A stretch of 64,000 bases of DNA from Polaribacter porphyrae. GTDB taxonomy: Bacteria > Bacteroidota > Bacteroidia > Flavobacteriales > Flavobacteriaceae. The notes below the pieces were generated by a model. That model did no database searches, was not told where the DNA came from, and saw only the letters and a list, made by a program, of their open reading frames with translations. The stretch spans positions 2,312,429 to 2,376,428 of the forward strand of contig NZ_MSCN01000001.1 in assembly GCF_002954685.1 (NCBI RefSeq), read 5' to 3'. Made by a program: the position numbers and the translations under genes. The number at the start of each line of letters is the position of its first letter. The stretch's first letter is position 1. Shown here in pieces: positions 1-64,000 of the stretch.

Positions 1-1
1 G

Positions 2-1905
2 CCTTACGTTTTAGCCTTTATTCCCAAAATTAAGAGTATTCAAATTATTGATAACACTCGAGGTACTGATGTTACTTTTTTAGACAAGAACAATAGATTA
101 AATGAGTTCATTACTCTAATTGAAAGGATTAAAAACGGCATAAAATCAAATATTTATATTTTAAATTATTCTGGGAATAAATCTTCTATTGCTTGTGAGT
201 TAGAAAAAGAAAATGATAAATACTTCTTCAAAAATCTAGATAATTTACCTAAACTTTTTTGTGATTTCCCTCTAATAGGAACTGAAAATTTTCATTTCCC
301 AGTGATTGCTAATAGCTTTTATTTCAACCCTTTAACGGAGAGAAATGGAGTGTGGTTAAAAAAGGAAAATGATGATGAAGTTCTTGAAAACCGCAGTATA
401 CTTATTGAATCAATCGAATTATATAAAGAACTTCTACCTAAATTATTGGAGAGTAATTATTTTAATTTCTTTAATATTATTCAGACTAAAATTCCTAATG
501 TAGATTATATCAATAAAGATTGGTTTTCGGATGAAATTCAGACTCCTTTGAGGAATTTTATAATAGAGTTAAATATTGTTGAATTAGAAAATGACGATAA
601 AAAAACAATAAAGGATATTTGGTTTCCTTCGAAAGAATATAATATAGAGAGGAAAAATAATTTATGGCAGTTCAATTATGATTTATCTCCCAATTCTATA
701 CCCAAAAAAGAGCATTTTGAAAAATGGACATCCTATTCTTGGTCTGATTGGAATTTTCTAAATTATGAAGAATTAGTAAAAGAAATAGAAAAAATTGGGA
801 GTATAGAAAAGATTGAAGAATCGTTAATCAATAAAGATTCCTATGACTGGTTAAATTCTGTTGGCATGTTTTTGTTAGAAGTAGAATCTAATAAACTACT
901 AATAAAAAATATGCAATTGTACCTAATCGAAATGGAATATTCCATAAAAAAAGTGAGCTGTTTATTGACAAAGTAAAAGATGAACAACTTATAGAAATTC
1001 TAAAGTTATTAAATGATGATTGGAATGATATTCTAATTAATAAAGGTGTTCGTTTTGGAAGTTATCATGTTAAAGAAAAAAAGCACATTGCAAGTGAAAT
1101 AACAGAGAAAATCAATTACACTACTGATAAAGACGAAAACTATAATAGAGCTGTAATTCTCCTTTCAGAATGGTTTGAATGTAATAACCCTGATGACATT
1201 AAAAACTTATTTTCTGAATTACACAGAAAAAAAGCGGAGTTATTTATGAATACTATTTCTGATAAGGAAAGCCTTTACCGTATTATGAAAAGTAATACCG
1301 ATTTATCTAAAGTAGCTGATGCCATTGATAACAATTCTAACATTTTAGATAATAACGAAGAACTCTCATCTCTTTTAACAGAATTTAACCTAAATGATAT
1401 TTCTAAACTAAGAGTCATTTTGGAAACGTCTCAAAGTGGCTTATTTATTAAAAAGTCTGATTTAACTCAAGAGGATTTGGTAAGTTTAGGTGTCGCATCA
1501 ATTGAAGAACTAGCAGAAGCTCTAAAAGATAAAGACCTTTCCAATATGTTCCATAGTTCCAATCCTAATGTTAGTGCTTTTCTTTATGCAGAAAAATTGA
1601 TTTCCAGAGCAAAGAGAAGAGTTATTGAGCATTTAAGAACTTTATCAGATAAATATGATTGTAATGAATTAGATGAAGATATATCTAAATCAGCAATAGG
1701 AGGCATTAAAAAAAATGGACAGCCTATTTATATTGTTACTCGTCCTTCGGATAATGATTTTATAATAGTTTATTATGGTTCTGAAAAGGACATCTTGGAT
1801 TACGAAAATTCCGAACTATGGGTGGATAACGGAATTGACATCCCAAAAAGAATAACACTAGGAAAGATATTAAAGAATACAGGAATAAATAAAATACCAG
1901 TTTAG
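2..1905 (+). pseudogene. Sacsin/HSP90-type ATP-binding protein, C-terminal part, frameshifted
   Basis: The reading frame is open from the left edge, so the N-terminal ATPase region lies outside the window. The visible part contains FPVIANSFYFNP and NGVWL, which I recognise from large bacterial proteins with a sacsin N-terminal-like (HSP90-fold) ATP-binding domain. The frame stops at 976, but the family-like text continues in another frame from about 892 to 1905 (PNRNGIFHKKSEL, then a conserved-looking end with ELWVDNGIDIPKRITLGKIL). Adding one A to the A6 run at 904-909 joins both parts into LIKKYAIVPNRNG. The gene is therefore either broken, mis-sequenced or read by slippage. The next gene starts 2 bases after its stop, which suggests an operon. 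Function is unknown; family assignment is from memory of motifs, without a search. Confidence 0.6.
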
Positions 1906-1907
1906 AA

Positions 1908-2983
1908 ATGAGTATTGAAGATGAAATTATAAAGATTCTTAACAAAAAAAGCTCGAGAGCGACAAAATTGAATTTAAAGCAGTATTGCCACCTGCAAGAA
2001 GCATTGCAAGATTAATTAGCTCCTTTGCTAATGCTAGTGGAGGGTATATTATTCTAGGTATTTCGGATAGAATGGAGGTAAATGGATTAAGCCAAGATTT
2101 CCACGCCAACAACATCACACATAAAGCATTAGACCTACTCACACCTACTCCAAAAGTTGAATATCAATATATAAATTATGGCAATAAAAAGCTATACGTC
2201 ATTAAAATAGAAAAATCTAATACTGAAATTAGTTTAGAAGGTAAAATTTATAAAAGAATTAATAATGCCTCCATATTAACCAACCCTTTAAAGGTCGATT
2301 TTAGCAATAATGATTATCAAAAAATTAAAATTATTAATCAACAATTAAATTATTATAAAGAAAATGCAACTAATTCAAGATTACGGTTAGTAGAACACTA
2401 TCAAAGTATTTTAAAAATAATAGATGACTTACAGCATATTCTTTACCCTGAAACACCTCAAAAACCAACAATTAGTCAAGAAGGAAAAGTTTTAACCAGA
2501 ATACTCTACTCTTCCTTTACTGATAATTTTGAAACATACCTATCCGAACTTCTTTATGAAATATTTTTAGCGAACCCATCAACTCTTAAATCTAAACAAG
2601 AAGTAACCATAGAAGAAGTACTAAACTGTTCTGATTTACAAGACTTTGTTAAATACTGGGCAAACCAAAAAATTGGAAAACTTCAAAAAGGAAGTGTTAA
2701 GAACTTTATTAAAGACAATAAACAAATAAGGGATTTAGATGTAATTAATGAATCTACAGAAAAAGAGATAGAGTTACTTTTACAAATTAGACATTTATAT
2801 ACTCATAGAAATGGAATAGTTGATGAGAAATTTTTAAAACACTACAAAGGGAGACTAAAGTTAAATGATGAATATCAGGTATCGATTGATGAGGTTTGTG
2901 ATAAATTAGTCTATCTCTCAAAAATTGTTTACGATATTGATAACTCAGCAATTAAGAAATATAATTTAGCAATAGAAAAATAG
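1908..2983 (+). pseudogene. AlbA_2 (Schlafen-type) domain protein with C-terminal HEPN-like domain, frameshifted near its start
   Basis: An ATG at 1908 gives MSIEDEIIKILNKK and then runs out of frame. Restoring one A in the A7 run at 1944-1950 leads into KLESDKIEFKAVLPP and the long frame ending at 2983. ESDKIEFK followed by FANASGGYIILGI is typical of the AlbA_2 (Schlafen AlbA_2) fold, found in putative nucleic-acid-binding regulators and nucleases. The C-terminal third is helical and has RHLYTH (codons 2789-2806), an R-x4-H motif of HEPN ribonucleases, followed by RNG. Without the frameshift only a TTG start at 1985 is available, which would remove the first AlbA_2 strand. A role as an RNA-targeting effector paired with the upstream ATPase is inference. 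Confidence 0.6.
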
Positions 2984-3030
2984 ATACCAATCTATTATAA
3001 ATCGGAAATATATCGGGAATTTTATAATTA

Positions 3031-3071
3031 AAAAATCCATAAAAAATTGAACATCAATTATTTATGGATTT
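3031..3071 (-). terminator. Rho-independent terminator of tRNA-fMet
   Basis: The arms AAATCCATAAA (3033-3043) and TTTATGGATTT (3061-3071) are perfect complements, with an inner ATTGA/TCAAT extension. On the minus strand the stem is followed by a T-run. It starts 7 bases past the tRNA 3' end. Confidence 0.65.
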
Positions 3072-3077
3072 ATATAG

Positions 3078-3150
<73 letters not shown>

Positions 3151-3160
3151 ATTTGGGCTA

Positions 3161-3193
3161 CAAAGATACTACACAATATAAGTATTTTCCAAA
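3161..3193 (-). promoter_or_regulatory. Promoter of tRNA-fMet
   Basis: The minus strand has TTTG at 3193-3190 and TATCTTTG at 3168-3161, separated by 21 bases. This fits the Bacteroidota -33 TTTG / -7 TAnnTTTG consensus. The -7 box lies 10 bases before the tRNA 5' end. Confidence 0.7.
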
Positions 3194-3249
3194 TTTTAAT
3201 TGAACTATTTTTTTCAAAGTTAATTTATAGCATAATCTATAAAAGAAAG

Positions 3250-3257
3250 TATCTTTG
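3250..3257 (+). promoter_or_regulatory. Candidate -7 box for era (possible leaderless transcript)
   Basis: TATCTTTG matches TAnnTTTG and ends 4 bases before the era ATG at 3262, so transcription would start at or next to the start codon. No clear -33 box is seen. Confidence 0.4.
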
Positions 3258-3261
3258 TTTT

Positions 3262-4143
3262 ATGATACATAAAGCTGGCTTTGTAAATATTATTGGTAAT
3301 CCTAATGTAGGTAAATCTACTTTAATGAATGCATTAGTAGGTGAAAAATTATCTATAATAACACCCAAGGCTCAAACTACTAGACACCGTATTTTAGGTA
3401 TTGTAAACCATGATGAATATCAAATAGTATTCTCTGATACTCCAGGAATTATAAAACCTGCTTATGAACTTCAGGCTTCTATGATGGATTTTGTTAAATC
3501 TGCACTTGAAGATGCTGATATTTTAATTTATATGGTAGAAGTAGGCGAAACAGCATTAAAGAACGAGGCATTTTTTAATAAAATTATAAATAGTAAAATA
3601 CCTGTTATTTTATTATTGAATAAAATTGATAAGTCTAACAAAGAGGAAGTTGACGAAAAAATTGCATATTGGCGTCATAAAGTACCTAATTCATTTGTAT
3701 ATGTAATTTCTGCATTAGAGAAGTTTAACGTAGAGTCTGTTTTTTATAAGATTATTGAACTACTTCCAGAAGGGCCTCCTTTTTATCCTAAAGATCAATT
3801 AACAGATAAACCTGAACGTTTTTTTGTAAATGAAAAAATTCGTGAAAAGATTTTAATGCACTATAAGAAAGAAATCCCTTATTCTGTAGAAGTAGAAACT
3901 GAAAGTTTTATTGAAGAAGATAATATAGTTAGAATTCGCTCAATTATAATGGTAGAAAGAGATACTCAAAAAGGAATTATTATAGGACACAAAGGATCTG
4001 CTATTAAAAGAGTGGGAGCAGAAGCAAGAAAAGATTTAGAACGCTTTTTTCAAAAAAAAGTTTTTATAGAACTTTATGTAAAAGTAAATAAAAACTGGAG
4101 AAGCGATAAAAATCAGTTGAAACGTTTTGGTTATCAGCAATAA
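3262..4143 (+). CDS. era: GTPase Era
   Basis: Essential ribosome-assembly GTPase that binds 16S rRNA and helps 30S maturation in the cytoplasm. G1 is GNPNVGKST, G3 is DTPG, G4 is NKID, and a C-terminal KH domain carries IIGHKGSAIKRVG. The start at 3262 gives 293 aa, the normal Era length. An upstream in-frame start would read through the opposite-strand tRNA gene and add about 66 unrelated residues, so it is rejected. Transcription is away from the tRNA, and a strong hairpin terminator follows the stop. Confidence 0.97.
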   Translation: MIHKAGFVNIIGNPNVGKSTLMNALVGEKLSIITPKAQTTRHRILGIVNHDEYQIVFSDTPGIIKPAYELQASMMDFVKSALEDADILIYMVEVGETALKNEAFFNKIINSKIPVILLLNKIDKSNKEEVDEKIAYWRHKVPNSFVYVISALEKFNVESVFYKIIELLPEGPPFYPKDQLTDKPERFFVNEKIREKILMHYKKEIPYSVEVETESFIEEDNIVRIRSIIMVERDTQKGIIIGHKGSAIKRVGAEARKDLERFFQKKVFIELYVKVNKNWRSDKNQLKRFGYQQ

Positions 4144-4173
4144 AAAAAGAGGCTTAAAAAGCCTCTTTTTTTT
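4142..4173 (+). terminator. Rho-independent terminator after era
   Basis: AAAAAGAGGC and GCCTCTTTTT form a perfect stem around TTAAAAA, with a T-run on the plus strand and an A-run that would serve the minus strand. It lies between convergent era and the adhesin gene and may work in both directions. Confidence 0.85.
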
Positions 4174-4191
4174 ATATAACTAACAATGAGT

Positions 4192-7100
4192 TTATCTTAT
4201 AATAATCTTTGATGTTCCAAAATCTACTTCTGAACTAATAATTTTCATAAATACAATTCCTGACTTTATACTAAAATTAAAATCTAAATTATTAATCCCT
4301 TTATTTAGATTTAGTTTTTTGTTCTGCAAAAGCTTACCAGTTACGTCGAACAAATACATAGTAGCTTTCGTGTCAACACTACTTAATAGAGCCGTTTTTA
4401 CATTACCCCTTGAAGGATTAGGATATGTGGTAAATGTGTTATTATTTAAACCAAAACTATTTTCATTTACTTTGGATGAAGAAACGTTAGTATAAGTTAT
4501 GTTTACAGTTGCTGTTGTAGCATCACCAGTATTATCTGTTATTGTATATACGAATGAGTCTGAAGTAAAACTAGAATTTCCTGAAGGAAAATATTGTATT
4601 CTATCATCTGAATAATCAGTTGGTGTACCATTATCGTTCACTCTAATTAATCTTCCTCCATTACTTGCTTCACTCAATTTTCCATTTCTTAATGATAACG
4701 CATTATGTGCTGTCATTGCACCATCTGAACCAAAGCTATCATTTAAAAGTACATCAATAAAAATAGGATCTTGATCAGAACCAGTACCTGTTCTTGATAT
4801 ATTAACTGTATCATCAACTGCAGTTGGTGTATCACTTGTTGGTGGTGTTACTATGCCAACTGTTATTATTACTGTTCCTTGATATTGATTTGAACCTACT
4901 GTTAAAGTATAATCGAATGTATCTACTCCTGTAAAGTTTGCTGGTGGTGTGTATAAAATCTTATCATCTGATTGATTTATTCCACTTGTTCCACCATCAT
5001 CTAATGTTAATGTTCCTCCTTGAGAAGTTGTGCCTGTTAGGTGATTTGCACTGTTTATTAACATTCTTCCTACACCTACTGTTCCAAAATTATCATTAGC
5101 TAATACATCTATTACATTATCTGTGCTATTCTCGTCTACACTTACTGTATCATCTACTGCACCCTCTAATGGTGCTACTGGGTTTACAGTTACTGTTACA
5201 GTTGCAGTTGATGCATCTCCACTTGCGTCTGTAATAGTATAATTAAATGTATCTGTTCCACTAAAGCCAACTGGTGCTGAATAGTTAAACTCATCGTCTG
5301 TAGCATCTAATGTCCCTTTATTGTCTATACTGATTAATCCTCCATTAGTACTGGCACTATTCAATGTTCCATTGGTCATCGTTAAACCGCCATCTATTGC
5401 TCCATCACTTCCAAAACTATCGTTGGCTAATACATCTATTACATTATTGGTGCTACCAAAATCTACTGTTGCTGTATCATCTACTGCTGTTGGTGTGTCA
5501 TTTGATGGTGGTGTAACTGCTCCTACTGTTACAGTCACTGTAGCTGTATAAATTGTTCCTTGACCCGCTCCAAGAGTGGTGCTATAAACGAGTATCGAAT
5601 AATCAAAAGTATCTACACCTGTAAAATTAGCTGGTGGTGTATAAGCTATCTTGTCATCAGTTTTAGTTGTTGTACCATTATCTAATATCGCTATTGTACC
5701 TCCTTGTGATGTAGTTGTTGTTGCTAGATCTTGTAAATCTTTTAAATTGATAGCTCCATGAGAATTTGATGTACTTTGGATATCATTAGCCATTACATCA
5801 ATTACATTATTTGAACTATTCTCATCAACACTTACAGCATCATCTACTGCTGGAGAAGTTACTTCCGCATTTACAGTAATAGTTACTGTAGCAGTTGCTG
5901 CATCTCCTGTTGCATCTGTTATGCTATAGGTAAAACTATCTGTTCCACTAAAACCTGTGGGTGCAGAATACAATACTACATCATCTGTATTATCTCCTGT
6001 TGTACCATTATCACTTACACTTATTAAACCTCCGTTTAAAGTAGCTGTACTTGTTTTACCATTTACTAATGTTAATGGTGCATGTGCACTTGTTGGTCCA
6101 TCTGAACCATAACTATCGTTTGCTAATACTGATATTACATTAGCTGTACTTTCAAAATCTACTGTTATTGCATCAGCTACTGCTGTTGGTGTGGTTGCTG
6201 GTGGTGTTACGTTACCAATGGTTACTGTAACCATACCTGCATCTACTCCAATAGTTTGATATTCTATTCCATCTACTTGTAAATAATAGTAAAAAGTGTC
6301 TATCCCTGTAAAGTTTGCTGGTGGGGTATAAGCTATTTTATCATCTGTTCTATCTCCTGGTGTGCCACCATCTATCAAGGTAATTAATCCTCCTTCAGTA
6401 GTAGCTGCGGATAAATGATCTACACTAAAAATTAACATTCTTCCATAACCATTTACTCCTAAATTATCATTAGCCATTACATCTATAACGTTGTCTGTAC
6501 TATTCTCTGCAACCGTTACAAAATCATCAACTGGACCTGCTAATGGTGCATCTGGATTTACAGTAACTGTTACAGTTGCTGTTGATGCGTCTCCACTTGC
6601 ATCTGTAATAGTGTAATTAAATGTATCTGTTCCACTAAAGCCTACTGGTGCTGAATAGTTAAACTCATCGTCTGAAGTATCTAACGTTCCTTTATTGTCT
6701 ATACTGATTAATCCTCCATTAGTACTGGCACTATTCAATGTTCCATTGGTCATCGTTAATCCTCCATTAATGGCTCCATCACTTCCAAAACTATCGTTGG
6801 CTAATACATCTATTACATTATTGGTGCTACCAAAATCTACTGTTGCTGTATCATCTACTGCTGTTGGTGTGTCGTTTGATGGTGGTGTAACTGCTCCTAC
6901 TGTTACTGTTACTATTCCTCTACTTCTATCTCCACTTCCATCATAAATCCAATAATCAAATGTATCTACTCCTTGAAAGTTAGCTGCTGGTGTATAACGA
7001 ATTTCTTGTCCTGGTATAATTACTGCTGTTCCTCCATTATCAGTGTTATCTGTTGTTATGAAAAAACCTTGTGTAATTAAGCCTGCTGACAAGTTTAAAA

Positions 7101-8643
7101 ATAAGTCTGTAATACCATTTTCAACGTAAGTACCATCAGAACCAAAACTATCATTTGCTAATACATCTATTACATTGTCTGTGCTATTTACATCTACACT
7201 TACAGCATCATCTACTGCTGTTGGTGTATCTGTTGATTCAGGATTTACTGTGATTGTAACTGTTGCAGTGGCTGCATTTCCTCCTGCATCAGTAATTGAG
7301 TAGGTAAAACTGTCTGTACCACTAAAACCTGATGGTGCAGTATATAATACAACATCATCTGTTTTATCATTTATTGTTCCATTATCTGAAACGCTTATTA
7401 AACCTCCATTTAATGTTGCTGTATTCTGCTTACCATTTACTAATGATAATGGTTCATGTGCTGTTGTTGGACCTTCTGTACCATAGGTATCGTTATCTAG
7501 GATTGATATTGCTTTATCTGTACTTTCAAAATCTACTGTAATAACATCATTTATTGCTGTAATTTCTTGATTAACAATAACTTCTGATACTGTTATATAT
7601 ACATAACCATACCCTACTTGGGTAAAATTATTTCCAGACTCTCCTACTGAACATAAGTAATGAAACTCATAAACTCCTGTAAAATCTGGTGCTGGTGTAA
7701 ATGATAAACTATCATCTGAAGTGTCATTTGGTGTATTATTATCTAACAGGGTTAATGTACCCATTTGATTAACAAATGGCTGGTCATAAATATTTGGTAT
7801 TTGCACAAACATTTGTCCAACACTATTATTCCCTTTATTGTCATTTGATGTTGGGTTGAATACAAAATTTGAACTGTTTTTTTCTATAGTGTAATAATCA
7901 TCTACTACTGCTGGATCGTTAGATTCTGGGTTTACAGTAACTGTTACAGTTGCTGTTGATGCATCTCCACTTGCGTCTGTAATTGTGTAATTAAATGTAT
8001 CTGTTCCATTAAAGCCTACTGGTGCTGAATAGTTAAACTCATCGTCTGTAGTATCTAATGTTCCTTTATTGTCTATACTGATTAATCCTCCATTGGTACT
8101 GGCACTATTCAATGTTCCATTGGTCATCGTTAATCCTCCATTGATTGCTCCATCACTTCCAAAACTATCGTTTGCCAAAACGTCTATTACATTGTCTGTA
8201 CTGCCAAAATCTACTGTAGATACATCATCTACTGCTGTTGGTGTGTCGTTTATTATATTAATAGTTACAGTAACATAGGTTTCTGTAGCACCTTCTTTAA
8301 AAAGATATTGGAAAGTATCAATACCTATAAAGCCTGTTGGAGGTGTGTATGCTATTTTATCATCTGTTCTTGTTTCTGTACCATTGTCAATAAGATTTAT
8401 AACTCCTCCTTGATTTGTGGGTGCTGTTAAGTGAAATTGACTAATAATTAAGAAATAACTATTCGATGTACCATTATCATTAGCTAGAACATCAATAACA
8501 TTATTATTACTATTGCTGTATACAGTAACTTGATCTGGGTTTGAAATTGATAAACTTCTAGCTTCTAAAGTATTACCAAAACTTAATATGGATAACAGAA
8601 TAAGAAGAATATTTTTTTTACTAGTTGTAATTTTACTAATCAT
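4192..8643 (-). CDS. T9SS-secreted tandem-repeat surface protein (cadherin/Ig-like repeats)
   Basis: Large secreted protein of 1483 aa, probably an adhesin. It has an N-terminal signal peptide (ILLILLSILSFG, then LEARS), about 12 tandem beta-sandwich repeats of 100-125 aa, and a C-terminal T9SS type A sorting domain (TYPNPSRGNVK to the end). Each repeat has an AVDD start, an NVIDVLANDSFGSDG-like centre with DNGT loops, and ends in a DTFNYTITD / VTVTVNP strand pair. This is the bacterial cadherin-like or tandem-95 type found in RTX and flavobacterial adhesins. Two repeat classes largely alternate: PTAVDD...TITDASGDAS and the TPPANFTGVDTFDY type. The gene is monocistronic and lies downstream of a kinase-regulator pair whose promoter shares a motif with it. 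The ligand is unknown. Confidence 0.85.
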   Translation of the reverse strand: MISKITTSKKNILLILLSILSFGNTLEARSLSISNPDQVTVYSNSNNNVIDVLANDNGTSNSYFLIISQFHLTAPTNQGGVINLIDNGTETRTDDKIAYTPPTGFIGIDTFQYLFKEGATETYVTVTINIINDTPTAVDDVSTVDFGSTDNVIDVLANDSFGSDGAINGGLTMTNGTLNSASTNGGLISIDNKGTLDTTDDEFNYSAPVGFNGTDTFNYTITDASGDASTATVTVTVNPESNDPAVVDDYYTIEKNSSNFVFNPTSNDNKGNNSVGQMFVQIPNIYDQPFVNQMGTLTLLDNNTPNDTSDDSLSFTPAPDFTGVYEFHYLCSVGESGNNFTQVGYGYVYITVSEVIVNQEITAINDVITVDFESTDKAISILDNDTYGTEGPTTAHEPLSLVNGKQNTATLNGGLISVSDNGTINDKTDDVVLYTAPSGFSGTDSFTYSITDAGGNAATATVTITVNPESTDTPTAVDDAVSVDVNSTDNVIDVLANDSFGSDGTYVENGITDLFLNLSAGLITQGFFITTDNTDNGGTAVIIPGQEIRYTPAANFQGVDTFDYWIYDGSGDRSRGIVTVTVGAVTPPSNDTPTAVDDTATVDFGSTNNVIDVLANDSFGSDGAINGGLTMTNGTLNSASTNGGLISIDNKGTLDTSDDEFNYSAPVGFSGTDTFNYTITDASGDASTATVTVTVNPDAPLAGPVDDFVTVAENSTDNVIDVMANDNLGVNGYGRMLIFSVDHLSAATTEGGLITLIDGGTPGDRTDDKIAYTPPANFTGIDTFYYYLQVDGIEYQTIGVDAGMVTVTIGNVTPPATTPTAVADAITVDFESTANVISVLANDSYGSDGPTSAHAPLTLVNGKTSTATLNGGLISVSDNGTTGDNTDDVVLYSAPTGFSGTDSFTYSITDATGDAATATVTITVNAEVTSPAVDDAVSVDENSSNNVIDVMANDIQSTSNSHGAINLKDLQDLATTTTSQGGTIAILDNGTTTKTDDKIAYTPPANFTGVDTFDYSILVYSTTLGAGQGTIYTATVTVTVGAVTPPSNDTPTAVDDTATVDFGSTNNVIDVLANDSFGSDGAIDGGLTMTNGTLNSASTNGGLISIDNKGTLDATDDEFNYSAPVGFSGTDTFNYTITDASGDASTATVTVTVNPVAPLEGAVDDTVSVDENSTDNVIDVLANDNFGTVGVGRMLINSANHLTGTTSQGGTLTLDDGGTSGINQSDDKILYTPPANFTGVDTFDYTLTVGSNQYQGTVIITVGIVTPPTSDTPTAVDDTVNISRTGTGSDQDPIFIDVLLNDSFGSDGAMTAHNALSLRNGKLSEASNGGRLIRVNDNGTPTDYSDDRIQYFPSGNSSFTSDSFVYTITDNTGDATTATVNITYTNVSSSKVNENSFGLNNNTFTTYPNPSRGNVKTALLSSVDTKATMYLFDVTGKLLQNKKLNLNKGINNLDFNFSIKSGIVFMKIISSEVDFGTSKIIIR
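5181..8251. repeat. Near-identical DNA repeats inside the adhesin gene
   Basis: Blocks of about 320-350 bp at about 5181-5513, 6556-6892 and 7930-8251 are nearly identical at DNA level, apart from scattered single changes. They encode the repeat with AINGGLTMTNGTLNSAS. The first two blocks also share a flanking GAVTPPSN-coding stretch. Such identity implies recent duplication or gene conversion and makes repeat copy number changeable by recombination. Confidence 0.85.
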
Positions 8644-8747
8644 ATTATTATTTACTTTTTAGGGTTTTAAAATCAAAAATTAATTATTTACCTAGGGGTA
8701 GTAAATATGTTTTTATCGAAGTAAGAGGAGGGGTTATTAAGATGATA

Positions 8748-8790
8748 CAAAGATACAATAATTATTAAATTTTGAACCTCATCATTAAAG
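8748..8790 (-). promoter_or_regulatory. Promoter with TTAATGA-type element upstream of the adhesin
   Basis: The minus strand has TATCTTTG at 8755-8748, about 105 bases upstream of the adhesin ATG. The element CTTTAATGATGAGG (8790-8777) lies 21 bases further upstream. The same layout is seen before two neighbouring minus-strand units. Confidence 0.5.
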
Positions 8791-8842
8791 AGGTAATTTA
8801 GTCTCATGTATGAGTAAAAATCTGTAAAATCTTAAATTAGTG

Positions 8843-9403
8843 TTAAATAAGTCCGTTTTTAACAGCATACTTTATTAGTTCTGCTGTATTTTGGCATTCT
8901 GTTTTTTCTAAAATTGCTCTTCTGTATGTATCAACAGTATGTTTACTTATAAATAACTTATCACCAATACTTTTACTACTTAACCCATTAGACATTTCTC
9001 TAATTATTTCTATTTCTCTTTCATTGAGGTTAATCTTGTATTTGGTTTTAAAACGTTGTAAAGATTCTTTAAGTTCATCTATTGAAACAGGTTTTAAAAG
9101 GTAATCGAATACGGATGCTTTTATTGCTTTTATTGCATAATGAGAGTAAGCAGAGAAGAAAATAATTTTAGTATTTGCTATTCGTTTACCAACTTCATCA
9201 GCTATTTCTAATCCAGATAATTTTGGCATTTCTACATCTAACATCACTAAATCTGGTTCTTTCTCTAAAATGTATTTTAGCCCCTCTTCTGAATCTTCAA
9301 AAACTTCTAAAACTTCAACTTCTTTAAAGTTTTCGAATAATATTTTTAATCGATTTAAAGAACGGGGTTCATCATCTATTATTACAGTTTTAATTTTGTC
9401 CAT
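8843..9403 (-). CDS. Response regulator, REC plus LuxR-type HTH
   Basis: Transcription regulator of a two-component system. The receiver domain (residues 1-120) has the acidic pair DD at 10-11, phospho-acceptor D56 in LVMLDVEMP, a switch Ser in FFSAYS and the KP motif in YLLKPVS. Residues 125-186 form a LuxR/GerE helix-turn-helix (LNEREIEIIREMSNG, then SISKHTVDTYR-like spacing). The gene begins 6 bases after the kinase stop, so both are in one operon. It is probably phosphorylated by that kinase. Candidate targets are the neighbouring secreted-protein genes (inference from shared promoter elements). Confidence 0.9.
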   Translation of the reverse strand: MDKIKTVIIDDEPRSLNRLKILFENFKEVEVLEVFEDSEEGLKYILEKEPDLVMLDVEMPKLSGLEIADEVGKRIANTKIIFFSAYSHYAIKAIKASVFDYLLKPVSIDELKESLQRFKTKYKINLNEREIEIIREMSNGLSSKSIGDKLFISKHTVDTYRRAILEKTECQNTAELIKYAVKNGLI

Positions 9404-9409
9404 AATTTT

Positions 9410-11473
9410 TTAAGTATATTTTTTAGAAAGTTTAATTTCTATTTTAGCATTGGTGCCTACTACTTTTTTATTTTCTATAATATTTTGTAGAGAATGATCA
9501 ATATCTGTTTTGAATCTTTCTTTAAATAATTTAAAAATTTTTTTCATAATTTCTAAACCATTACCTGTACCCTTGTTATAATCTATCTTACTTTTTAAAC
9601 CTTCACCATTATCATAAACATTGATAAAAAGTTTTCCTTTTTCCTTTTTAAAGGTAATATTTATTAAACCTTTTTTACCTTTTGGTAAACCATATTTAAT
9701 AGCATTTTCTACACAAGTAAATAAAGAATGTTTTGGAAACTTGATTTGTTGATTTACATCATTATCTATGTAAATATAATAATCAAACTTATGATTTAAT
9801 TTAATCTGTTGTAACTGTAAAAAGTTTTCTACATAATCTAATTCTTCTTTTATTGTTGTAGCTATTTTATCTGAATTTTCGAGAGTACTTCTCATAAATT
9901 TAGAATAACTGCCAATGAACTTATCTAATTCTAATTTATTATCAGATAATGACATTTCGCTAATCGTATTAATGGCATTGAATACAAAATGAGAATCTAC
10001 CTGATTTTTTATATTTTTTAGTTGAAGATCTAAAATATTTTTTTCAAGTTCTTTTTTCTTTTTATCTCTGTATTGCTGTCCTTTAATTATAATAAATACT
10101 ACTAATAAAATAATTAAATATATAGTTAAGTAAATAATGTATCTTAAATTATAGAATTTATTTTTATTATACTCAAAATAGCTCAAATCACTATCATGTA
10201 CAATAAAGAAATACTTTTTCCCAGAATTTGAATATTTAACTCCATAGTCTCTTAAATAGTTTCCATAAATTCTCTTTTTAGTTTTGGTTTTAAAATTTGA
10301 GCTATAAAAAACGATGTCTTTATTTATATTTTTAAATGAAACCCATTCTTTAGTTCCATCATTGTTAATGTCTATGTAGTGAATATATCCTAAATCTTGT
10401 TCTATTTTTTTTGATTTGATAATTTTAAAATTAATATCAAAAAAATTTACAATACCAGACACATTGTTATAAATAGCAAAGCTATTTTTATTTAGTTTGA
10501 TTATTGTACTATTCTTATCGTCTAAAAAACTATACTCTTTTAAAATATTGCCTTTAAAATCAATTTTAATTAACTTTGATGACATCTTTTTATCTAGAGA
10601 CTGAAACAAAAAAATTGGATAAATTCCTGACTTATCTTCTAGATAAATTGGCTTTAACCTTCCTTTTGATTTTAAATCTATTGGACTAAATGTAAATTTT
10701 AAATTAGAATCTAAAATGAATAACCATGACGTTTTATCAGATTTTTTTATTTGAATTTTATCTAGTTCATTAGCGGTAGCAACGCTTTTTGATAATAGTT
10801 TATAATTACCGTTTTTTAAATCTATAACATCATTAAAATAAATTGTATTAATAAGATGATTTGATTTTTCTACTTTACCTGTTGTGTAATTGTATTTATA
10901 AATATTTCTTGGCTTTAAACCAAAACCAGCACTTATACTAAAAACAATCTCATTTATTTTTAGTATTTTTTTTAACTTATTCTCTCCTTGACTAGCTGAA
11001 AATTTATAAAAACCTTTATACACTCCAATTTTATCAACAAAAATTTTCTCTTTCCAAATTCCTTTATCAACAAAATGTTCATGGATATTTAAAAAAATAG
11101 AATCGTTTGATTTGGTTATTAAATATAATTCTTTAAAGCCATTTTTATTAATGTCTTGAAACCAATAATTACTGTGTTTAGCAAATTCTGAAGAAAGGTT
11201 ATATTGATCTATTATAGCACCATTTTTATCTTGAAGAATATAAGAAGCTCTAGATGCTTGTTTACTTAAAAAAGTGATTTTTTCACTCTTTTTATCATTA
11301 TCAATATCCTCAAAAATTACTTTCTTACTGCTCGCTAGTTTTTCTTTAGATATAAAGTTTATTTCATATTCCTTAAGTAAATCTGGCGTTAATGTAATAA
11401 CAAAAAATGCTATAATTATAGAAATTATATAAGGGTTTAGTAGAAAAAACTTAATTCTATTAATTAGCTCCAA
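9410..11473 (-). CDS. LytS-type sensor histidine kinase with propeller-like extracytoplasmic sensor
   Basis: Membrane kinase of 687 aa. One transmembrane helix near residues 12-29 and a second near 445-465 (IIYLTIYLIILLVVFIII) enclose a periplasmic region of about 410 aa. That region has several DxDxD-like loops (FEDIDNDKKSE, FQDINKNGFKE, YIDINNDGTKE) resembling FG-GAP or EF-hand calcium loops in beta-propellers. A coiled coil leads to the His_kinase (PF06580-type) domain with H495 in SHFVFNAINTI. The HATPase domain has CVENAIKYG, YDNGEGL and GTGNGLEIM. It precedes and probably phosphorylates the LuxR-type regulator. The ligand is unknown. Confidence 0.88.
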   Translation of the reverse strand: MELINRIKFFLLNPYIISIIIAFFVITLTPDLLKEYEINFISKEKLASSKKVIFEDIDNDKKSEKITFLSKQASRASYILQDKNGAIIDQYNLSSEFAKHSNYWFQDINKNGFKELYLITKSNDSIFLNIHEHFVDKGIWKEKIFVDKIGVYKGFYKFSASQGENKLKKILKINEIVFSISAGFGLKPRNIYKYNYTTGKVEKSNHLINTIYFNDVIDLKNGNYKLLSKSVATANELDKIQIKKSDKTSWLFILDSNLKFTFSPIDLKSKGRLKPIYLEDKSGIYPIFLFQSLDKKMSSKLIKIDFKGNILKEYSFLDDKNSTIIKLNKNSFAIYNNVSGIVNFFDINFKIIKSKKIEQDLGYIHYIDINNDGTKEWVSFKNINKDIVFYSSNFKTKTKKRIYGNYLRDYGVKYSNSGKKYFFIVHDSDLSYFEYNKNKFYNLRYIIYLTIYLIILLVVFIIIKGQQYRDKKKKELEKNILDLQLKNIKNQVDSHFVFNAINTISEMSLSDNKLELDKFIGSYSKFMRSTLENSDKIATTIKEELDYVENFLQLQQIKLNHKFDYYIYIDNDVNQQIKFPKHSLFTCVENAIKYGLPKGKKGLINITFKKEKGKLFINVYDNGEGLKSKIDYNKGTGNGLEIMKKIFKLFKERFKTDIDHSLQNIIENKKVVGTNAKIEIKLSKKYT

Positions 11474-11824
11474 AAATCTAAAGATTTACAATATTGTTAT
11501 ACTCATTTCTATTTATCATAAAAAAATTATATCATTTGTTAATTTTTAGTAATAAAAGGTATTGTTTACTGAAAAGAACTTCAACTAAACTATATAAAAA
11601 TATAAAAATCGTACACCTCATTAATGAGAGTATTTATTACTATTTGTAATATTTATAAACCCTCATTTTTAGTTTTATGTAGTTTTTTATCAATAAAAAT
11701 ATTATAAATGAGTCCTTTTAAATTTAATACAAGATAATACAATTTAAAGTTGCAGTAGATTTAAGGGTATAGTTAATTCATTCTGATATTTAATTGTTTT
11801 AAATATCATTTTTAAGATTAAGAT
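11474..11824. other. Intergenic region (351 bp) upstream of the kinase gene
   Basis: I see no gene here. It holds a candidate promoter for the kinase operon (11585-11628) and a perfect inverted repeat GATATTTAA/TTAAATATC (11785-11807) just past the end of the DUF1566 gene. That hairpin lacks a clear T-run on the minus strand, so its role as terminator is uncertain. Confidence 0.5.
11585..11628 (-). promoter_or_regulatory. Promoter with TTAATGAG element upstream of the kinase operon
   Basis: A perfect palindrome CTCATTAATGAG (11617-11628) lies 24 bases upstream of TAGTTTAG (11592-11585, minus strand), which is one mismatch from TAnnTTTG. The layout matches those at 8748-8790 and 13326-13369. 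Confidence 0.4.
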
Positions 11825-12793
11825 TTAAAAAGAACGAATAGCTCTAACACGATTAGAAATATTTTTTAATACAGTAGATTCTTGCCCATTAGCGAAGTTT
11901 AAAACCCAAACTCTACTACTAGTTTCTTCAGTAGAACTCCAATACACATCATTTGTAAATGCTTCACCACCATTAGTTATTGCAGTAGCATTTATAGCAG
12001 ATAAGTTTTGAAATATTAAATTAAGCTCATATTTACTGGGTAAATACCAATCACCATACATTATACTATTTTCTGTTATTTCTAATTCGTTACATAATCT
12101 AGCAGCATACAAATTATCATCATCGCCAATTGATGCATGAGTAGCAATTATAATCGAATTATTGGCTTTACCAGAAAACAAACCATTACCCTTTGCATGT
12201 GTATTACCAAAAGTACCCGCAAACCATTTTGTAGCATTACTTTGATTTATTTTTGAGCAAACCAAACCATGTTGTTCAGTTTCATCAACCCAAAAAACAA
12301 CTCCACCATGTGCAAAATCACCTACTTTATATGTTTTTATAGCATTTGATTTTGGTTTATTCGTTAAATCATCATAATTTCCACTAAAAACATTTTCTGC
12401 TTTTTTTGCATGTAATGCATAAGGTACACTCAATAATTGACTAGTACCAGAAATGGTATAGTTAGTACCACCATCAAGATCTATTTCTGTTTTTACATAA
12501 TATGTATTTGCTCCCCAATCTATTGTAGAAAAATTACCCATTACAACAGAACCAGTACCAATTTCTAACGAAACCAACCCATTAATATTTGTTGTTGGAG
12601 TATGAGTTTCTGAATAAATAACTGTACCTGAAACAGATGTGCTTAAGATACTAAGTTTAAACCCAACTGCCTTATTACCAACTATATTTTGATCTGCATT
12701 TCTAACAACAGCTTGAAAACTTATTTTTTCTGGGGTTTGACCATACATTACAAGCCCAATTCCTAAAAATAACAAAAGTGTAATTTTTTTCAT
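11825..12793 (-). CDS. Secreted protein with C-terminal DUF1566 (Lcl-like) domain
   Basis: A 322-aa protein with a signal peptide (LLLFLGIGLVMYGQ). Residues 20-130 resemble an N-terminal region common in flavobacterial secreted proteins (ISFQAVVRN... LLSVPYALHAKKAE). Residues 160-322 match DUF1566 in style: GGVVFWVDETEQHGLV, GDWYLPSKYELNLI, YWSSTEETSSRVWVLNF and a VRAIRSF end. The biological role is unknown; surface or matrix association is plausible. It starts one base after the stop of the upstream T9SS protein, so the two are co-transcribed. Confidence 0.8.
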   Translation of the reverse strand: MKKITLLLFLGIGLVMYGQTPEKISFQAVVRNADQNIVGNKAVGFKLSILSTSVSGTVIYSETHTPTTNINGLVSLEIGTGSVVMGNFSTIDWGANTYYVKTEIDLDGGTNYTISGTSQLLSVPYALHAKKAENVFSGNYDDLTNKPKSNAIKTYKVGDFAHGGVVFWVDETEQHGLVCSKINQSNATKWFAGTFGNTHAKGNGLFSGKANNSIIIATHASIGDDDNLYAARLCNELEITENSIMYGDWYLPSKYELNLIFQNLSAINATAITNGGEAFTNDVYWSSTEETSSRVWVLNFANGQESTVLKNISNRVRAIRSF

Positions 12794-12794
12794 T

Positions 12795-13265
12795 TTATTT
12801 TTTTAAAATTTTAAATGTTTTTAATGGTTTATCCTTACCAATTACTTTTAAAAGATAGATTCCTGTAGAATATTTTGAAATATCTATTGTTGTTTTTTTA
12901 AGATTAATGCTTCCTTTTTTAATAGCTATTCCTTTAATATCATACAAATGATATTTCAATTGCTTTAGACTTGTATTTTCTAAAATCAAATTTATACTAT
13001 TTTGTATAGGATTAGGATAAACTACTGCCTTCAATACCAAATCTTTAAAATCTGAATTGCTCAAAACAAAAAGTTCCACACTTTGCTGAATACCTTCTAA
13101 AGAAGAACCATTAGAACTTGAGTTTGTAGTATAAAAAACTTGCCCCACAGAATAACTAACACTCCCATTACCTGTTGCCTCTTCACCTGAAGATAGTGTA
13201 GCTTTTTGGCTAAAAGTACCCAAAGCAGAAATAAGAAAGAAAATGAAAACTAGTTGTTTTTTCAT
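12795..13265 (-). CDS. Small T9SS-sorted secreted protein
   Basis: A 156-aa protein with a signal peptide (FIFFLISALGTFSQ), a short GNGSVSYSVGQVFY segment and a C-terminal T9SS type A sorting domain starting at VVYPNPIQNSI and ending KTFKILKK. Most of the chain is signal plus sorting domain. The middle part (about 50 aa) is a motif often seen in Bacteroidota before a DUF1566 neighbour. It is the first gene of a two-gene unit with the DUF1566 protein. Function unknown. Confidence 0.8.
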   Translation of the reverse strand: MKKQLVFIFFLISALGTFSQKATLSSGEEATGNGSVSYSVGQVFYTTNSSSNGSSLEGIQQSVELFVLSNSDFKDLVLKAVVYPNPIQNSINLILENTSLKQLKYHLYDIKGIAIKKGSINLKKTTIDISKYSTGIYLLKVIGKDKPLKTFKILKK

Positions 13266-13325
13266 ATTTGCATTATGCTTTTAGTTGCTTTTAAAACTTC
13301 AATATCATCATTTATTTTAAAAGGG

Positions 13326-13369
13326 CAAAATTAAAATAAAAATACAACCTGTTTACACTCATTAATAAT
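13326..13369 (-). promoter_or_regulatory. Promoter with TTAATGAG element upstream of the T9SS/DUF1566 pair
   Basis: The minus strand has TAATTTTG (13333-13326), about 60 bases upstream of the ATG. ATTATTAATGAGT (13369-13357) lies 23 bases upstream of that box. Confidence 0.45.
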
Positions 13370-13466
13370 ACTTCTAGTACTGTTAAATAAGATGTGAAAA
13401 AATATTTTAAATCACTTTAATAAAGAAACCATACTCACTTTTACGCATTTTTCTAGATGCAATTCT

Positions 13467-13474
13467 TACATTTG
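13467..13474 (+). promoter_or_regulatory. -7 box of der promoter
   Basis: TACATTTG matches TAnnTTTG and lies 19 bases before the der ATG. No clear -33 TTTG was found. Confidence 0.5.
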
Positions 13475-13493
13475 CACTAAATTTCACAGTATA

Positions 13494-14816
13494 ATGAACA
13501 GTATTATTGCCATTGTTGGAAGACCTAATGTAGGTAAATCTACTTTTTTTAACAGATTAGTTCAAAAAAGAGAAGCTATTGTAGATGCTGTTAGTGGTGT
13601 TACAAGAGATAGACACTATGGAAAATCTGATTGGAATGGAAAAGAGTTTTCGATAATAGATACAGGAGGTTATACTATAGGTTCTGATGATATTTTTGAA
13701 GAAGAAATTAGAAAACAAGTAGCACTTGCTATAGATGAAGCTGATATTATTGTTTTTGTGGTTGATGTTGAAGATGGCATTACACCTATGGATGCTGAAG
13801 TTGCCAAAATTTTAAGAAAAGTAAAAAAGCCAATTTTTATTGCTGTTAATAAAGTTGATAATGCTATGAGAGCAGCTAACGCTGTTGAATTTTACAATTT
13901 AGGTTTAGGAGATTATCATACAATTTCATCAATAAATGGTAGTGGAACAGGAGATTTACTAGATGCAATCACAAAAAAAATACCTGATATAGAAATCGAA
14001 GAATCATCAGAAGAAAGTAAAGAAGAACAATTGCCAAGATTTGCTGTGGTTGGTAGGCCAAATGCTGGTAAATCTTCATTTATTAACGCATTAATTGGCG
14101 AAGATAGAAATATCGTAACCAATATTGCAGGTACTACAAGAGACGCAATAGATACCAAATACAATAGATTTGGTTTCGATTTTAATTTAGTTGATACAGC
14201 TGGAATTAGGAAAAAATCAAAAGTAAAAGAAGATTTAGAGTTTTATTCTGTAATGCGTGCTGTACGTTCTATTGAGTATTCTGATGTAATTATTCTTGTA
14301 GTTGATGCCACTCGTGGGTTTGAAGGACAAGATCAAAACATTTTTTGGCTTGCAGAAAAAAACAGAAAAGGTGTAGTTATTTTAGTTAACAAGTGGGATT
14401 TAATAGAAAAAGAAACCAATACCATGCGCGACTTTAAGGCTAGAGTAACAAAAGAAATTGAGCCTTTTACAGATGTACCAATTGTATTTATTTCTGCACT
14501 AACAAAACAAAGATTATTTAAAGCAATAGAAACTGCTGTTGATGTTTTTAAAAATAGAAAAAATAGAATATCTACTAGTAAGTTTAATGATACTATGTTA
14601 GAGATTGTAAAACATAATCCACCACCTGCAATTAAAGGTAAGTTTGTAAAAATTAAATATTGTATGCAACTACCTACTCCTACTCCACAGTTCGTGTTTT
14701 TTTGTAACTTACCCCAATATGTAAAAGATCCTTACAAGCGTTTTGTAGAAAATAAACTAAGAGAAATTTATAACTTTTCTGGTGTACCAATCACTATCTA
14801 TTTTAGACAGAAATAA
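13494..14816 (+). CDS. der: GTPase Der (EngA)
   Basis: Ribosome-assembly GTPase for the 50S subunit, with two G domains in tandem. Domain 1 has [14 protein letters not shown] and NKVD. Domain 2 has [14 protein letters not shown] and NKWD. A C-terminal KH-like domain follows. At 440 aa it has the normal family length, and the ATG directly precedes the first G1 strand ([12 protein letters not shown]). It is a single gene under its own promoter, about 9 kb from era, the other ribosome-assembly GTPase here. Confidence 0.97.
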
Positions 14817-14870
14817 ATTGTAATGCAAACCTTTTATTTTCGTCTAAAGTAATACTTAAGTACATTTTCG

Positions 14871-14878
14871 TAAATTTG
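14871..14878 (+). promoter_or_regulatory. -7 box upstream of the GAF-domain gene
   Basis: TAAATTTG matches TAnnTTTG, 16 bases before the ATG at 14895. Confidence 0.5.
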
Positions 14879-14894
14879 TAATAAATACCAAAAA

Positions 14895-17282
14895 ATGAAA
14901 ATTAGGAAATCTAGTATTCTTTCTGATGTAGAATTGCCTTTACAGCTAAATATTTCTTTCAAAAAAGTCTTTGATATTTTTGAAAAATATGCACATGCAG
15001 ATAATAAACATCATCCTTTTCATGAATCTGCAAAAATTTTTGTAAATCAGATAAGTAAACATCCAGAATTAGTAGATGGTTTTTCAGACATCTCTTTAAT
15101 AGAAAAATTCCACGATCAAATAGATGTTTTATTAGATCCTTTATTTCCAGAAGCATTGGCAAATAATGAAATTAAAGCAGCCAGTGTACCTTTTTCTTTT
15201 ACATCATTTAAATTTTCTACTCGTTTTGAAAATATATTAAATAATGCTGGTGATGATTATGAGCTAAAAGTTAGAAATTTTGAAGAAGATAGTATGTACA
15301 TAATGGCTTGTACTTTTATTCTAGGCTTTGTATATAACTTTAGTATTGATGTAAAAAGACCTTTTTATTTTGATATTCCTGATAAAACAACAGGTACAAT
15401 GAAATACTACAGAGCTGCTTTTAATGCAGATTTTTCTGACATTGAAGTATCTAAAGACGCTCCTGTACTAAACCCAGAAGATTTTAAAGAACTACTTAAT
15501 AATTTTGATAATATAGATTTATGGAGAGAAAAGTTTCCTCCAAATAGTTATATTTTCAAAGGTTTTGGAGTCATCAACCTATTTGATGTCACAGCAGAAG
15601 AGATGGTTTCCTCTATAAAAGCCAATTTATTAGAAGGTGGTGATAATTTAATCTTTAAACTTCAAGATAATTTAAGAGATTTTTATAGTTTAAAAGATTT
15701 AAAACTTGGCTATTCTATTTTTGACAATACTAACTCAAAAGTTTGTAGTACAGATATTAAAACATCAAGTAGCATCATATTAAACAAAAAGGATGAAATA
15801 AGTTGTCAAACTGGTTATTTCTGTGAAGGTATTATGCAAAAGGTCTTCAAAAACCATGAAACTTTTATTATTTCTGATGTAGAAGAATATGGTAAGCGTA
15901 CAAATAAAAATCCTTTTTATAAAAACTTATACGATTCTGGCATATTAAGCATTATACTTATCCCTATCAAGGCTACTAAAAATAATGATTTAGCTTTATT
16001 AGAAATAGCATCTCCAAGAGCTTACGATTTAAATTCTGTAAATGTAAATAAGCTCAAGGATATTATACCTGTTTTTGAAGCGGCTGTAAAAAGAACATCA
16101 GAAGAGCGTCAAAATATACTAGAAGCAACCATTCAAGAAAATTATACCTCTATTCATAATTCTGTAAAATGGCGTTTTTATGAAGCTGCCGAAAAATATC
16201 ATATCGAAAACAGAACCAATGAAGAGGCAAAACTAGATGAAATAGTATTTAAAGACGTTTATCCTTTATATGGTCAAAGTGATATTAAAGGCTCTTCTTT
16301 AGCAAGAAGTACTGCTATTAAAGAAGATTTAGTAACTCAATTATCTCTTGCTATTACTGTTTTAGAAGATGCTTGTAAAACGGAAAAACTACCAATTTAC
16401 AATGAATTAATGTTTAGAGTTTCTTCTTACTTAACAGAAGTAAAAGAAGGATTAAATGCTGGTGATGAAGTATCTATTCTAGAATTCTTAAAAAGGGAAA
16501 TATACCCAGTTTTTAGACATATTAGAGACATTAATAATGAGCTTTCTGAAAAAGTAAACATTTATATGAATCGTTTAGATAAAAAATTAAACGTTGTTTA
16601 TGAAAAAAGGAAAAACTATGAAGATAGTGTAATGCATATTAATGACAAGCTGGCTAGTTTTTTAGACAAAAAACAAAAAGAAGCCCAAGCTATGTTTCCT
16701 CATTATTTTGAGCGTTATAAAACTGATGGTGTTGAGTACAATATGTATATAGGGGAATCTATCACAAAAGAAAAAACTTTTGATAGTTTATATCTTTATA
16801 ACTTAAGATTATGGCAACTAAAAGTGACTTGCGAAATGGAAAACCTAGCATATTTTGAAAGAAAAAATATGCAACACGATTTAAGAGTAGCCTCTCTAAT
16901 CTTGGTGCATAGCAATGCTATGGCTATTAAATTTAGAATGGATGAAAAACAATTTGATGTTGATGGTGCTTATAATATTCGCTACGAAATAATTAAAAAA
17001 CGTATTGACAAAGCTCATATAAATGGTACTGAAGAGCGTTTAACTGTACCAGGTAAAATTGCTATTGTCTATTCTCAAGAAAAAGATGCTATTGAGTATG
17101 TAAAATATATCAACTACCTGCAATCTAAAAATTTATTAGGTAAAATTGAGCATCTCGAATTAGAAGATTTACAAGGTGTTTCTGGTCTAAAAGCTTTACG
17201 TGTAGAAGTAATTTATCAAGAAGATTTTAATGCTAAAAACACCATAACTTTTAGTGATTTAATAAAGGAAATAGAAGCTTAA
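14895..17282 (+). CDS. Large GAF-domain-containing protein
   Basis: A 795-aa cytoplasmic protein without signal peptide or transmembrane helix. A GAF-like fold is apparent around residues 250-405, ending in a region of the type IPVFEAAVKRTSEERQ. The remaining segments are mostly helical and unrecognised. I know proteins of this size and layout as conserved GAF-domain proteins in Flavobacteriia, but no activity is established that I can name. It is monocistronic and converges on the HD-PycTM gene with a shared hairpin between them. Confidence 0.6.
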   Translation: MKIRKSSILSDVELPLQLNISFKKVFDIFEKYAHADNKHHPFHESAKIFVNQISKHPELVDGFSDISLIEKFHDQIDVLLDPLFPEALANNEIKAASVPFSFTSFKFSTRFENILNNAGDDYELKVRNFEEDSMYIMACTFILGFVYNFSIDVKRPFYFDIPDKTTGTMKYYRAAFNADFSDIEVSKDAPVLNPEDFKELLNNFDNIDLWREKFPPNSYIFKGFGVINLFDVTAEEMVSSIKANLLEGGDNLIFKLQDNLRDFYSLKDLKLGYSIFDNTNSKVCSTDIKTSSSIILNKKDEISCQTGYFCEGIMQKVFKNHETFIISDVEEYGKRTNKNPFYKNLYDSGILSIILIPIKATKNNDLALLEIASPRAYDLNSVNVNKLKDIIPVFEAAVKRTSEERQNILEATIQENYTSIHNSVKWRFYEAAEKYHIENRTNEEAKLDEIVFKDVYPLYGQSDIKGSSLARSTAIKEDLVTQLSLAITVLEDACKTEKLPIYNELMFRVSSYLTEVKEGLNAGDEVSILEFLKREIYPVFRHIRDINNELSEKVNIYMNRLDKKLNVVYEKRKNYEDSVMHINDKLASFLDKKQKEAQAMFPHYFERYKTDGVEYNMYIGESITKEKTFDSLYLYNLRLWQLKVTCEMENLAYFERKNMQHDLRVASLILVHSNAMAIKFRMDEKQFDVDGAYNIRYEIIKKRIDKAHINGTEERLTVPGKIAIVYSQEKDAIEYVKYINYLQSKNLLGKIEHLELEDLQGVSGLKALRVEVIYQEDFNAKNTITFSDLIKEIEA

Positions 17283-17298
17283 TTTTTTTAATTAAGCT
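17276..17298. terminator. Bidirectional terminator between convergent genes
   Basis: AGCTTAATT and AATTAAGCT form a perfect stem around TTTTT. It overlaps the ends of both the GAF gene (stop at 17282) and the HD-PycTM gene (stop at 17292). Confidence 0.5.
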
Positions 17299-18494
17299 GT
17301 ATATCCTTGCATTGCAAAGGCCACAGAAAAAGCAATAACACTTACTATTATACCAATCATAAATACGGTGTAAGTAAGCCTTAATAAACTATATTTTCTA
17401 TTTAAAACCAAGCCTAAAAAGTATAAATCTTTGGTTAAAGATCCATAAAGATAGTCTCTGTCTTGCATCATTTCTTGAATTCCCCATTCGAAATCATCTA
17501 ATTTCATTTGATGAAAATTACCAAAAAATAAAAGATTAACTTTTTTATTGGCAACATCTTCTTTGGTAAATTTACCTTGAGTAACATTTGGTCTTGTTGC
17601 TAGGATAGATAAAATCATACTTGCAACAGTAAATAAAATAAAAATTATAGAAGGCACCAATAAATAATCATTAGAAGGATTGTCTAATTTTGGAATTAAA
17701 GTAGAAAAAGACATTGAAATGATAATTGCATTTACAGACAATAAAATATTAGCTTTAGTATCAGCAATATCACTTAATGTAATATGGTTTCTTAATGCCA
17801 CTCTAAACATCGTTTCGATACCTCTTTCTGGAGATTCAATTTTACCTTTTTTAAGCTCTAAAGCCTCTTGTTTTTGATTGAACTTTTTTAAATCTTGATT
17901 TAAATTTTTTTGACTTTTTATCAACTTCGCTAAATTTTTAGCTTTAGCTTTACTCCAGTTTTTTAATGCATAATCAGTATGAAACTTTTGTGTTACTGTA
18001 AAAAAATTAATATTTTCTTTAATCCATTCTCTATCTGTTAACTTTTTAAAGCCTGTAAGCTCCCATTCTTTCCTTAATAACGATGAATAGTTAGAAAATC
18101 TTTTTGATGCTAAATGTGCACAATCAGCATCGCTAATAACTCTTTCTAGTAAAGTGTTTGGGGTAGTACCCATTTTAGTAGCTAATATTATATCAGAAAT
18201 TATAGCTATTCTATCTTCATTAACTTTTTTGCTCTTTAGCCAATCTGAAGCAATATTAACACTTTCTCTTTCATGGTTTTCAGCACCATGTATAAAACCA
18301 GAATCATGAAACCAAGCTGCAATCAATACATTTTCGATATCATTTTCAGAAACTTCTATATTATCACAAATTTCTTTTGCATTTTCAACTACTCTCTGTG
18401 TATGAGAAATATTATGATATACATAATTTCTATTCAGATTTTCATTAAGAAAATTTAAAATATATACTTCTGCTTCTGCAATTAATTTACTCAT
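17292..18494 (-). CDS. HD-domain phosphohydrolase fused to a PycTM-type (DUF5706) membrane domain
   Basis: A 400-aa protein. Residues 1-200 are an HD domain with H27 and H31, the pair H63-D64 in AAWFHDSGF, and a late Asp in VISDADCAHL. Residues about 228-400 match the Pycsar-effector/DUF5706 membrane domain: LRNHITLSDIADTKANILLS, then hydrophobic helices near 245-265, 275-297 and 375-397. In Pycsar and related systems this membrane module acts as a nucleotide-triggered effector. Here no cyclase gene is adjacent, so the HD part may hydrolyse a nucleotide signal sensed or transmitted by the membrane part (inference). Confidence 0.75.
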   Translation of the reverse strand: MSKLIAEAEVYILNFLNENLNRNYVYHNISHTQRVVENAKEICDNIEVSENDIENVLIAAWFHDSGFIHGAENHERESVNIASDWLKSKKVNEDRIAIISDIILATKMGTTPNTLLERVISDADCAHLASKRFSNYSSLLRKEWELTGFKKLTDREWIKENINFFTVTQKFHTDYALKNWSKAKAKNLAKLIKSQKNLNQDLKKFNQKQEALELKKGKIESPERGIETMFRVALRNHITLSDIADTKANILLSVNAIIISMSFSTLIPKLDNPSNDYLLVPSIIFILFTVASMILSILATRPNVTQGKFTKEDVANKKVNLLFFGNFHQMKLDDFEWGIQEMMQDRDYLYGSLTKDLYFLGLVLNRKYSLLRLTYTVFMIGIIVSVIAFSVAFAMQGYTA

Positions 18495-18513
18495 AATACT
18501 AGTTTTGTAAAAT

Positions 18514-18521
18514 CAAAAATA
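18514..18521 (-). promoter_or_regulatory. -7 box upstream of the HD-PycTM gene
   Basis: The minus strand reads TATTTTTG, matching TAnnTTTG, 19 bases before the ATG at 18494. Confidence 0.4.
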
Positions 18522-18608
18522 AGGAATAAAAATCAACTTTAAATTCTTTATAATAAGTTGTAATTTTACACTTCTTTTTTAGACTAACAAAACATTAATA
18601 ATATAGAT

Positions 18609-19055
18609 ATGCTAACTTGGAAAGAAGTCATCAAATTTGCTTCAAAAGGTAACCCAACTCCAGACAAAAGAGTTGAGAAAACCGACATAGAATGGAAGAC
18701 TCAATTAACTACAGAACAATACAGAATTACAAGACTAAAAGGAACTGAAAGACCACACAGTGGTGATTTGTGTAGCATTTACGATGAAGGGCAATACAAT
18801 TGTGTGTGTTGCAATACGCCTTTATTTGATTCTACTATAAAATTTAGTTCAGGAACTGGTTGGCCAAGTTTTACACAGCCAATCAAGGAAAATGTAATTA
18901 AATATCATAAAGACACTTCTTTTGGTATGATTAGGGTTGAAGTAATGTGTAATACATGCGATGCTCATTTGGGTCATGTTTTTCCAGATGGTCCAGAGCC
19001 AAGTGGATTACGTTATTGCATTAATTCAGAATCCATGATTTTAGATAAAAAATAA
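18609..19055 (+). CDS. msrB: Peptide-methionine (R)-S-oxide reductase MsrB
   Basis: Reduces methionine-R-sulfoxide in proteins using thioredoxin. The 148-aa chain has the zinc site CVCC and CNTC, the substrate pocket GTGWPSF, and the catalytic Cys in LRYCINS. No signal peptide is seen, so it is cytoplasmic. msrA follows after 40 bases, separated by a small palindrome, so the two stereospecific repair enzymes are likely co-transcribed. Confidence 0.95.
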   Translation: MLTWKEVIKFASKGNPTPDKRVEKTDIEWKTQLTTEQYRITRLKGTERPHSGDLCSIYDEGQYNCVCCNTPLFDSTIKFSSGTGWPSFTQPIKENVIKYHKDTSFGMIRVEVMCNTCDAHLGHVFPDGPEPSGLRYCINSESMILDKK

Positions 19056-19065
19056 CTAACAAGTT

Positions 19066-19082
19066 CCTTCCCTTTGGGAAGG
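19066..19082. repeat. Small palindrome between msrB and msrA
   Basis: CCTTCCC TTT GGGAAGG is a perfect 7-bp stem with a 3-base loop. I recall similar GC-rich palindromes as scattered intergenic repeats in flavobacteria. It could shape mRNA stability between the two genes. Confidence 0.5.
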
Positions 19083-19095
19083 TTAGAATAGGAAA

Positions 19096-19632
19096 ATGAA
19101 TAAAAAAATACAAATTGCCACTTTAGGTGGAGGGTGTTTTTGGTGTACAGAAGCAGTATTCCAAAAAGTAAAAGGTATAGAAAAAGTAGTGTCTGGTTAT
19201 TCAGGGGGAAATGCTCCAGGAAAACCAACCTATAGAGAAATTTGTTCAGGATTAACAGGGCATGCAGAAGTAATTCAAATTACTTTTGATGCAAATATGA
19301 TCTCTTACGATGATATTTTAGTCATCTTTATGACTACTCATGACCCAACAACGCTAAACAGACAAGGTGCAGATAGAGGTACACAATACAGGTCTGTAAT
19401 TTTTTATCATGATGATGCTCAAAAACTTGTTTCTGAAGAGGTTCTAAAACAGCTACAACCTTATTTTGATAATAAAATTGTGACAGAAATTAGTCCTTTA
19501 GATATTTTCTACGAAGCAGAACAAGAACACCAAGATTTTTATAAAAACAATCAAGGTTATGGATATTGTAGTTTTGTAATTGAACCTAAACTTTCTAAAT
19601 TAAGAAAATTACATGCTGATAAATTAAAGTAA
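19096..19632 (+). CDS. msrA: Peptide-methionine (S)-S-oxide reductase MsrA
   Basis: Reduces methionine-S-sulfoxide. The 178-aa chain has the catalytic GGGCFWC motif, YSGG, GHAE, the HDPTTLNRQGADRGTQYRS block and a C-terminal GYGYCSF Cys that can resolve the disulfide. It is followed after 8 bases by a SAP-domain gene in the same direction. Confidence 0.95.
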   Translation: MNKKIQIATLGGGCFWCTEAVFQKVKGIEKVVSGYSGGNAPGKPTYREICSGLTGHAEVIQITFDANMISYDDILVIFMTTHDPTTLNRQGADRGTQYRSVIFYHDDAQKLVSEEVLKQLQPYFDNKIVTEISPLDIFYEAEQEHQDFYKNNQGYGYCSFVIEPKLSKLRKLHADKLK

Positions 19633-19640
19633 CCTGTTTT

Positions 19641-20243
19641 ATGGATAAAAGGCCAACACTAAATAAAGACATATCAGTAAAAGATTTTACAGACTTCTAT
19701 TGGTTAAAAAAAGAACTCATGCAATTTTGCAAAAAGGAAGATTTAAGAATAACTGGTAGTAAAATTGATATTTCTAAAAGGATTGCTGAATATCTAAACA
19801 CAGGAAAAAAGAATGAATTGATTAAAAGTACAGAAAATAAAAAAACATCTACATTTAACTGGAAAACTGAAAACCTAACATTAAAAACCTTAATTACAGA
19901 CAACTACAAGAGTACAGAAAATGTTAGAAGTTTTTTTGAAAAAGAAATAGGAAAACAATTCAAGTTCAATATAAAATTTATGAATTGGATGAAAGTAAAT
20001 TCAGGAAAAAACTTAAAAGATGCTATTGAAGAGTGGAATAAAATAACAATTCAAAATAAATTAAGTTCAGCAGTTAAAAATATTGCCCCTCAATTTGAAT
20101 ACAACACCTATTTACGTGATTTTTTATTAGATAACCCAAAACTAAAAAGAAATCTAGGGATACAACTTTGGAATCTTAAAAAGCAATTAAGAGGAAATAA
20201 TAAATACGAAAAAGAGGATTTAAACTTAATTAAAGATGATTAA
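19641..20243 (+). CDS. SAP-domain protein with DUF6434-like C-terminus
   Basis: A 200-aa basic protein. Residues 10-50 form a SAP-like helix-extended loop-helix (LKKELMQFCKKEDLRITGSK...AEYL), a fold that usually binds DNA. The C-terminal half (FNIKFMNWMKVNSGKNLKDA and beyond) resembles DUF6434, found after SAP in many Bacteroidota and Firmicutes proteins. Its stop overlaps the start of the glutaredoxin-like gene by 8 bases. Its role among redox-repair genes is unknown. Confidence 0.7.
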   Translation: MDKRPTLNKDISVKDFTDFYWLKKELMQFCKKEDLRITGSKIDISKRIAEYLNTGKKNELIKSTENKKTSTFNWKTENLTLKTLITDNYKSTENVRSFFEKEIGKQFKFNIKFMNWMKVNSGKNLKDAIEEWNKITIQNKLSSAVKNIAPQFEYNTYLRDFLLDNPKLKRNLGIQLWNLKKQLRGNNKYEKEDLNLIKDD

Positions 20244-20475
20244 ATTATATGGTGCAGAAAAATGCCATAAAACGCAATATTATAAAACATTTTTAAAAAC
20301 GCGTAATTTAGATTACGCGTTTTTAGATGTAGAACAAAATGAAGATTTTGCAGAAGAATTGCGTAAATTGTATGAAAATAGAAAATTAAATTTCCCAACA
20401 ATTACAATCAATACTAAAAAGTTGAGAAATCCTTCTGATAAAGATCTTCAAAAATGGATTGATAAATTAATATAA
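20236..20475 (+). CDS. Glutaredoxin-like protein, single cysteine
   Basis: A 79-aa thioredoxin-fold protein. The N-terminal strand runs into LYGAEKCHKTQYY, with one Cys in a CHKT motif, not the CPYC of dithiol glutaredoxins. The cis-proline region FPTITI and helix NPSDKDLQKWIDKL are in place. A single Cys suggests a monothiol-type or arsenate-reductase-like member. It overlaps the SAP gene, so translation is probably coupled. Confidence 0.75.
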   Translation: MIKLYGAEKCHKTQYYKTFLKTRNLDYAFLDVEQNEDFAEELRKLYENRKLNFPTITINTKKLRNPSDKDLQKWIDKLI

Positions 20476-20477
20476 AT

Positions 20478-20504
20478 CCTGCAAGGTTTTTATAACCTTG
20501 TAGG
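20478..20504. repeat. Dispersed palindromic repeat, copy 1
   Basis: Arms CCTGCAAGGT and ACCTTGTAGG around a 7-base loop. The same arms occur at 36770-36796 and, inverted, at 36849-36875. All copies are intergenic. Confidence 0.75.
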
Positions 20505-20517
20505 TATATTCTGTAAT

Positions 20518-22074
20518 ATGAAACTTAACATAAAAGAAACTTTTACTTCAGAATTACCTTCAGATCCAAATCTTGAAAACTCAAGAAGACAGGTTACTGA
20601 AGCTGTGTTTTCGTATGTAAATCCTAAAAAAACGAAAGCACCAAAAGTGATTCATACTTCGCAAGAAATGGCTAATGAATTAGGAATTTCTGATGAAGAA
20701 ACGAAATCAGATTTTTTTAGAGATATTGTTACTGGAAATGAAATTTATCCGAATACAAAACCTTTTGCAATGTGTTATGCAGGGCATCAATTTGGCAATT
20801 GGGCAGGACAATTGGGTGATGGAAGAGCCATCAATTTATTCGAAGTTGAACATCAAAACAAAAACTGGAAAGTACAATTAAAAGGAGCAGGAGAAACTCC
20901 TTATTCTAGAACTGCAGATGGTTTGGCTGTTTTGCGCTCGTCAATTAGAGAATATTTATGTGCAGAAGCCATGTTTCATTTGGGTGTGCCAACCACAAGA
21001 TCTTTATCTTTAAGTTTAACTGGCGACCAAGTCTTAAGAGATGTTTTGTATAATGGAAATCCTGCCTACGAAAAAGGAGCAATAGTATCAAGAATTTCTC
21101 CATCGTTTTTACGTTTTGGAAATTTTGAAATTTTTGCTGCAAGAAACGATGTAAGAAATCTAAAAATTTTAGTTGATTATACTATCAAACATCATTTTAA
21201 GTATTTAGGAAAACCATCCAAAGAAACGTATATCAACTTTTTTAGAGAAGTTTCAGAACGCACTTTAGAAATGATTATTCATTGGCAAAGAGTAGGTTTT
21301 GTACACGGAGTTATGAATACTGATAATATGTCAATCTTGGGTTTAACCATAGATTATGGACCTTATGGTTGGTTAGAAGGTTTCGATTTTAGCTGGACAC
21401 CAAATACCACAGACAGACAACACAAACGTTATAGATATGGAAATCAACCTAATATAGGACTTTGGAATTTATTTCAACTTGCAAATGCTTTGTATCCACT
21501 AATTGAAGAAGTAGAAACTTTAGAAGCTGTTTTGGCAGAATATAAAACGAATTTTGAGCAGAAATCATTAGCGATGATGAAATCGAAATTAGGTTTATTT
21601 GAAGATAATAAAAACGATTTAGGCATCATTCAGAATTTAGAAAACACTTTACAATTAGTAGAAACAGATATGACTCTTTTCTTTAGAAATTTAAGTAATT
21701 TTTCTGATGAAAATTCTAGTTTAAATGTGATTGAAGATTCATTTTATGATTATGAAAATATTTCTGAAGAAGTAAAACAATTATGGAAAACTTGGTTAAA
21801 CACATATGCTGAAAGATTAAAAAAAGAAAAGCTTTCTAACAAAGAAAGAAAAGCAAAAATGAATGCTGTAAATCCTAAATATGTTTTAAGAAATTATATG
21901 GCACAATTGGCAATTGATGCTGCAGATGAAGGAGATTACACATTAATTGACGAATTATTTCAGCTCTTAAAAAAGCCTTATGATGAGCAAGCAGAACATC
22001 AAAAATGGTTTGCAAAACGTCCTGAATGGGCAAGACACAAAGTAGGTTGCTCAATGTTATCTTGTAGTTCTTAA
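20518..22074 (+). CDS. selO: Protein adenylyltransferase SelO (YdiU family)
   Basis: Pseudokinase-fold enzyme that transfers AMP to protein hydroxyl groups and in E. coli acts on redox proteins, including glutaredoxin. The 518-aa length is typical. Recognised family segments are FAMCYAGHQFGNWAGQLGDG, LKGAGETPYSRTADG, FVHGVMNTDNMSILG and IDYGPYGWLEG. The C-terminus GCSMLSCSS carries cysteines at the site where eukaryotic SelO has selenocysteine. Its place next to a glutaredoxin-like and two Msr genes fits a redox role. Confidence 0.93.
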   Translation: MKLNIKETFTSELPSDPNLENSRRQVTEAVFSYVNPKKTKAPKVIHTSQEMANELGISDEETKSDFFRDIVTGNEIYPNTKPFAMCYAGHQFGNWAGQLGDGRAINLFEVEHQNKNWKVQLKGAGETPYSRTADGLAVLRSSIREYLCAEAMFHLGVPTTRSLSLSLTGDQVLRDVLYNGNPAYEKGAIVSRISPSFLRFGNFEIFAARNDVRNLKILVDYTIKHHFKYLGKPSKETYINFFREVSERTLEMIIHWQRVGFVHGVMNTDNMSILGLTIDYGPYGWLEGFDFSWTPNTTDRQHKRYRYGNQPNIGLWNLFQLANALYPLIEEVETLEAVLAEYKTNFEQKSLAMMKSKLGLFEDNKNDLGIIQNLENTLQLVETDMTLFFRNLSNFSDENSSLNVIEDSFYDYENISEEVKQLWKTWLNTYAERLKKEKLSNKERKAKMNAVNPKYVLRNYMAQLAIDAADEGDYTLIDELFQLLKKPYDEQAEHQKWFAKRPEWARHKVGCSMLSCSS

Positions 22075-22112
22075 AAATATATAAACAAAATTGAAAGGTT
22101 AGAAACAAAAAA

Positions 22113-23057
22113 ATGAAATTAGGATTAGGAACTGCTGCTTTAGGAAGACCACAATATATTAATGTGCGCTTAAAAAATTGCGACAATTCAAATTTAGAAA
22201 AATTTAGGAAACAAAGTTTTCAAGTTTTGGAAGACGCTTATAATCTAGGAATCAGATATTTTGATACTGCTTCTGGTTATGGTTTGGCTGAAGAATTGTT
22301 GTTAGAATGGATACTAACAAAAAATGATAAAACTATTGAAGTTGCTACAAAATGGGGTTACACCTACACTGCAAATTTTGATGCAAATGCCAAAGTTCAC
22401 GAAGTAAAAGAACATAGTTTAGCTAAATTAAAAGAACAGTGGAAATTCTCAAAACAACTTCTCCCCTATTTTAAGGTATATCAAATTCATTCTACAACTT
22501 TAGAAACTGGTGTTTTAGAAAATAAAGGAGTTTTAAAAGAACTGGCGCGTTTAAAAAAAGAGCACAATCTTAAAATCGGAATTACAACTACTGGAACAAA
22601 TCAAGTAGAAGTGATTCAAAAAGCGTTGTCTGTTTTTGTTGATGGAGAGCAATTATTTGATGTTTTTCAAGTAACTTATAATATTTTAGACCAAAGTTTA
22701 TTAGAAATCGTTGATGAATTACAGCAGCAAAATAAATCGATTGTAATTAAAGAAGCTTTGGCTAATGGACGTGTTTTTAAAAATGAAAATTATCCTCATT
22801 ATCAAAAAATGTATACAACTTTAGAAAAATTGGCTCAAAAATATAAAATTGGTGTGGATGCAATAGCACTAAAATATGGTTTACAAACTATTCCAAATGC
22901 TACAGTTTTAAGTGGAGCAAGCAATACCAATCAACTTACAGAAAACCTAAAAGCAAATTCTTTGGTACTTTCTAATTATGATATTGAATTATTGAATTCT
23001 TTTAAAGTTTCTCCAGAATTTTATTGGGATGAAAGAAAGCAACTAGAATGGAATTAA
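22113..23057 (+). CDS. Aldo/keto reductase
   Basis: A 314-aa NADPH-dependent oxidoreductase. The family tetrad appears as D and Y in FDTASGYGLAEELL, K in VATKWGY and H in VYQIHSTT. The C-terminal NADP-binding part includes TVLSGASNTNQLTENL. The substrate is not predictable. The MsrA-like gene starts inside its last codons (10-base overlap), so they are coupled. Confidence 0.88.
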   Translation: MKLGLGTAALGRPQYINVRLKNCDNSNLEKFRKQSFQVLEDAYNLGIRYFDTASGYGLAEELLLEWILTKNDKTIEVATKWGYTYTANFDANAKVHEVKEHSLAKLKEQWKFSKQLLPYFKVYQIHSTTLETGVLENKGVLKELARLKKEHNLKIGITTTGTNQVEVIQKALSVFVDGEQLFDVFQVTYNILDQSLLEIVDELQQQNKSIVIKEALANGRVFKNENYPHYQKMYTTLEKLAQKYKIGVDAIALKYGLQTIPNATVLSGASNTNQLTENLKANSLVLSNYDIELLNSFKVSPEFYWDERKQLEWN

Positions 23058-23566
23058 CACAAATTGCTTTTGGTGGTGGCTGCCATTGGTGTACAGAAGC
23101 TGTTTTTCAATCGTTACTTGGTGTTCAAAAAGTAGAGCAAGGTTGGGTTGCATCCACAGCAAAAAATAACACTTTTTCTGAAGCTGTCATTGTTCATTTT
23201 AACAGCTCAAAAATCAACCTAAAAACTTTAATTGAAATTCATTTATTAACACATAAAAGTACAAGTAATCATTCTATGCGTAATAAATATCGCTCTGCGA
23301 TTTATTATTTTTCTATTCAACAAAAAATAGAAAGTTTAAAAATAATTGATGAATTACAAACAAGTTTTAGTAACAAAATTATTACACAAGTTATAAAATT
23401 TCAACAATTCAAACCTTCAACAGAAGAATTTCAGAATTATTATCAATCTAATCCAGAAAAACCATTTTGCAAAACTTATATCAATCCAAAACTGAAGTTT
23501 TTATTGCATAAATTTTCTAATCATATAGATAAAAGTAAAATAAGCCATTTAATTTATCAGCATTAA
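23048..23566 (+). CDS. Divergent MsrA-family protein
   Basis: A 172-aa MsrA relative. The active-site motif reads GGGCHWC where MsrA has GCFWC, so the Phe lining the methyl pocket is replaced by His. YSGG is absent (VASTAKN) and HDPT is changed to HKST, while YRSAIYYF remains. The C-terminal resolving region differs too. It is about half as similar to the local MsrA by eye as true paralogues would be. It may be a reductase with another substrate or a weak MsrA. Confidence 0.75.
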   Translation: MELTQIAFGGGCHWCTEAVFQSLLGVQKVEQGWVASTAKNNTFSEAVIVHFNSSKINLKTLIEIHLLTHKSTSNHSMRNKYRSAIYYFSIQQKIESLKIIDELQTSFSNKIITQVIKFQQFKPSTEEFQNYYQSNPEKPFCKTYINPKLKFLLHKFSNHIDKSKISHLIYQH

Positions 23567-23733
23567 AGTTCAGTTTTAAATCTTAACTACTGAAAGAGAT
23601 TACCAATAAATGTTCTGTTTTTAAAATAATAATTTATGTAGAATTGATTTTATTTAAAAACTGGATGAATATATATAAGTTGATTTGATAGCGTTATTTT
23701 AATTAAATTAATTTCATTAGTTTTATGGAAGTT

Positions 23734-23753
23734 CAAGAAACCCTTTTTTCTTG
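23734..23753. other. Hairpin in the leader of the molybdenum hydroxylase operon
   Basis: CAAGAAA and TTTCTTG flank a 6-base loop 22 bases before the cytochrome ATG at 23776. No promoter could be placed with confidence in 23567-23775. Confidence 0.3.
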
Positions 23754-23775
23754 GTAAAATCACATTAGAAACTTT

Positions 23776-24390
23776 ATGAAAACAACAAAAATCAACTATT
23801 TAATTCCACTCCTTCTAATTAGTGGTATTCTAATAGCTTCCAATTACTCCTCTTCATTTAATGAATATATTTCTATTGAAAAGAAAACATTGAATTCATC
23901 AGAAAATAAAGACAACTTTACCAAAATGATGGACGTTTTAACACATCCTAGATGTATGAATTGTCATCCAAGTGATAATGTTCCAAAGCAAGGAATTGAT
24001 AGTCATCCTCATTATTTTGGAATGGAAGGTGGAGAAAAAGACCAAGGTTTTAAAGCTACTAAATGTGCTACTTGTCATCAAAAAGAAAACAATAATTTTT
24101 CTGGAGTTCCTGGGGCTCCACATTGGGGTTTAGCTCCACAATCTATGGCTTGGAAAGGGTTAACAAGACAAGAAATTGCTGCAGTAATTTTAAATCCAGA
24201 GAAAAATGGAGGAAAGGATCATAAAGGAGTTATCAAACATTTAACTGAAGATGATTTGGTTTTATGGGCTTGGAATCCTGGAGTTGATGCTGCAGGAAAC
24301 AAAAGAGAAAAGCCACCAATTTCTGAAGAGGAGTTTAAAAAAGTAGTAAAAGAATGGTTTGCTGATGGTGCCATAATCCCTGAAAATTAA
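23776..24390 (+). CDS. Membrane-anchored or secreted c-type cytochrome, partner of a molybdenum hydroxylase
   Basis: A 204-aa protein with an N-terminal hydrophobic segment (YLIPLLLISGILIA) and two haem-binding motifs, CMNCH and CATCH. It would pass electrons from the molybdoenzyme to the respiratory chain in the periplasm. The gene heads a five-gene operon and lies 5 bases before the 2Fe-2S subunit gene, which is the layout of isoquinoline 1-oxidoreductase-like enzymes with a cytochrome subunit. Confidence 0.85.
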   Translation: MKTTKINYLIPLLLISGILIASNYSSSFNEYISIEKKTLNSSENKDNFTKMMDVLTHPRCMNCHPSDNVPKQGIDSHPHYFGMEGGEKDQGFKATKCATCHQKENNNFSGVPGAPHWGLAPQSMAWKGLTRQEIAAVILNPEKNGGKDHKGVIKHLTEDDLVLWAWNPGVDAAGNKREKPPISEEEFKKVVKEWFADGAIIPEN

Positions 24391-24395
24391 TAGAA

Positions 24396-24869
24396 ATGAA
24401 TATAAAATTTACAATAAACAACAAACCAGTTTCTATTGATATAGAAGATGAAAACACACCACTTTTGTGGGTTGTTAGAGATATTTTAGATTTAAAAGGC
24501 ACAAAATTTGGGTGTGGTAAAGCTGCTTGTGGAGCGTGTACTTTGCATGTAGATGATGTTGCTGTGCGTTCTTGTTCTTACGCAGTAAAATTTGCAAAAG
24601 ATAAAAATGTAACTACAATAGAAGGTTTGGGTGATGTAGAAAATCCACATCCTGTGCAACAAGCTTGGATAGAAGAAGTTGTACCACAATGTGGCTATTG
24701 TCAACCAGGTTTTATGATGGCAACTGCAGCTTTGTTAAAAGAAAATCCAAATCCTACAGATGAAGATATTGATAAAAACATTATTAATATTTGTAGATGT
24801 GCAACCTATTATAGAATGCGAAAAGCAATTCATAGAGCAGCTGAATTAACTCAAGAATCTAAAAATTAA
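24396..24869 (+). CDS. 2Fe-2S subunit of an aldehyde/isoquinoline-type oxidoreductase
   Basis: Small iron-sulfur subunit, 157 aa, of xanthine oxidase family. The plant-type ferredoxin cluster is held by FGCGKAACGACTLH plus a later Cys (VRSCSYAV). The second, helical cluster domain has CGYCQPGFMM and NICRCATY. It moves electrons from the Mo site to the cytochrome. It lacks a Tat signal and is probably exported together with the large subunit. Confidence 0.93.
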   Translation: MNIKFTINNKPVSIDIEDENTPLLWVVRDILDLKGTKFGCGKAACGACTLHVDDVAVRSCSYAVKFAKDKNVTTIEGLGDVENPHPVQQAWIEEVVPQCGYCQPGFMMATAALLKENPNPTDEDIDKNIINICRCATYYRMRKAIHRAAELTQESKN

Positions 24870-24872
24870 AGG

Positions 24873-27026
24873 ATGGCTAAAAAGAAAATATCACGCAGAA
24901 AATTTTTGGTTAGAGGTGGTTTAGGAACTCTTGGAGTTTTAGCATTAGGAACCTATGTTTTTAGAAATCCAATTCGTAGGGAAATTATCGATTTTGCAGA
25001 TTCGTTTGTTTCTCCATATTCAGGTACAGGAACTGAACCCAATTTATGGTTCGAAATTACAAAAGATAATACAGTTATTTTACATTCGCCAAAAGTAGAA
25101 ATGGGACAAGGCACTTTTACAGGTTTGGCTCAAATTGCTGCAGATGAATTGGATATCGACATCAATCAAATTCAAGTTATTGCTGCATCTACTGCAAGCG
25201 GAATTGTAGATGGTTTAGGAACTGGAGGTAGTTTATCTGTAGCTTCTATGTGGATGCCTTTGCGTGAAATGGCTGCTACAATACGTAAAATGATTACGAT
25301 TGAAGCTGCTAAAAAACTAGAAATCCCTGTAGAAAATTTATCCACACAAAATGGAATTGTTTCTGGAAATGGAACAAAAATTACTTATGCAAAGGCTGTA
25401 GAAAATGTTACAGAATGGGAAATTCCTGACACTCCAAAATTAAAACCTGTTGCTGATTATAAGTTGGTTGGAAAACCAGTAGCAAGAATCGATTTAAAAG
25501 CCAAAGTTTTTGGAGATCCAATTTTTGGTATGGATGCAGAAATGGAAGATATGTTGCATGCAGTTGTTATAAGACCAGAACATATTGGAGCTACTTATAA
25601 AAGTGCCAATTTTAACAAAGCTGCACAAATGCCTGGAGTTGTAAAAGTAGTTCAAATTGAAGATTGGATTGGTGTTGTTGCAAAAACGTATGCACAGGCC
25701 TTAGCTGCAAAAATGGAAGTTGATGTCGAGTGGAACATCCCAAAAAAATGGACAGAACAAGAAATTAGAGCACTTATTTCTGTTGGAAATGGAAATGAAG
25801 TGTTAGTGCAAAAAGAAGGCGATAATTTAGATGATGATGATAAAGAATTTTTAGAAATCGAGTTTAAAAGTCCAATGGGTGCACACGCACAAATAGAACC
25901 AAATGGAGCTGTAGCTTCTTACAAAGATGGTAAAGTAACTGTAATCCTTTCTACTCAAGTTGTGGGAATTACACAAAATCAAATTTCTAAAGCATTAGAT
26001 ATTGATACAAAAAATATCAATATTATTCCTACTTATTTGGGTGGTGGTTTTGGAAGAAGACTAAATACAAAACACGCTATTAAAGCTGTGCAACTTTCTA
26101 AAGAAGTTGGTCAACCTGTAAAATATTTTTTCACTCGAAAAGAAGAATTTCAAAATGATATGTTTAGACCTCCTACACATCACATTATGAAAGGAAAACT
26201 AAACGAAAAAGGACAAATTTCTAATTTAGAACATCATTTTGCAAGTGGAAATGTGGCTATAGATTCTGCATTATTGCCAGATATTGCTAATACAATTTTA
26301 GGTGCTGATTTTGGTGCAATTCGTGGAGGAAGTATTCATTATTCAGCTATTGAAAATATAAGAGCTGTTCAATGGCACAAAACCTTGCCTTTTGCTACAA
26401 GTTGGTGGCGTAGTTTAGGTTTATTGGCAAATACTTTTGCTATAGAATCTTTTGTAGATGAGTTGGCTTTAAAAGGAAATCAAAATCCTATTGAATTGCG
26501 TTTATCACAAATAAAAGATAATGAAGAAGGAATTCGTTTAAAAAACGTAATTAAAAAAGCACAAAAAGAAGCCAGTTATTCTGATGAAGTTGTAAACGGA
26601 AAAGCAATGGGTTTTGCTTGTTCTACAGATACAGGAACGCCCTGTGCACAAATAGTTGAAGTTTCTATTATAGATAATCAAATTAAAGTACATAAAGTTA
26701 CTTGTGTTATGGATTGTGGTATTGCAGTAAATCCAGATCAAGTAAAAGCACAATGTGAAGGTGCAATGATTATGGCAATGAGTGCTGCAATGCACGAAAA
26801 AATGTATATTGATGATGGACAATTGCAACCCACAATTTACGGCCCTTATGATATGGCTTTGCTAAAACACGCACCTAAAGAAATTAATATTCATTTAATA
26901 CAAGGTGTTGATAAACCTCTGCCTGTTGGTGAACCTCCTTTAGGACCAATTGCTGCTGCAATTGCAAATGCTGTAAGAAGAATCACAGGAAAAAGATTGA
27001 CAGAAATGCCTTTAAAACTTTCATAA
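24873..27026 (+). CDS. Molybdopterin-binding subunit, isoquinoline 1-oxidoreductase beta-like
   Basis: Catalytic subunit, 717 aa, of a xanthine oxidase-family Mo hydroxylase. The N-terminus has a twin-arginine signal (ISRRKFLVRGGLGTLG), so the complex works outside the cytoplasm. Motifs include EMGQGTFTGLAQIAADEL, GGGFGRRL and, near the end, PVGEPPLGPIAAAIANAV, holding the catalytic Glu. The usual separate FAD subunit is missing, as in IorAB-type enzymes that use a cytochrome. Substrate is likely an aldehyde or N-heterocycle, but cannot be fixed. Confidence 0.92.
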   Translation: MAKKKISRRKFLVRGGLGTLGVLALGTYVFRNPIRREIIDFADSFVSPYSGTGTEPNLWFEITKDNTVILHSPKVEMGQGTFTGLAQIAADELDIDINQIQVIAASTASGIVDGLGTGGSLSVASMWMPLREMAATIRKMITIEAAKKLEIPVENLSTQNGIVSGNGTKITYAKAVENVTEWEIPDTPKLKPVADYKLVGKPVARIDLKAKVFGDPIFGMDAEMEDMLHAVVIRPEHIGATYKSANFNKAAQMPGVVKVVQIEDWIGVVAKTYAQALAAKMEVDVEWNIPKKWTEQEIRALISVGNGNEVLVQKEGDNLDDDDKEFLEIEFKSPMGAHAQIEPNGAVASYKDGKVTVILSTQVVGITQNQISKALDIDTKNINIIPTYLGGGFGRRLNTKHAIKAVQLSKEVGQPVKYFFTRKEEFQNDMFRPPTHHIMKGKLNEKGQISNLEHHFASGNVAIDSALLPDIANTILGADFGAIRGGSIHYSAIENIRAVQWHKTLPFATSWWRSLGLLANTFAIESFVDELALKGNQNPIELRLSQIKDNEEGIRLKNVIKKAQKEASYSDEVVNGKAMGFACSTDTGTPCAQIVEVSIIDNQIKVHKVTCVMDCGIAVNPDQVKAQCEGAMIMAMSAAMHEKMYIDDGQLQPTIYGPYDMALLKHAPKEINIHLIQGVDKPLPVGEPPLGPIAAAIANAVRRITGKRLTEMPLKLS

Positions 27027-27030
27027 TTAA

Positions 27031-28047
27031 ATGATTCACGAACTTAAAGAAATAATTCATCAAGCCATTATCAATCAGCAAAAAGGATTGAAAAATGTGT
27101 TGGCTTCTGTGGTTTATTTAGAGGGTTCATCTTACAGAAAACCAGGAGTAAGAATGCTAATTGCTGAAGATTATAGCTCTGTTGGTGCAGTTTCTGGAGG
27201 TTGTGTAGAAAAAGAAATCATACAAAGAAGCAAATCTGTTTTTGTTGATGGAAAACCAAAAGTTATCACTTATGATGGACGTTACAGATTGGGTTGTGAA
27301 GGAATTCTCTATATTTTAATAGAGCCTTTTTTTATTACTAAACAATTTCTGAATGTTTTTACAGATGCAAATCAAAAAAGAGAAAGCCTAAAAATTGAAA
27401 GTTTTTTTGAGAAAAAAGATGAATTTTTTGGTAATTTCGGCTCTATAATCACTTTTGAGAATCAACAACAATTTACATTTTCTAAAGATTATAAAGTCGA
27501 TGAAAATGCTAGTACTTTCTCACAAATTTTACAGCCCGATTTTCGACTAATTATTATTGGTGGCGAACACGATGCTGTAAAATTATGTAAAATTGCTGCA
27601 AATTTAGGTTGGCAAGTAGATGTAATAACTTCAGCAAAAGATAGCAAACAATTGTCTGATTTTCCAGGCTCAAATTCTGTTATTGGAGATTCTCCAGAAA
27701 CCATCAAATTTTCTGATATTGAAAAAAATACTGCCATTGTAATTATGAACCATAGTTACGTGCAAGATTTAAAATATGTTGCAAAACTATCTGAATATCA
27801 ACCTAAATATATTGGTATTTTAGGTGCACCAAAACGTAGAGAGCGTCTATTCAATGAACTTTTTGAATTTGTTCCTGATATTTCTGATGATTTTTTAGAC
27901 AATATTTACACACCAGCAGGTTTACATATTGGTGCACAAACTCCAGAAGAAATTGCAGTTTCTATTGTAGCTGAAATTTTATCTGTAATCAGAAAAAAAG
28001 AACCGTTTTCACTTCGAAAAATTAACGGTAAAATTCATACTTCATAA
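27031..28047 (+). CDS. XdhC/CoxI family molybdenum cofactor insertion protein
   Basis: A 338-aa maturation factor that binds and modifies (sulfurates) Moco before insertion into the hydroxylase. The N-terminal XdhC_CoxI domain has GSSYRKPGVRMLI and GAVSGGCVEKEI. The C-terminal Rossmann domain has IIIGGEHDAVKL and IGILGAPKRRERL. It starts 4 bases after the Mo subunit stop, which fits co-production. Confidence 0.9.
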   Translation: MIHELKEIIHQAIINQQKGLKNVLASVVYLEGSSYRKPGVRMLIAEDYSSVGAVSGGCVEKEIIQRSKSVFVDGKPKVITYDGRYRLGCEGILYILIEPFFITKQFLNVFTDANQKRESLKIESFFEKKDEFFGNFGSIITFENQQQFTFSKDYKVDENASTFSQILQPDFRLIIIGGEHDAVKLCKIAANLGWQVDVITSAKDSKQLSDFPGSNSVIGDSPETIKFSDIEKNTAIVIMNHSYVQDLKYVAKLSEYQPKYIGILGAPKRRERLFNELFEFVPDISDDFLDNIYTPAGLHIGAQTPEEIAVSIVAEILSVIRKKEPFSLRKINGKIHTS

Positions 28048-28644
28048 ATGGATGATATTGCTGTTTTAGTTTTAGCTGCTGGAAAGTCATCCAGAATGAA
28101 AAATATTAAACAGCTCATTAAAATTGACTATAAATTTCTGTTAGAAATCACTTTAGAAAAAGCTAAAAAAATAGCTCCAAAAAACACATATTGTGTTTTA
28201 GGTGCCAATGCCGAAAAAATAAAAAATAAAGTAGATTTTAATAATATACAAATCATCATTAATAAAGGTTTTGAAGAAGGCTTAAGTTCTAGTATTATTC
28301 AAAGTATTAAATTCTTTAAAAATGTACCTCTTAATCTAAAAGGTGTTTTAATTTTACTGGCAGATCAACCTGCTATTCATCAATCCTATTTGGAAGAAAT
28401 GGTTCATTTATTTAAAGAAAAACCCGTTAAAATAATTGCTTCCAAATACAATCAAACTTATGGAGTTCCTGCTTTAATCCCATCAATATATTTTGACGAT
28501 TTACTAAAAATTAAAGGAGATAAAGGCGCAAAAACTTTTCTAGAAAATAATATGCATAATATTATTTCAACCCTGTCTAAAACCAATCTTATTGATATTG
28601 ATACTCAAAGGGATTTGAACTTTTATACAAACCAATTAAAATAA
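28048..28644 (+). CDS. MobA-like nucleotidyltransferase for molybdenum cofactor
   Basis: A 198-aa protein that probably attaches CMP or GMP to molybdopterin (MocA/MobA family). It shows the nucleotide-binding motif VLAAGKSSRMKNIKQL and the metal-binding LLADQPAI. It begins directly after the xdhC stop codon. MocA (CTP) is more likely than MobA, because xanthine oxidase-family enzymes use the cytosine dinucleotide form. That choice is inference. Confidence 0.85.
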   Translation: MDDIAVLVLAAGKSSRMKNIKQLIKIDYKFLLEITLEKAKKIAPKNTYCVLGANAEKIKNKVDFNNIQIIINKGFEEGLSSSIIQSIKFFKNVPLNLKGVLILLADQPAIHQSYLEEMVHLFKEKPVKIIASKYNQTYGVPALIPSIYFDDLLKIKGDKGAKTFLENNMHNIISTLSKTNLIDIDTQRDLNFYTNQLK

Positions 28645-28671
28645 CTATTTTTACATTTATGAAAATAGTTA
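28642..28671 (+). promoter_or_regulatory. Perfect inverted repeat spanning a start codon
   Basis: TAACTATTTT and AAAATAGTTA are exact complements around TACATTTATG. The first arm begins with the stop codon of the MobA-like gene. The loop contains the ATG (28659) of the next gene. It may control translation or mark the 3' end of the operon. Confidence 0.4.
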
Positions 28672-31600
28672 GATATACACTTGTGCTGCTTATTGTAATT
28701 TTTATTAATGCATGTGCAACTATAAAAATGCAGGTTACTGAAGGTTATAAATTTAAACCAAATACAACATCAGAAGTTTTACACTCTTTTTATTTAATTG
28801 GTGATGCTGGAGGTTCTGATTTAAGAGCTAAAGATTCTGCTTTAGCCTATCTAGAAAAAGAAATTAAGTATGCAAAAAAGAATTCTACTTTAATTTTTTT
28901 AGGAGATAACGTGTATGAAAATGGTATTCCTAAAAAAAAATCAAAAAAATATAATTTAGCAAAACATCGTTTAAAAGTACAAACAGATATTGGTAAAAAG
29001 TTCCCTGGAAAAACAATAGTTATTCCTGGAAATCATGATTGGTACAGTGGATTAAAAGGCTTGAAAAGACAAGAAAAATTAGTAGAAAAAGCTTTAGGCA
29101 AAAACTCGTTTCAACCAGAAAAAGGATGCCCATTAGAAAAAATAGAAATTAATGATGACATCAATGTCATAGTAGTAGACACTCACTGGTATGTTACAAA
29201 CTGGGATAAACACCCAGGTATTAATGACGAATGTGAAATAAAAACTAGAGCAAAATTTTTTGATGAATTTGAAGGATTGATAAAAAAATCTCAAGGAAAG
29301 ACTACAATAATAGCCTTACATCATCCAATGTTTACTAATGGTCCTCATGGAGGATATTACTCATTCAAAAGTCATATTAAGCCAGCTCCAATTTTAGGCT
29401 CTGCCTTAAATATATTAAGAAAAACTTCTGGGGTAACAAATACTGACCAACAAAATGACAAATACAATGAGTTGAGAAAAAGGTTAATTACAATCTCTCA
29501 AGAAAATGAAAAAATAGTATTTGTTTCTGGTCATGAACACAGTTTACAATACATAGTAAGAGACAATATACCTCAAATTGTAAGTGGTTCTGGCTCTAAA
29601 ATTACTGCAGTAAAAAATGTGAATGGTGGTGTGTTTGGTTACGGTTCGCAAGGTTTTGCAAGACTTGACATCTATAAAGATGGTTCTTCTAGCGTTCACT
29701 ATTATGCAGCTAAAGATAAAAAAATAGTCTTTGAAGCTAATGTGTTTAAAGCAGACAGTATTGCTAATTATACAAATTTCCCAAATGCAAAATTAAAAGA
29801 AAAAATCGCGTCAGTTTATACAAATGAAGAAGTAGATAAAACTGGTTTTTATAATTTTCTATGGGGTAAGCGTTACCGAAAGTATTTTGGAGAAAAGGTT
29901 ATTGCACCCACTGTTAGTTTAGATACTTTACTAGGTGGTTTAACACCTATTAGAAGAGGTGGTGGGCATCAATCTAAATCTTTACGATTAAAAGATAAAC
30001 AAGGTAGAGAATATGTGATGAGAGCTTTACGTAAAAATGCTGTACAATATTTACAAGCTGTTGTTTTTAAAGATCAATATGTAGAAGGTATGTTCGATGA
30101 TACTTTTACAGAAAGTTTATTAATGGATGTTTTTACAGGATCGCATCCTTATGCGCCTTTTACCATAGATAAATTAGCAGAAGCTATTGATATTTATCAT
30201 ACAAAACCTATACTTTACTATGTGCCAAAACAGAAAACTTTAGGAGAGTTTAATTTAGATTATGGAGACGAATTATACATGATAGAAGAAAGAACTGACG
30301 AAGGTCATGGAGATAAAAAAAACTTTGGGTATTCTAATAATCTGATAAGTACAGATGATTTAAGAAAAAATTTAGCAAAAGACGAAAAGTATGTTTTAGA
30401 TGAAGAAACATACATTAGAGCTCGACTTTTTGATATGTTAATTGGAGATTGGGATAGACATCAAGACCAATGGAGATGGGCAGAATTTAAAGAAGGGGAT
30501 AAGATAATTTATAGACCTGTACCTAGAGATAGAGATCAAGCCTTCTCAATTTTTGGTGACGGATTTTTACTCGGCTTTTTAACAAGTGCAATGCCTGGCC
30601 TAAAAGGTATGCGATCTTACAGTGAAGATTTAAAAGACCCTAAATGGTTTAGTTATTCTGCATATCCTTTAGATATGTTGCTAATTAATGCTGATAAGAG
30701 TGTTTGGGATAAACAAGCAAAAAGAATTCAAACTCAAATTACAGATGAAGTAATAGCATCTGCAATGCAAAAATTCCCAAAAGAAGTTAAAGACAAAACT
30801 ATTGAGAATATTGAGAAAAAGCTGAAAGGAAGACGAAAAAACTTACAGAAAATTGCTGATAGATATTATAAATATTTAAATGAATTTCAAGTAGTAAAAG
30901 GAACTAATAAAGATGATTGGTTTGATATTGAAAGATTTGCTAACGGTGATACAAAAATTACAGTTTATAGAATTAAAGGTGGCAAAAAGAAAGATATTGT
31001 TCTAAAGAGAAAATATTCTAAAAATGTAACTAAAGAAATATGGGTTTACGGTTTAGATGATGATGATGTATTTCATGTCTTTGGAGAAAATGGGAAAAAT
31101 AATATAAAATTAAAAATAATTGGAGGTTTAAATAATGATATTTACGATATAAAAGCTCCTAAAAATTTAAAGGTTTACGATCATAAATCAAAAAACAATA
31201 CTTTTAAAACCAATAATTTTAGAAAGAAATTAACCGATGATTATAAAACAAATACCTACAACTATACAAAGCTTAAAAATGCTTCTAATTTAATAAATCC
31301 AGCCATTGGTTTTAACCCAGATGATGGTATAAAAATAGGTTTAAAAAATACGATTACAAATAATGGTTTTGAAAGAAATCCTTTTACTTCAAGACATATC
31401 ATATCTGGCTACTATTATTTTGCAACTAGTGGTTACGAGTTAAATTATTATGGTGAGTTTGCAAATATCTTCAATAAATGGAATTTAGGCATAGATGCAA
31501 GTTATAACAGTCCTAATTTTGCCAGAAATTTCTTTGGCTTTGGTAATAATTCGCCAAATTCTGAAGCTAAAAAAGACGATCCTAATTTAGATTTTAACAG

Positions 31601-32354
31601 GGCAAGAATTCGCCAAGTTAATCTAGGGACATTTGTAAAATGGAGAGGTGAGTTAGGTGCTATTATTAAAGGTGGTATAAATTATCAAAATTATAATGTA
31701 GAAAAAACACCAGGTAGAATTTTAGCATTACCTCAATTTAGTTCAAATAATAGATTATTTAATACGCAACAATTTATAAATGTTGAAACTAGTTATTATT
31801 ACTCGCATTCAGATAATACTGCTTTCCCAACTTTAGGTATAGAATTTATGTTAAAATTTGGATTTACTAATAATTTAGATGAGGCTAGAAGTTTTTCTTA
31901 TAATACAACATCTCTCGCTATTACTCACAAAATTATTCCAAGTGGAAGATTAGTTTTAGCATCTAGAGTAAAAGGGCAATTTATTTTTGATAATGATTTT
32001 GAATTTTATCAAGCAGCAAATATTGGAGCTAATGAAGGTTTGAGGGGTTTTAGAAACGAGCGTTTTAATGGTAAAAATTCTTTTGTTCATACAACAGATG
32101 TAAGATGGAAAATTGACAAGCTTAAGACTGGATTAATCCCTTTAAGTATAGGAGTCTATGGAGGCTATGATTATGGTAAGGTTTGGGGAACACCAAGCTC
32201 GATGATTACACTTTCTAATACATCATCTACACTACACACATCTTATGGTGGTGGTTTTTTCTTTAATGCTGCTGATATGTTTGGCGGAAGTATTGGGTAT
32301 TTTGATAGTGCAGAAGGTTCTAGATTAGAAATAAGTTTAGGGTTTGATTTTTAG
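28659..32354 (+). CDS. Metallophosphoesterase lipoprotein with C-terminal outer-membrane beta-barrel
   Basis: A 1231-aa lipoprotein-like chain, lipobox INAC with C19. Residues about 40-330 form a calcineurin-type phosphoesterase with IGDAGG, FLGDNVYENG, PGNHDW, ALHHPMF and SGHEHSLQY. A middle domain of about 400 aa (starting near TLLGGLTPIRRGGG, with IGDWDRHQDQW and RPVPRDRDQAF) is not recognised. The C-terminal 400 aa look like an Omp85/surface-antigen barrel with NEGLRGFRNERF and a terminal Phe. A periplasmic or surface phosphatase held by its own barrel is likely. Substrate unknown. Confidence 0.75.
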   Translation: MKIVRYTLVLLIVIFINACATIKMQVTEGYKFKPNTTSEVLHSFYLIGDAGGSDLRAKDSALAYLEKEIKYAKKNSTLIFLGDNVYENGIPKKKSKKYNLAKHRLKVQTDIGKKFPGKTIVIPGNHDWYSGLKGLKRQEKLVEKALGKNSFQPEKGCPLEKIEINDDINVIVVDTHWYVTNWDKHPGINDECEIKTRAKFFDEFEGLIKKSQGKTTIIALHHPMFTNGPHGGYYSFKSHIKPAPILGSALNILRKTSGVTNTDQQNDKYNELRKRLITISQENEKIVFVSGHEHSLQYIVRDNIPQIVSGSGSKITAVKNVNGGVFGYGSQGFARLDIYKDGSSSVHYYAAKDKKIVFEANVFKADSIANYTNFPNAKLKEKIASVYTNEEVDKTGFYNFLWGKRYRKYFGEKVIAPTVSLDTLLGGLTPIRRGGGHQSKSLRLKDKQGREYVMRALRKNAVQYLQAVVFKDQYVEGMFDDTFTESLLMDVFTGSHPYAPFTIDKLAEAIDIYHTKPILYYVPKQKTLGEFNLDYGDELYMIEERTDEGHGDKKNFGYSNNLISTDDLRKNLAKDEKYVLDEETYIRARLFDMLIGDWDRHQDQWRWAEFKEGDKIIYRPVPRDRDQAFSIFGDGFLLGFLTSAMPGLKGMRSYSEDLKDPKWFSYSAYPLDMLLINADKSVWDKQAKRIQTQITDEVIASAMQKFPKEVKDKTIENIEKKLKGRRKNLQKIADRYYKYLNEFQVVKGTNKDDWFDIERFANGDTKITVYRIKGGKKKDIVLKRKYSKNVTKEIWVYGLDDDDVFHVFGENGKNNIKLKIIGGLNNDIYDIKAPKNLKVYDHKSKNNTFKTNNFRKKLTDDYKTNTYNYTKLKNASNLINPAIGFNPDDGIKIGLKNTITNNGFERNPFTSRHIISGYYYFATSGYELNYYGEFANIFNKWNLGIDASYNSPNFARNFFGFGNNSPNSEAKKDDPNLDFNRARIRQVNLGTFVKWRGELGAIIKGGINYQNYNVEKTPGRILALPQFSSNNRLFNTQQFINVETSYYYSHSDNTAFPTLGIEFMLKFGFTNNLDEARSFSYNTTSLAITHKIIPSGRLVLASRVKGQFIFDNDFEFYQAANIGANEGLRGFRNERFNGKNSFVHTTDVRWKIDKLKTGLIPLSIGVYGGYDYGKVWGTPSSMITLSNTSSTLHTSYGGGFFFNAADMFGGSIGYFDSAEGSRLEISLGFDF

Positions 32355-32362
32355 ATAAAATT

Positions 32363-32731
32363 ATGAATCAAATAGCATTAATTTTTGGAAGTTGCTTTGG
32401 ATGTTTAGCCATAGTATTTGGTGCATTCGGAGCTCATGCTTTAAAGAAAAAATTAAATTCAGAGCAATTACAAAGTTTTGAAACTGGAGTTAAATATCAA
32501 ATGTATCATGCAATTGTATTGCTTGTTCTAGGGTTTAATTTAGAAATAGACTCATACATTGTTTATAGCTTTATTATTGGTATTTTTCTATTTTCTTTTT
32601 CTATTTATGGTTTAGTGTTATCATCTGCAAATAATAAAAAACTAAAGTTTCTTGGACCTCTAACTCCCTTGGGTGGTTTGTTTTTAGTTATTGGTTGGGC
32701 TTTATTGTTGTACAAATTCATTTTTTTGTGA
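32363..32731 (+). CDS. DUF423 (YgdD/TMEM256-like) membrane protein
   Basis: A 122-aa integral membrane protein with four predicted helices. Family segments are FGAFGAHALKKKLNSEQL and FETGVKYQMYHAIVLL, followed by LGPLTPLGGLFLVIGWALL. The function of the family is unknown. It starts 8 bases after the phosphoesterase stop, so it is probably co-transcribed, and converges on the next lipoprotein gene. Confidence 0.9.
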   Translation: MNQIALIFGSCFGCLAIVFGAFGAHALKKKLNSEQLQSFETGVKYQMYHAIVLLVLGFNLEIDSYIVYSFIIGIFLFSFSIYGLVLSSANNKKLKFLGPLTPLGGLFLVIGWALLLYKFIFL

Positions 32732-32740
32732 AATAAAAAA

Positions 32741-33583
32741 CTAGATTTTTAATTCATACAAATTACCACCTTTTCCATGAGCATATTCATCTGTAATATA
32801 AAGTGTACTATTATCTTTAAAACAAACTCCCTCTTTTTGAGACCTATGTTCTAATTCAATTTCTTGAACTTTACCTGATAAAAAATTATCGCCTTTAAAA
32901 TTTGTGAATATTAAAACATTTTTTTGTGATAACAGAACTATTTTTTTCCCATCATCAGAAATATCAGCTCCAGTAATCCAAGAATTTGTTTTTTTACCAT
33001 TATCAAATTCTCCTATTAATTTTGCAGTATGTTTGCCTTTAGTTGCAGGAAACTTGTATAAAAAGGTTTTTCCATATTCTTTTTTTACACGGCTTTTAGT
33101 AAAAACATAGAAATGATTTTTATAATAAAAAAATGCTTCTGCATCAAAAAATCGATCTTTCTTTTTAGGTGGAAACTTCTTCTGGTTTTCGTACTCAAAC
33201 TCAATTTCTTCAACTTCTGCGTTTTTTTGAGATAAATAGTTTTTATCAATCTTTAGGATTCGTAAATTCTTTCTTTTATTGTTATTGTTCCCAAAGTCAC
33301 CTATGTAAATATTACCTTCTTTGTCTGATGTAATATCTTCCCAATCGTTATTTTTTGTTTTGATATAAACTTCTTTTTTAAGTTTACCATTTTTAGAAAA
33401 AGCAAATAGTTTGGGTTGATTTCCACCATCATTAAGCATCCATATTTCCTCTGAATTATAGAGATATTCGTTTCCAGAAACTTCTTTTAAATAATTGGGT
33501 AAATCTGCTATTACTTTTAGTTGCCCAAAATTCTGACAACTTATAAAAAATAAGAAACTAGAGAATAATATTATCTTTTTCAT
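32741..33583 (-). CDS. Lipoprotein with probable beta-propeller fold
   Basis: A 280-aa protein with lipobox FISC (C16). Repeated YVF/YI-D/G strands such as IWMLNDGG, DWEDITSDKEGNIYIGDFGNN and DAEAFFYYKNHFYVF suggest a SdiA-regulated- or esterase-like-phytase-type propeller. No catalytic set is clear. It is a single gene in convergent orientation to DUF423. Confidence 0.6.
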   Translation of the reverse strand: MKKIILFSSFLFFISCQNFGQLKVIADLPNYLKEVSGNEYLYNSEEIWMLNDGGNQPKLFAFSKNGKLKKEVYIKTKNNDWEDITSDKEGNIYIGDFGNNNNKRKNLRILKIDKNYLSQKNAEVEEIEFEYENQKKFPPKKKDRFFDAEAFFYYKNHFYVFTKSRVKKEYGKTFLYKFPATKGKHTAKLIGEFDNGKKTNSWITGADISDDGKKIVLLSQKNVLIFTNFKGDNFLSGKVQEIELEHRSQKEGVCFKDNSTLYITDEYAHGKGGNLYELKI

Positions 33584-33632
33584 ATAAACTGGGGTTATTT
33601 TTTAAAAGTAAATATAGAGTAAAATGATTGTT

Positions 33633-34496
33633 TTACCAACCTCCAGAAGCTCCTCCACCTCCAAAAGAGCCACCTCCAAATCCGCCACCAAAACCTCCTC
33701 CTCCAAAAGAACCTCCTCCTGATGAACGACCTCCAAAACCTCCACCAAAGCTTCCTCCTCCTCTACCAGCATTACTTAAAATAATGGTATCTAAAATTGA
33801 ATCTGCTAAAGTGCGTTCTCTAAAACGTTTACCTCCTCCTCTATTATTTTTATTTCCTCTAGAAATTAGAATAAAGAAAATAATAATCATGATTATAAAA
33901 ATGACAATTCCTGGGTCAAAACCTTTTTCGTTTTGTTTTCTTGAGCCTTTAAATTCGCCTTGTAAAGTTCTAAAAATATAATCTACTCCTTTATCTAAAC
34001 CTCTGTAATAATCTCCTTTTTTAAATTCAGGAATAATGACTCTTTCAATGATTCTCTTTGATTGAAAATCTGTTAGTAGATACTCAACTCCTCTACCATT
34101 TTGTATGGCAATTTTTCGGTCATCTTTTGCTAACAATATTAATACACCATTATCTTTTTCAGCATTACCTATTCCCCATTTTTCCCCCCAATTTGCTGCT
34201 AAATAATTAATATCTTCTCCTTGTGTTGACAAAATGATAGCCACAACTATTTGAGTTGATGTTGTGTCAGAATAGCGAATTAACTTGTTTTCTAAAGAGA
34301 GACTATCTGTTTTAGATAATAATCCAATATAATCATGAACTGCTTTTTGATTTTTTATTTTTTTTGGTTTCTCTGGAATTTGATATCCTTGAGAAAAAAG
34401 ATTTACAGAAAGTACAAGCGCTAAAAAAAGAAACAATTTTTTACACAAATCTGCTAACTGAAAACTGCCTACTAAAAACTGTTTACTAAACATCAT
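33633..34496 (-). CDS. TPM-domain (YgcG-like) membrane protein with Gly-rich tail
   Basis: A 287-aa protein of the TPM_phosphatase family. After a hydrophobic signal (LFLFLALVLSVNLFSQ) the TPM domain runs to about residue 175, with DNGVLILLAKDDRKIAIQNG. A transmembrane helix (IVIFIIMIIIFFILI) follows, then a glycine/serine-rich C-terminus of GGGSFGGG repeats. It overlaps the upstream TPM gene by 4 bases. The start is uncertain: the first 18 residues come from a repeat-like sequence, and a TTG at 34442 would give a more usual MCKKLFLFLA signal. Confidence 0.85.
   Translation of the reverse strand: MMFSKQFLVGSFQLADLCKKLFLFLALVLSVNLFSQGYQIPEKPKKIKNQKAVHDYIGLLSKTDSLSLENKLIRYSDTTSTQIVVAIILSTQGEDINYLAANWGEKWGIGNAEKDNGVLILLAKDDRKIAIQNGRGVEYLLTDFQSKRIIERVIIPEFKKGDYYRGLDKGVDYIFRTLQGEFKGSRKQNEKGFDPGIVIFIIMIIIFFILISRGNKNNRGGGKRFRERTLADSILDTIILSNAGRGGGSFGGGFGGRSSGGGSFGGGGFGGGFGGGSFGGGGASGGW
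34441..34490. repeat. Repeat-like sequence at the start of the TPM gene
   Basis: The plus strand has CTAACTGAAAACTGCCTACT followed by AAAAACTGTTTACTAAAC, a degenerate direct repeat of an AACTG-type unit. I recall similar runs between flavobacterial genes. Here it codes for the first residues of a protein. Confidence 0.45.
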
Positions 34497-34930
34497 CCTT
34501 TAGAAATTTCGTTTGACAATTCGTTTTCATCATCAATTTGCCAAGGAAAATGGGTTTTTAATTCTTTACCTGCTTTAAGGATTCCATCAATAATTCCTTG
34601 TTTAAAGTTTCCACTTTTAAAGTGATTTTGCATCACATCTTTAGTTGAATTCCAAAAATCATTATCTACAACCTTATTGATGCCTTTATCCCCATAAATC
34701 CCAAATTTATGATCTTCTACAGCTACATAAATTAGCACTCCATTTTCATCTTTAGTATTGAACATTTTTAATAATTGAAACACTTCTAAAGCTCTATCAT
34801 AATGGTTTTTATCTGCTGTAGCTTCTATATGAACACGAATTTCCCCAGACGTATCTTGTTCTGCTGTTCTTATGGCAGCAATAATCTCTTTTTCTTCTTC
34901 TTTGGTTAGAAAATCCTCTACTTGAGACAT
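34493..34930 (-). CDS. TPM-domain protein, soluble
   Basis: A 145-aa protein with a TPM domain (FLTKEEEKEIIAAIRTAEQD, TSGEIRVHIEA, ENGVLIYVAVEDHKFGIYGD) and no signal or membrane segment. It sits in a LemA-TPM-TPM operon. In bacteria these modules are thought to act in membrane or secretion processes, but the exact job is not known. Confidence 0.88.
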   Translation of the reverse strand: MSQVEDFLTKEEEKEIIAAIRTAEQDTSGEIRVHIEATADKNHYDRALEVFQLLKMFNTKDENGVLIYVAVEDHKFGIYGDKGINKVVDNDFWNSTKDVMQNHFKSGNFKQGIIDGILKAGKELKTHFPWQIDDENELSNEISKG

Positions 34931-35533
34931 TTATTCTTTAAATTTTTCTCCTACATCAACAGCGTTTTCTGAACCTGGATTTGATTTATATCTTGCCATT
35001 TCATCAAAATTAAACCAACCAGCTAAAATTGAATTCGGAAAAATTTTAATATGCTTATTGTACTTATTCACATCAGCATTAAAACGATCTCTCTCTATTT
35101 TAATTCTATTCTCTGTACCTTCTAATTGATTTTGGAGATCTCTAAAATTTTCGTTCGCTTTTAACTCTGGATAACGTTCAACAACCACCATTAATTTACT
35201 TAAGGCACCTGCCAAGCCTGTTTGCGCTTGCTGAAATTGTGCCATGGTTTCTGGAGTTAAATTGTTTGCGTCAATATTAGTTGATGTGGCTTTTGACCTT
35301 GCATTAATTACCTCTGTTAATGTACTTTTTTCAAAATCAGCTGCTGCTTTAACTGTACTTACCAAGTTGCCAATTAAATCGCTTCTTCTTTGATAGGCAC
35401 TTTCCACATTAGACCATTTGGTTTTTGCATCTTCTTGCAAAACTACAGCTTCATTATTAAATCCTTTTCCCCAACTGTAAAGTGCATATAAAATGACACC
35501 TATTACTATTACAGGAATTAACCATTTTTTCAT
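34931..35533 (-). CDS. lemA: LemA family protein
   Basis: A 200-aa membrane-anchored helical protein. One N-terminal transmembrane helix (WLIPVIVIGVILYALYSW) is followed by the LemA helices with KWSNVESAYQRRSDLIGNLV, VVERYPELKANENF and FPNSILAGWFNF. It is the first gene of the operon with two TPM proteins; the next gene follows its stop without a gap. Confidence 0.93.
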   Translation of the reverse strand: MKKWLIPVIVIGVILYALYSWGKGFNNEAVVLQEDAKTKWSNVESAYQRRSDLIGNLVSTVKAAADFEKSTLTEVINARSKATSTNIDANNLTPETMAQFQQAQTGLAGALSKLMVVVERYPELKANENFRDLQNQLEGTENRIKIERDRFNADVNKYNKHIKIFPNSILAGWFNFDEMARYKSNPGSENAVDVGEKFKE

Positions 35534-35573
35534 AATTTCTAAATTTTAATTTTATGTTGATTTTCTGTTTGTC

Positions 35574-35581
35574 CAAATGTA
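35574..35581 (-). promoter_or_regulatory. -7 box of the lemA operon
   Basis: The minus strand reads TACATTTG, 40 bases before the lemA ATG. It separates this operon from the SDR gene upstream. Confidence 0.5.
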
Positions 35582-35596
35582 AATAATATTTTTAAT

Positions 35597-36349
35597 CTAG
35601 AGTGATGTTCCTCCATCTAAAGTGATGGTTTGTCCTGTTATAAATTTCGTATTATCTGATGCAAGCCAAACTACAGCATCTGCAATTTCATCAGCTTTTC
35701 CATATCTTTTCATTGGTATTACACTTTTTAAAATAGCATCCATTTCTGGTTTTGCATTTATCAATTGATTCAATAATGCAGATTCTGTATAACCAGGACA
35801 AACTGCATTAATTCTAATATTTTTAGTTGCATACTCCATAGCTGCAGATTTTGTCATACCTACTACTGCAAATTTACTGGCACTATAACTAATATTATTG
35901 GGTGATGCTTTTAAACCAGCTAATGAAGCAATATTTACAATATTACCATAACCTTGCTCTAAAAACTGATTCAAAGCTACTTTCATACAGTAAAATACAC
36001 CTGTTTGATTTACAGAAATTACTCTATCCCAATCTCTTAAAGTTGATTCGTGTGTTCTTAACAAATGAGGACCAATTCCTGCATTATTTACAATCACATC
36101 TAACTTTCCAAAATTGGCAACTGTATGCTGAACTAAATTTTCTACCTCTTTATAAATAGCAACATTTGCTTTTATAGGTAGCGCTTCTCCGAAATTTGTT
36201 ACAATTTCATCAACAACTTTTTGTGCACTTTCTAAATTAATATCAGAAACTACCACTTTTGCACCATGTTTAGCAAAATGAGTTGCTGTTGCTTTTCCTA
36301 TTCCAGAACCTGCGCCTGTAACTATAACTACTTTATTTTTTACTTCCAT
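35597..36349 (-). CDS. SDR-family oxidoreductase
   Basis: A Rossmann-fold NAD(P)-dependent dehydrogenase of the 3-oxoacyl reductase type. Motifs: VTGAGSGIGKATA, NNAGIG, the catalytic Ser in IASLAGL, YSASK, and the end FITGQTITLDGG. I chose the ATG at 36349 (MEVKNKVVIVTG), which is the usual distance to the first strand. An ATG at 36367 would add six residues. It is the last gene of an acyl-CoA-related block. Confidence 0.88.
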   Translation of the reverse strand: MEVKNKVVIVTGAGSGIGKATATHFAKHGAKVVVSDINLESAQKVVDEIVTNFGEALPIKANVAIYKEVENLVQHTVANFGKLDVIVNNAGIGPHLLRTHESTLRDWDRVISVNQTGVFYCMKVALNQFLEQGYGNIVNIASLAGLKASPNNISYSASKFAVVGMTKSAAMEYATKNIRINAVCPGYTESALLNQLINAKPEMDAILKSVIPMKRYGKADEIADAVVWLASDNTKFITGQTITLDGGTSL

Positions 36350-36391
36350 AATTATTTCTTTTATCATTCCTTTGAAAACAGGAATCTATTT

Positions 36392-36757
36392 TTATTTACA
36401 AAATATTAACCTAGAATCTTTTAAAGCAGATGCTCTTAATTCTCTAGGGTATTCTTTGAATTGCATCAACTTAAAAAACTCATTTTTGTTCGCATATTTT
36501 ACAATTAAAACCTCATCCCATAATTTCTCATCAAATGGGCCTATAATTGTTACTTGTGGTTTTCCCCTAAAAATAATTTCTGCTTCGATCTTTTGAAAAA
36601 AAGGAGTTGCAGCTTTCATATAATCATTATAGGTTTCCTTACCTGTTTTACCTGTTTCAGAAACTTGATCTTTATAATTGAGATAATTCATCATAAAAAC
36701 TGGTTTATTTTCTTCAAATTTTGATAGTATTTCTAAACCTTTTTTGTTAATTTCCAT
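36392..36757 (-). CDS. DUF1330-like small protein
   Basis: A 121-aa protein with the pattern PVFMMNYLNYKD and a following TYNDYMKAATPFF helix, as in DUF1330 dimeric alpha-beta-barrel proteins. No catalytic role is known. Two palindromic repeats separate it from the phosphotransferase gene upstream, so it may form its own unit with the SDR. Confidence 0.65.
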   Translation of the reverse strand: MEINKKGLEILSKFEENKPVFMMNYLNYKDQVSETGKTGKETYNDYMKAATPFFQKIEAEIIFRGKPQVTIIGPFDEKLWDEVLIVKYANKNEFFKLMQFKEYPRELRASALKDSRLIFCK

Positions 36758-36769
36758 ATTTTTATTTTT

Positions 36770-36796
36770 CCTGCAAGGTCACAAAGACCTTGTAGG
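36770..36796. repeat. Dispersed palindromic repeat, copy 2
   Basis: Arms CCTGCAAGGT and ACCTTGTAGG, as in the copy at 20478-20504, with loop CACAAAG. Confidence 0.75.
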
Positions 36797-36848
36797 TATA
36801 ATTTCTAATTATTTTTTATATTCTCTAAAATTTATCTATTGCTAAATA

Positions 36849-36875
36849 CCTACAAGGTTTTTAGAACCTTGCAGG
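36849..36875. repeat. Dispersed palindromic repeat, copy 3 (inverted)
   Basis: Arms CCTACAAGGT and ACCTTGCAGG, the reverse complement of copies 1 and 2. It forms an inverted pair with copy 2, 52 bases apart, and ends 4 bases before the stop of the phosphotransferase gene. Confidence 0.75.
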
Positions 36876-36878
36876 ATA

Positions 36879-37937
36879 TTAATCTATTGATTTTGTTTTA
36901 ATTGCCTTTAAAGCCAGTTTGCAACACAATTCTGCAGCCTTGTTTAAGTTTGCAAAACGTGGATCTGTAGTCCATCCTTTATCGTATCTAAAATAGATTT
37001 GTTGTGCAATTACAGCTATTTTAAACAATCCAAATGCATAATAGAAAACTAGATTATCTAAATTTCTTCCTGATTTTTCAGCATACTTTTTAGCAATTTC
37101 ACTTCTAATTGGATTGCCTTCAAAAATGGTTGGAGAAGGTATTCCTTGTTTTACAAAGTCATGATCTGTGGCTACTGTCCAATATCCTAAAGAAGTTCCT
37201 AAATCCATTAATGGGTCTCCTAAAGTTGCCATTTCCCAATCTAGAACTGCACTGACTTCTTGCCAAGAATCATCTTTAAAAACTACATTATCATATTTAA
37301 AATCGTTATGAATTAAACAATGGTCGTATTTTTTTGGTTGATTTTCTTGCATCCATTGCATTACCATTTCAGCTTCTGGATATTCGTCTGTTTTCGCTTT
37401 TAGATATTGCTTTCCCCAATTTGTAACTTGCCTTTCTACATATCCAACAGGTTTTCCTAAATCACCCAAACCAATAGCATTATAATCCACATTGTGCAAT
37501 TCTACCAACGTATTTAACCATGAATTGGCGATAGTTTCATAATTATTAGAAGCTATATTTCTTGATTTCGCTTCTTTATAATTTAGAATAATCCCTTCCA
37601 CTTTTTCCATGATATAGAAATCACTTCCTAGAATGTTTTCATCATTAGAAAAACCAAACATTTTTGGCACTTTAGAAAATGCTTTAGCAATACCACTTTG
37701 CACTTTGAACTCACGACTCATGTCATGTCCTCTTTTGATAGCTCCTTTTGGCGGTTTTCTTAAAACGAATTCTTTGTTTTCGATTTTTAATAAATAGGTT
37801 AAGTTTGAATATCCATGTGTAAATTGTTCAACAAACAATTCACTTTCAATAGAACTTATCAACTCTATTTGTTTCAAGTATTTCTTTAAAGGAATTTCAG
37901 GTAATTCTTCTCCTTTTCTTACTTTTTGATTGCTCAT
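36879..37937 (-). CDS. APH-like phosphotransferase (ACAD10/11 kinase-domain type)
   Basis: A 352-aa kinase-fold enzyme. The catalytic loop is HNDFKYDN and the metal site is DWEMATLGDPLMDLG. In human ACAD11 and bacterial LvaA, this kinase type phosphorylates 4-hydroxyacyl-CoAs, and a linked acyl-CoA dehydrogenase-like enzyme removes the phosphate. It starts with a 1-base overlap to the upstream acyl-CoA dehydrogenase stop (TAATG), so the two are coupled. The same chemistry here is inference. Confidence 0.85.
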   Translation of the reverse strand: MSNQKVRKGEELPEIPLKKYLKQIELISSIESELFVEQFTHGYSNLTYLLKIENKEFVLRKPPKGAIKRGHDMSREFKVQSGIAKAFSKVPKMFGFSNDENILGSDFYIMEKVEGIILNYKEAKSRNIASNNYETIANSWLNTLVELHNVDYNAIGLGDLGKPVGYVERQVTNWGKQYLKAKTDEYPEAEMVMQWMQENQPKKYDHCLIHNDFKYDNVVFKDDSWQEVSAVLDWEMATLGDPLMDLGTSLGYWTVATDHDFVKQGIPSPTIFEGNPIRSEIAKKYAEKSGRNLDNLVFYYAFGLFKIAVIAQQIYFRYDKGWTTDPRFANLNKAAELCCKLALKAIKTKSID

Positions 37938-39154
37938 TATTTACTCCCGTATTTTTTAATACAACTTTTTCCTAATTGATACATATGTACTTCATCTGGG
38001 CCATCTGCTAAACGTAACATTCTTGCAATTGCGAAATAATGAGGTAAATACGTATCTGGGCCAACACCTTTTCCACCTAGAATTTGCATTGCTCTATCAA
38101 TTACATTTAAAGCCATATTAGGAGCTACAATTTTAATCATTGCTATTAAATCTTTAGCTTCTTTATTCCCTACTTTATCCATTTTATCTGCAGCAGAAAG
38201 TGTTAACAATCTTGCTTGTTCAATTTCACATTGAGATTTTGCAATTTCGTGACGAATGCTACTATAATCGTAAAACTTTTTCCCAAAAGTTTCTCTTTCT
38301 AAAGTTCTTTTCGACATCATTTCTAAAGCATACTGAGCCATTCCAACTAATCGCATACAATGATGAATTCTTCCTGGTCCTAAACGACCTTGTGCTATTT
38401 CGAAACCTCTACCTTCACCTAAAATTAGGTTTTCTTTTGGAACTCTCACATTCTCTAGCACAATTTCTGCATGTCCTTCTGGAGAATCAAAAAAACCTAA
38501 AACAGATAATGGTCTTATAATTTTTAATCCAGGAGTATTCATGGGCACCAAAACCATACTTTGCTGTTGATGTCTGTGTGCATTTTCATCTGTTTTACCC
38601 ATAACAATTGCCACTTTACAATGTGGATCCATTGCTCCTGATGACCACCATTTTCTTCCATTAATCACATAATCATCCCCATCTAAAACAATTGAAGTTT
38701 CGATATTTGTAGCATCTGAAGAAGCAACTTGAGGCTCTGTCATTAAAAAAGCAGAACGGATTTCTCCATTTAGTAAAGGTGCAAGCCATTTTTCTTTTTG
38801 AGCATCATTCCCATATTTTGCCAAAACTTCCATATTCCCTGTGTCTGGAGCAGAACAATTGAATATTTCTGAAATCCAGATTTTTTTACCCATAATTTCT
38901 GCTAAAGGAGCATACTCTAAATTGGTTAAACCAGGACTTAATTCTCCATAATCTTTAGGTAAAAACAAATTCCATAAACCAGCTTCTTTGGCTTTTTGTT
39001 TAAGTGTTTCTGTTTTTGAAAATCGTTTCCACATGTTGTTTTTATCACTTTGAAAAGTAATAAATTCTTCTTCTATAGGATTGATATACTCTTCTATAAA
39101 AGTGGTTAACTTTTGCTGAAGTTGAATTGATTTATTTGAGTATTCGAAATTCAT
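37937..39154 (-). CDS. Acyl-CoA dehydrogenase (ACAD10/11-like)
   Basis: A 405-aa flavoenzyme. Recognised segments are [16 protein letters not shown] (FAD/substrate region), [22 protein letters not shown] and [15 protein letters not shown] near the end. The neighbouring APH-like kinase matches the two-domain order of ACAD10/11 proteins split into two genes. Likely role: turnover of (phospho)hydroxyacyl-CoA in carbon use. Confidence 0.9.
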
Positions 39155-39163
39155 AGTATAATA

Positions 39164-39742
39164 TTAGATCAAATTTTTCTTGATTTGATTATTTATTTTT
39201 TCAGCACTAGAAGTCCAAAAATCACTTGTGAATTTTGTCAGGGATTTAAAATCTTTACTAAATTTACTATTTAATTCTAATACAGTATTGATATTAGAAA
39301 AATTTGGTGAATTAGGTCTTGGCCAATTATTTAAATCATTTACAACTTCATTAAATTTATTATCTTTTTCATAAAAAATTTGATATTCTAAACAAAGAGA
39401 ATCTAATTTTTGAGCCTTTTCAGTCAATTTATCATTATATTCATTACTTAAATTTAAATTATATTCAGCTTGTTGCTTTGATATATCATTTTCATTTATT
39501 TCAAAATTTCTTCTATGAAAATTGAATGTTAAGCTTGTTTGAAGAGAATAAATTTCAATTCTTCTCATTTGATTAATTGTAGATATTAAATCAACATATA
39601 ACTTCTTTTTATCCTCTTTCTTTTGTCTTTTATTTTTTATAAATTCTACAATCAATACTGAACTTAAAGAGATAACACCACCAATTAAAACCGAAATTAA
39701 TGTTTTAAAAAATTCAATATTAAAAAAAGTACTTTCTGTCAT
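39164..39742 (-). CDS. Hypothetical single-pass membrane protein
   Basis: A 192-aa protein with one helix near residues 12-31 (LISVLIGGVISLSSVLIVEF), a basic stretch (KNKRQKKEDKKK) and a largely helical cytoplasmic part. No family is recognised. It lies between acyl-CoA dehydrogenase and SDR genes in the same direction, which may be chance insertion, since its composition (Asn/Lys/Phe-rich) differs from the enzymes around it. Confidence 0.7.
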   Translation of the reverse strand: MTESTFFNIEFFKTLISVLIGGVISLSSVLIVEFIKNKRQKKEDKKKLYVDLISTINQMRRIEIYSLQTSLTFNFHRRNFEINENDISKQQAEYNLNLSNEYNDKLTEKAQKLDSLCLEYQIFYEKDNKFNEVVNDLNNWPRPNSPNFSNINTVLELNSKFSKDFKSLTKFTSDFWTSSAEKINNQIKKNLI

Positions 39743-39757
39743 ATTTAACCTTTAACT

Positions 39758-40534
39758 CTAACCTGCAATCATATAGCCTCCATCAGCAGTATAAACGCCA
39801 CCAGTCATGTAATTTCCTGCATCAGAAGCTAATAAACAAGCCAAACCTACCATTTCTTCTGGCATCCCCATTCTTCCACTTGGAATCGATTTTTCTAATT
39901 TATTAAGCATTTTTTCGTTTGTCCAAAGTGCTGCACTAAACTTCGTTTTAATTAAACCTGGACAAATTGCATTGGCTTTTACACCATATCTACCCCACTC
40001 TTTTGCTTGGTTTTTTGTCAACATTAAAATAGCAGCTTTACTTGTGCTATATAATCCTAATCCAAAACCTGGAGTTAATGCTTCAACAGATGCTATGTTA
40101 ATAATACTTCCTTTTTTGTTGACTTGAAAATGTGGTAATACCAAGTTTGACAATGACCATGGAGCTTTTACATTTACATCTATAATTTTATCAAAAATCG
40201 CAGGATCTACATCTTCTATTGGACCAAAAACAGGATTAATAGCTGCATTATTTACAAGTATATCAATTCTACCAAAAGCTTCAATAGTTTTATCAACCAA
40301 ATTTTTACGTTGGTTTGCTGCACCTATATGACAAGAAATTCCAACTGCTTTTAAACCTTCATCTGTAAATTCTTTTGCAATCTCATCACAAGCTTCTTGA
40401 TTTCTACTAGAAATAATAACTTGTGCTCCTTTTTGCGCTAATCCTTTTGCGATAGCTTTACCAATTCCTTTGCTTGAACCTGTTACAATTGCTACTTTAT
40501 TTTCTAAACTAAATTGATCTGAAATATGTGTCAT
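39758..40534 (-). CDS. SDR-family oxidoreductase
   Basis: A 258-aa short-chain dehydrogenase. VTGSSKGIGKAIA, NNAAINP, the catalytic Ser in NIASVEAL, YSTSKAA and the end YMTGGVYTADGG are visible. It overlaps the upstream acyl-CoA dehydrogenase by 1 base, so translation is coupled. LvaD in the Pseudomonas levulinate pathway is also an SDR, but the assignment is by context only. Confidence 0.9.
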   Translation of the reverse strand: MTHISDQFSLENKVAIVTGSSKGIGKAIAKGLAQKGAQVIISSRNQEACDEIAKEFTDEGLKAVGISCHIGAANQRKNLVDKTIEAFGRIDILVNNAAINPVFGPIEDVDPAIFDKIIDVNVKAPWSLSNLVLPHFQVNKKGSIINIASVEALTPGFGLGLYSTSKAAILMLTKNQAKEWGRYGVKANAICPGLIKTKFSAALWTNEKMLNKLEKSIPSGRMGMPEEMVGLACLLASDAGNYMTGGVYTADGGYMIAG

Positions 40535-42348
40535 TATATAATGTATTCTTTGTCGTTTTTAATGGTAACTACTTCATCACTCATTAAAGATTCTGCTAAT
40601 GAATTTGTTTTTGGTACTTCATATTTAAAATAGAATTTCATAGTATGGATTTTACTTTCGTAAAAAGTTTCAGAGTATTTTCTATCAGCATTACCCACTT
40701 CTTTTTTAGCATCTACAGCCATTTCTAACCATAACCAACCTAAAACTACAATACTCATATATTCCATAAATAAATTGGCATCAGATAAATAACGTTCGTA
40801 GTTTCCTTTCATAGCAAATGGCATTAATTTACCAATTACTTTCTGTGATAGTTTTAATTTATCACCTAAAATAGCAGCATAGCCTTTCAACTCATCATCT
40901 TTAGATGCAACCATAATGGTTTGCATAATTTCTGTAGCTAATAACTCTAACCCTTTTCCATTATGCATGGTAACTTTTCTACCTAACAAATCTTGAGATT
41001 GAATACCTGTTGTACCTTCATACAAAGCAGAGATACGTATATCTCTATAATATTGTTGGAGTGTAAAATCTGTACAGAAACCATATCCTCCTAATACTTG
41101 TAGACCATTATCTACAGACTCTGCTCCAGCTTCTGAAGGATAAGTTTTTACAATAGGGATAATCATTTCTAATAATAAATGATATTTTTCTTTTTCTTCT
41201 TTTGAGGTTGCAGTAGCAACAATATCTTGATATTTCGAAGCTAACATTACCAAACTTAATGAGCCTTCTACTATTGCTTTTTGCAAAAGTAACATTCTTC
41301 TAACATCTGGATGCTCAATAATTAAACTCTGTTTTTCTGATGGATTTTTCTTACCATCTGCAGATAACTTTCTTCCTTGAGGTCTTTCATTCGCATACTG
41401 CAAAGAAGTTCTGTAAGCAGCCATTGCAATTGCAGCTGCACCTCTACCTACAGCAATTCTTGCACCATTCATCATTAAAAACATTTGAGCTAAACCTTTA
41501 TGTTCCTCACCTACAAGCCAACCTCTACAATCGTCTTTATCTCCAAAACCTAAATGCGTTGTACAATAACCACGTTGACCCATTTTTTGAAAATCGGCAA
41601 CTGTCATTACATCATTATACTCTAAAGAACCATCTTCTTTTGGGCGGTTTTTTGGCACAACAAATAAGGAAATACCTTTGGTTCCTTTTGGTGCACCTTC
41701 TATTCTTGCCAATACTAAATGAATAATGTTTTCAGAAAACTGATTATCACCACCAGAAATAAATATTTTTTGTCCAGTTATTTTATAAAAATCATTTGCT
41801 GTAGGTGTTGCTCTAGTAACAATATCAGAAAGTGAACTACCTGCTTGAGGTTCAGTTAAACACATTGTACCTCCCCAAACTCCAGATAACATTTTTGACA
41901 CATAAGTATCTTTTAAAACTTGAGAACCAAATTCTGTAATCAACTCAGCTGCACCTTGGGTTAAACTTGGATAACCAGGTAAATGATTATTTGCAGCATC
42001 CATAATATACACTGCTGCTTGTAAAGCAGAAAAAGGAATTTGTAAGCCTCCATCTTCATAATCAAAAGCTGCAGCAATTATACCTAATTCTCCTGATTGC
42101 AACATTACTTTATACACTTGTTCGTGTACTATTACTGTACCATCTTTATGATATGCAGGAGTAGCATCCATTTCTTGAAAATATGGATATAATTCTCTGT
42201 CAGAAAACTCTTTAACTGAATCTATAAATAGATTTAAAGATTCCATATCATGATCTTGAAATCTTTCTCTGGTTAATAAATCTTCTAATTTATGGATATC
42301 ATAAAGTATATATTTTAACGTTTCTAGGTCTACATACTTTTTTGACAT
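40534..42348 (-). CDS. Acyl-CoA dehydrogenase, long form
   Basis: A 604-aa flavoenzyme with N-terminal extension and C-terminal helical domain, about 200 aa longer than ordinary acyl-CoA dehydrogenases, as in the 3-methylmercaptopropionyl-CoA/FadE5-like group. Motifs: MCLTEPQAGSSLSD, KIFISGGDN, VLGGYGFCTDFTLQQYYRD, YEGTTGIQSQDLLGRK. The last one fits the catalytic Glu region of that group. First gene of the acyl-CoA block. A DMSP or branched-acid substrate is possible but not shown. Confidence 0.9.
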   Translation of the reverse strand: MSKKYVDLETLKYILYDIHKLEDLLTRERFQDHDMESLNLFIDSVKEFSDRELYPYFQEMDATPAYHKDGTVIVHEQVYKVMLQSGELGIIAAAFDYEDGGLQIPFSALQAAVYIMDAANNHLPGYPSLTQGAAELITEFGSQVLKDTYVSKMLSGVWGGTMCLTEPQAGSSLSDIVTRATPTANDFYKITGQKIFISGGDNQFSENIIHLVLARIEGAPKGTKGISLFVVPKNRPKEDGSLEYNDVMTVADFQKMGQRGYCTTHLGFGDKDDCRGWLVGEEHKGLAQMFLMMNGARIAVGRGAAAIAMAAYRTSLQYANERPQGRKLSADGKKNPSEKQSLIIEHPDVRRMLLLQKAIVEGSLSLVMLASKYQDIVATATSKEEKEKYHLLLEMIIPIVKTYPSEAGAESVDNGLQVLGGYGFCTDFTLQQYYRDIRISALYEGTTGIQSQDLLGRKVTMHNGKGLELLATEIMQTIMVASKDDELKGYAAILGDKLKLSQKVIGKLMPFAMKGNYERYLSDANLFMEYMSIVVLGWLWLEMAVDAKKEVGNADRKYSETFYESKIHTMKFYFKYEVPKTNSLAESLMSDEVVTIKNDKEYII

Positions 42349-42407
42349 GTATTGGTATTTTAAGTGAATTTTAGTTTGATGACAATTCTGTATAAAAAAT
42401 TGCTTTC

Positions 42408-42415
42408 CAAATATA
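42408..42415 (-). promoter_or_regulatory. -7 box of the acyl-CoA operon
   Basis: The minus strand reads TATATTTG, about 59 bases before the ATG at 42348. Confidence 0.4.
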
Positions 42416-42477
42416 AGGAAAATTATTATGCATGCATAGTATTTTGCAGTCTCACTATACAGAAAAGAATAAAAATA

Positions 42478-42807
42478 CTAAAGTGAGTTTTTTATTTTGA
42501 GTAGTTCTGCCTTAACAGATTCTAGCCTTGTAATAATTTCTTGATTATTAAAAATGCCTTGTGGGTTTTTCTTCAACTTTTGTTTGGCACCCTCTAAAGT
42601 AAAACCTCTTTCTTTTACGAGGTTGTATATCAATTTAAAATTTTTGATATCTTCTTGTGTAAAAAGTCGATTCCCTTTTGCATTTTTTTTAGGCTTTATA
42701 ATCGCAAATTCTTTTTCCCAAAAACGAATGTGAGATGTATTCACATTAAAAGCTTTGGCAACTTCGCCAATCTTATAATAACGTTTTTCAGGTAAATCTA
42801 TATGCAT
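42478..42807 (-). CDS. MerR-family transcriptional regulator
   Basis: A 109-aa DNA-binding protein with the MerR helix-turn-helix YKIGEVAKAFNV and a short coiled coil (ESVKAELLKIKNSL). No effector domain is present. It lies between the M23 peptidase gene and the acyl-CoA genes. In the flavobacterial genomes I recall, a MerR gene of this type follows an M23 peptidase beside alaS. Confidence 0.88.
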   Translation of the reverse strand: MHIDLPEKRYYKIGEVAKAFNVNTSHIRFWEKEFAIIKPKKNAKGNRLFTQEDIKNFKLIYNLVKERGFTLEGAKQKLKKNPQGIFNNQEIITRLESVKAELLKIKNSL

Positions 42808-42858
42808 CTTTATGTAATTGTGTAATTGCGAATTCGCTTTGACGATTAAATATTTTTA

Positions 42859-42866
42859 CAAATTTA
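42859..42866 (-). promoter_or_regulatory. -7 box of the merR gene
   Basis: The minus strand reads TAAATTTG, about 51 bases before the merR ATG and directly after the M23 stop. Confidence 0.4.
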
Positions 42867-43829
42867 TTAATCATAAGATTGACTTTCTTCAGAAGCTCTT
42901 TGAAGGTTTGCAAATTCATCCAAAGATAAATCTCCATAATAAAAGTTAATAGGATTTACAGCCCTGTCATTCTTATGTACTTCATAATGCAAATGCGAAG
43001 CTACAGAAAGCCCTGTATTACCTACATAACCGATTAAATCTCCTCTTTTTACAGATTCGCCTCTCTTAACCACCATTTTACTTAAATGCGCATAAATGGT
43101 TTTATAACCGTAATTGTGATCTATATAAATTACATTTCCAAACGTGCTACTTCTTTGTGCTCTGTGAATTTTACCATTTCCAGATGCATAAACAGGTGTT
43201 CCTTTTGGAGCCGTAAAATCCATTCCTTTATGGAATTTGTTAATTTTTAGGATAGGATGCATTCTCATTTTAAACCCAGAAGCTACATAAAAATCCCCCT
43301 TTTTTACTGGTAAAATTGCAGGAATTGAAGCTAACATATCTTTCTTTTCTTTAGCCAATGCAACTATTTCATCTAAAGATTTAGATTGTACCACCATTTG
43401 TTTTGATAGAATATCTACCTCTTTTGTTAGATTAGTAATTAAATCAGAATTATCAAAGCCTTCTAAATTTTTATATCGATTTACACCACCAAAACCTGCT
43501 TTTCTTTGTTCTTCTGGTATTGGATTCGCTTCAAAATAGCTTCGATAGATATTATTATCTCTTTCTTGTAGTTGATTTAATATTTCTGAAGTCTCATCCA
43601 TTCTTTTACCCAACAACTCGTAATGAAACTTTAAATTTTTAAGTTCTCTTTCTTGAGCTCTTTCTGTTGGTGATTTAATAATTTGACTAAAACCTATAAA
43701 ACCAACAAAGGCTGTTAAAATAACACCTAAAAAACTGAATAAAATCTTACGATAGTAATCACCTTTCTTTACAGAAATTTTCCTGTAAGAAAGCGTATCC
43801 TCATCATAATAATATTTTACTTTTGCCAT
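42867..43829 (-). CDS. M23 (LytM-type) peptidase with N-terminal membrane anchor
   Basis: A 320-aa protein. One transmembrane helix (ILFSFLGVILTAFVGFIGF) is followed by a coiled-coil periplasmic stretch, then the peptidase domain with the zinc ligands HKGMDFTA and HLHYEV. It probably cleaves or regulates cleavage of peptidoglycan cross-links. It is divergent from alaS, an arrangement I recall as common in flavobacteria. Confidence 0.92.
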   Translation of the reverse strand: MAKVKYYYDEDTLSYRKISVKKGDYYRKILFSFLGVILTAFVGFIGFSQIIKSPTERAQERELKNLKFHYELLGKRMDETSEILNQLQERDNNIYRSYFEANPIPEEQRKAGFGGVNRYKNLEGFDNSDLITNLTKEVDILSKQMVVQSKSLDEIVALAKEKKDMLASIPAILPVKKGDFYVASGFKMRMHPILKINKFHKGMDFTAPKGTPVYASGNGKIHRAQRSSTFGNVIYIDHNYGYKTIYAHLSKMVVKRGESVKRGDLIGYVGNTGLSVASHLHYEVHKNDRAVNPINFYYGDLSLDEFANLQRASEESQSYD

Positions 43830-43896
43830 GATTTTAAATGTACTATTTTTGTTGCAGTTAAGTTGTTTTTTCGTTTTAAGTTTTTAATACAACTCA

Positions 43897-43904
43897 CAAA
43901 TTTA
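43897..43904 (-). promoter_or_regulatory. -7 box of the M23 peptidase gene
   Basis: The minus strand reads TAAATTTG, 67 bases before the ATG at 43829. Confidence 0.45.
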
Positions 43905-43988
43905 CAAAATGTTTTACAACTGCTATTTTAGTAGTTTATTTTAATGATATATTAACAAAATTTAGCCCTTTTTGAAACTGCTTTTCTT

Positions 43989-46607
43989 ATGAAATCTCAA
44001 GATATTCGCTCTACTTTTTTAAACTTTTTTCAAGATAAAAAACACCTAGTTGTACCTTCTTCACCTATGGTAACTAAAGATGATCCAACTTTACTATTTG
44101 TAAATTCTGGAATGGCACCCTTTAAAGAATATTTTTTAGGAAATGGTACTCCAAAAAGAAATAGAATTACGGATTCTCAAAAATGTTTGCGCGTTTCTGG
44201 TAAACATAATGATTTGGAAGAAGTAGGTTATGATACTTATCATCATACATTATTTGAGATGTTGGGAAACTGGTCTTTTGGCGATTATTTTAAGAAAGAA
44301 GCAATAGCTTGGGCTTGGGAATTGTTAACCGAAGTTTACAAGGTTGATAAAGATATTTTATATGTAACTGTTTTTGAAGGCTCTAGTGATGCTGACAACT
44401 TAAAAATGGATACTGAAGCTTATGATATTTGGAAACAATATATAGCAGAAGACCGAATTTTAAAAGGAAATAAAAAAGATAATTTCTGGGAAATGGGCGA
44501 GCAAGGACCTTGTGGACCTTGTTCTGAAATTCACGTAGATATTCGTTCAGCAGCAGAAAAGGCAAAAGTTGATGGAAAAACTTTGGTGAATGAAGACCAT
44601 CCTCAAGTTGTGGAAATTTGGAATTTGGTTTTTATGCAATACAATAGAAAAGCTAATGGTTCTTTGGAAGAATTGCCTAATAAACACATTGATACAGGAA
44701 TGGGTTTTGAGCGTTTGTGCATGGTTTTACAAGGAGTTCAATCTAATTATGATACTGATGTTTTTACGCCAATAATTAGAGAAATTGAAACCATTACCAA
44801 TACAAAATATGGCAAAGATGAAAAGCAAGATATTGCTACTCGTGTCATTTCTGATCACGTAAGAGCTGTCGCTTTTTCTATTGCTGATGGACAATTACCA
44901 AGTAATACAGGTGCAGGTTATGTAATTAGAAGAATTTTAAGACGAGCTGTAAGATATGGTTTTACTTTTTTAGATAAAAAAGAGCCCTTTATTTATAGAT
45001 TAGTTGCTGTTTTAAGTGATAAAATGGGAACAGCTTTCCCAGAATTAAAAGCACAAAAACAACTCATTGAAAACGTAATTAAAGAAGAAGAAACGTCTTT
45101 TTTAAGAACTTTAGACCAAGGATTGGTTCTTTTAGATGGTATTATTGCATCAGCAAAAACAAAAGAAATTTCTGGAGATAAAGTGTTTGAATTGTATGAT
45201 ACTTTTGGGTTTCCTATTGATTTAACTGCATTAATCTTATCAGAAAAAGGCTATACTCTGGATGAAAAAGGTTTTGAAACTGAATTACAAAAACAAAAAA
45301 ATAGATCAAGAGCCGCTAGTGAAATGAGCACAGAAGATTGGACGGTTTTACTTGAAGATGATGTTGAAGAATTTATTGGTTACGATACTTTAGAAGCCAA
45401 TGTAAAAATTACAAAATATAGAAAAGTAACCTCTAAAAAAGATGGTGAAATGTATCAATTAATCTTCAATTTAACGCCTTTCTATCCTGAAGGAGGAGGA
45501 CAAGTTGGAGATAAAGGATATCTAAAAGATGCCAATGGTGATGTTGTTTACATTGTTGATACTAAAAAAGAAAACAACGTAATTATTCACTTTACAAAAA
45601 ACCTACCTAATCATTTAGAAAGCACTTTTACAGCTGTGGTTGATGAAAAACAACGTTACAGAACTGAATGTAATCATACAGCTACGCATTTATTACATCA
45701 AGCTTTAAGAGAAGTTTTAGGAACACATGTAGCACAGAAAGGTTCTGCTGTACATTCTAAATATTTACGTTTCGATTTTTCTCATTTTTCAAAATTAACT
45801 GTTGATGAATTGCGTGATGTAGAAAATTATGTAAACGCTCGTATTTCTGGAAAAATTCCTTTAGAAGAAAAGAGAAACATTCCTATGCAACAAGCTATAG
45901 ATGAAGGAGCAATGGCTTTGTTCGGCGAAAAATATGGTGATACTGTAAGAGCTATTAAGTTTGGAAAATCTATAGAATTGTGTGGAGGGACTCACGTAAA
46001 AAACACAGGTGACATTTGGCATTTTAAAATAAAATCTGAAGGTGCAGTTGCAGCAGGAATCAGAAGAATTGAAGCAATTACCAATGATGCTGTTAAAGAT
46101 TTTTATTTTGATAACAATAGAACATTATTCGAAATAAAAGATTTATTAAACAACACTAAAAACCCAGTAAAAGCAGTTCAAAAATTGCAAGAGGATAATG
46201 CAGCATTGCAAAAACAAGTTGAACAACTTTTAAAAGAAAAAGCACAAAATTTATCAGGAGAAATCAAGAATCAGCTGCAAGAAATTAATGGTGTTCAATT
46301 TTTAGCTACAAAAGTAGATTTAGATGCAAATGGCATCAAGAATTTGGCTTTTGGTTTAGGTAAGGAACATCAAAATTTATTTTTATTATTTGCTTCTGCT
46401 CCGTCAAAAGAGAAAGCAATGTTAACTTGTTATATCTCTAAAGAATTGGCAAATGAACGTGGTTATAATGCAGGTACTGTTGTTAGAGAATTAGGAAAAC
46501 TCATTCATGGAGGTGGAGGAGGCCAGCCTTTCTTTGCAACTGCTGGTGGTAGAAATCCAGGAGGAATTCCTAAAGTTTTAGCTAAAGCTAAAGAATATTT
46601 AGTGTAA
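43989..46607 (+). CDS. alaS: Alanyl-tRNA synthetase
   Basis: Charges tRNA-Ala; 872 aa, the usual length. Class II core with [11 protein letters not shown] and [11 protein letters not shown], the editing domain with zinc-binding HTATHLLH and [11 protein letters not shown], and a C-terminal C-Ala domain ending in [14 protein letters not shown]. No clear TAnnTTTG box was found directly upstream. Confidence 0.98.
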
Positions 46608-46788
46608 ATTATTTACACAATAAAATATTTAAAGATTGATTATATAGTAAGTTTACATACTTTGATTACACTTTAAAATGTTACGAGGCACAATATTACC
46701 TTTATTCATAAATGAAATTTTATCCTGTAATTAAAAAGTATAGATTCCTAAATCAATTTAATGGCATTTATAAAACCAAAATAAAGCA

Positions 46789-47676
46789 TCACTTTCTATA
46801 TTTTTTTCTATAATATCTGGGTGATTCACCCATAAAATTTTTGAAAATCCTAGAAAAATAAAGCGGATCTTCAAAACCTACTTTAAAACTTATCTCTTTA
46901 ATACTTAAATCTGTGTAATTTAAGTATTCACAAGCTTTTTGTGTTTTCTTTAAATTAAAAAATACCATTATGGAATAACCAGTATTCTTTTTGAATTTGG
47001 TATGTAAATAAGATTTTGAATAATTGAATTTATCAGCTATTTCATTTAAATTTAAACTTTTTCCTAAATTTTGAAGCAAATAGTTTTTAATGTCGTCAAT
47101 AATACTTTCCTTATTTACTAAATTAATATCAGATTTAAAATCGTAATAAATAAAAGAGCTTATAAAACTTAAGCTCAACAGATTAGAGTACTCAATATGG
47201 TTTTCTAGATTATTCAAGCTAAAAAGATTAAAAATCTTCTCAAATTGATTTATTTTCTCAATTGAAAAAGGAACATTTTTATAATTTTCTGTATTTGTTA
47301 ATTTGTAACGATTATAAAGTTTTTCAGCAATATCCCCTTTAAAATGAAACCAATAAATACTCCATGGATCAGATTCGTCAGCCCTATATTCGTGTTTTAC
47401 ATTTTTTGGAATAATAAAAAATTGATTCGGAGAAATTAAATTTTTTGTACCATCAGAATAAATCTCTCCTTTCCCTTTAGTACAGTAAATAAAGATGTAT
47501 TCACTGGTTCCTTTATTCCTTCTTATATAATGATGATTAGCTTTTGGGTAATATCCTAAATCAGTAGTATAAAATTGTTTAATTATTTTATTTTTTTTTG
47601 ATCTCTTTATTAAAGATTTAGGTAAAGAAATCATTTTCTGCCCAATAAAGCCTTCCTTCAAAGTTGTAAAATCCAT
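46789..47676 (-). CDS. AraC-family transcriptional regulator of the PUL
   Basis: A 295-aa protein. The N-terminal half is a cupin-like sugar-sensing domain (GKGEIYSDG, FFIIPKNVKHEYRAD, WFHFKG). The C-terminal 100 aa hold two AraC helix-turn-helix units (LNEIADKFNYSKSYLHTKFK and IKEISFKVGFEDPLYFSRIF). It is divergent from the PUL, sharing a 293-bp intergenic region, and likely activates it in response to a released sugar. Confidence 0.9.
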   Translation of the reverse strand: MDFTTLKEGFIGQKMISLPKSLIKRSKKNKIIKQFYTTDLGYYPKANHHYIRRNKGTSEYIFIYCTKGKGEIYSDGTKNLISPNQFFIIPKNVKHEYRADESDPWSIYWFHFKGDIAEKLYNRYKLTNTENYKNVPFSIEKINQFEKIFNLFSLNNLENHIEYSNLLSLSFISSFIYYDFKSDINLVNKESIIDDIKNYLLQNLGKSLNLNEIADKFNYSKSYLHTKFKKNTGYSIMVFFNLKKTQKACEYLNYTDLSIKEISFKVGFEDPLYFSRIFKNFMGESPRYYRKKYRK

Positions 47677-47867
47677 AAATTTTAGATTAGAGATTTAATT
47701 TTTAAGAAATAGGTCATAAACTAAAAATAATACAAATGTTAAAATCCATATATAAATGTTCGTTTTTATATTTTTTAAATCAAAAAAGTGAATAGATGAT
47801 AAGCAAATCTATATAATAATAATTAGAAAAACAAAATTAGAATTTATATAAAAAAGTGTTTTTATCC

Positions 47868-47919
47868 ATTTTTTAGATTATAACGTCTATTTTTTTAGGT
47901 CTTATATATTATAAATTTG
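47868..47919 (+). promoter_or_regulatory. PUL promoter with candidate AraC direct repeats
   Basis: TAAATTTG (47912-47919) is a -7 box 50 bases before the first PUL gene. Upstream are two related stretches, ATTTTTTAGATTATA (47868-47882) and ATTTTTTTAGGTCTTATA (47889-47906), with a 22-base period at their TTTAG cores. The second overlaps the expected -33 position, which suits an AraC-type activator. Confidence 0.4.
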
Positions 47920-47969
47920 TAAAAAACTTCCACATAAAATTATATTATTTACAAAAAAACACCATAAAA

Positions 47970-49385
47970 ATGAAGAATATAAAAACTAAAATTTTACTTT
48001 TCATTACCATCTTTGCTTTAGTTATTGCTTGCAGTGATGATGATTCTATTTCAGTGAATTCTACACCAGAGTTTCAAACTGTTGAGAAAAATATATCCTC
48101 TTTACCAGGACAAACTTTCACATTTAAAGCAGTTGTTTCTGATCCTGCAGGGATTAAATCTGTAAATTTCAAATACGAACCTTGGTTTTTAGATAAAACA
48201 ATTATTAAAGATTCTTTACCAACGTCTTACGAGATTTCTTACAATTTTAAAGTGCCAAGTGATGCAACAGAAAACAGCATACATACAATACCACTTACAG
48301 TAACTAATGCTGGTGATAAAATGTTTACAGAAAATATAGTAATAACTTTAGATAAAGATATTGCTGCTCCTATCATTAATATCGCTTCTCCTATTGACGG
48401 ATCTTCAGTATTAATTGGTACTACTAACGAAATTATTTTAGACATAACGCTTACTGATAAAGAACTTCAGAATTTTAAAATAGAAAGTGAATTATTAAAC
48501 GAAGATATTTCAATCTCTGGAACTTCTTTCAGCTACAAGAAAGAATTAGATGTTGCAAATCCTAAAAGTTACAGTTTTAAAATAACTGCAACTGATGTTA
48601 CAGGTAATGTTGCCTCAAAAACAGTTTCTATTAATGTGTTAAATAGTTTATCATTTGACCAAATGTACATAACAGATGTTACTGATGATGCAGAGTTAAG
48701 TTCAGATTTATTTGGTATTCCATTCACAACAACTGCAAGTACAGCAACTACAGAAGATGGTTTTGTTTTTACTGGAAAATATTATTCAGAAGCGCCAAAT
48801 TCAGAAGTAAGATTTTTAGCACAAAAAACCTCATTTAGTCCTTTTTCATTTGGAGGTGATGCAAATAATTCTGGTACTTTAGCTTTAGGTTCTGACGTTT
48901 CAGTTAATCCTATAATACTACCTGAAGTTGGCTATTATGAAATAAAAATGGACTTGAGAGATAGTAGTTATACATTAACAAAATATACACCTACTGATAC
49001 TGCATTTGGTCAAGTTTACATTATAGGTACTGGAGTTTACATAGATGATACCATATCTACTTGTACAAATAATAATACAGGTGGTAATACCTGTTGGAAT
49101 TTTGCTTCTGGAAAGCCTTTTACAAAAAATGCAAATAATGATTACTTATGGACTATAGATGTTACTTTAAAAGAAGAACCAAGCAATAACGGAAGTAATG
49201 GATTTATCTTAAACGCAAACCCTGCAGGCTGGTCTCCTTTCTGGAGGTTAGATGATGGTGTAGAACCAACAGCTACTGTTCCTAATGGAGGCACTAACTT
49301 TATTTTTCCAGACAGCGCTTTAGATAAAGATTACACATTTAAGTTTGATACTCACTTAAACAGAATATCAGTAACGATTAGGTAA
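47970..49385 (+). CDS. Surface glycan-binding lipoprotein (SusE/F-like)
   Basis: A 471-aa lipoprotein with lipobox VIAC (C21) followed by SDDDS, an acidic surface-export signature. Two Ig-like domains (about 30-130 and 130-225) precede C-terminal SusE/F-like modules with EVGYYEIKMDLRDSSYTLTKY and a final FKFDTHLNRISVTIR. It would bind the target glycan at the cell surface. It lies ahead of susC, while SusE/F genes usually follow susD. Confidence 0.8.
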   Translation: MKNIKTKILLFITIFALVIACSDDDSISVNSTPEFQTVEKNISSLPGQTFTFKAVVSDPAGIKSVNFKYEPWFLDKTIIKDSLPTSYEISYNFKVPSDATENSIHTIPLTVTNAGDKMFTENIVITLDKDIAAPIINIASPIDGSSVLIGTTNEIILDITLTDKELQNFKIESELLNEDISISGTSFSYKKELDVANPKSYSFKITATDVTGNVASKTVSINVLNSLSFDQMYITDVTDDAELSSDLFGIPFTTTASTATTEDGFVFTGKYYSEAPNSEVRFLAQKTSFSPFSFGGDANNSGTLALGSDVSVNPIILPEVGYYEIKMDLRDSSYTLTKYTPTDTAFGQVYIIGTGVYIDDTISTCTNNNTGGNTCWNFASGKPFTKNANNDYLWTIDVTLKEEPSNNGSNGFILNANPAGWSPFWRLDDGVEPTATVPNGGTNFIFPDSALDKDYTFKFDTHLNRISVTIR

Positions 49386-49426
49386 TAAACTTAAAAACCC
49401 AAACAAAATCAATCAAATAACATAAT

Positions 49427-52400
49427 ATGAAGCACTTAACACTAACAATACTTTTTACCCTGTTTTTTGGGTTTTCTTTATCAGCTCAAAATGTAGTAAA
49501 AGGTACAGTTACAGATGAAAATAACAACCCAATACCATCTGCAAGTATTTTAGAAAAGAATACAAAAAACGGTACAACTACCGATTTTGATGGAAAATAC
49601 ACAATAACAATAGCAAACAATGCTACCATTATTTTTAGTTATTTAGGTTATAAATCTAAAGAAGTTAAATATGCTGGTCAAAAAGAAATCTCAATATCAT
49701 TAGAACCAGATGTAGCACAATTAGATGAAATTGTAGTAATTGGTTATGGTTCTGTATCTAGAGATAAAGTTACAAGTTCAATTTCGACTGTAAAAGGAGA
49801 AGATTTGGTAAAACAAGTTGCTAGTAACCCTGCAGAAGCTTTACAAGGTAGAGCAGCTGGTGTACAAGTACTTTCTGCTGGTGGTAATCCAGGTGCATCA
49901 CCCCAAATAGTAATTAGAGGTATAACATCTACATTAGGTAGTACGCCCTTAATTGTATTAGATGGTGTAATGCTACCAAGTGGCACTTCATTAAACTTCT
50001 TAAATCCTGCAGATATTGAAAACTTTCAAATTCTAAAAGATGCTTCTGCTGCTGCAATATATGGGTCTAGAGCATCTAATGGTGTGGTTTTAATTACTTC
50101 TAAAAGAGGTAAAGAAGGTAAAACAAAAATAAATGTAGATATTTCTTCAGGTATTCAAACATTAGAAAAAATTCAAATGGCTGGTGCTAGCGAATATATG
50201 CAAGTTATAAATTTAAGAAGAACAAATGATGGTAATCAACCTTTATACGACCCTACAAATATTACTACTGATACAGATTGGTGGGATGAAACTATCGAAA
50301 ATTTTGCTCCAATAACAAATGCAAATATTAATCTCTCTGGAGGTTCTGAAAAAATTAAATATTCAGGTAGTGTGAGTCTTTTTGACCAAGAATCCAACTA
50401 TACAAAAGGTTGGTATAAAAGATTTACAGGTCGTTTTAATGTCGATTTTAAAATTTCTGATAAAGTTACGCTATCTCAAGATTTAAGCCCAAGAGTAGAA
50501 CAATATGAAAATACACCAGGACTATTGTACAATCTTTTAAGAATAGACCCACTAACAGAAGTTTATTTACCACAAAGTCAAAGAACAGGTAATATTTTTA
50601 GTATTTATGAAGCCAGTAACAATTTAGTACCAAACCCAGTTGGTGTTGCTTCACGTGTGTTTAATGAAACTTTCTTTTTCGGTTTCTTTTCCAACACTAA
50701 ATTAAAGTATGAAATCACTAATGATTTAACATTTAATTCGCAAATAGGCTTAAATCTAACTAAATCAAGAACAGATGCCTTCTCTCCTACTTATTTTACA
50801 AACCCAAATCAACAGAGACAAATAAATACTGTTTTTAGAAATACAAGTGAAAGATTTGATTATGTATTAAATAATACTTTAAACTTTGAGAAAACGATTG
50901 TAGATAAACATTACATAAATTTTTTAGGAGGTATTGCATATGATGCCCAAAACGTGAACTTTTTAAATGCCTCACAAGATGGTGTTCCAGATGATGAAAA
51001 CCCATTATTAAGATACATTAGTGCAGCAAATGGAGAAACAGTTAATGCAAGTGGTTCAGAAAGTCAAAGAAATATTTTTTCTGCATTTTTTAGAGCAATC
51101 TACAGTTTTGACAATAAATATACTTTTAATGCCTCTATAAGAGCGGATAGTTCCTCTATTTTTCCAGAAGATGGTAGAACAGGTATTTTCTCTGGAGTAT
51201 CATTTTCTTGGGATATTGATTCAGAAGAATTTTTCAAAAGCGAAATAATTAACAATCTAAAGTTTAAGATAGCTACAGGTGAAGTTGGAAACCAAAACAT
51301 TCGTATAAGTGGTCAATTTTTCTCGGTATCAGATGGAAACTTTGGTTTTGGTGGAGACAGAGTTGTAACAAACTTTTTAGGAAATTTTGGTAACCCAGAT
51401 TTGAAATGGGAAACTGTAAGAGATCAAAATATTGGTATAGATCTTGGGATGTGGAATAATGCATTTACTGCATCAATTGAATTTTATAAAAGAACTTCAG
51501 AAGACTTACTATTCAATGTAGAACCTCCAAACTATACTGGTATTCCTGGAACAATTGCTCAAAACGTGGGTAGTTTTGAGTCTAGAGGTTTTGATTTACA
51601 ATTAGGTTACAACAAACAACTTGGAGATTTTAAATTAGGCTTAAATTTAACTATTGCATCTAATGAGAGTAGTGCAGTTTCTATAGCTCCTGGTATTGAA
51701 CAATTGTTAGGACAGAAAAGAGAAGATTTAGGAAATAGATTTATAAAAATTACAGAAGTTGGTGAGACTGTTGGTTTATTTCAAGGTTTCAGAACTTTAG
51801 GAATATTTCAAAATCAAACAGAAATCAATTCACATTCTTCAGAAAACGGAACTATTATTCAGCCAAATGCACAACCAGGAGATTTAATTTTTGAAGATAA
51901 AAATAATGATGGTCTACTAAATGATGATGATATGCAAACAATAGGAAACCCTTTTGCAGATTTTTATGGAGGTTTAAATATTAACCTAGAATATAAAAAA
52001 TTCGATTTATCTATGCAATGGTATGGTACTTATGGTAATGATGTATTTAATTATCCAAGTACGTTTTTAAATTCTGGTACACAAGATGTAAATATCGCAG
52101 CTGGAACCTTAAACAGAGTCTGGAGCCCAACAAACACAAGTGCAACGTATCCAAGACTTACGCAACAAGACAGAAATGGTAACTACCAAAGACCTTCAGA
52201 TTTATTTATAGAAGATGCATCATATTTAAGATTAAGAAATATACAATTAGGATATAATTTTACCTTACCAGGTTTCCAAAATTGTAGAGCATTTATTTCG
52301 GGACAAAATATTTTAACCATAACTGGTTATTCTGGTTTTGATCCAGAAGTATCTGGAGGTGGTGGAATAATAGACGGTTTTGGTGTAGACTATGCCAGAA

Positions 52401-52447
52401 ATCCAGTAGCAAAAACATTTTTATTAGGATTAAACTTAAGCTTATAA
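49427..52447 (+). CDS. SusC-type TonB-dependent outer-membrane transporter
   Basis: A 1006-aa outer-membrane importer for oligosaccharides. Signal peptide (TILFTLFFGFSLSAQ), carboxypeptidase-regulatory-like domain (VVKGTVTDENNNPIPSA), a DEIVVIGYG TonB-box-like region, plug domain (LQGRAAGVQVLSAGGNPG, IYGSRASNGVVLITSKRG) and a long barrel to the C-terminus. It works as a complex with the SusD protein encoded 4 bases downstream. Confidence 0.95.
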   Translation: MKHLTLTILFTLFFGFSLSAQNVVKGTVTDENNNPIPSASILEKNTKNGTTTDFDGKYTITIANNATIIFSYLGYKSKEVKYAGQKEISISLEPDVAQLDEIVVIGYGSVSRDKVTSSISTVKGEDLVKQVASNPAEALQGRAAGVQVLSAGGNPGASPQIVIRGITSTLGSTPLIVLDGVMLPSGTSLNFLNPADIENFQILKDASAAAIYGSRASNGVVLITSKRGKEGKTKINVDISSGIQTLEKIQMAGASEYMQVINLRRTNDGNQPLYDPTNITTDTDWWDETIENFAPITNANINLSGGSEKIKYSGSVSLFDQESNYTKGWYKRFTGRFNVDFKISDKVTLSQDLSPRVEQYENTPGLLYNLLRIDPLTEVYLPQSQRTGNIFSIYEASNNLVPNPVGVASRVFNETFFFGFFSNTKLKYEITNDLTFNSQIGLNLTKSRTDAFSPTYFTNPNQQRQINTVFRNTSERFDYVLNNTLNFEKTIVDKHYINFLGGIAYDAQNVNFLNASQDGVPDDENPLLRYISAANGETVNASGSESQRNIFSAFFRAIYSFDNKYTFNASIRADSSSIFPEDGRTGIFSGVSFSWDIDSEEFFKSEIINNLKFKIATGEVGNQNIRISGQFFSVSDGNFGFGGDRVVTNFLGNFGNPDLKWETVRDQNIGIDLGMWNNAFTASIEFYKRTSEDLLFNVEPPNYTGIPGTIAQNVGSFESRGFDLQLGYNKQLGDFKLGLNLTIASNESSAVSIAPGIEQLLGQKREDLGNRFIKITEVGETVGLFQGFRTLGIFQNQTEINSHSSENGTIIQPNAQPGDLIFEDKNNDGLLNDDDMQTIGNPFADFYGGLNINLEYKKFDLSMQWYGTYGNDVFNYPSTFLNSGTQDVNIAAGTLNRVWSPTNTSATYPRLTQQDRNGNYQRPSDLFIEDASYLRLRNIQLGYNFTLPGFQNCRAFISGQNILTITGYSGFDPEVSGGGGIIDGFGVDYARNPVAKTFLLGLNLSL

Positions 52448-52451
52448 TATT

Positions 52452-54032
52452 ATGAAAAAATACATTAAAATACTTTTAATCACTACACTTATCATAAGTT
52501 TTGGGTGTAAAACAGATGATTTTTTAGATGAACCTTTAAGAGGTCAAGAACAACTAGATGATTTCTTTTCAACAGAAGAAAAATCATTAAACTTTGTAAA
52601 TGGTATTTACAATAAAGTAAATGGAGAAAGCTGGTGGCAAGTTACCATGCCAAGACAAATAAATGAAATGGCTACTGATGATAATTGGTCTGGTAATACA
52701 TTACAACCAAGACCAGATATTACAGGTATTGCTGCTTATAATGTTTTTCCTGGTTCAACATATTTCAATTCTTTCTGGGAAAGTCACTACATAGGTATTA
52801 CAAGAGCAAACATTGCTCTAGAAAGAATTCCTGGAGTTAATATGGATGAAAATTTGAAAACAAGATTAATGGCTGAAAGTCGTTTTTTAAGGGCCTTTTT
52901 CTATTTTGAATTAGTACGAAGTTTTGGTGGCTTACCAATAGTTACAACCTACACAGAACTTTTAGAGCCTTCGATTAGTGATAAAGTAAGGTCTCCTATT
53001 GCAGAAGTTTATGAACTTATAGAAAGCGACTTGAACTCTGCCATAAATGATTTACCGTTAAAAAGTCAACAAAGTGCAATTGATTTAGGAAGAGTAACTA
53101 AAGGGGCAGCACAATCTTTGTTAGCAAAAGTATATCTAACAGAAGAAAAGTGGCAATCAGCAAAAGACATGGCAAGTGAGGTAATTAATTCAGGAGAATA
53201 TTCTTTAGAAACTCAATTTGAGAATATTTACAAAGTAAATCATTATAATGGACCAGAATCTATTTTTGAAATAAATTATTTTACAGACCTTAATTTTAGT
53301 GAAGTTGGTAATGGCTTACCTATTACGAACGGAAGTCGTGGAGACCAAGGTTGGGGTTGGGGTTCACCAACTAGCGATTTAGAAAATGCATTTTTAAGCG
53401 AAGGAGATAATATTAGATTACGTTCTACTATAATTAAACATGGTGAGCCTGTTTACGGTGATCCAACAACTACATCTTTTGACGGTAAGCCAACAGAAAA
53501 TAAATCAGGAAGAACCAACAGAAAATTCTATGTTCCTGTAGATGAAAGACCTGTTCCTTATCAAAGAGCTACAATAGCTTTACCTTACATTCATATTAGA
53601 TTAGCAGACGTTATTTTAATGCATGCAGAAGCTTCATATTTTGCAGGAGATGAAGGTACAGCAAAAACATCTTTAAAAACAATAAGAGATAGAGTTCAAT
53701 TAACTACAAATATGGCTTTAACAGGCGATGCATTAAGAGATGCTATTTGGAAAGAAAGAAGGTTAGAACTAGCATTAGAACATCATAGACTATTCGATTT
53801 AAGAAGGCAAAAAATAAATGGAGTTCCAAGAATTGCTTTACTTATGGGACCCAATGGATCTTTTGTAAATTATAATGTGAATATAAGTACAGATCCTTTT
53901 GAGACAACAAATCTTGGAGAACCTCAAGACAAAGGAAAGTTCTTTGATATAAACACTCATCTTGTTTGGCCAATTCCACCAGAAGAAATTCAATTATCTA
54001 AAGGAAACATTACACAAAACCCTGGTTACTAA
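52452..54032 (+). CDS. SusD-family glycan-binding lipoprotein
   Basis: A 526-aa lipoprotein with lipobox SFGC (C19). SusD/RagB features are FLDEPLRGQEQLDDFFSTEE, the TPR-like helices with RFLRAFFYFELVRSFGGLPIV, and the C-terminal YIHIRLADVILMHAEA and ERRLELALEHHRLFDLRR. It caps the SusC barrel and selects ligand. Co-transcribed with susC and the GH30-like gene. Confidence 0.95.
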   Translation: MKKYIKILLITTLIISFGCKTDDFLDEPLRGQEQLDDFFSTEEKSLNFVNGIYNKVNGESWWQVTMPRQINEMATDDNWSGNTLQPRPDITGIAAYNVFPGSTYFNSFWESHYIGITRANIALERIPGVNMDENLKTRLMAESRFLRAFFYFELVRSFGGLPIVTTYTELLEPSISDKVRSPIAEVYELIESDLNSAINDLPLKSQQSAIDLGRVTKGAAQSLLAKVYLTEEKWQSAKDMASEVINSGEYSLETQFENIYKVNHYNGPESIFEINYFTDLNFSEVGNGLPITNGSRGDQGWGWGSPTSDLENAFLSEGDNIRLRSTIIKHGEPVYGDPTTTSFDGKPTENKSGRTNRKFYVPVDERPVPYQRATIALPYIHIRLADVILMHAEASYFAGDEGTAKTSLKTIRDRVQLTTNMALTGDALRDAIWKERRLELALEHHRLFDLRRQKINGVPRIALLMGPNGSFVNYNVNISTDPFETTNLGEPQDKGKFFDINTHLVWPIPPEEIQLSKGNITQNPGY

Positions 54033-54052
54033 TACAATTCAATAAAGAAATA

Positions 54053-55684
54053 ATGAATAAATCGTTAACAAAAATTTTAATTATACTTATTTTAAGTATT
54101 TCTATAAGTTGTGAAAAAGATAATTTTACAGACCCTAATGACCCTAAATTTGGAAGTTTAGAACCTGCTATGCAGTTAAATTTCAGTAACGAAGAACAAA
54201 CAATAGATCATTTTGGTGCTTCTGGTGGATTTCAAGATCAATGGGTTGGTAAATGGCCTGATGCTTCTAAAGAACCTGTTGCAAAATTATTATTTAGTAG
54301 TGGGTTTGATAGTAATGGAAACCCAGAAGGTATAGGTTTATCTCTTTGGAGAACGTATATAGGAGATGGATCTATTGAACAAAGTAATAGTGGATTTAGA
54401 GCAAGCTCTTGGTTTAGAGAAACAGAATGCTTTCTTGATGCTAATGGTAATTACGATTGGACCAAACAAGAGGGTGAACAATGGTTTTTGCAAAAAGCAA
54501 AAGAATATGGTGTACCTCAATTTACAGCTTGGGCTATTACAGCTCCATATTTTATGACTAAAAATGGATATACTTTCAGAACTGTAGGAAATGGAAACTT
54601 TAATTGTCCTGTTGATAAATATGACGATTACGCTAATTTTATAGCAGAAGTTATGAAAAATTATGAAAGCAAAGGCTATAATTTCTCTACTGTTTGTGCT
54701 TTTAACGAAACTCAATATGAATGGACCGCAGATGTTGGACAAGCACAACAATCTGGAACTAAAGCCTCGAATGCAGAAGTTGCAGCTGTATCTAGAATTA
54801 TGGATCAGGTATTTACTGATAAAGGTGTAAATGCTAAAATGATGATTCCAGAAGCTGGTCAATTACGTTATTTATACACAGGTACTGGAAATACAGAAAA
54901 CCAAATTAGTAGTTTTTGGGACACTTCTAGCCCAAACTACATAGGTAATTTAACAAACCTATCAAAACATGTTGCTGGTCATAGTTATTTTAGTAATAAT
55001 ACAACTGATAATTCATTAAATCAGAGAAAATCTACCAAAACTGCCTTATTAAATACTGGTGCTGGATTAGATTATTGGCAAACTGAATATAGCTTATTAG
55101 GCACTGCATATCAACAAGGTAGAGATATTTCTACTTTAAAAAGTATAGATTATGCACAATGGATGGCAAAAATTATTCATACAGATTTGGTTTTTGGTAA
55201 TGCTACAGGTTGGAGCTTTTGGACCGCTTTAAACCAATCTACATTTGGCGATCATAAAGAAAGATTTAACCTTATATTATATACACCAAACAGTCCTAGC
55301 CAATCTCATACAAATGGTACTTTTGAAGCTGTAAAAAATCTTTGGGCTTTAGGAAACTATAGCCGTTTTGTAAGGCCTGGTATGATACGTTTTGAAATTG
55401 TAGATCCGAATTATAACGAAGTTACATCAGTAGAAAATTTTATGATATCTGGTTATAAAGATAGTACTGGTAAACAAATAGTAATTGTTGCTAATAATAT
55501 GACAGATTCTGCTAGAACTATCAATTTTGCAGGTTATGGTTCAGATTTTGAAATCGTTTCAGATCGTTTTGAAATGTACACGACTTCAGAAACCCAAAAC
55601 CTAGAAAAATCGACAGCTACTTATGATGATGGTTTAGTTATACCAGCAAAATCTATAGTAACGCTAACAGCTACACTAGAATAA
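54053..55684 (+). CDS. Glycoside hydrolase, GH30-like (endo-beta-1,6-galactanase type)
   Basis: A 543-aa lipoprotein (C20 in ISISC). The TIM-barrel start IDHFGASGGFQDQW and the two candidate catalytic acids, Glu in FNETQYEW and Glu in YWQTEYSLLG, fit clan A GH30 enzymes. A small C-terminal beta domain follows. GH30-like enzymes of this sort cut beta-1,6-linked galactan or glucan. The exact linkage is not certain. It follows susD by 20 bases. Confidence 0.75.
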   Translation: MNKSLTKILIILILSISISCEKDNFTDPNDPKFGSLEPAMQLNFSNEEQTIDHFGASGGFQDQWVGKWPDASKEPVAKLLFSSGFDSNGNPEGIGLSLWRTYIGDGSIEQSNSGFRASSWFRETECFLDANGNYDWTKQEGEQWFLQKAKEYGVPQFTAWAITAPYFMTKNGYTFRTVGNGNFNCPVDKYDDYANFIAEVMKNYESKGYNFSTVCAFNETQYEWTADVGQAQQSGTKASNAEVAAVSRIMDQVFTDKGVNAKMMIPEAGQLRYLYTGTGNTENQISSFWDTSSPNYIGNLTNLSKHVAGHSYFSNNTTDNSLNQRKSTKTALLNTGAGLDYWQTEYSLLGTAYQQGRDISTLKSIDYAQWMAKIIHTDLVFGNATGWSFWTALNQSTFGDHKERFNLILYTPNSPSQSHTNGTFEAVKNLWALGNYSRFVRPGMIRFEIVDPNYNEVTSVENFMISGYKDSTGKQIVIVANNMTDSARTINFAGYGSDFEIVSDRFEMYTTSETQNLEKSTATYDDGLVIPAKSIVTLTATLE

Positions 55685-55727
55685 TTGTACTAAAAAATAG
55701 TAGTAAATTATTATACAAAATATTAGA

Positions 55728-57341
55728 ATGAATTTTTTTTTTGAGAGTAAATTTGAGTTAATAATTTGTCTTTTTTTGGCAACCACATTATTTGTCGGTT
55801 GCCAAAAAATAGATAAAAGTTCAGATATCAAAAATAAAAAACCAAATGTCATCTTTATTCTTGCTGATGATTTAGGTGCACACGATTTAGGTTTTATGGG
55901 CAGTAAATTCTATGAAACACCCAACCTAGATGCTTTAGCAAAACAAGGAACTATTTTTACACAAGGTTATGCTGCTGCACAAGTATGTAGCCCGTCAAGA
56001 GCCAGTATTTTACTAGGTAAATTTACAGCAAATCACGGAATTACAGATTGGATTGGTGCAGATTATGGCAAAAGTTGGTCAGATAAATTCAACTCTAAAA
56101 TTATGCCTCCAAACTATAAAAGAACGCTTCCAAAAGAAGATATTACTATTGCAGAAGCCTTTAAAAATAATGGTTATAAAACCTTATTTGCTGGTAAATG
56201 GCATTTAGGAAAAGGAGAATCTACTCCAGAAAATCACGGTTTCGAAGTTAATATTGGTGGTTGGGAAGTTGGCAATCCTAAAGGAGGCTATTATGCACCT
56301 TGGGAAAACCCAAAATTAGCCTATAAATATCTTGGTGAGAATTTAACCAAACGTTTGGCAGAAGAAACTGGGGGTTTTATAGAACAACATAAAGATCAGC
56401 CCTTTTTTGCTTTTTTATCTTTTTATGCAGTGCATACACCACTGCAAACCACCGAAAAAAAGTGGAAAAAATATAGAGAAAAAGCAATTGCTAATCAAAC
56501 AGATGAACCAAATTTTATTTCAGAACGAATTCTGCCTGTCGCAAATAAACAAGAAAACCCTATTTATGCAGGTTTAGTTGCATCTATGGATGATGCTGTT
56601 GGTGTACTAATGAGAAAATTAAAAGCATTAAATTTAGATAAAAATACCATTATTGTGTTTACTTCAGATAATGGTGGCTTGGTAAGCTCAAGATATGGTG
56701 CTTTTGCAACAAATAATTTACAATTAAGAGGAGGAAAAGGATATCAATGGGAAGGAGGCATTAGAGAACCTTATGTTATAAAAGTTCCTAATTTAAAAAA
56801 TAAACCCAATACAATTGACTATCCAGTTTCTGGTGTAGATTTTTATCCAACCTTGTTGGATTTAGCAGGAATTTCTCCAGATAAAACTCAAAAAATAGAT
56901 GGAATTAGCTTAAAACCAATTTTAAAAGGTAAAAATCTAGCAACAAGATCTTTGTTTTGGCATTATCCACATTATGGAAATCAAGGAGGAGAACCTGTGA
57001 GTATCATTAGAAAAGGCAATTGGAAACTAATTCATTATTGGGAGAATAATGTTGACGAGCTGTATAATTTATTAGTTGATATTGGTGAGAAAAATAATGT
57101 TATTACTCAAAATGAAGTCATTGCAGTATCTTTAAGAAAAGAATTAGATACTTTTTTAGCAGATAGTAAAGCAGAATTTCCTGAAATAAACCCAAATTTT
57201 GATGCTAAAAAATCAGAAAAAACAATTGCAACTAGAAAACAAAAAATGATTAAAAATTTGGAAAAAAGAAGACTTCAAATTTTAGATGAAAATTTTAAAC
57301 CCAATAAAGATTGGTACAATAGTGCATTAACCAAAGACTAA
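55728..57341 (+). CDS. S1-family sulfatase, lipoprotein
   Basis: A 537-aa enzyme that removes sulfate esters from the glycan. Lipobox FVGC (C25); metal ligands in FILADDLGAHD; formylglycine site C87-S-P-S-R; GKWHLGKG; metal-binding FTSDNGG; C-terminal LIHYWENNVDELYNL. The Cys-type site needs an anaerobic or oxygen-dependent maturase not seen in this window. Sulfatase presence points to a sulfated marine polysaccharide. Confidence 0.95.
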   Translation: MNFFFESKFELIICLFLATTLFVGCQKIDKSSDIKNKKPNVIFILADDLGAHDLGFMGSKFYETPNLDALAKQGTIFTQGYAAAQVCSPSRASILLGKFTANHGITDWIGADYGKSWSDKFNSKIMPPNYKRTLPKEDITIAEAFKNNGYKTLFAGKWHLGKGESTPENHGFEVNIGGWEVGNPKGGYYAPWENPKLAYKYLGENLTKRLAEETGGFIEQHKDQPFFAFLSFYAVHTPLQTTEKKWKKYREKAIANQTDEPNFISERILPVANKQENPIYAGLVASMDDAVGVLMRKLKALNLDKNTIIVFTSDNGGLVSSRYGAFATNNLQLRGGKGYQWEGGIREPYVIKVPNLKNKPNTIDYPVSGVDFYPTLLDLAGISPDKTQKIDGISLKPILKGKNLATRSLFWHYPHYGNQGGEPVSIIRKGNWKLIHYWENNVDELYNLLVDIGEKNNVITQNEVIAVSLRKELDTFLADSKAEFPEINPNFDAKKSEKTIATRKQKMIKNLEKRRLQILDENFKPNKDWYNSALTKD

Positions 57342-57360
57342 AAATAAATCAACCAAATTT

Positions 57361-58761
57361 ATGCAAAACACAAAATTTAATTTTAAATACCTGCTTTTTT
57401 TAGCTTTAGTATCTGCAATGGGTGGCTTTTTATTTGGCTACGATTGGGTAGTTATTGGAGGTGCAAAACCATTTTACGAGTTATATTTTAATATAAGTGA
57501 TATGCCAACTGTACAAGGTTGGGCAATGAGTAGTGCTTTGATTGGTTGTATTTTTGGAGCCGTAATTTCTGGCGTAGTTGCAGATCGTTTTGGGAGAAAA
57601 AATCCATTAATTTTTGCTGCAGCTTTATTTACATTATCTGCATTTGGTACAGGTTACGTAAGTGATTTTACACCTTTTATAGTATATAGATTAATTGGTG
57701 GTTTAGGTATTGGTTTAGCTTCTACGCTGTCACCTATGTATATTGCAGAAATTGCACCTGCAAAATATCGTGGGCAATTTGTAGCCATCAATCAACTAAC
57801 TATTGTTATTGGAATTTTAGCAGCACAAATTGCGAATTTCTTTATTGCAGAAGCAATTCCAGAAAATAGTGCTCCAGCAGAAATTTTAGCTTCTTGGAAT
57901 GGTCAAACTGGCTGGAGATGGATGTTTTGGGCAGAGCTAATTCCTGCAATTCTATTTTTTATATTGATGTTTTTAGTGCCAAAAAGCCCAAGATTTTTAG
58001 TAAAAATTCAAGAAAATGATACCGCAAAAACTGTTTTAAATAAAATTGGTGGGCAAGGTTATGCTACACAAGAATTAGCAGCAATACAATTAACACTTGC
58101 AGAAAGTGGCTCAAATAAAGTAAGCATTTCTGATTTGAAGAAACCAAAAATAAAACCGATTATCATTATTGGTATTGTGTTGGCAATTTTTCAACAATGG
58201 TGTGGAATAAATATCATTTTTAATTATGCTGATGAAATTTTTACAGCAGCAGGTTATAGTGTTGGTGATATGCTTTTTAATATTGTAATTACAGGAAGTG
58301 TCAACTTAATTTTCACTTTTGTAGCAATGAAAACTGTTGATAGTTGGGGAAGAAGAAAATTGATGTTGTTAGGTTCAATTGGCCTTGGAGTGGTATATGC
58401 AATTTTAGGAGGCGCTTATTTCTTTGAATTTACAGGTCTGCCAGTTTTAATTCTAGTAATTACTGCAATTGCCATTTACTCAATGTCTTTAGCACCCATA
58501 ACTTGGGTAGTTTTATCAGAAATTTTCCCAAACAAAGTAAGAGGAATTGCGATGTCTATTGCCACATTTTCACTTTGGGTTGCCTCTTTTATTCTAACGT
58601 TTACATTTCCAATTTTAAATGACGCTTTAGGCGCTTCTGGAACCTTTTGGGTGTATAGTGTTATTTGTGTTTTAGGGTTCATTTTTATCAAAAAGAAATT
58701 ACCAGAAACCAAAGGAAAAAGTTTAGAAGAAATAGAAATGGAACTTACAAAAGACAACTAA
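57361..58761 (+). CDS. MFS sugar transporter (sugar porter family)
   Basis: A 466-aa inner-membrane transporter with 12 predicted helices. Sugar-porter motifs: DRFGRKNPL after helix 2, PMYIAEIAPAKYRGQ, PKSPRFL after helix 6, FQQWCGIN, DSWGRRKLM and PETKGKSLEEIE at the end. It takes the final monosaccharide into the cytoplasm, in the middle of the PUL. Confidence 0.93.
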   Translation: MQNTKFNFKYLLFLALVSAMGGFLFGYDWVVIGGAKPFYELYFNISDMPTVQGWAMSSALIGCIFGAVISGVVADRFGRKNPLIFAAALFTLSAFGTGYVSDFTPFIVYRLIGGLGIGLASTLSPMYIAEIAPAKYRGQFVAINQLTIVIGILAAQIANFFIAEAIPENSAPAEILASWNGQTGWRWMFWAELIPAILFFILMFLVPKSPRFLVKIQENDTAKTVLNKIGGQGYATQELAAIQLTLAESGSNKVSISDLKKPKIKPIIIIGIVLAIFQQWCGINIIFNYADEIFTAAGYSVGDMLFNIVITGSVNLIFTFVAMKTVDSWGRRKLMLLGSIGLGVVYAILGGAYFFEFTGLPVLILVITAIAIYSMSLAPITWVVLSEIFPNKVRGIAMSIATFSLWVASFILTFTFPILNDALGASGTFWVYSVICVLGFIFIKKKLPETKGKSLEEIEMELTKDN

Positions 58762-58763
58762 TA

Positions 58764-59507
58764 ATGCATTTTAAAAAATTTAAAATACTATTATTTACTA
58801 TCCTTTTTATAGGTATAAATGCCTGTTATGCTCAAAAAAACAACAATTCAAAAAATAATTTTGCTAAAACCTATTTAGATTCTCTAAAAGTGAAATTGCA
58901 AAAAAAATGGCCAAAGAACAAACAAATCAATTTGGTTTTTCACGGGCATTCTGTACCCACAGGTTATTTAACAAGAGGTGTTTTAGATAGGTTGCAATCG
59001 TATCCTTTTAGAACTTTAAAAAAAGTAAACGATTATTACCCATATTCAGTTGTAAATACAATTACCTCTTCTATTGGTGGAGAACAAGCAGCACAAGGTG
59101 CAAAACGATTCAAAGACGAAGTTTTAATTTATAAACCAGATGTACTTTTTATAGATTATGCCTTAAATGACAGAAGTATGGGGTTAGAAAAAGCAAAAAA
59201 AGCTTGGGAAAAAATGATTGTGGAAGCTAAAAATTATGGAACAAAAGTAATTTTACTTACACCAACACCAGATACTAGAGAAGACATTAGTAATGATGAT
59301 TCAAAATTGGCAAAGCACAGTCAGCAAATTAGGGATTTAGCTAAAAAACACAAAGTAGGATTGGTAGATAGTTATCAATTTTTTAAAAATCTCGCTAAAA
59401 AAATGCCTTTAGAAAGCTATATGGCACAAGGCAATCATATTAATCAAAAAGGACATCAATTTGTAGCTGATTTAATTTTTGAATATTTTAAAAAACACCA
59501 AAATTAA
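58764..59507 (+). CDS. SGNH/GDSL-type hydrolase (putative carbohydrate esterase)
   Basis: About 247 aa from the ATG at 58764, two bases after the MFS stop; a longer start inside the MFS gene is rejected. The N-terminus is a signal with possible lipobox INAC (C21). SGNH-like blocks are FHGHSVPTGY (block I position, with His where the Ser-containing GDS would be: HGHS), LFIDYALNDRSM and the C-terminal NHINQKGH catalytic pair. Probably removes acyl groups from the glycan. Confidence 0.8.
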   Translation: MHFKKFKILLFTILFIGINACYAQKNNNSKNNFAKTYLDSLKVKLQKKWPKNKQINLVFHGHSVPTGYLTRGVLDRLQSYPFRTLKKVNDYYPYSVVNTITSSIGGEQAAQGAKRFKDEVLIYKPDVLFIDYALNDRSMGLEKAKKAWEKMIVEAKNYGTKVILLTPTPDTREDISNDDSKLAKHSQQIRDLAKKHKVGLVDSYQFFKNLAKKMPLESYMAQGNHINQKGHQFVADLIFEYFKKHQN

Positions 59508-59510
59508 CAA

Positions 59511-62351
59511 TTGAAGACTACCAACCAAATATATATACTCCTTATAAGCATAACAGCTTTACTTTTTTGTTCTTGTCAAAAAGAACAAGAAAACAGTATT
59601 GATTTGGCTGGTGAATGGAATTTTAAAATAGATGCTGAAGACGTTGGTATTATCAAAAAGTGGCATCAAAATAAATTTAAAGAAACTATACAATTGCCTG
59701 GTTCTATGGCTTCAAATAACAAAGGAGATGAAGTTACAGTAAATACTGATTGGACAGGAAATATGTGGAATGATAGCTTGTGGTATACAGATCCTAAAAT
59801 GGAAAAATATCGCATAAAAGGAAATGTAAAAATTCCATTTTGGTTAACGCCTAAAAAGGTTTATAAAGGTGCAGCTTGGTATCAAAAAGAAATTATCATC
59901 CCAGAAAACTGGAGTAATAAACAATTTCAATTGCATCTAGAACGTGTGCATTGGGAATCTACAGTTTGGATTAACAATAAAAAAATTGGCAGTCAAAATA
60001 GTTTGGCAACACCTCACAATTATATTTTTTCTGATGAATTATTAGCAGGAAAAAATACAATTACTATAAGAGTTGATAATCGTATAAGAGACATTAATGT
60101 TGGTCTAGATGCACACAGTATTTCAGACAATACGCAAACCAATTGGAATGGAATTATTGGTGATATCAAATTATTAACGAAACCAAAAATTAATATTGAT
60201 GTTGTTAACATAAGACCAAATATCACTAAAAACAAAGTTGAAGTTGTTATTAAAACAGCAGGCAATTTTAAAACTGATGAAAAAGTAACCGTAAAACTAA
60301 CAGCTAAAGAAAAGTTTAAAGGTAAGAATTCTTTAAAACCTGTTCAAAAAGCATTTAAGATAAATAATGGAGAGTTGGTTTTAGAGTATAAAATGGGAGA
60401 TAATGTGAAACTTTGGGATGAATTCAACCCAAACGTCTATCAAATGGAGGTTGTTTTAAAATCATCATCAGGCATAGATAAACAAACTGTAGATTTTGGA
60501 ATGCGTGAAATTAAAACCCAAGACAACGTTTTTACAGTAAATAATAAGCCAATTTTTTTACGAGGAACATTAGAATGCGCCATTTTTCCGTTAACAGGAT
60601 TTCCGCCAACAGATGTAGCTTCTTGGAAACAAATTTATAAAATTATAAAAAACCACGGATTAAATCATATGCGTTTTCATTCTTGGTGTCCTCCAGAAGC
60701 AGCATTTGCAGCAGCTGATGAAGAAGGAATTTATTTACAAGTAGAAGCTTCTGCGTGGTTAGCTAATCTTGGAGATGGAACACCTGTAGACAATTGGCTA
60801 TATAGAGAGGGAGAGGATATAATAAATGCTTACGGAAATCATCCATCTTTTGTAATGATGACTTATGGTAATGAGCCAAGTGGAAAAAATCATAAAGCAT
60901 ATTTAACTAAATATGTAGCTCATTTCAAAAAATTTGATAATCGAAAACTATACACAAGTGGTGCAGGATATCCTTATTTAAATAACATGGATTTCTATAA
61001 TCATCGAGGACCAAGAATTCAAGGTTGGAATGAGAATTTAAAAAGCATTATTAACGCAAAGCCACCTCAAACTCAATTTGATTGGAGAAAGTTTATAGAT
61101 AAAACTCCAATGCCTTACGTAAGTCACGAAATGGGGCAATGGTGTGTGTATCCAAACTTTAAAGAAATGTCTAAATATACAGGTGTTTTACAACCCAAAA
61201 ATTTTGAGATTTTTAAAGAAAGTTTAGAAGAAAATAATCTAGGTGATTTGGCAGAACAATTTTTATTAGCATCAGGAAAGTTGCAGACACTTTGTTACAA
61301 AGCAGATATAGAAGCCGCATTAAGAACCAAAAATATGGCTGGTTTTCAATTGTTAGATTTACACGATTTTCCAGGCCAAGGCACTGCTTTAGTTGGTGTT
61401 TTAGATGTTTTTTGGGATGAAAAAGGGTATGTAAAACCAGAAAAATTTAAACAGTTTAGTGGGCAAACTGTTCCTTTAGCACGTTTAGAAAAGAGAGCAT
61501 TTAAAAATACAGATACTTTAAAAGCAACTATAGAAATTGCTCATTTTGGAGAAAATGCATTAGAAAATGTGATACCTAAATGGTCTTTAAAAAATGAAGA
61601 TGATACTGTTTTTGTTGATGGAAATCTACCTAAAATAAATATTAAAATTGGAAACGGAATTCAGTTAGGTACAATAAACATTCCACTTCAAAAAATCAAC
61701 AAAGCACAAAAATTAACGCTAACTATAAACGTAAAAAACTTTAAAAACACTTGGGATGTTTGGGTGTATCCAACAGCACAAAAAGAAATTAATAATACAG
61801 ATTTTAAAGTTGTAGATAAGTTAGATGCTAAAACCATTAGCTATTTACAAAATGGTGGCAACGTTTTATTGAACATAAATAAAGGAGATATTGCTGATGA
61901 AAAAGGTGGAAAAATTGGGATTGGTTTTTCAAGTATTTTTTGGAATACTTCCTGGACTAAAGAACAAAAACCACACACGTTAGGAATTTTATGCGACCCA
62001 AAACATCCTGCGTTAGCAGATTTTCCAACAGAATTTCATTCCAACTGGCAATGGTGGGATGCAATGACAAATTCTAACGCAATTATTTTAGATGATTTTA
62101 ATAAAAATCTAAAACCAATTGTACGTGTAATTGATGATTGGTTTAAAAATAGAAGTACTGCTTTAATTTTTGAAGCCAAAGTTGGTAAAGGAAAAATACT
62201 CGTTTCAGGAATCGATTTACACACCAATTTAGAAAAAAGACTAGAGGCAAAACAGTTATTGTATAGCTTAAAAAAATATATGAATAGCAACAAATTTGTG
62301 CCAAAAATACCATTAAAAATTAGCGAAATACAATCGCTTTTAAAATCATAA
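59511..62351 (+). CDS. Glycoside hydrolase family 2-like enzyme, lipoprotein
   Basis: A 946-aa enzyme. It uses a TTG start at 59511, because no ATG precedes the signal peptide (IYILLISITALLFCSC, lipobox Cys about 22). The N-terminal GH2 sugar-binding domain (AGEWNFKID, WYQKEIIIPENW, VHWESTVWINNKKIG) leads into an Ig-like domain and a TIM barrel with candidate acid/base Glu in YGNEPSG and nucleophile Glu in SHEMGQW. A beta-galactosidase or beta-glucuronidase-like exo-activity is likely; the specificity is open. Confidence 0.85.
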   Translation: MKTTNQIYILLISITALLFCSCQKEQENSIDLAGEWNFKIDAEDVGIIKKWHQNKFKETIQLPGSMASNNKGDEVTVNTDWTGNMWNDSLWYTDPKMEKYRIKGNVKIPFWLTPKKVYKGAAWYQKEIIIPENWSNKQFQLHLERVHWESTVWINNKKIGSQNSLATPHNYIFSDELLAGKNTITIRVDNRIRDINVGLDAHSISDNTQTNWNGIIGDIKLLTKPKINIDVVNIRPNITKNKVEVVIKTAGNFKTDEKVTVKLTAKEKFKGKNSLKPVQKAFKINNGELVLEYKMGDNVKLWDEFNPNVYQMEVVLKSSSGIDKQTVDFGMREIKTQDNVFTVNNKPIFLRGTLECAIFPLTGFPPTDVASWKQIYKIIKNHGLNHMRFHSWCPPEAAFAAADEEGIYLQVEASAWLANLGDGTPVDNWLYREGEDIINAYGNHPSFVMMTYGNEPSGKNHKAYLTKYVAHFKKFDNRKLYTSGAGYPYLNNMDFYNHRGPRIQGWNENLKSIINAKPPQTQFDWRKFIDKTPMPYVSHEMGQWCVYPNFKEMSKYTGVLQPKNFEIFKESLEENNLGDLAEQFLLASGKLQTLCYKADIEAALRTKNMAGFQLLDLHDFPGQGTALVGVLDVFWDEKGYVKPEKFKQFSGQTVPLARLEKRAFKNTDTLKATIEIAHFGENALENVIPKWSLKNEDDTVFVDGNLPKINIKIGNGIQLGTINIPLQKINKAQKLTLTINVKNFKNTWDVWVYPTAQKEINNTDFKVVDKLDAKTISYLQNGGNVLLNINKGDIADEKGGKIGIGFSSIFWNTSWTKEQKPHTLGILCDPKHPALADFPTEFHSNWQWWDAMTNSNAIILDDFNKNLKPIVRVIDDWFKNRSTALIFEAKVGKGKILVSGIDLHTNLEKRLEAKQLLYSLKKYMNSNKFVPKIPLKISEIQSLLKS

Positions 62352-62382
62352 AAAGAAAACAAACTAACTAAAAACACAACGT

Positions 62383-64000
62383 ATGAAAACAGTTAAAGCT
62401 TGGAGAGAAAAAGTAATTATCCCCACTTACGAAGTTGGAACACCAGAAAAATATCCTGTTTTTTTAGAAAAAAGAGTGTATCAAGCAAGTAGTGGAGCAG
62501 TATATCCACATCCTGTAATTGAAAAAATTAGCGACACCAAAGTAGATAAGGAATGGGACGCAATTTATATAGAAAATGAGTATATAAAAGTAATGGTTTT
62601 ACCAGAATTAGGTGGTAGAATCCAAATGGCGTATGATAAAGTGAGAGAACGTCATTTTGTGTATTATAATCACGTAATTAAACCAGCTTTGGTAGGTTTA
62701 ACAGGTCCTTGGATTTCTGGAGGTATCGAATTTAACTGGCCACAACACCACAGACCAAGTACATACGACCCAACAGATTCTACCATAGAAGAAAATGCTG
62801 ATGGAAGTAAAACCATTTGGGTAAGTGAGTTAGAACGTATGTTTAGAACCAAAGGAATGGCAGGTTTTACCTTACATCCAGACAAAGCATATATAGAAAT
62901 TAAAGCCCATTTATATAATAGAACTCCTCATCCACAAACTTTTTTGTGGTGGGCAAACCCTGCTGTGGCAGTAAATGATCATTATCAATCAGTTTTTCCA
63001 CCAGATGTAAATGCTGTTTTTGATCACGGAAAACGTGATGTTTCTGAATTCCCAATTGCAAAAGGCGAATATTATAAAATAGATTATTCTCCAGGGACAG
63101 ACATTTCTAATTATAAAAATATTCCTGTACCAACAAGTTATATGGCAATTACCTCTAAATATGATTTTGTGGGTGGGTATGAAAATGATTCTAAAGGAGG
63201 TTTATTGCATGTTGCAGATCATAATGTCTCACCAGGAAAAAAACAATGGACTTGGGGAAATGGAGATTTTGGAAAAGCGTGGGATAGAAATTTAACAGAC
63301 GCAGATGTCCCATATATTGAGCTAATGTGTGGTGTGTATACTGATAATCAACCCGATTTTTCTTGGATGCATCCTTATGAAGAAAAAAGTTTTAAGCAAT
63401 ATTTTATGCCTTATTATAATGTTGGGGTTGTAAAAAATGCAACTAAAGAAGCTTTGGTAAATTTAGAGATGAAAGAGAACAAAGCGTTGGTAAAAGTGTA
63501 TGTAACTTCTACTTATGATAAATGTAAAATCACACTAAAAGGAAAAAATAACATTTTATTCGAAGAGGTTTTAAACTTGTCTCCAAAAAATGGTTTTGAG
63601 CAATTAATAGACATCAACGGATTGCAATTTGACGATTTGCACATTTCAGTTTCAGATAAAAATGGAAACGTTTTGGTTTCTTGGGAAACTGATAAAGACA
63701 TTGAAATGGAAATTCCTGAACCAGCAAAAGCAGCAAAAGCACCTAGCGAAATTGAAACTGTAGAAGGTTTGTTTTTACAAGGAATGCATTTAGAGCAATA
63801 CAGACACGCTACATTTAATGCAACAGATTATTATGAAGAAGCCTTAAAAAGAAGCCCAAAGGATGTACGATGTAACAATGCAATGGGTTTGTTATTAATG
63901 AGAAAAGGACAACTAGAAAAGGCGGTTTCTTATTTTGATACTGCAATTAATACATTAACAAGTCATAACCCAAATCCTTATGATGGAGAAGCGTATTTTA
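62383..64000 (+). CDS. DUF5107-TPR protein (cut by the window end)
   Basis: At least 539 aa are visible; the stop lies beyond the right edge. The first 380 residues match DUF5107 in style: VLPELGGRIQMAYDK, GGIEFNWPQHHRPSTY, FLWWANPAVAVNDHY, WTWGNGDFGKAWDRNL. A TPR pair follows (LEQYRHATFNATDYYEEALKR, NNAMGLLLMRKGQLEKAVSYF). Such proteins occur beside glycan-degrading genes and have a galactose-mutarotase-like fold, but their catalytic role is not known to me. No signal peptide, so probably cytoplasmic. Confidence 0.85.
   Translation, partial: MKTVKAWREKVIIPTYEVGTPEKYPVFLEKRVYQASSGAVYPHPVIEKISDTKVDKEWDAIYIENEYIKVMVLPELGGRIQMAYDKVRERHFVYYNHVIKPALVGLTGPWISGGIEFNWPQHHRPSTYDPTDSTIEENADGSKTIWVSELERMFRTKGMAGFTLHPDKAYIEIKAHLYNRTPHPQTFLWWANPAVAVNDHYQSVFPPDVNAVFDHGKRDVSEFPIAKGEYYKIDYSPGTDISNYKNIPVPTSYMAITSKYDFVGGYENDSKGGLLHVADHNVSPGKKQWTWGNGDFGKAWDRNLTDADVPYIELMCGVYTDNQPDFSWMHPYEEKSFKQYFMPYYNVGVVKNATKEALVNLEMKENKALVKVYVTSTYDKCKITLKGKNNILFEEVLNLSPKNGFEQLIDINGLQFDDLHISVSDKNGNVLVSWETDKDIEMEIPEPAKAAKAPSEIETVEGLFLQGMHLEQYRHATFNATDYYEEALKRSPKDVRCNNAMGLLLMRKGQLEKAVSYFDTAINTLTSHNPNPYDGEAYF

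Follow-up and report, generated by a model that had tools for sequence, protein, structure and literature searches.

Genes and palindromic sites at the locus

Within the 64-kb window of Polaribacter porphyrae, that is, the whole stretch of DNA analysed, minus-strand genes for a response regulator and a sensor histidine kinase lie between the gene for a large adhesin-like surface protein and a pair encoding an Lcl_C protein and a small T9SS protein (Table 1). With its receiver (PF00072, E-value 9.5e-23) and GerE output domain (PF00196, 2.3e-14), both above the curated cut-offs, the regulator belongs to the NarL/FixJ class; it keeps the phosphorylation residues Asp10, Asp11, Asp56, Ser84 and Lys104, and its recognition helix reads SKHTVDTYRR. 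In the structural model of the kinase, which has low confidence (mean pLDDT 51), two predicted helices flank a long region rich in strands.

Table 1. Genes, candidate operators and predicted −7 boxes at the locus; each distance is the gap separating the 12-mer from the −7 octamer.
Feature	Position	Strand	Description
Large adhesin-like surface protein	4192..8643	-	Big_9/cadherin-like repeats; T9SS C-terminal signal just under cut-off
Predicted −7 box, adhesin promoter	8748..8755	-	TATCTTTG
Weak proximal operator before adhesin	8781..8792	-	CTCTTTAATGAT, 2 mismatches, 25 bp before −7 box
Distal operator before adhesin	8803..8814	-	CTCATACATGAG, 16-mer TACTCATACATGAGAC, 47 bp before −7 box
Response regulator	8843..9403	-	Receiver PF00072 and LuxR/GerE helix-turn-helix PF00196
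Sensor histidine kinase	9410..11473	-	PF06580; HATPase_c match just under cut-off
Predicted weak −7 box, kinase-regulator operon	11585..11592	-	TAGTTTAG, 5/6
Operator before kinase-regulator operon	11617..11628	-	Perfect palindrome CTCATTAATGAG, 24 bp before −7 box
Lcl_C (DUF1566) domain protein	11825..12793	-	Domain match
Small protein with T9SS C-terminal signal	12795..13265	-	PF18962
Predicted −7 box, T9SS/Lcl_C pair	13326..13333	-	TAATTTTG
Weak operator before T9SS/Lcl_C pair	13358..13369	-	ATTATTAATGAG, 2 mismatches, 24 bp before −7 box

The preliminary description had proposed a short element shared by three promoters, and its three sequences were all recovered at the places given. As drawn, these elements are not unusual: the short core ATTAATGAG occurs 44 times with up to one mismatch in the 64-kb window, against 43.1 expected, and 96 times exactly in the 3.9-Mb genome, against 74 for the same pattern reversed. 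Rather than this short core, the proper unit of the candidate operator is a NarL-type 7-2-7 palindrome, TACTCAT-NN-ATGAGTA, whose two 7-bp half-sites are inverted relative to each other and separated by 2 bp. Across 24 listed sites, the commonest bases are TACTCAT-TA-ATGAG, followed by T or G and then by A, T or G, with the leading T missing in eight. Its 12-bp core, CTCATNNATGAG, has five perfect copies among the genome-wide matches listed, two of them at the locus (8803–8814 and 11617–11628); two of the other three fall within reading frames, and the third is intergenic, within a perfect hairpin flanked by genes which, judged by eye, we take to encode enolase and the small chain of carbamoyl-phosphate synthase. 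Allowing up to one mismatch, the genome holds 56 matches to the core and 89 to the control pattern, and so shows no excess.

In front of the adhesin gene, the element first proposed (8777–8790) does overlap a weak copy of the 12-mer, at 8781–8792, but is out of register and misses the main site 22 bp upstream, at 8803–8814, which is the strongest predicted adhesin site. The element at 13357–13369, before the T9SS/Lcl_C pair, holds a copy of the 12-mer with two mismatches. It is the weakest of the sites predicted for the three promoters, and searches with exact short patterns did not find it before the T9SS gene in any of four relatives.

Spacing between the sites and the −7 box

The constant spacing to TAnnTTTG-like boxes claimed earlier holds for the redrawn unit, at 24–25 bp from the end of the 12-mer in all three promoters. 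The elements had, however, been placed over the −33 region; with the predicted start sites, the proximal sites would instead have their centres near −42.5, slightly upstream of the −33 element. Operators occupy either a proximal place, 24 bp before TAnnTTTG, or a distal one, at 46 bp. When 11 promoters were aligned by their operators, matches to TAnnTTTG peaked at 46 bp (55 of 66), the next best distance reaching 33 and 2000 shuffles at most 41; the operator registers and the 24/46 rule were fixed after the sequences had been inspected, and the intergenic regions of the close relatives G009 and G135 are not independent. The seven promoters from relatives alone gave 36 of 42 matches at 46 bp, a value reached by none of 2000 shuffles. 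Individually, the −7 box of the kinase-operon promoter is weak, and the promoter of an adhesin paralogue in G015 matches at only 3 of 6 bases at the expected place.

In the whole genome, the composite of the 12-mer, 24 bp and TAnnTTTG was found with up to two mismatches at six places among the matches listed. Only the kinase-operon promoter, the best of them, has a single mismatch. The five with two mismatches comprise the T9SS promoter and four places that overlap reading frames of at least 90 residues. At up to three mismatches there were 66 places, against 75 for the control, indicating no genome-wide excess. A first composite, TTAATGAG followed after 19–25 bp by TAnnTTTG, was dropped as evidence because it occurred at three places in the genome and three in the control, and because of its two off-locus matches, one preceding and one overlapping a reading frame. 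A sigma-70 consensus scan gave fewer promoter-like sites (35) than shuffles did (44.7), and Rfam at the gathering threshold matched nothing in the window but a tRNA.

Operators by themselves do not reveal the sign of regulation, and the regulator could bind and repress, keeping the adhesin off until a signal arrives; according to PMC4549865, frdA is repressed by NarL near the start, at sites that include one of the 7-2-7 type. In the window's own adhesin and kinase promoter regions, however, all copies with at most two mismatches lie upstream of the −7 box and clear of it, and the fixed places at 24 and 46 bp fit an activator, as with NarL at yeaR and ogt (PMC4549865, PMC7419079), making repression unlikely.

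Co-occurrence of operator and regulator

The pattern CTCA-N4-TGAG was found within 600 bp of the regulator gene in 11 of the 17 loci other than the window's own, or in 12 with G229, whose site was missed in the first count because the over-long start used cuts it; the five remaining homologous loci lack the palindrome. In 500 shuffles, the mean was 0.13 loci and the maximum two. The pairing of palindrome and regulator extends to Calditrichaeota and to Chlorobiota, where the copy sits inside the kinase reading frame. Similarity to the regulator retrieved 80 loci. Five of them (40 kb) have the GerE helix pattern and contain six palindromes, spread over four loci; the remaining 75 (776 kb) lack the pattern and contain four palindromes. 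A regulator search at E 1e-27 across 395 genomes from the phylum matched only the genome of origin.

A chance likeness among AT-rich promoters would agree with the near-chance counts of ATTAATGAG and with the composite at up to three mismatches, but the conservation in relatives far exceeds that in shuffles, and only the two local sites among the six best composite matches lie outside reading frames. Chance, which could account for 13358–13369 alone, is contradicted for 8803–8814 and 11617–11628, and we judge it extremely improbable as a general explanation.

Palindromes also accompany the regulator where the neighbouring genes differ (G102, G463, G229 and Bacteroidales). Farther away, a tandem pair lies in front of the adhesin paralogue of G015, about 105 kb distant. 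G111 carries, some 8 kb from the regulator, a second pair placed ahead of genes for a LuxR-type regulator and an Lcl_C protein. The genomes of G009, G129 and G135 each contain CTCATTAATGAG exactly once, starting 42 bp past the regulator stop; this closeness favours the regulator as reader, but the position would also suit a hairpin or terminator in the RNA downstream of the regulator gene. The palindromes might also be bound by another, unlinked regulator, as G130, where this regulator is absent at E 1e-30, has a full 16-mer followed after 25 bp by TAnnTTTG. Against both possibilities, the site accompanies the regulator through varied gene contexts and stands before the distant adhesin paralogue. 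Furthermore, raw 60-base folds gave −3.7 to −8.6 kcal/mol for six of seven sites, the seventh (−26.3 kcal/mol) being a tandem pair that is palindromic overall, and a consensus scan of 8000–14000 found no terminator-like site where 1.1 were expected. We thus regard an unlinked binder or a hairpin as most unlikely.

The reading that we hold to be highly probable is that the palindrome serves as operator of the NarL/FixJ-type regulator, which would activate the adhesin gene and its own operon, and whose versions in relatives would act independently of phosphorylation. Co-occurrence, the fixed distance to the −7 box and a correlation with the recognition helix (see below) argue for the shared activator site, the LuxR-type binder and the autoregulation put forward in the preliminary description. 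From the sites, their spacing, their co-occurrence with the regulator, the absence of the kinase from the locus and the loss of Asp, all features of the sequence, we infer binding, activation, phosphorylation and start sites. A regulator dimer would bind the palindrome just upstream of the −33 position, centred at about −42.5; on the adhesin promoter, another dimer would sit at about −65, 22 bp farther up. The bound regulator would recruit RNA polymerase, so that the site would activate. The adhesin is a likely target, together with the kinase-regulator operon, whereas the Lcl_C protein and the small T9SS protein are possible, less sure ones. Phosphorylation of Asp56 by the linked kinase is presumably what controls the regulator in the window species.

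This arrangement resembles that of NarL from E. coli, which, according to PMC4549865 and PMC7419079, also joins a receiver to a DNA-binding output domain and uses inverted heptamers two bases apart, at comparable positions: single sites just upstream of the promoter, or tandem ones, as at ogt, with centres at −44.5 and −77.5. The TAC...GTA ends are shared with the engineered NarL site TACCCCTAAAGGGGTA described there. Unlike in those NarL sites, the inner bases are TCAT instead of CCCT, tandem centres are 22 bp apart instead of 33, promoters are of the Bacteroidota type and the targets are surface proteins. BldM of Streptomyces, an orphan atypical NarL/FixJ-type regulator, acts on a 16-bp palindrome as well, but this is TCACcCgnncGgGTGA, in another organism and with other targets (PMC4125116). 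The response regulator LiaR of Streptococcus mutans has a motif containing a 16-bp inverted repeat, yet it needed a 25-bp motif and left the repeat alone unbound (PMC4447274). A thin literature search, covering few subscription journals, found no published account of this operator-regulator-adhesin system, which provides a concrete candidate operator and target set for a Bacteroidota regulator family beside T9SS-secreted surface proteins.

Apparent kinase loss and the recognition helix

Ten relatives from the genus show no linked kinase, three of their genomes being only 75–81% complete, and a kinase search in named genomes confirmed nothing. The phospho-acceptor Asp is kept in all five kinase-linked regulators and lost in all ten kinase-less ones; the latter are atypical regulators, having lost both phospho-Asp and partner kinase, unlike the window protein. 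Compared with this protein, their receivers are 47–64% identical and their DNA-binding domains 63–79%, and they very likely work without phosphorylation. Several relatives keep the operator before their adhesins although no linked sensor kinase is seen, and the TACTCAT-NN-ATGAGTA type is retained in seven of the ten, one of them degenerate. For CosR/CosS of Campylobacter, PMC3938529 similarly describes a kinase found in some species only and a phospho-Asp lost where it is missing; CosR, however, is OmpR-type, whereas here the operator can be traced through the loss, with the target genes still linked.

All 12 loci with Thr159 regulators (G229 counted) contain the palindrome, as opposed to none of the five with Lys or Ser. 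Residue 159 belongs to the recognition helix and may read DNA bases; a literature search for published contacts of this residue found nothing usable. We give about even chances to a passage from two-component to one-component control at one adhesin locus in one genus, in which the kinase would have been lost once, the phospho-Asp lost and the receiver left to drift, with operator and promoter geometry fixed; one branch would have changed Thr to Lys and acquired a new operator, TAYYATTTRTAGTA, at the kept position, operator and reader changing together. The genus offers a natural series, largely at one locus, in which the kinase is present or absent and the recognition helix comes in two versions, and therefore simple binding assays can address phosphorylation independence and the joint change of regulator and site. 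The different motif TAYYATTTRTAGTA occupies the proximal place in three of the ten kinase-less relatives. Derived after inspecting these three sequences, it is not rare (12 genomes contain 37 copies of it and 52 of the reversed pattern) and only its position is telling: its centre lies 30.5 bp before the −7 box, exactly the same place as that of the usual operator.

Nature and position of the element

The preliminary description had proposed a shared minus-strand promoter element at 8777-8790, 11617-11628 and 13357-13369, and all three were found there. However, their short core, ATTAATGAG, occurs at chance level, with 44 copies in the window versus 43.1 expected (up to one mismatch) and 96 exact copies in the P. 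porphyrae genome versus 74 for the reversed pattern, so the finding would fail if judged on this core alone. Comparison with relatives revealed a longer unit, a putative palindromic operator, CTCATNNATGAG, with the extended form TACTCATNNATGAGTA. The element at 8777-8790 overlaps a weak, in-register copy of it, but the strong adhesin copy had been missed.

Genes and putative operator copies (12-mer, 12-bp palindrome core) in the window
Feature	Position	Strand	Description
T9SS-tail protein, then Lcl_C (DUF1566) protein	11825-13265	minus	first two genes in order
Histidine kinase	9410-11473	minus	PF06580; third gene
Regulator	8843-9403	minus	receiver-GerE response regulator; fourth gene
Adhesin-like protein	4192-8643	minus	1483 residues; Big_9 and cadherin-like repeats; fifth gene
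Operator, kinase-regulator operon	11617-11628	minus	perfect 12-mer
Operator, adhesin	8803-8814		perfect 12-mer; overlooked previously
Weak copy, adhesin	8781-8792		in register; exactly 22 bp from 8803-8814
Weak copy, T9SS pair	13358-13369		two mismatches; within 13357-13369

The matches to the adhesin T9SS tail and the kinase HATPase_c domain both fall slightly under curated cut-offs. Among the five perfect 12-mers listed for the 3.9 Mb genome, two belong to this locus and two lie within reading frames. The fifth sits in a perfect inverted repeat, CCCACTCATAAATGAGTGGG, on another stretch of the same genome (L101, around 1501), between two genes that, judged by eye, we take to encode enolase and the carbamoyl-phosphate synthase small chain; this repeat is probably a hairpin of its own. 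Allowing one mismatch, 56 places were found versus 89 for the control, and the motif thus lacks a genome-wide excess.

The constant spacing reported earlier holds in all three promoters, with 24-25 bp from the proximal 12-mers to the -7 octamer: 12-mers lie 47 and 25 bp from TATCTTTG before the adhesin gene, and 24 bp from TAGTTTAG (one mismatch) and TAATTTTG before the kinase operon and the T9SS pair, respectively. The TAnnTTTG box of Flavobacterium psychrophilum is described as spanning -12 to -5 (PMC9723704); if valid here, the proximal sites would centre at about -42.5 (-43.5 for the adhesin) and the distal site of the adhesin at about -65.5. The evidence throughout is comparative, and from it we infer start sites, the sign of regulation, phosphorylation and the signal.

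Across 11 operator-aligned promoters (three from the window and eight from six relatives), TAnnTTTG matches peaked sharply 46 bp from the distal site, equivalent to 24 bp from the proximal one, with 55 of 66 letters, compared with 33 at the next best distance and at most 41 in 2000 shuffles. At this place the P. porphyrae adhesin promoter (distance 47) scored only 2, and the adhesin-paralogue promoter of relative G015 reached just 3 of 6. Scoring seven promoters from relatives by themselves, with G135 left out as one of the similar pair G009/G135, gave 36 of 42 letters, reached by none of 2000 shuffles. Genome-wide, the composite of 12-mer, 24 bp and TAnnTTTG occurred at 66 places with up to three mismatches, versus 75 for the control. 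Only six had up to two mismatches: the kinase-operon promoter was the best, the T9SS promoter was one of five with two, and the remaining four all overlap reading frames. The case is weakest for the T9SS promoter, whose site is imperfect; exact short patterns revealed no T9SS-gene operator in the four relatives examined.

Co-occurrence of operator and regulator

CTCA-N4-TGAG was present in the 600 bp flanking the regulator gene on each side in 11 of 17 loci from other genomes (13 sites), against a mean of 0.13 loci and a maximum of two in 500 dinucleotide shuffles; counting G229, whose site was lost to an over-long start, raises this to 12 of 17. Fourteen of these loci were the compared neighbourhoods, 11 from genus relatives, two from other members of the family and one from an order-level genome; the rest, from Chlorobiota, Calditrichaeota and Bacteroidales, came through a named collection. 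The Chlorobiota palindrome lies within the kinase frame. When 80 loci of that collection were split by helix pattern, the five with a GerE domain (40 kb; two of them, G463 and G063, already in the set) contained six palindromes in four loci, versus four palindromes in the 75 without it (776 kb). On a Bacteroidales stretch (L131, 865-3825), a distant regulator relative with the same palindrome precedes a Fib_succ_major protein.

Exact CTCATTAATGAG was found in 51 of 166 genus genomes, with 14 copies in the 12 regulator-bearing genomes and 52 in the 154 others (summed by hand). P. porphyrae, G009, G129, G135, G111, G015 and G040 together hold 13 copies, of which 11 are intergenic and precede genes of this set and two are in frames; the single copy of G041 is within a frame, and none occurred in G102, G023, G031 or G174. 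Among 25 of the 52 copies from regulator-less genomes, 22 lie within frames of 100 residues or more, and three outside. One of these three is a full intergenic 16-mer in G130, which lacks the regulator at E 1e-30; it lies 25 bp before TATTTTTG (L214, around 1501).

All 12 loci whose regulator has Thr159 in its recognition helix (HTVDTYRR or HTVDTHRR), G229 included, carry the palindrome, versus none of five with Lys159 (G063, G174, G023, G041) or Ser159 (G031, degenerate copies), although these loci are related by descent and hence not independent. G174, G023 and G041 share TAYYATTTRTAGTA, derived from these same sequences, whose centre lies 30.5 bp before a -7 octamer in all three, exactly the proximal geometry; the G174 octamer has one mismatch, and two more such octamers occur elsewhere in the same sequence. 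Over 12 genomes, TAYYATTTRTAGTA showed no excess elsewhere (37 versus 52 for the control).

NarL is described as binding 7-2-7 sites as a dimer, with one yeaR site at -38 to -47 and tandem ogt sites at -44.5 and -77.5 (PMC4549865, PMC7419079), and loss of a kinase together with the Asp is already reported for CosR/CosS (PMC3938529). With these precedents, the mechanism would be of a known kind. A thin literature search returned no published description of the regulator subfamily, its operator or its targets.

Probable kinase loss and gene neighbourhoods

Regulator orthologues were detected in 12 of 166 genus genomes (E 1e-30) and three of 397 genomes sampled from the family (E 1e-35), P. porphyrae included in both, and the kinase only in P. 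porphyrae and G102 among the 166 (E 1e-30). No kinase was seen beside the regulator in ten genus relatives, seven of which (G009, G015, G023, G041, G111, G129, G135) keep the order T9SS, Lcl_C, regulator, adhesin-like protein. The first three genes were also seen in G174 and in G031, where two small proteins without a match to the adhesin follow, and the G040 contig held the regulator only; G031, G040 and G174 are just 75 to 81% complete. The locus adjoins der, as in the window, in G009, G015, G031, G111, G129 and G135, with era on the other side in G015 and G129, and is located away from der in G023 and G041. G102, G463 and G229 combine kinase and regulator in other gene contexts. In the window, the frame listed at 3064-4143 crosses a tRNA gene on the opposite strand (3078-3150); from homology to a relative, Era would start about 66 codons past the listed start.

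In an alignment of 15 regulators, the phospho-Asp was kept in all five kinase-linked proteins and replaced by Gln (eight) or Glu (two) in the ten kinase-less ones, which also lost the second residue of the acidic pair; kinase-linked G463 has Asn there. In a 17-row set, Asp56 was kept in all seven regulators beyond these ten, including one from Calditrichaeota with no kinase seen on its short stretch. The ten formed one side of a branch with 93/97 support, not starred by the program, with the P. porphyrae regulator adjacent. The latter shares 47-64% (receiver) and 63-79% (GerE) identity with them, and 71% and 65% with G102. The simplest reading of these sequences would be a single kinase loss in the relatives, with P. 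porphyrae keeping the older state; instead, the kinase may have been gained in this species.

The kinase itself has a long strand-rich region between two predicted helices (model pLDDT 51, low confidence), with three Asp-rich loops, DIDNDKKSE, DINKNGFKE and DINNDGTKE, which we take to resemble calcium-binding FG-GAP or propeller repeats.

Further candidate targets

In G015, two tandem operators spaced by 22 bp are found at a distance of about 105 kb from the regulator, some 80 to 100 bp before the gene for a 1637-residue Big_9/cadherin/T9SS-tail protein. A second tandem pair in G111, about 8 kb away from its regulator gene, lies some 280 bp upstream of a gene for a 7TM-LuxR regulator. Behind this second pair (L234, 6526-9374), the 7TM-DISM LuxR-type regulator is followed by an Lcl_C gene and then by a very long frame.
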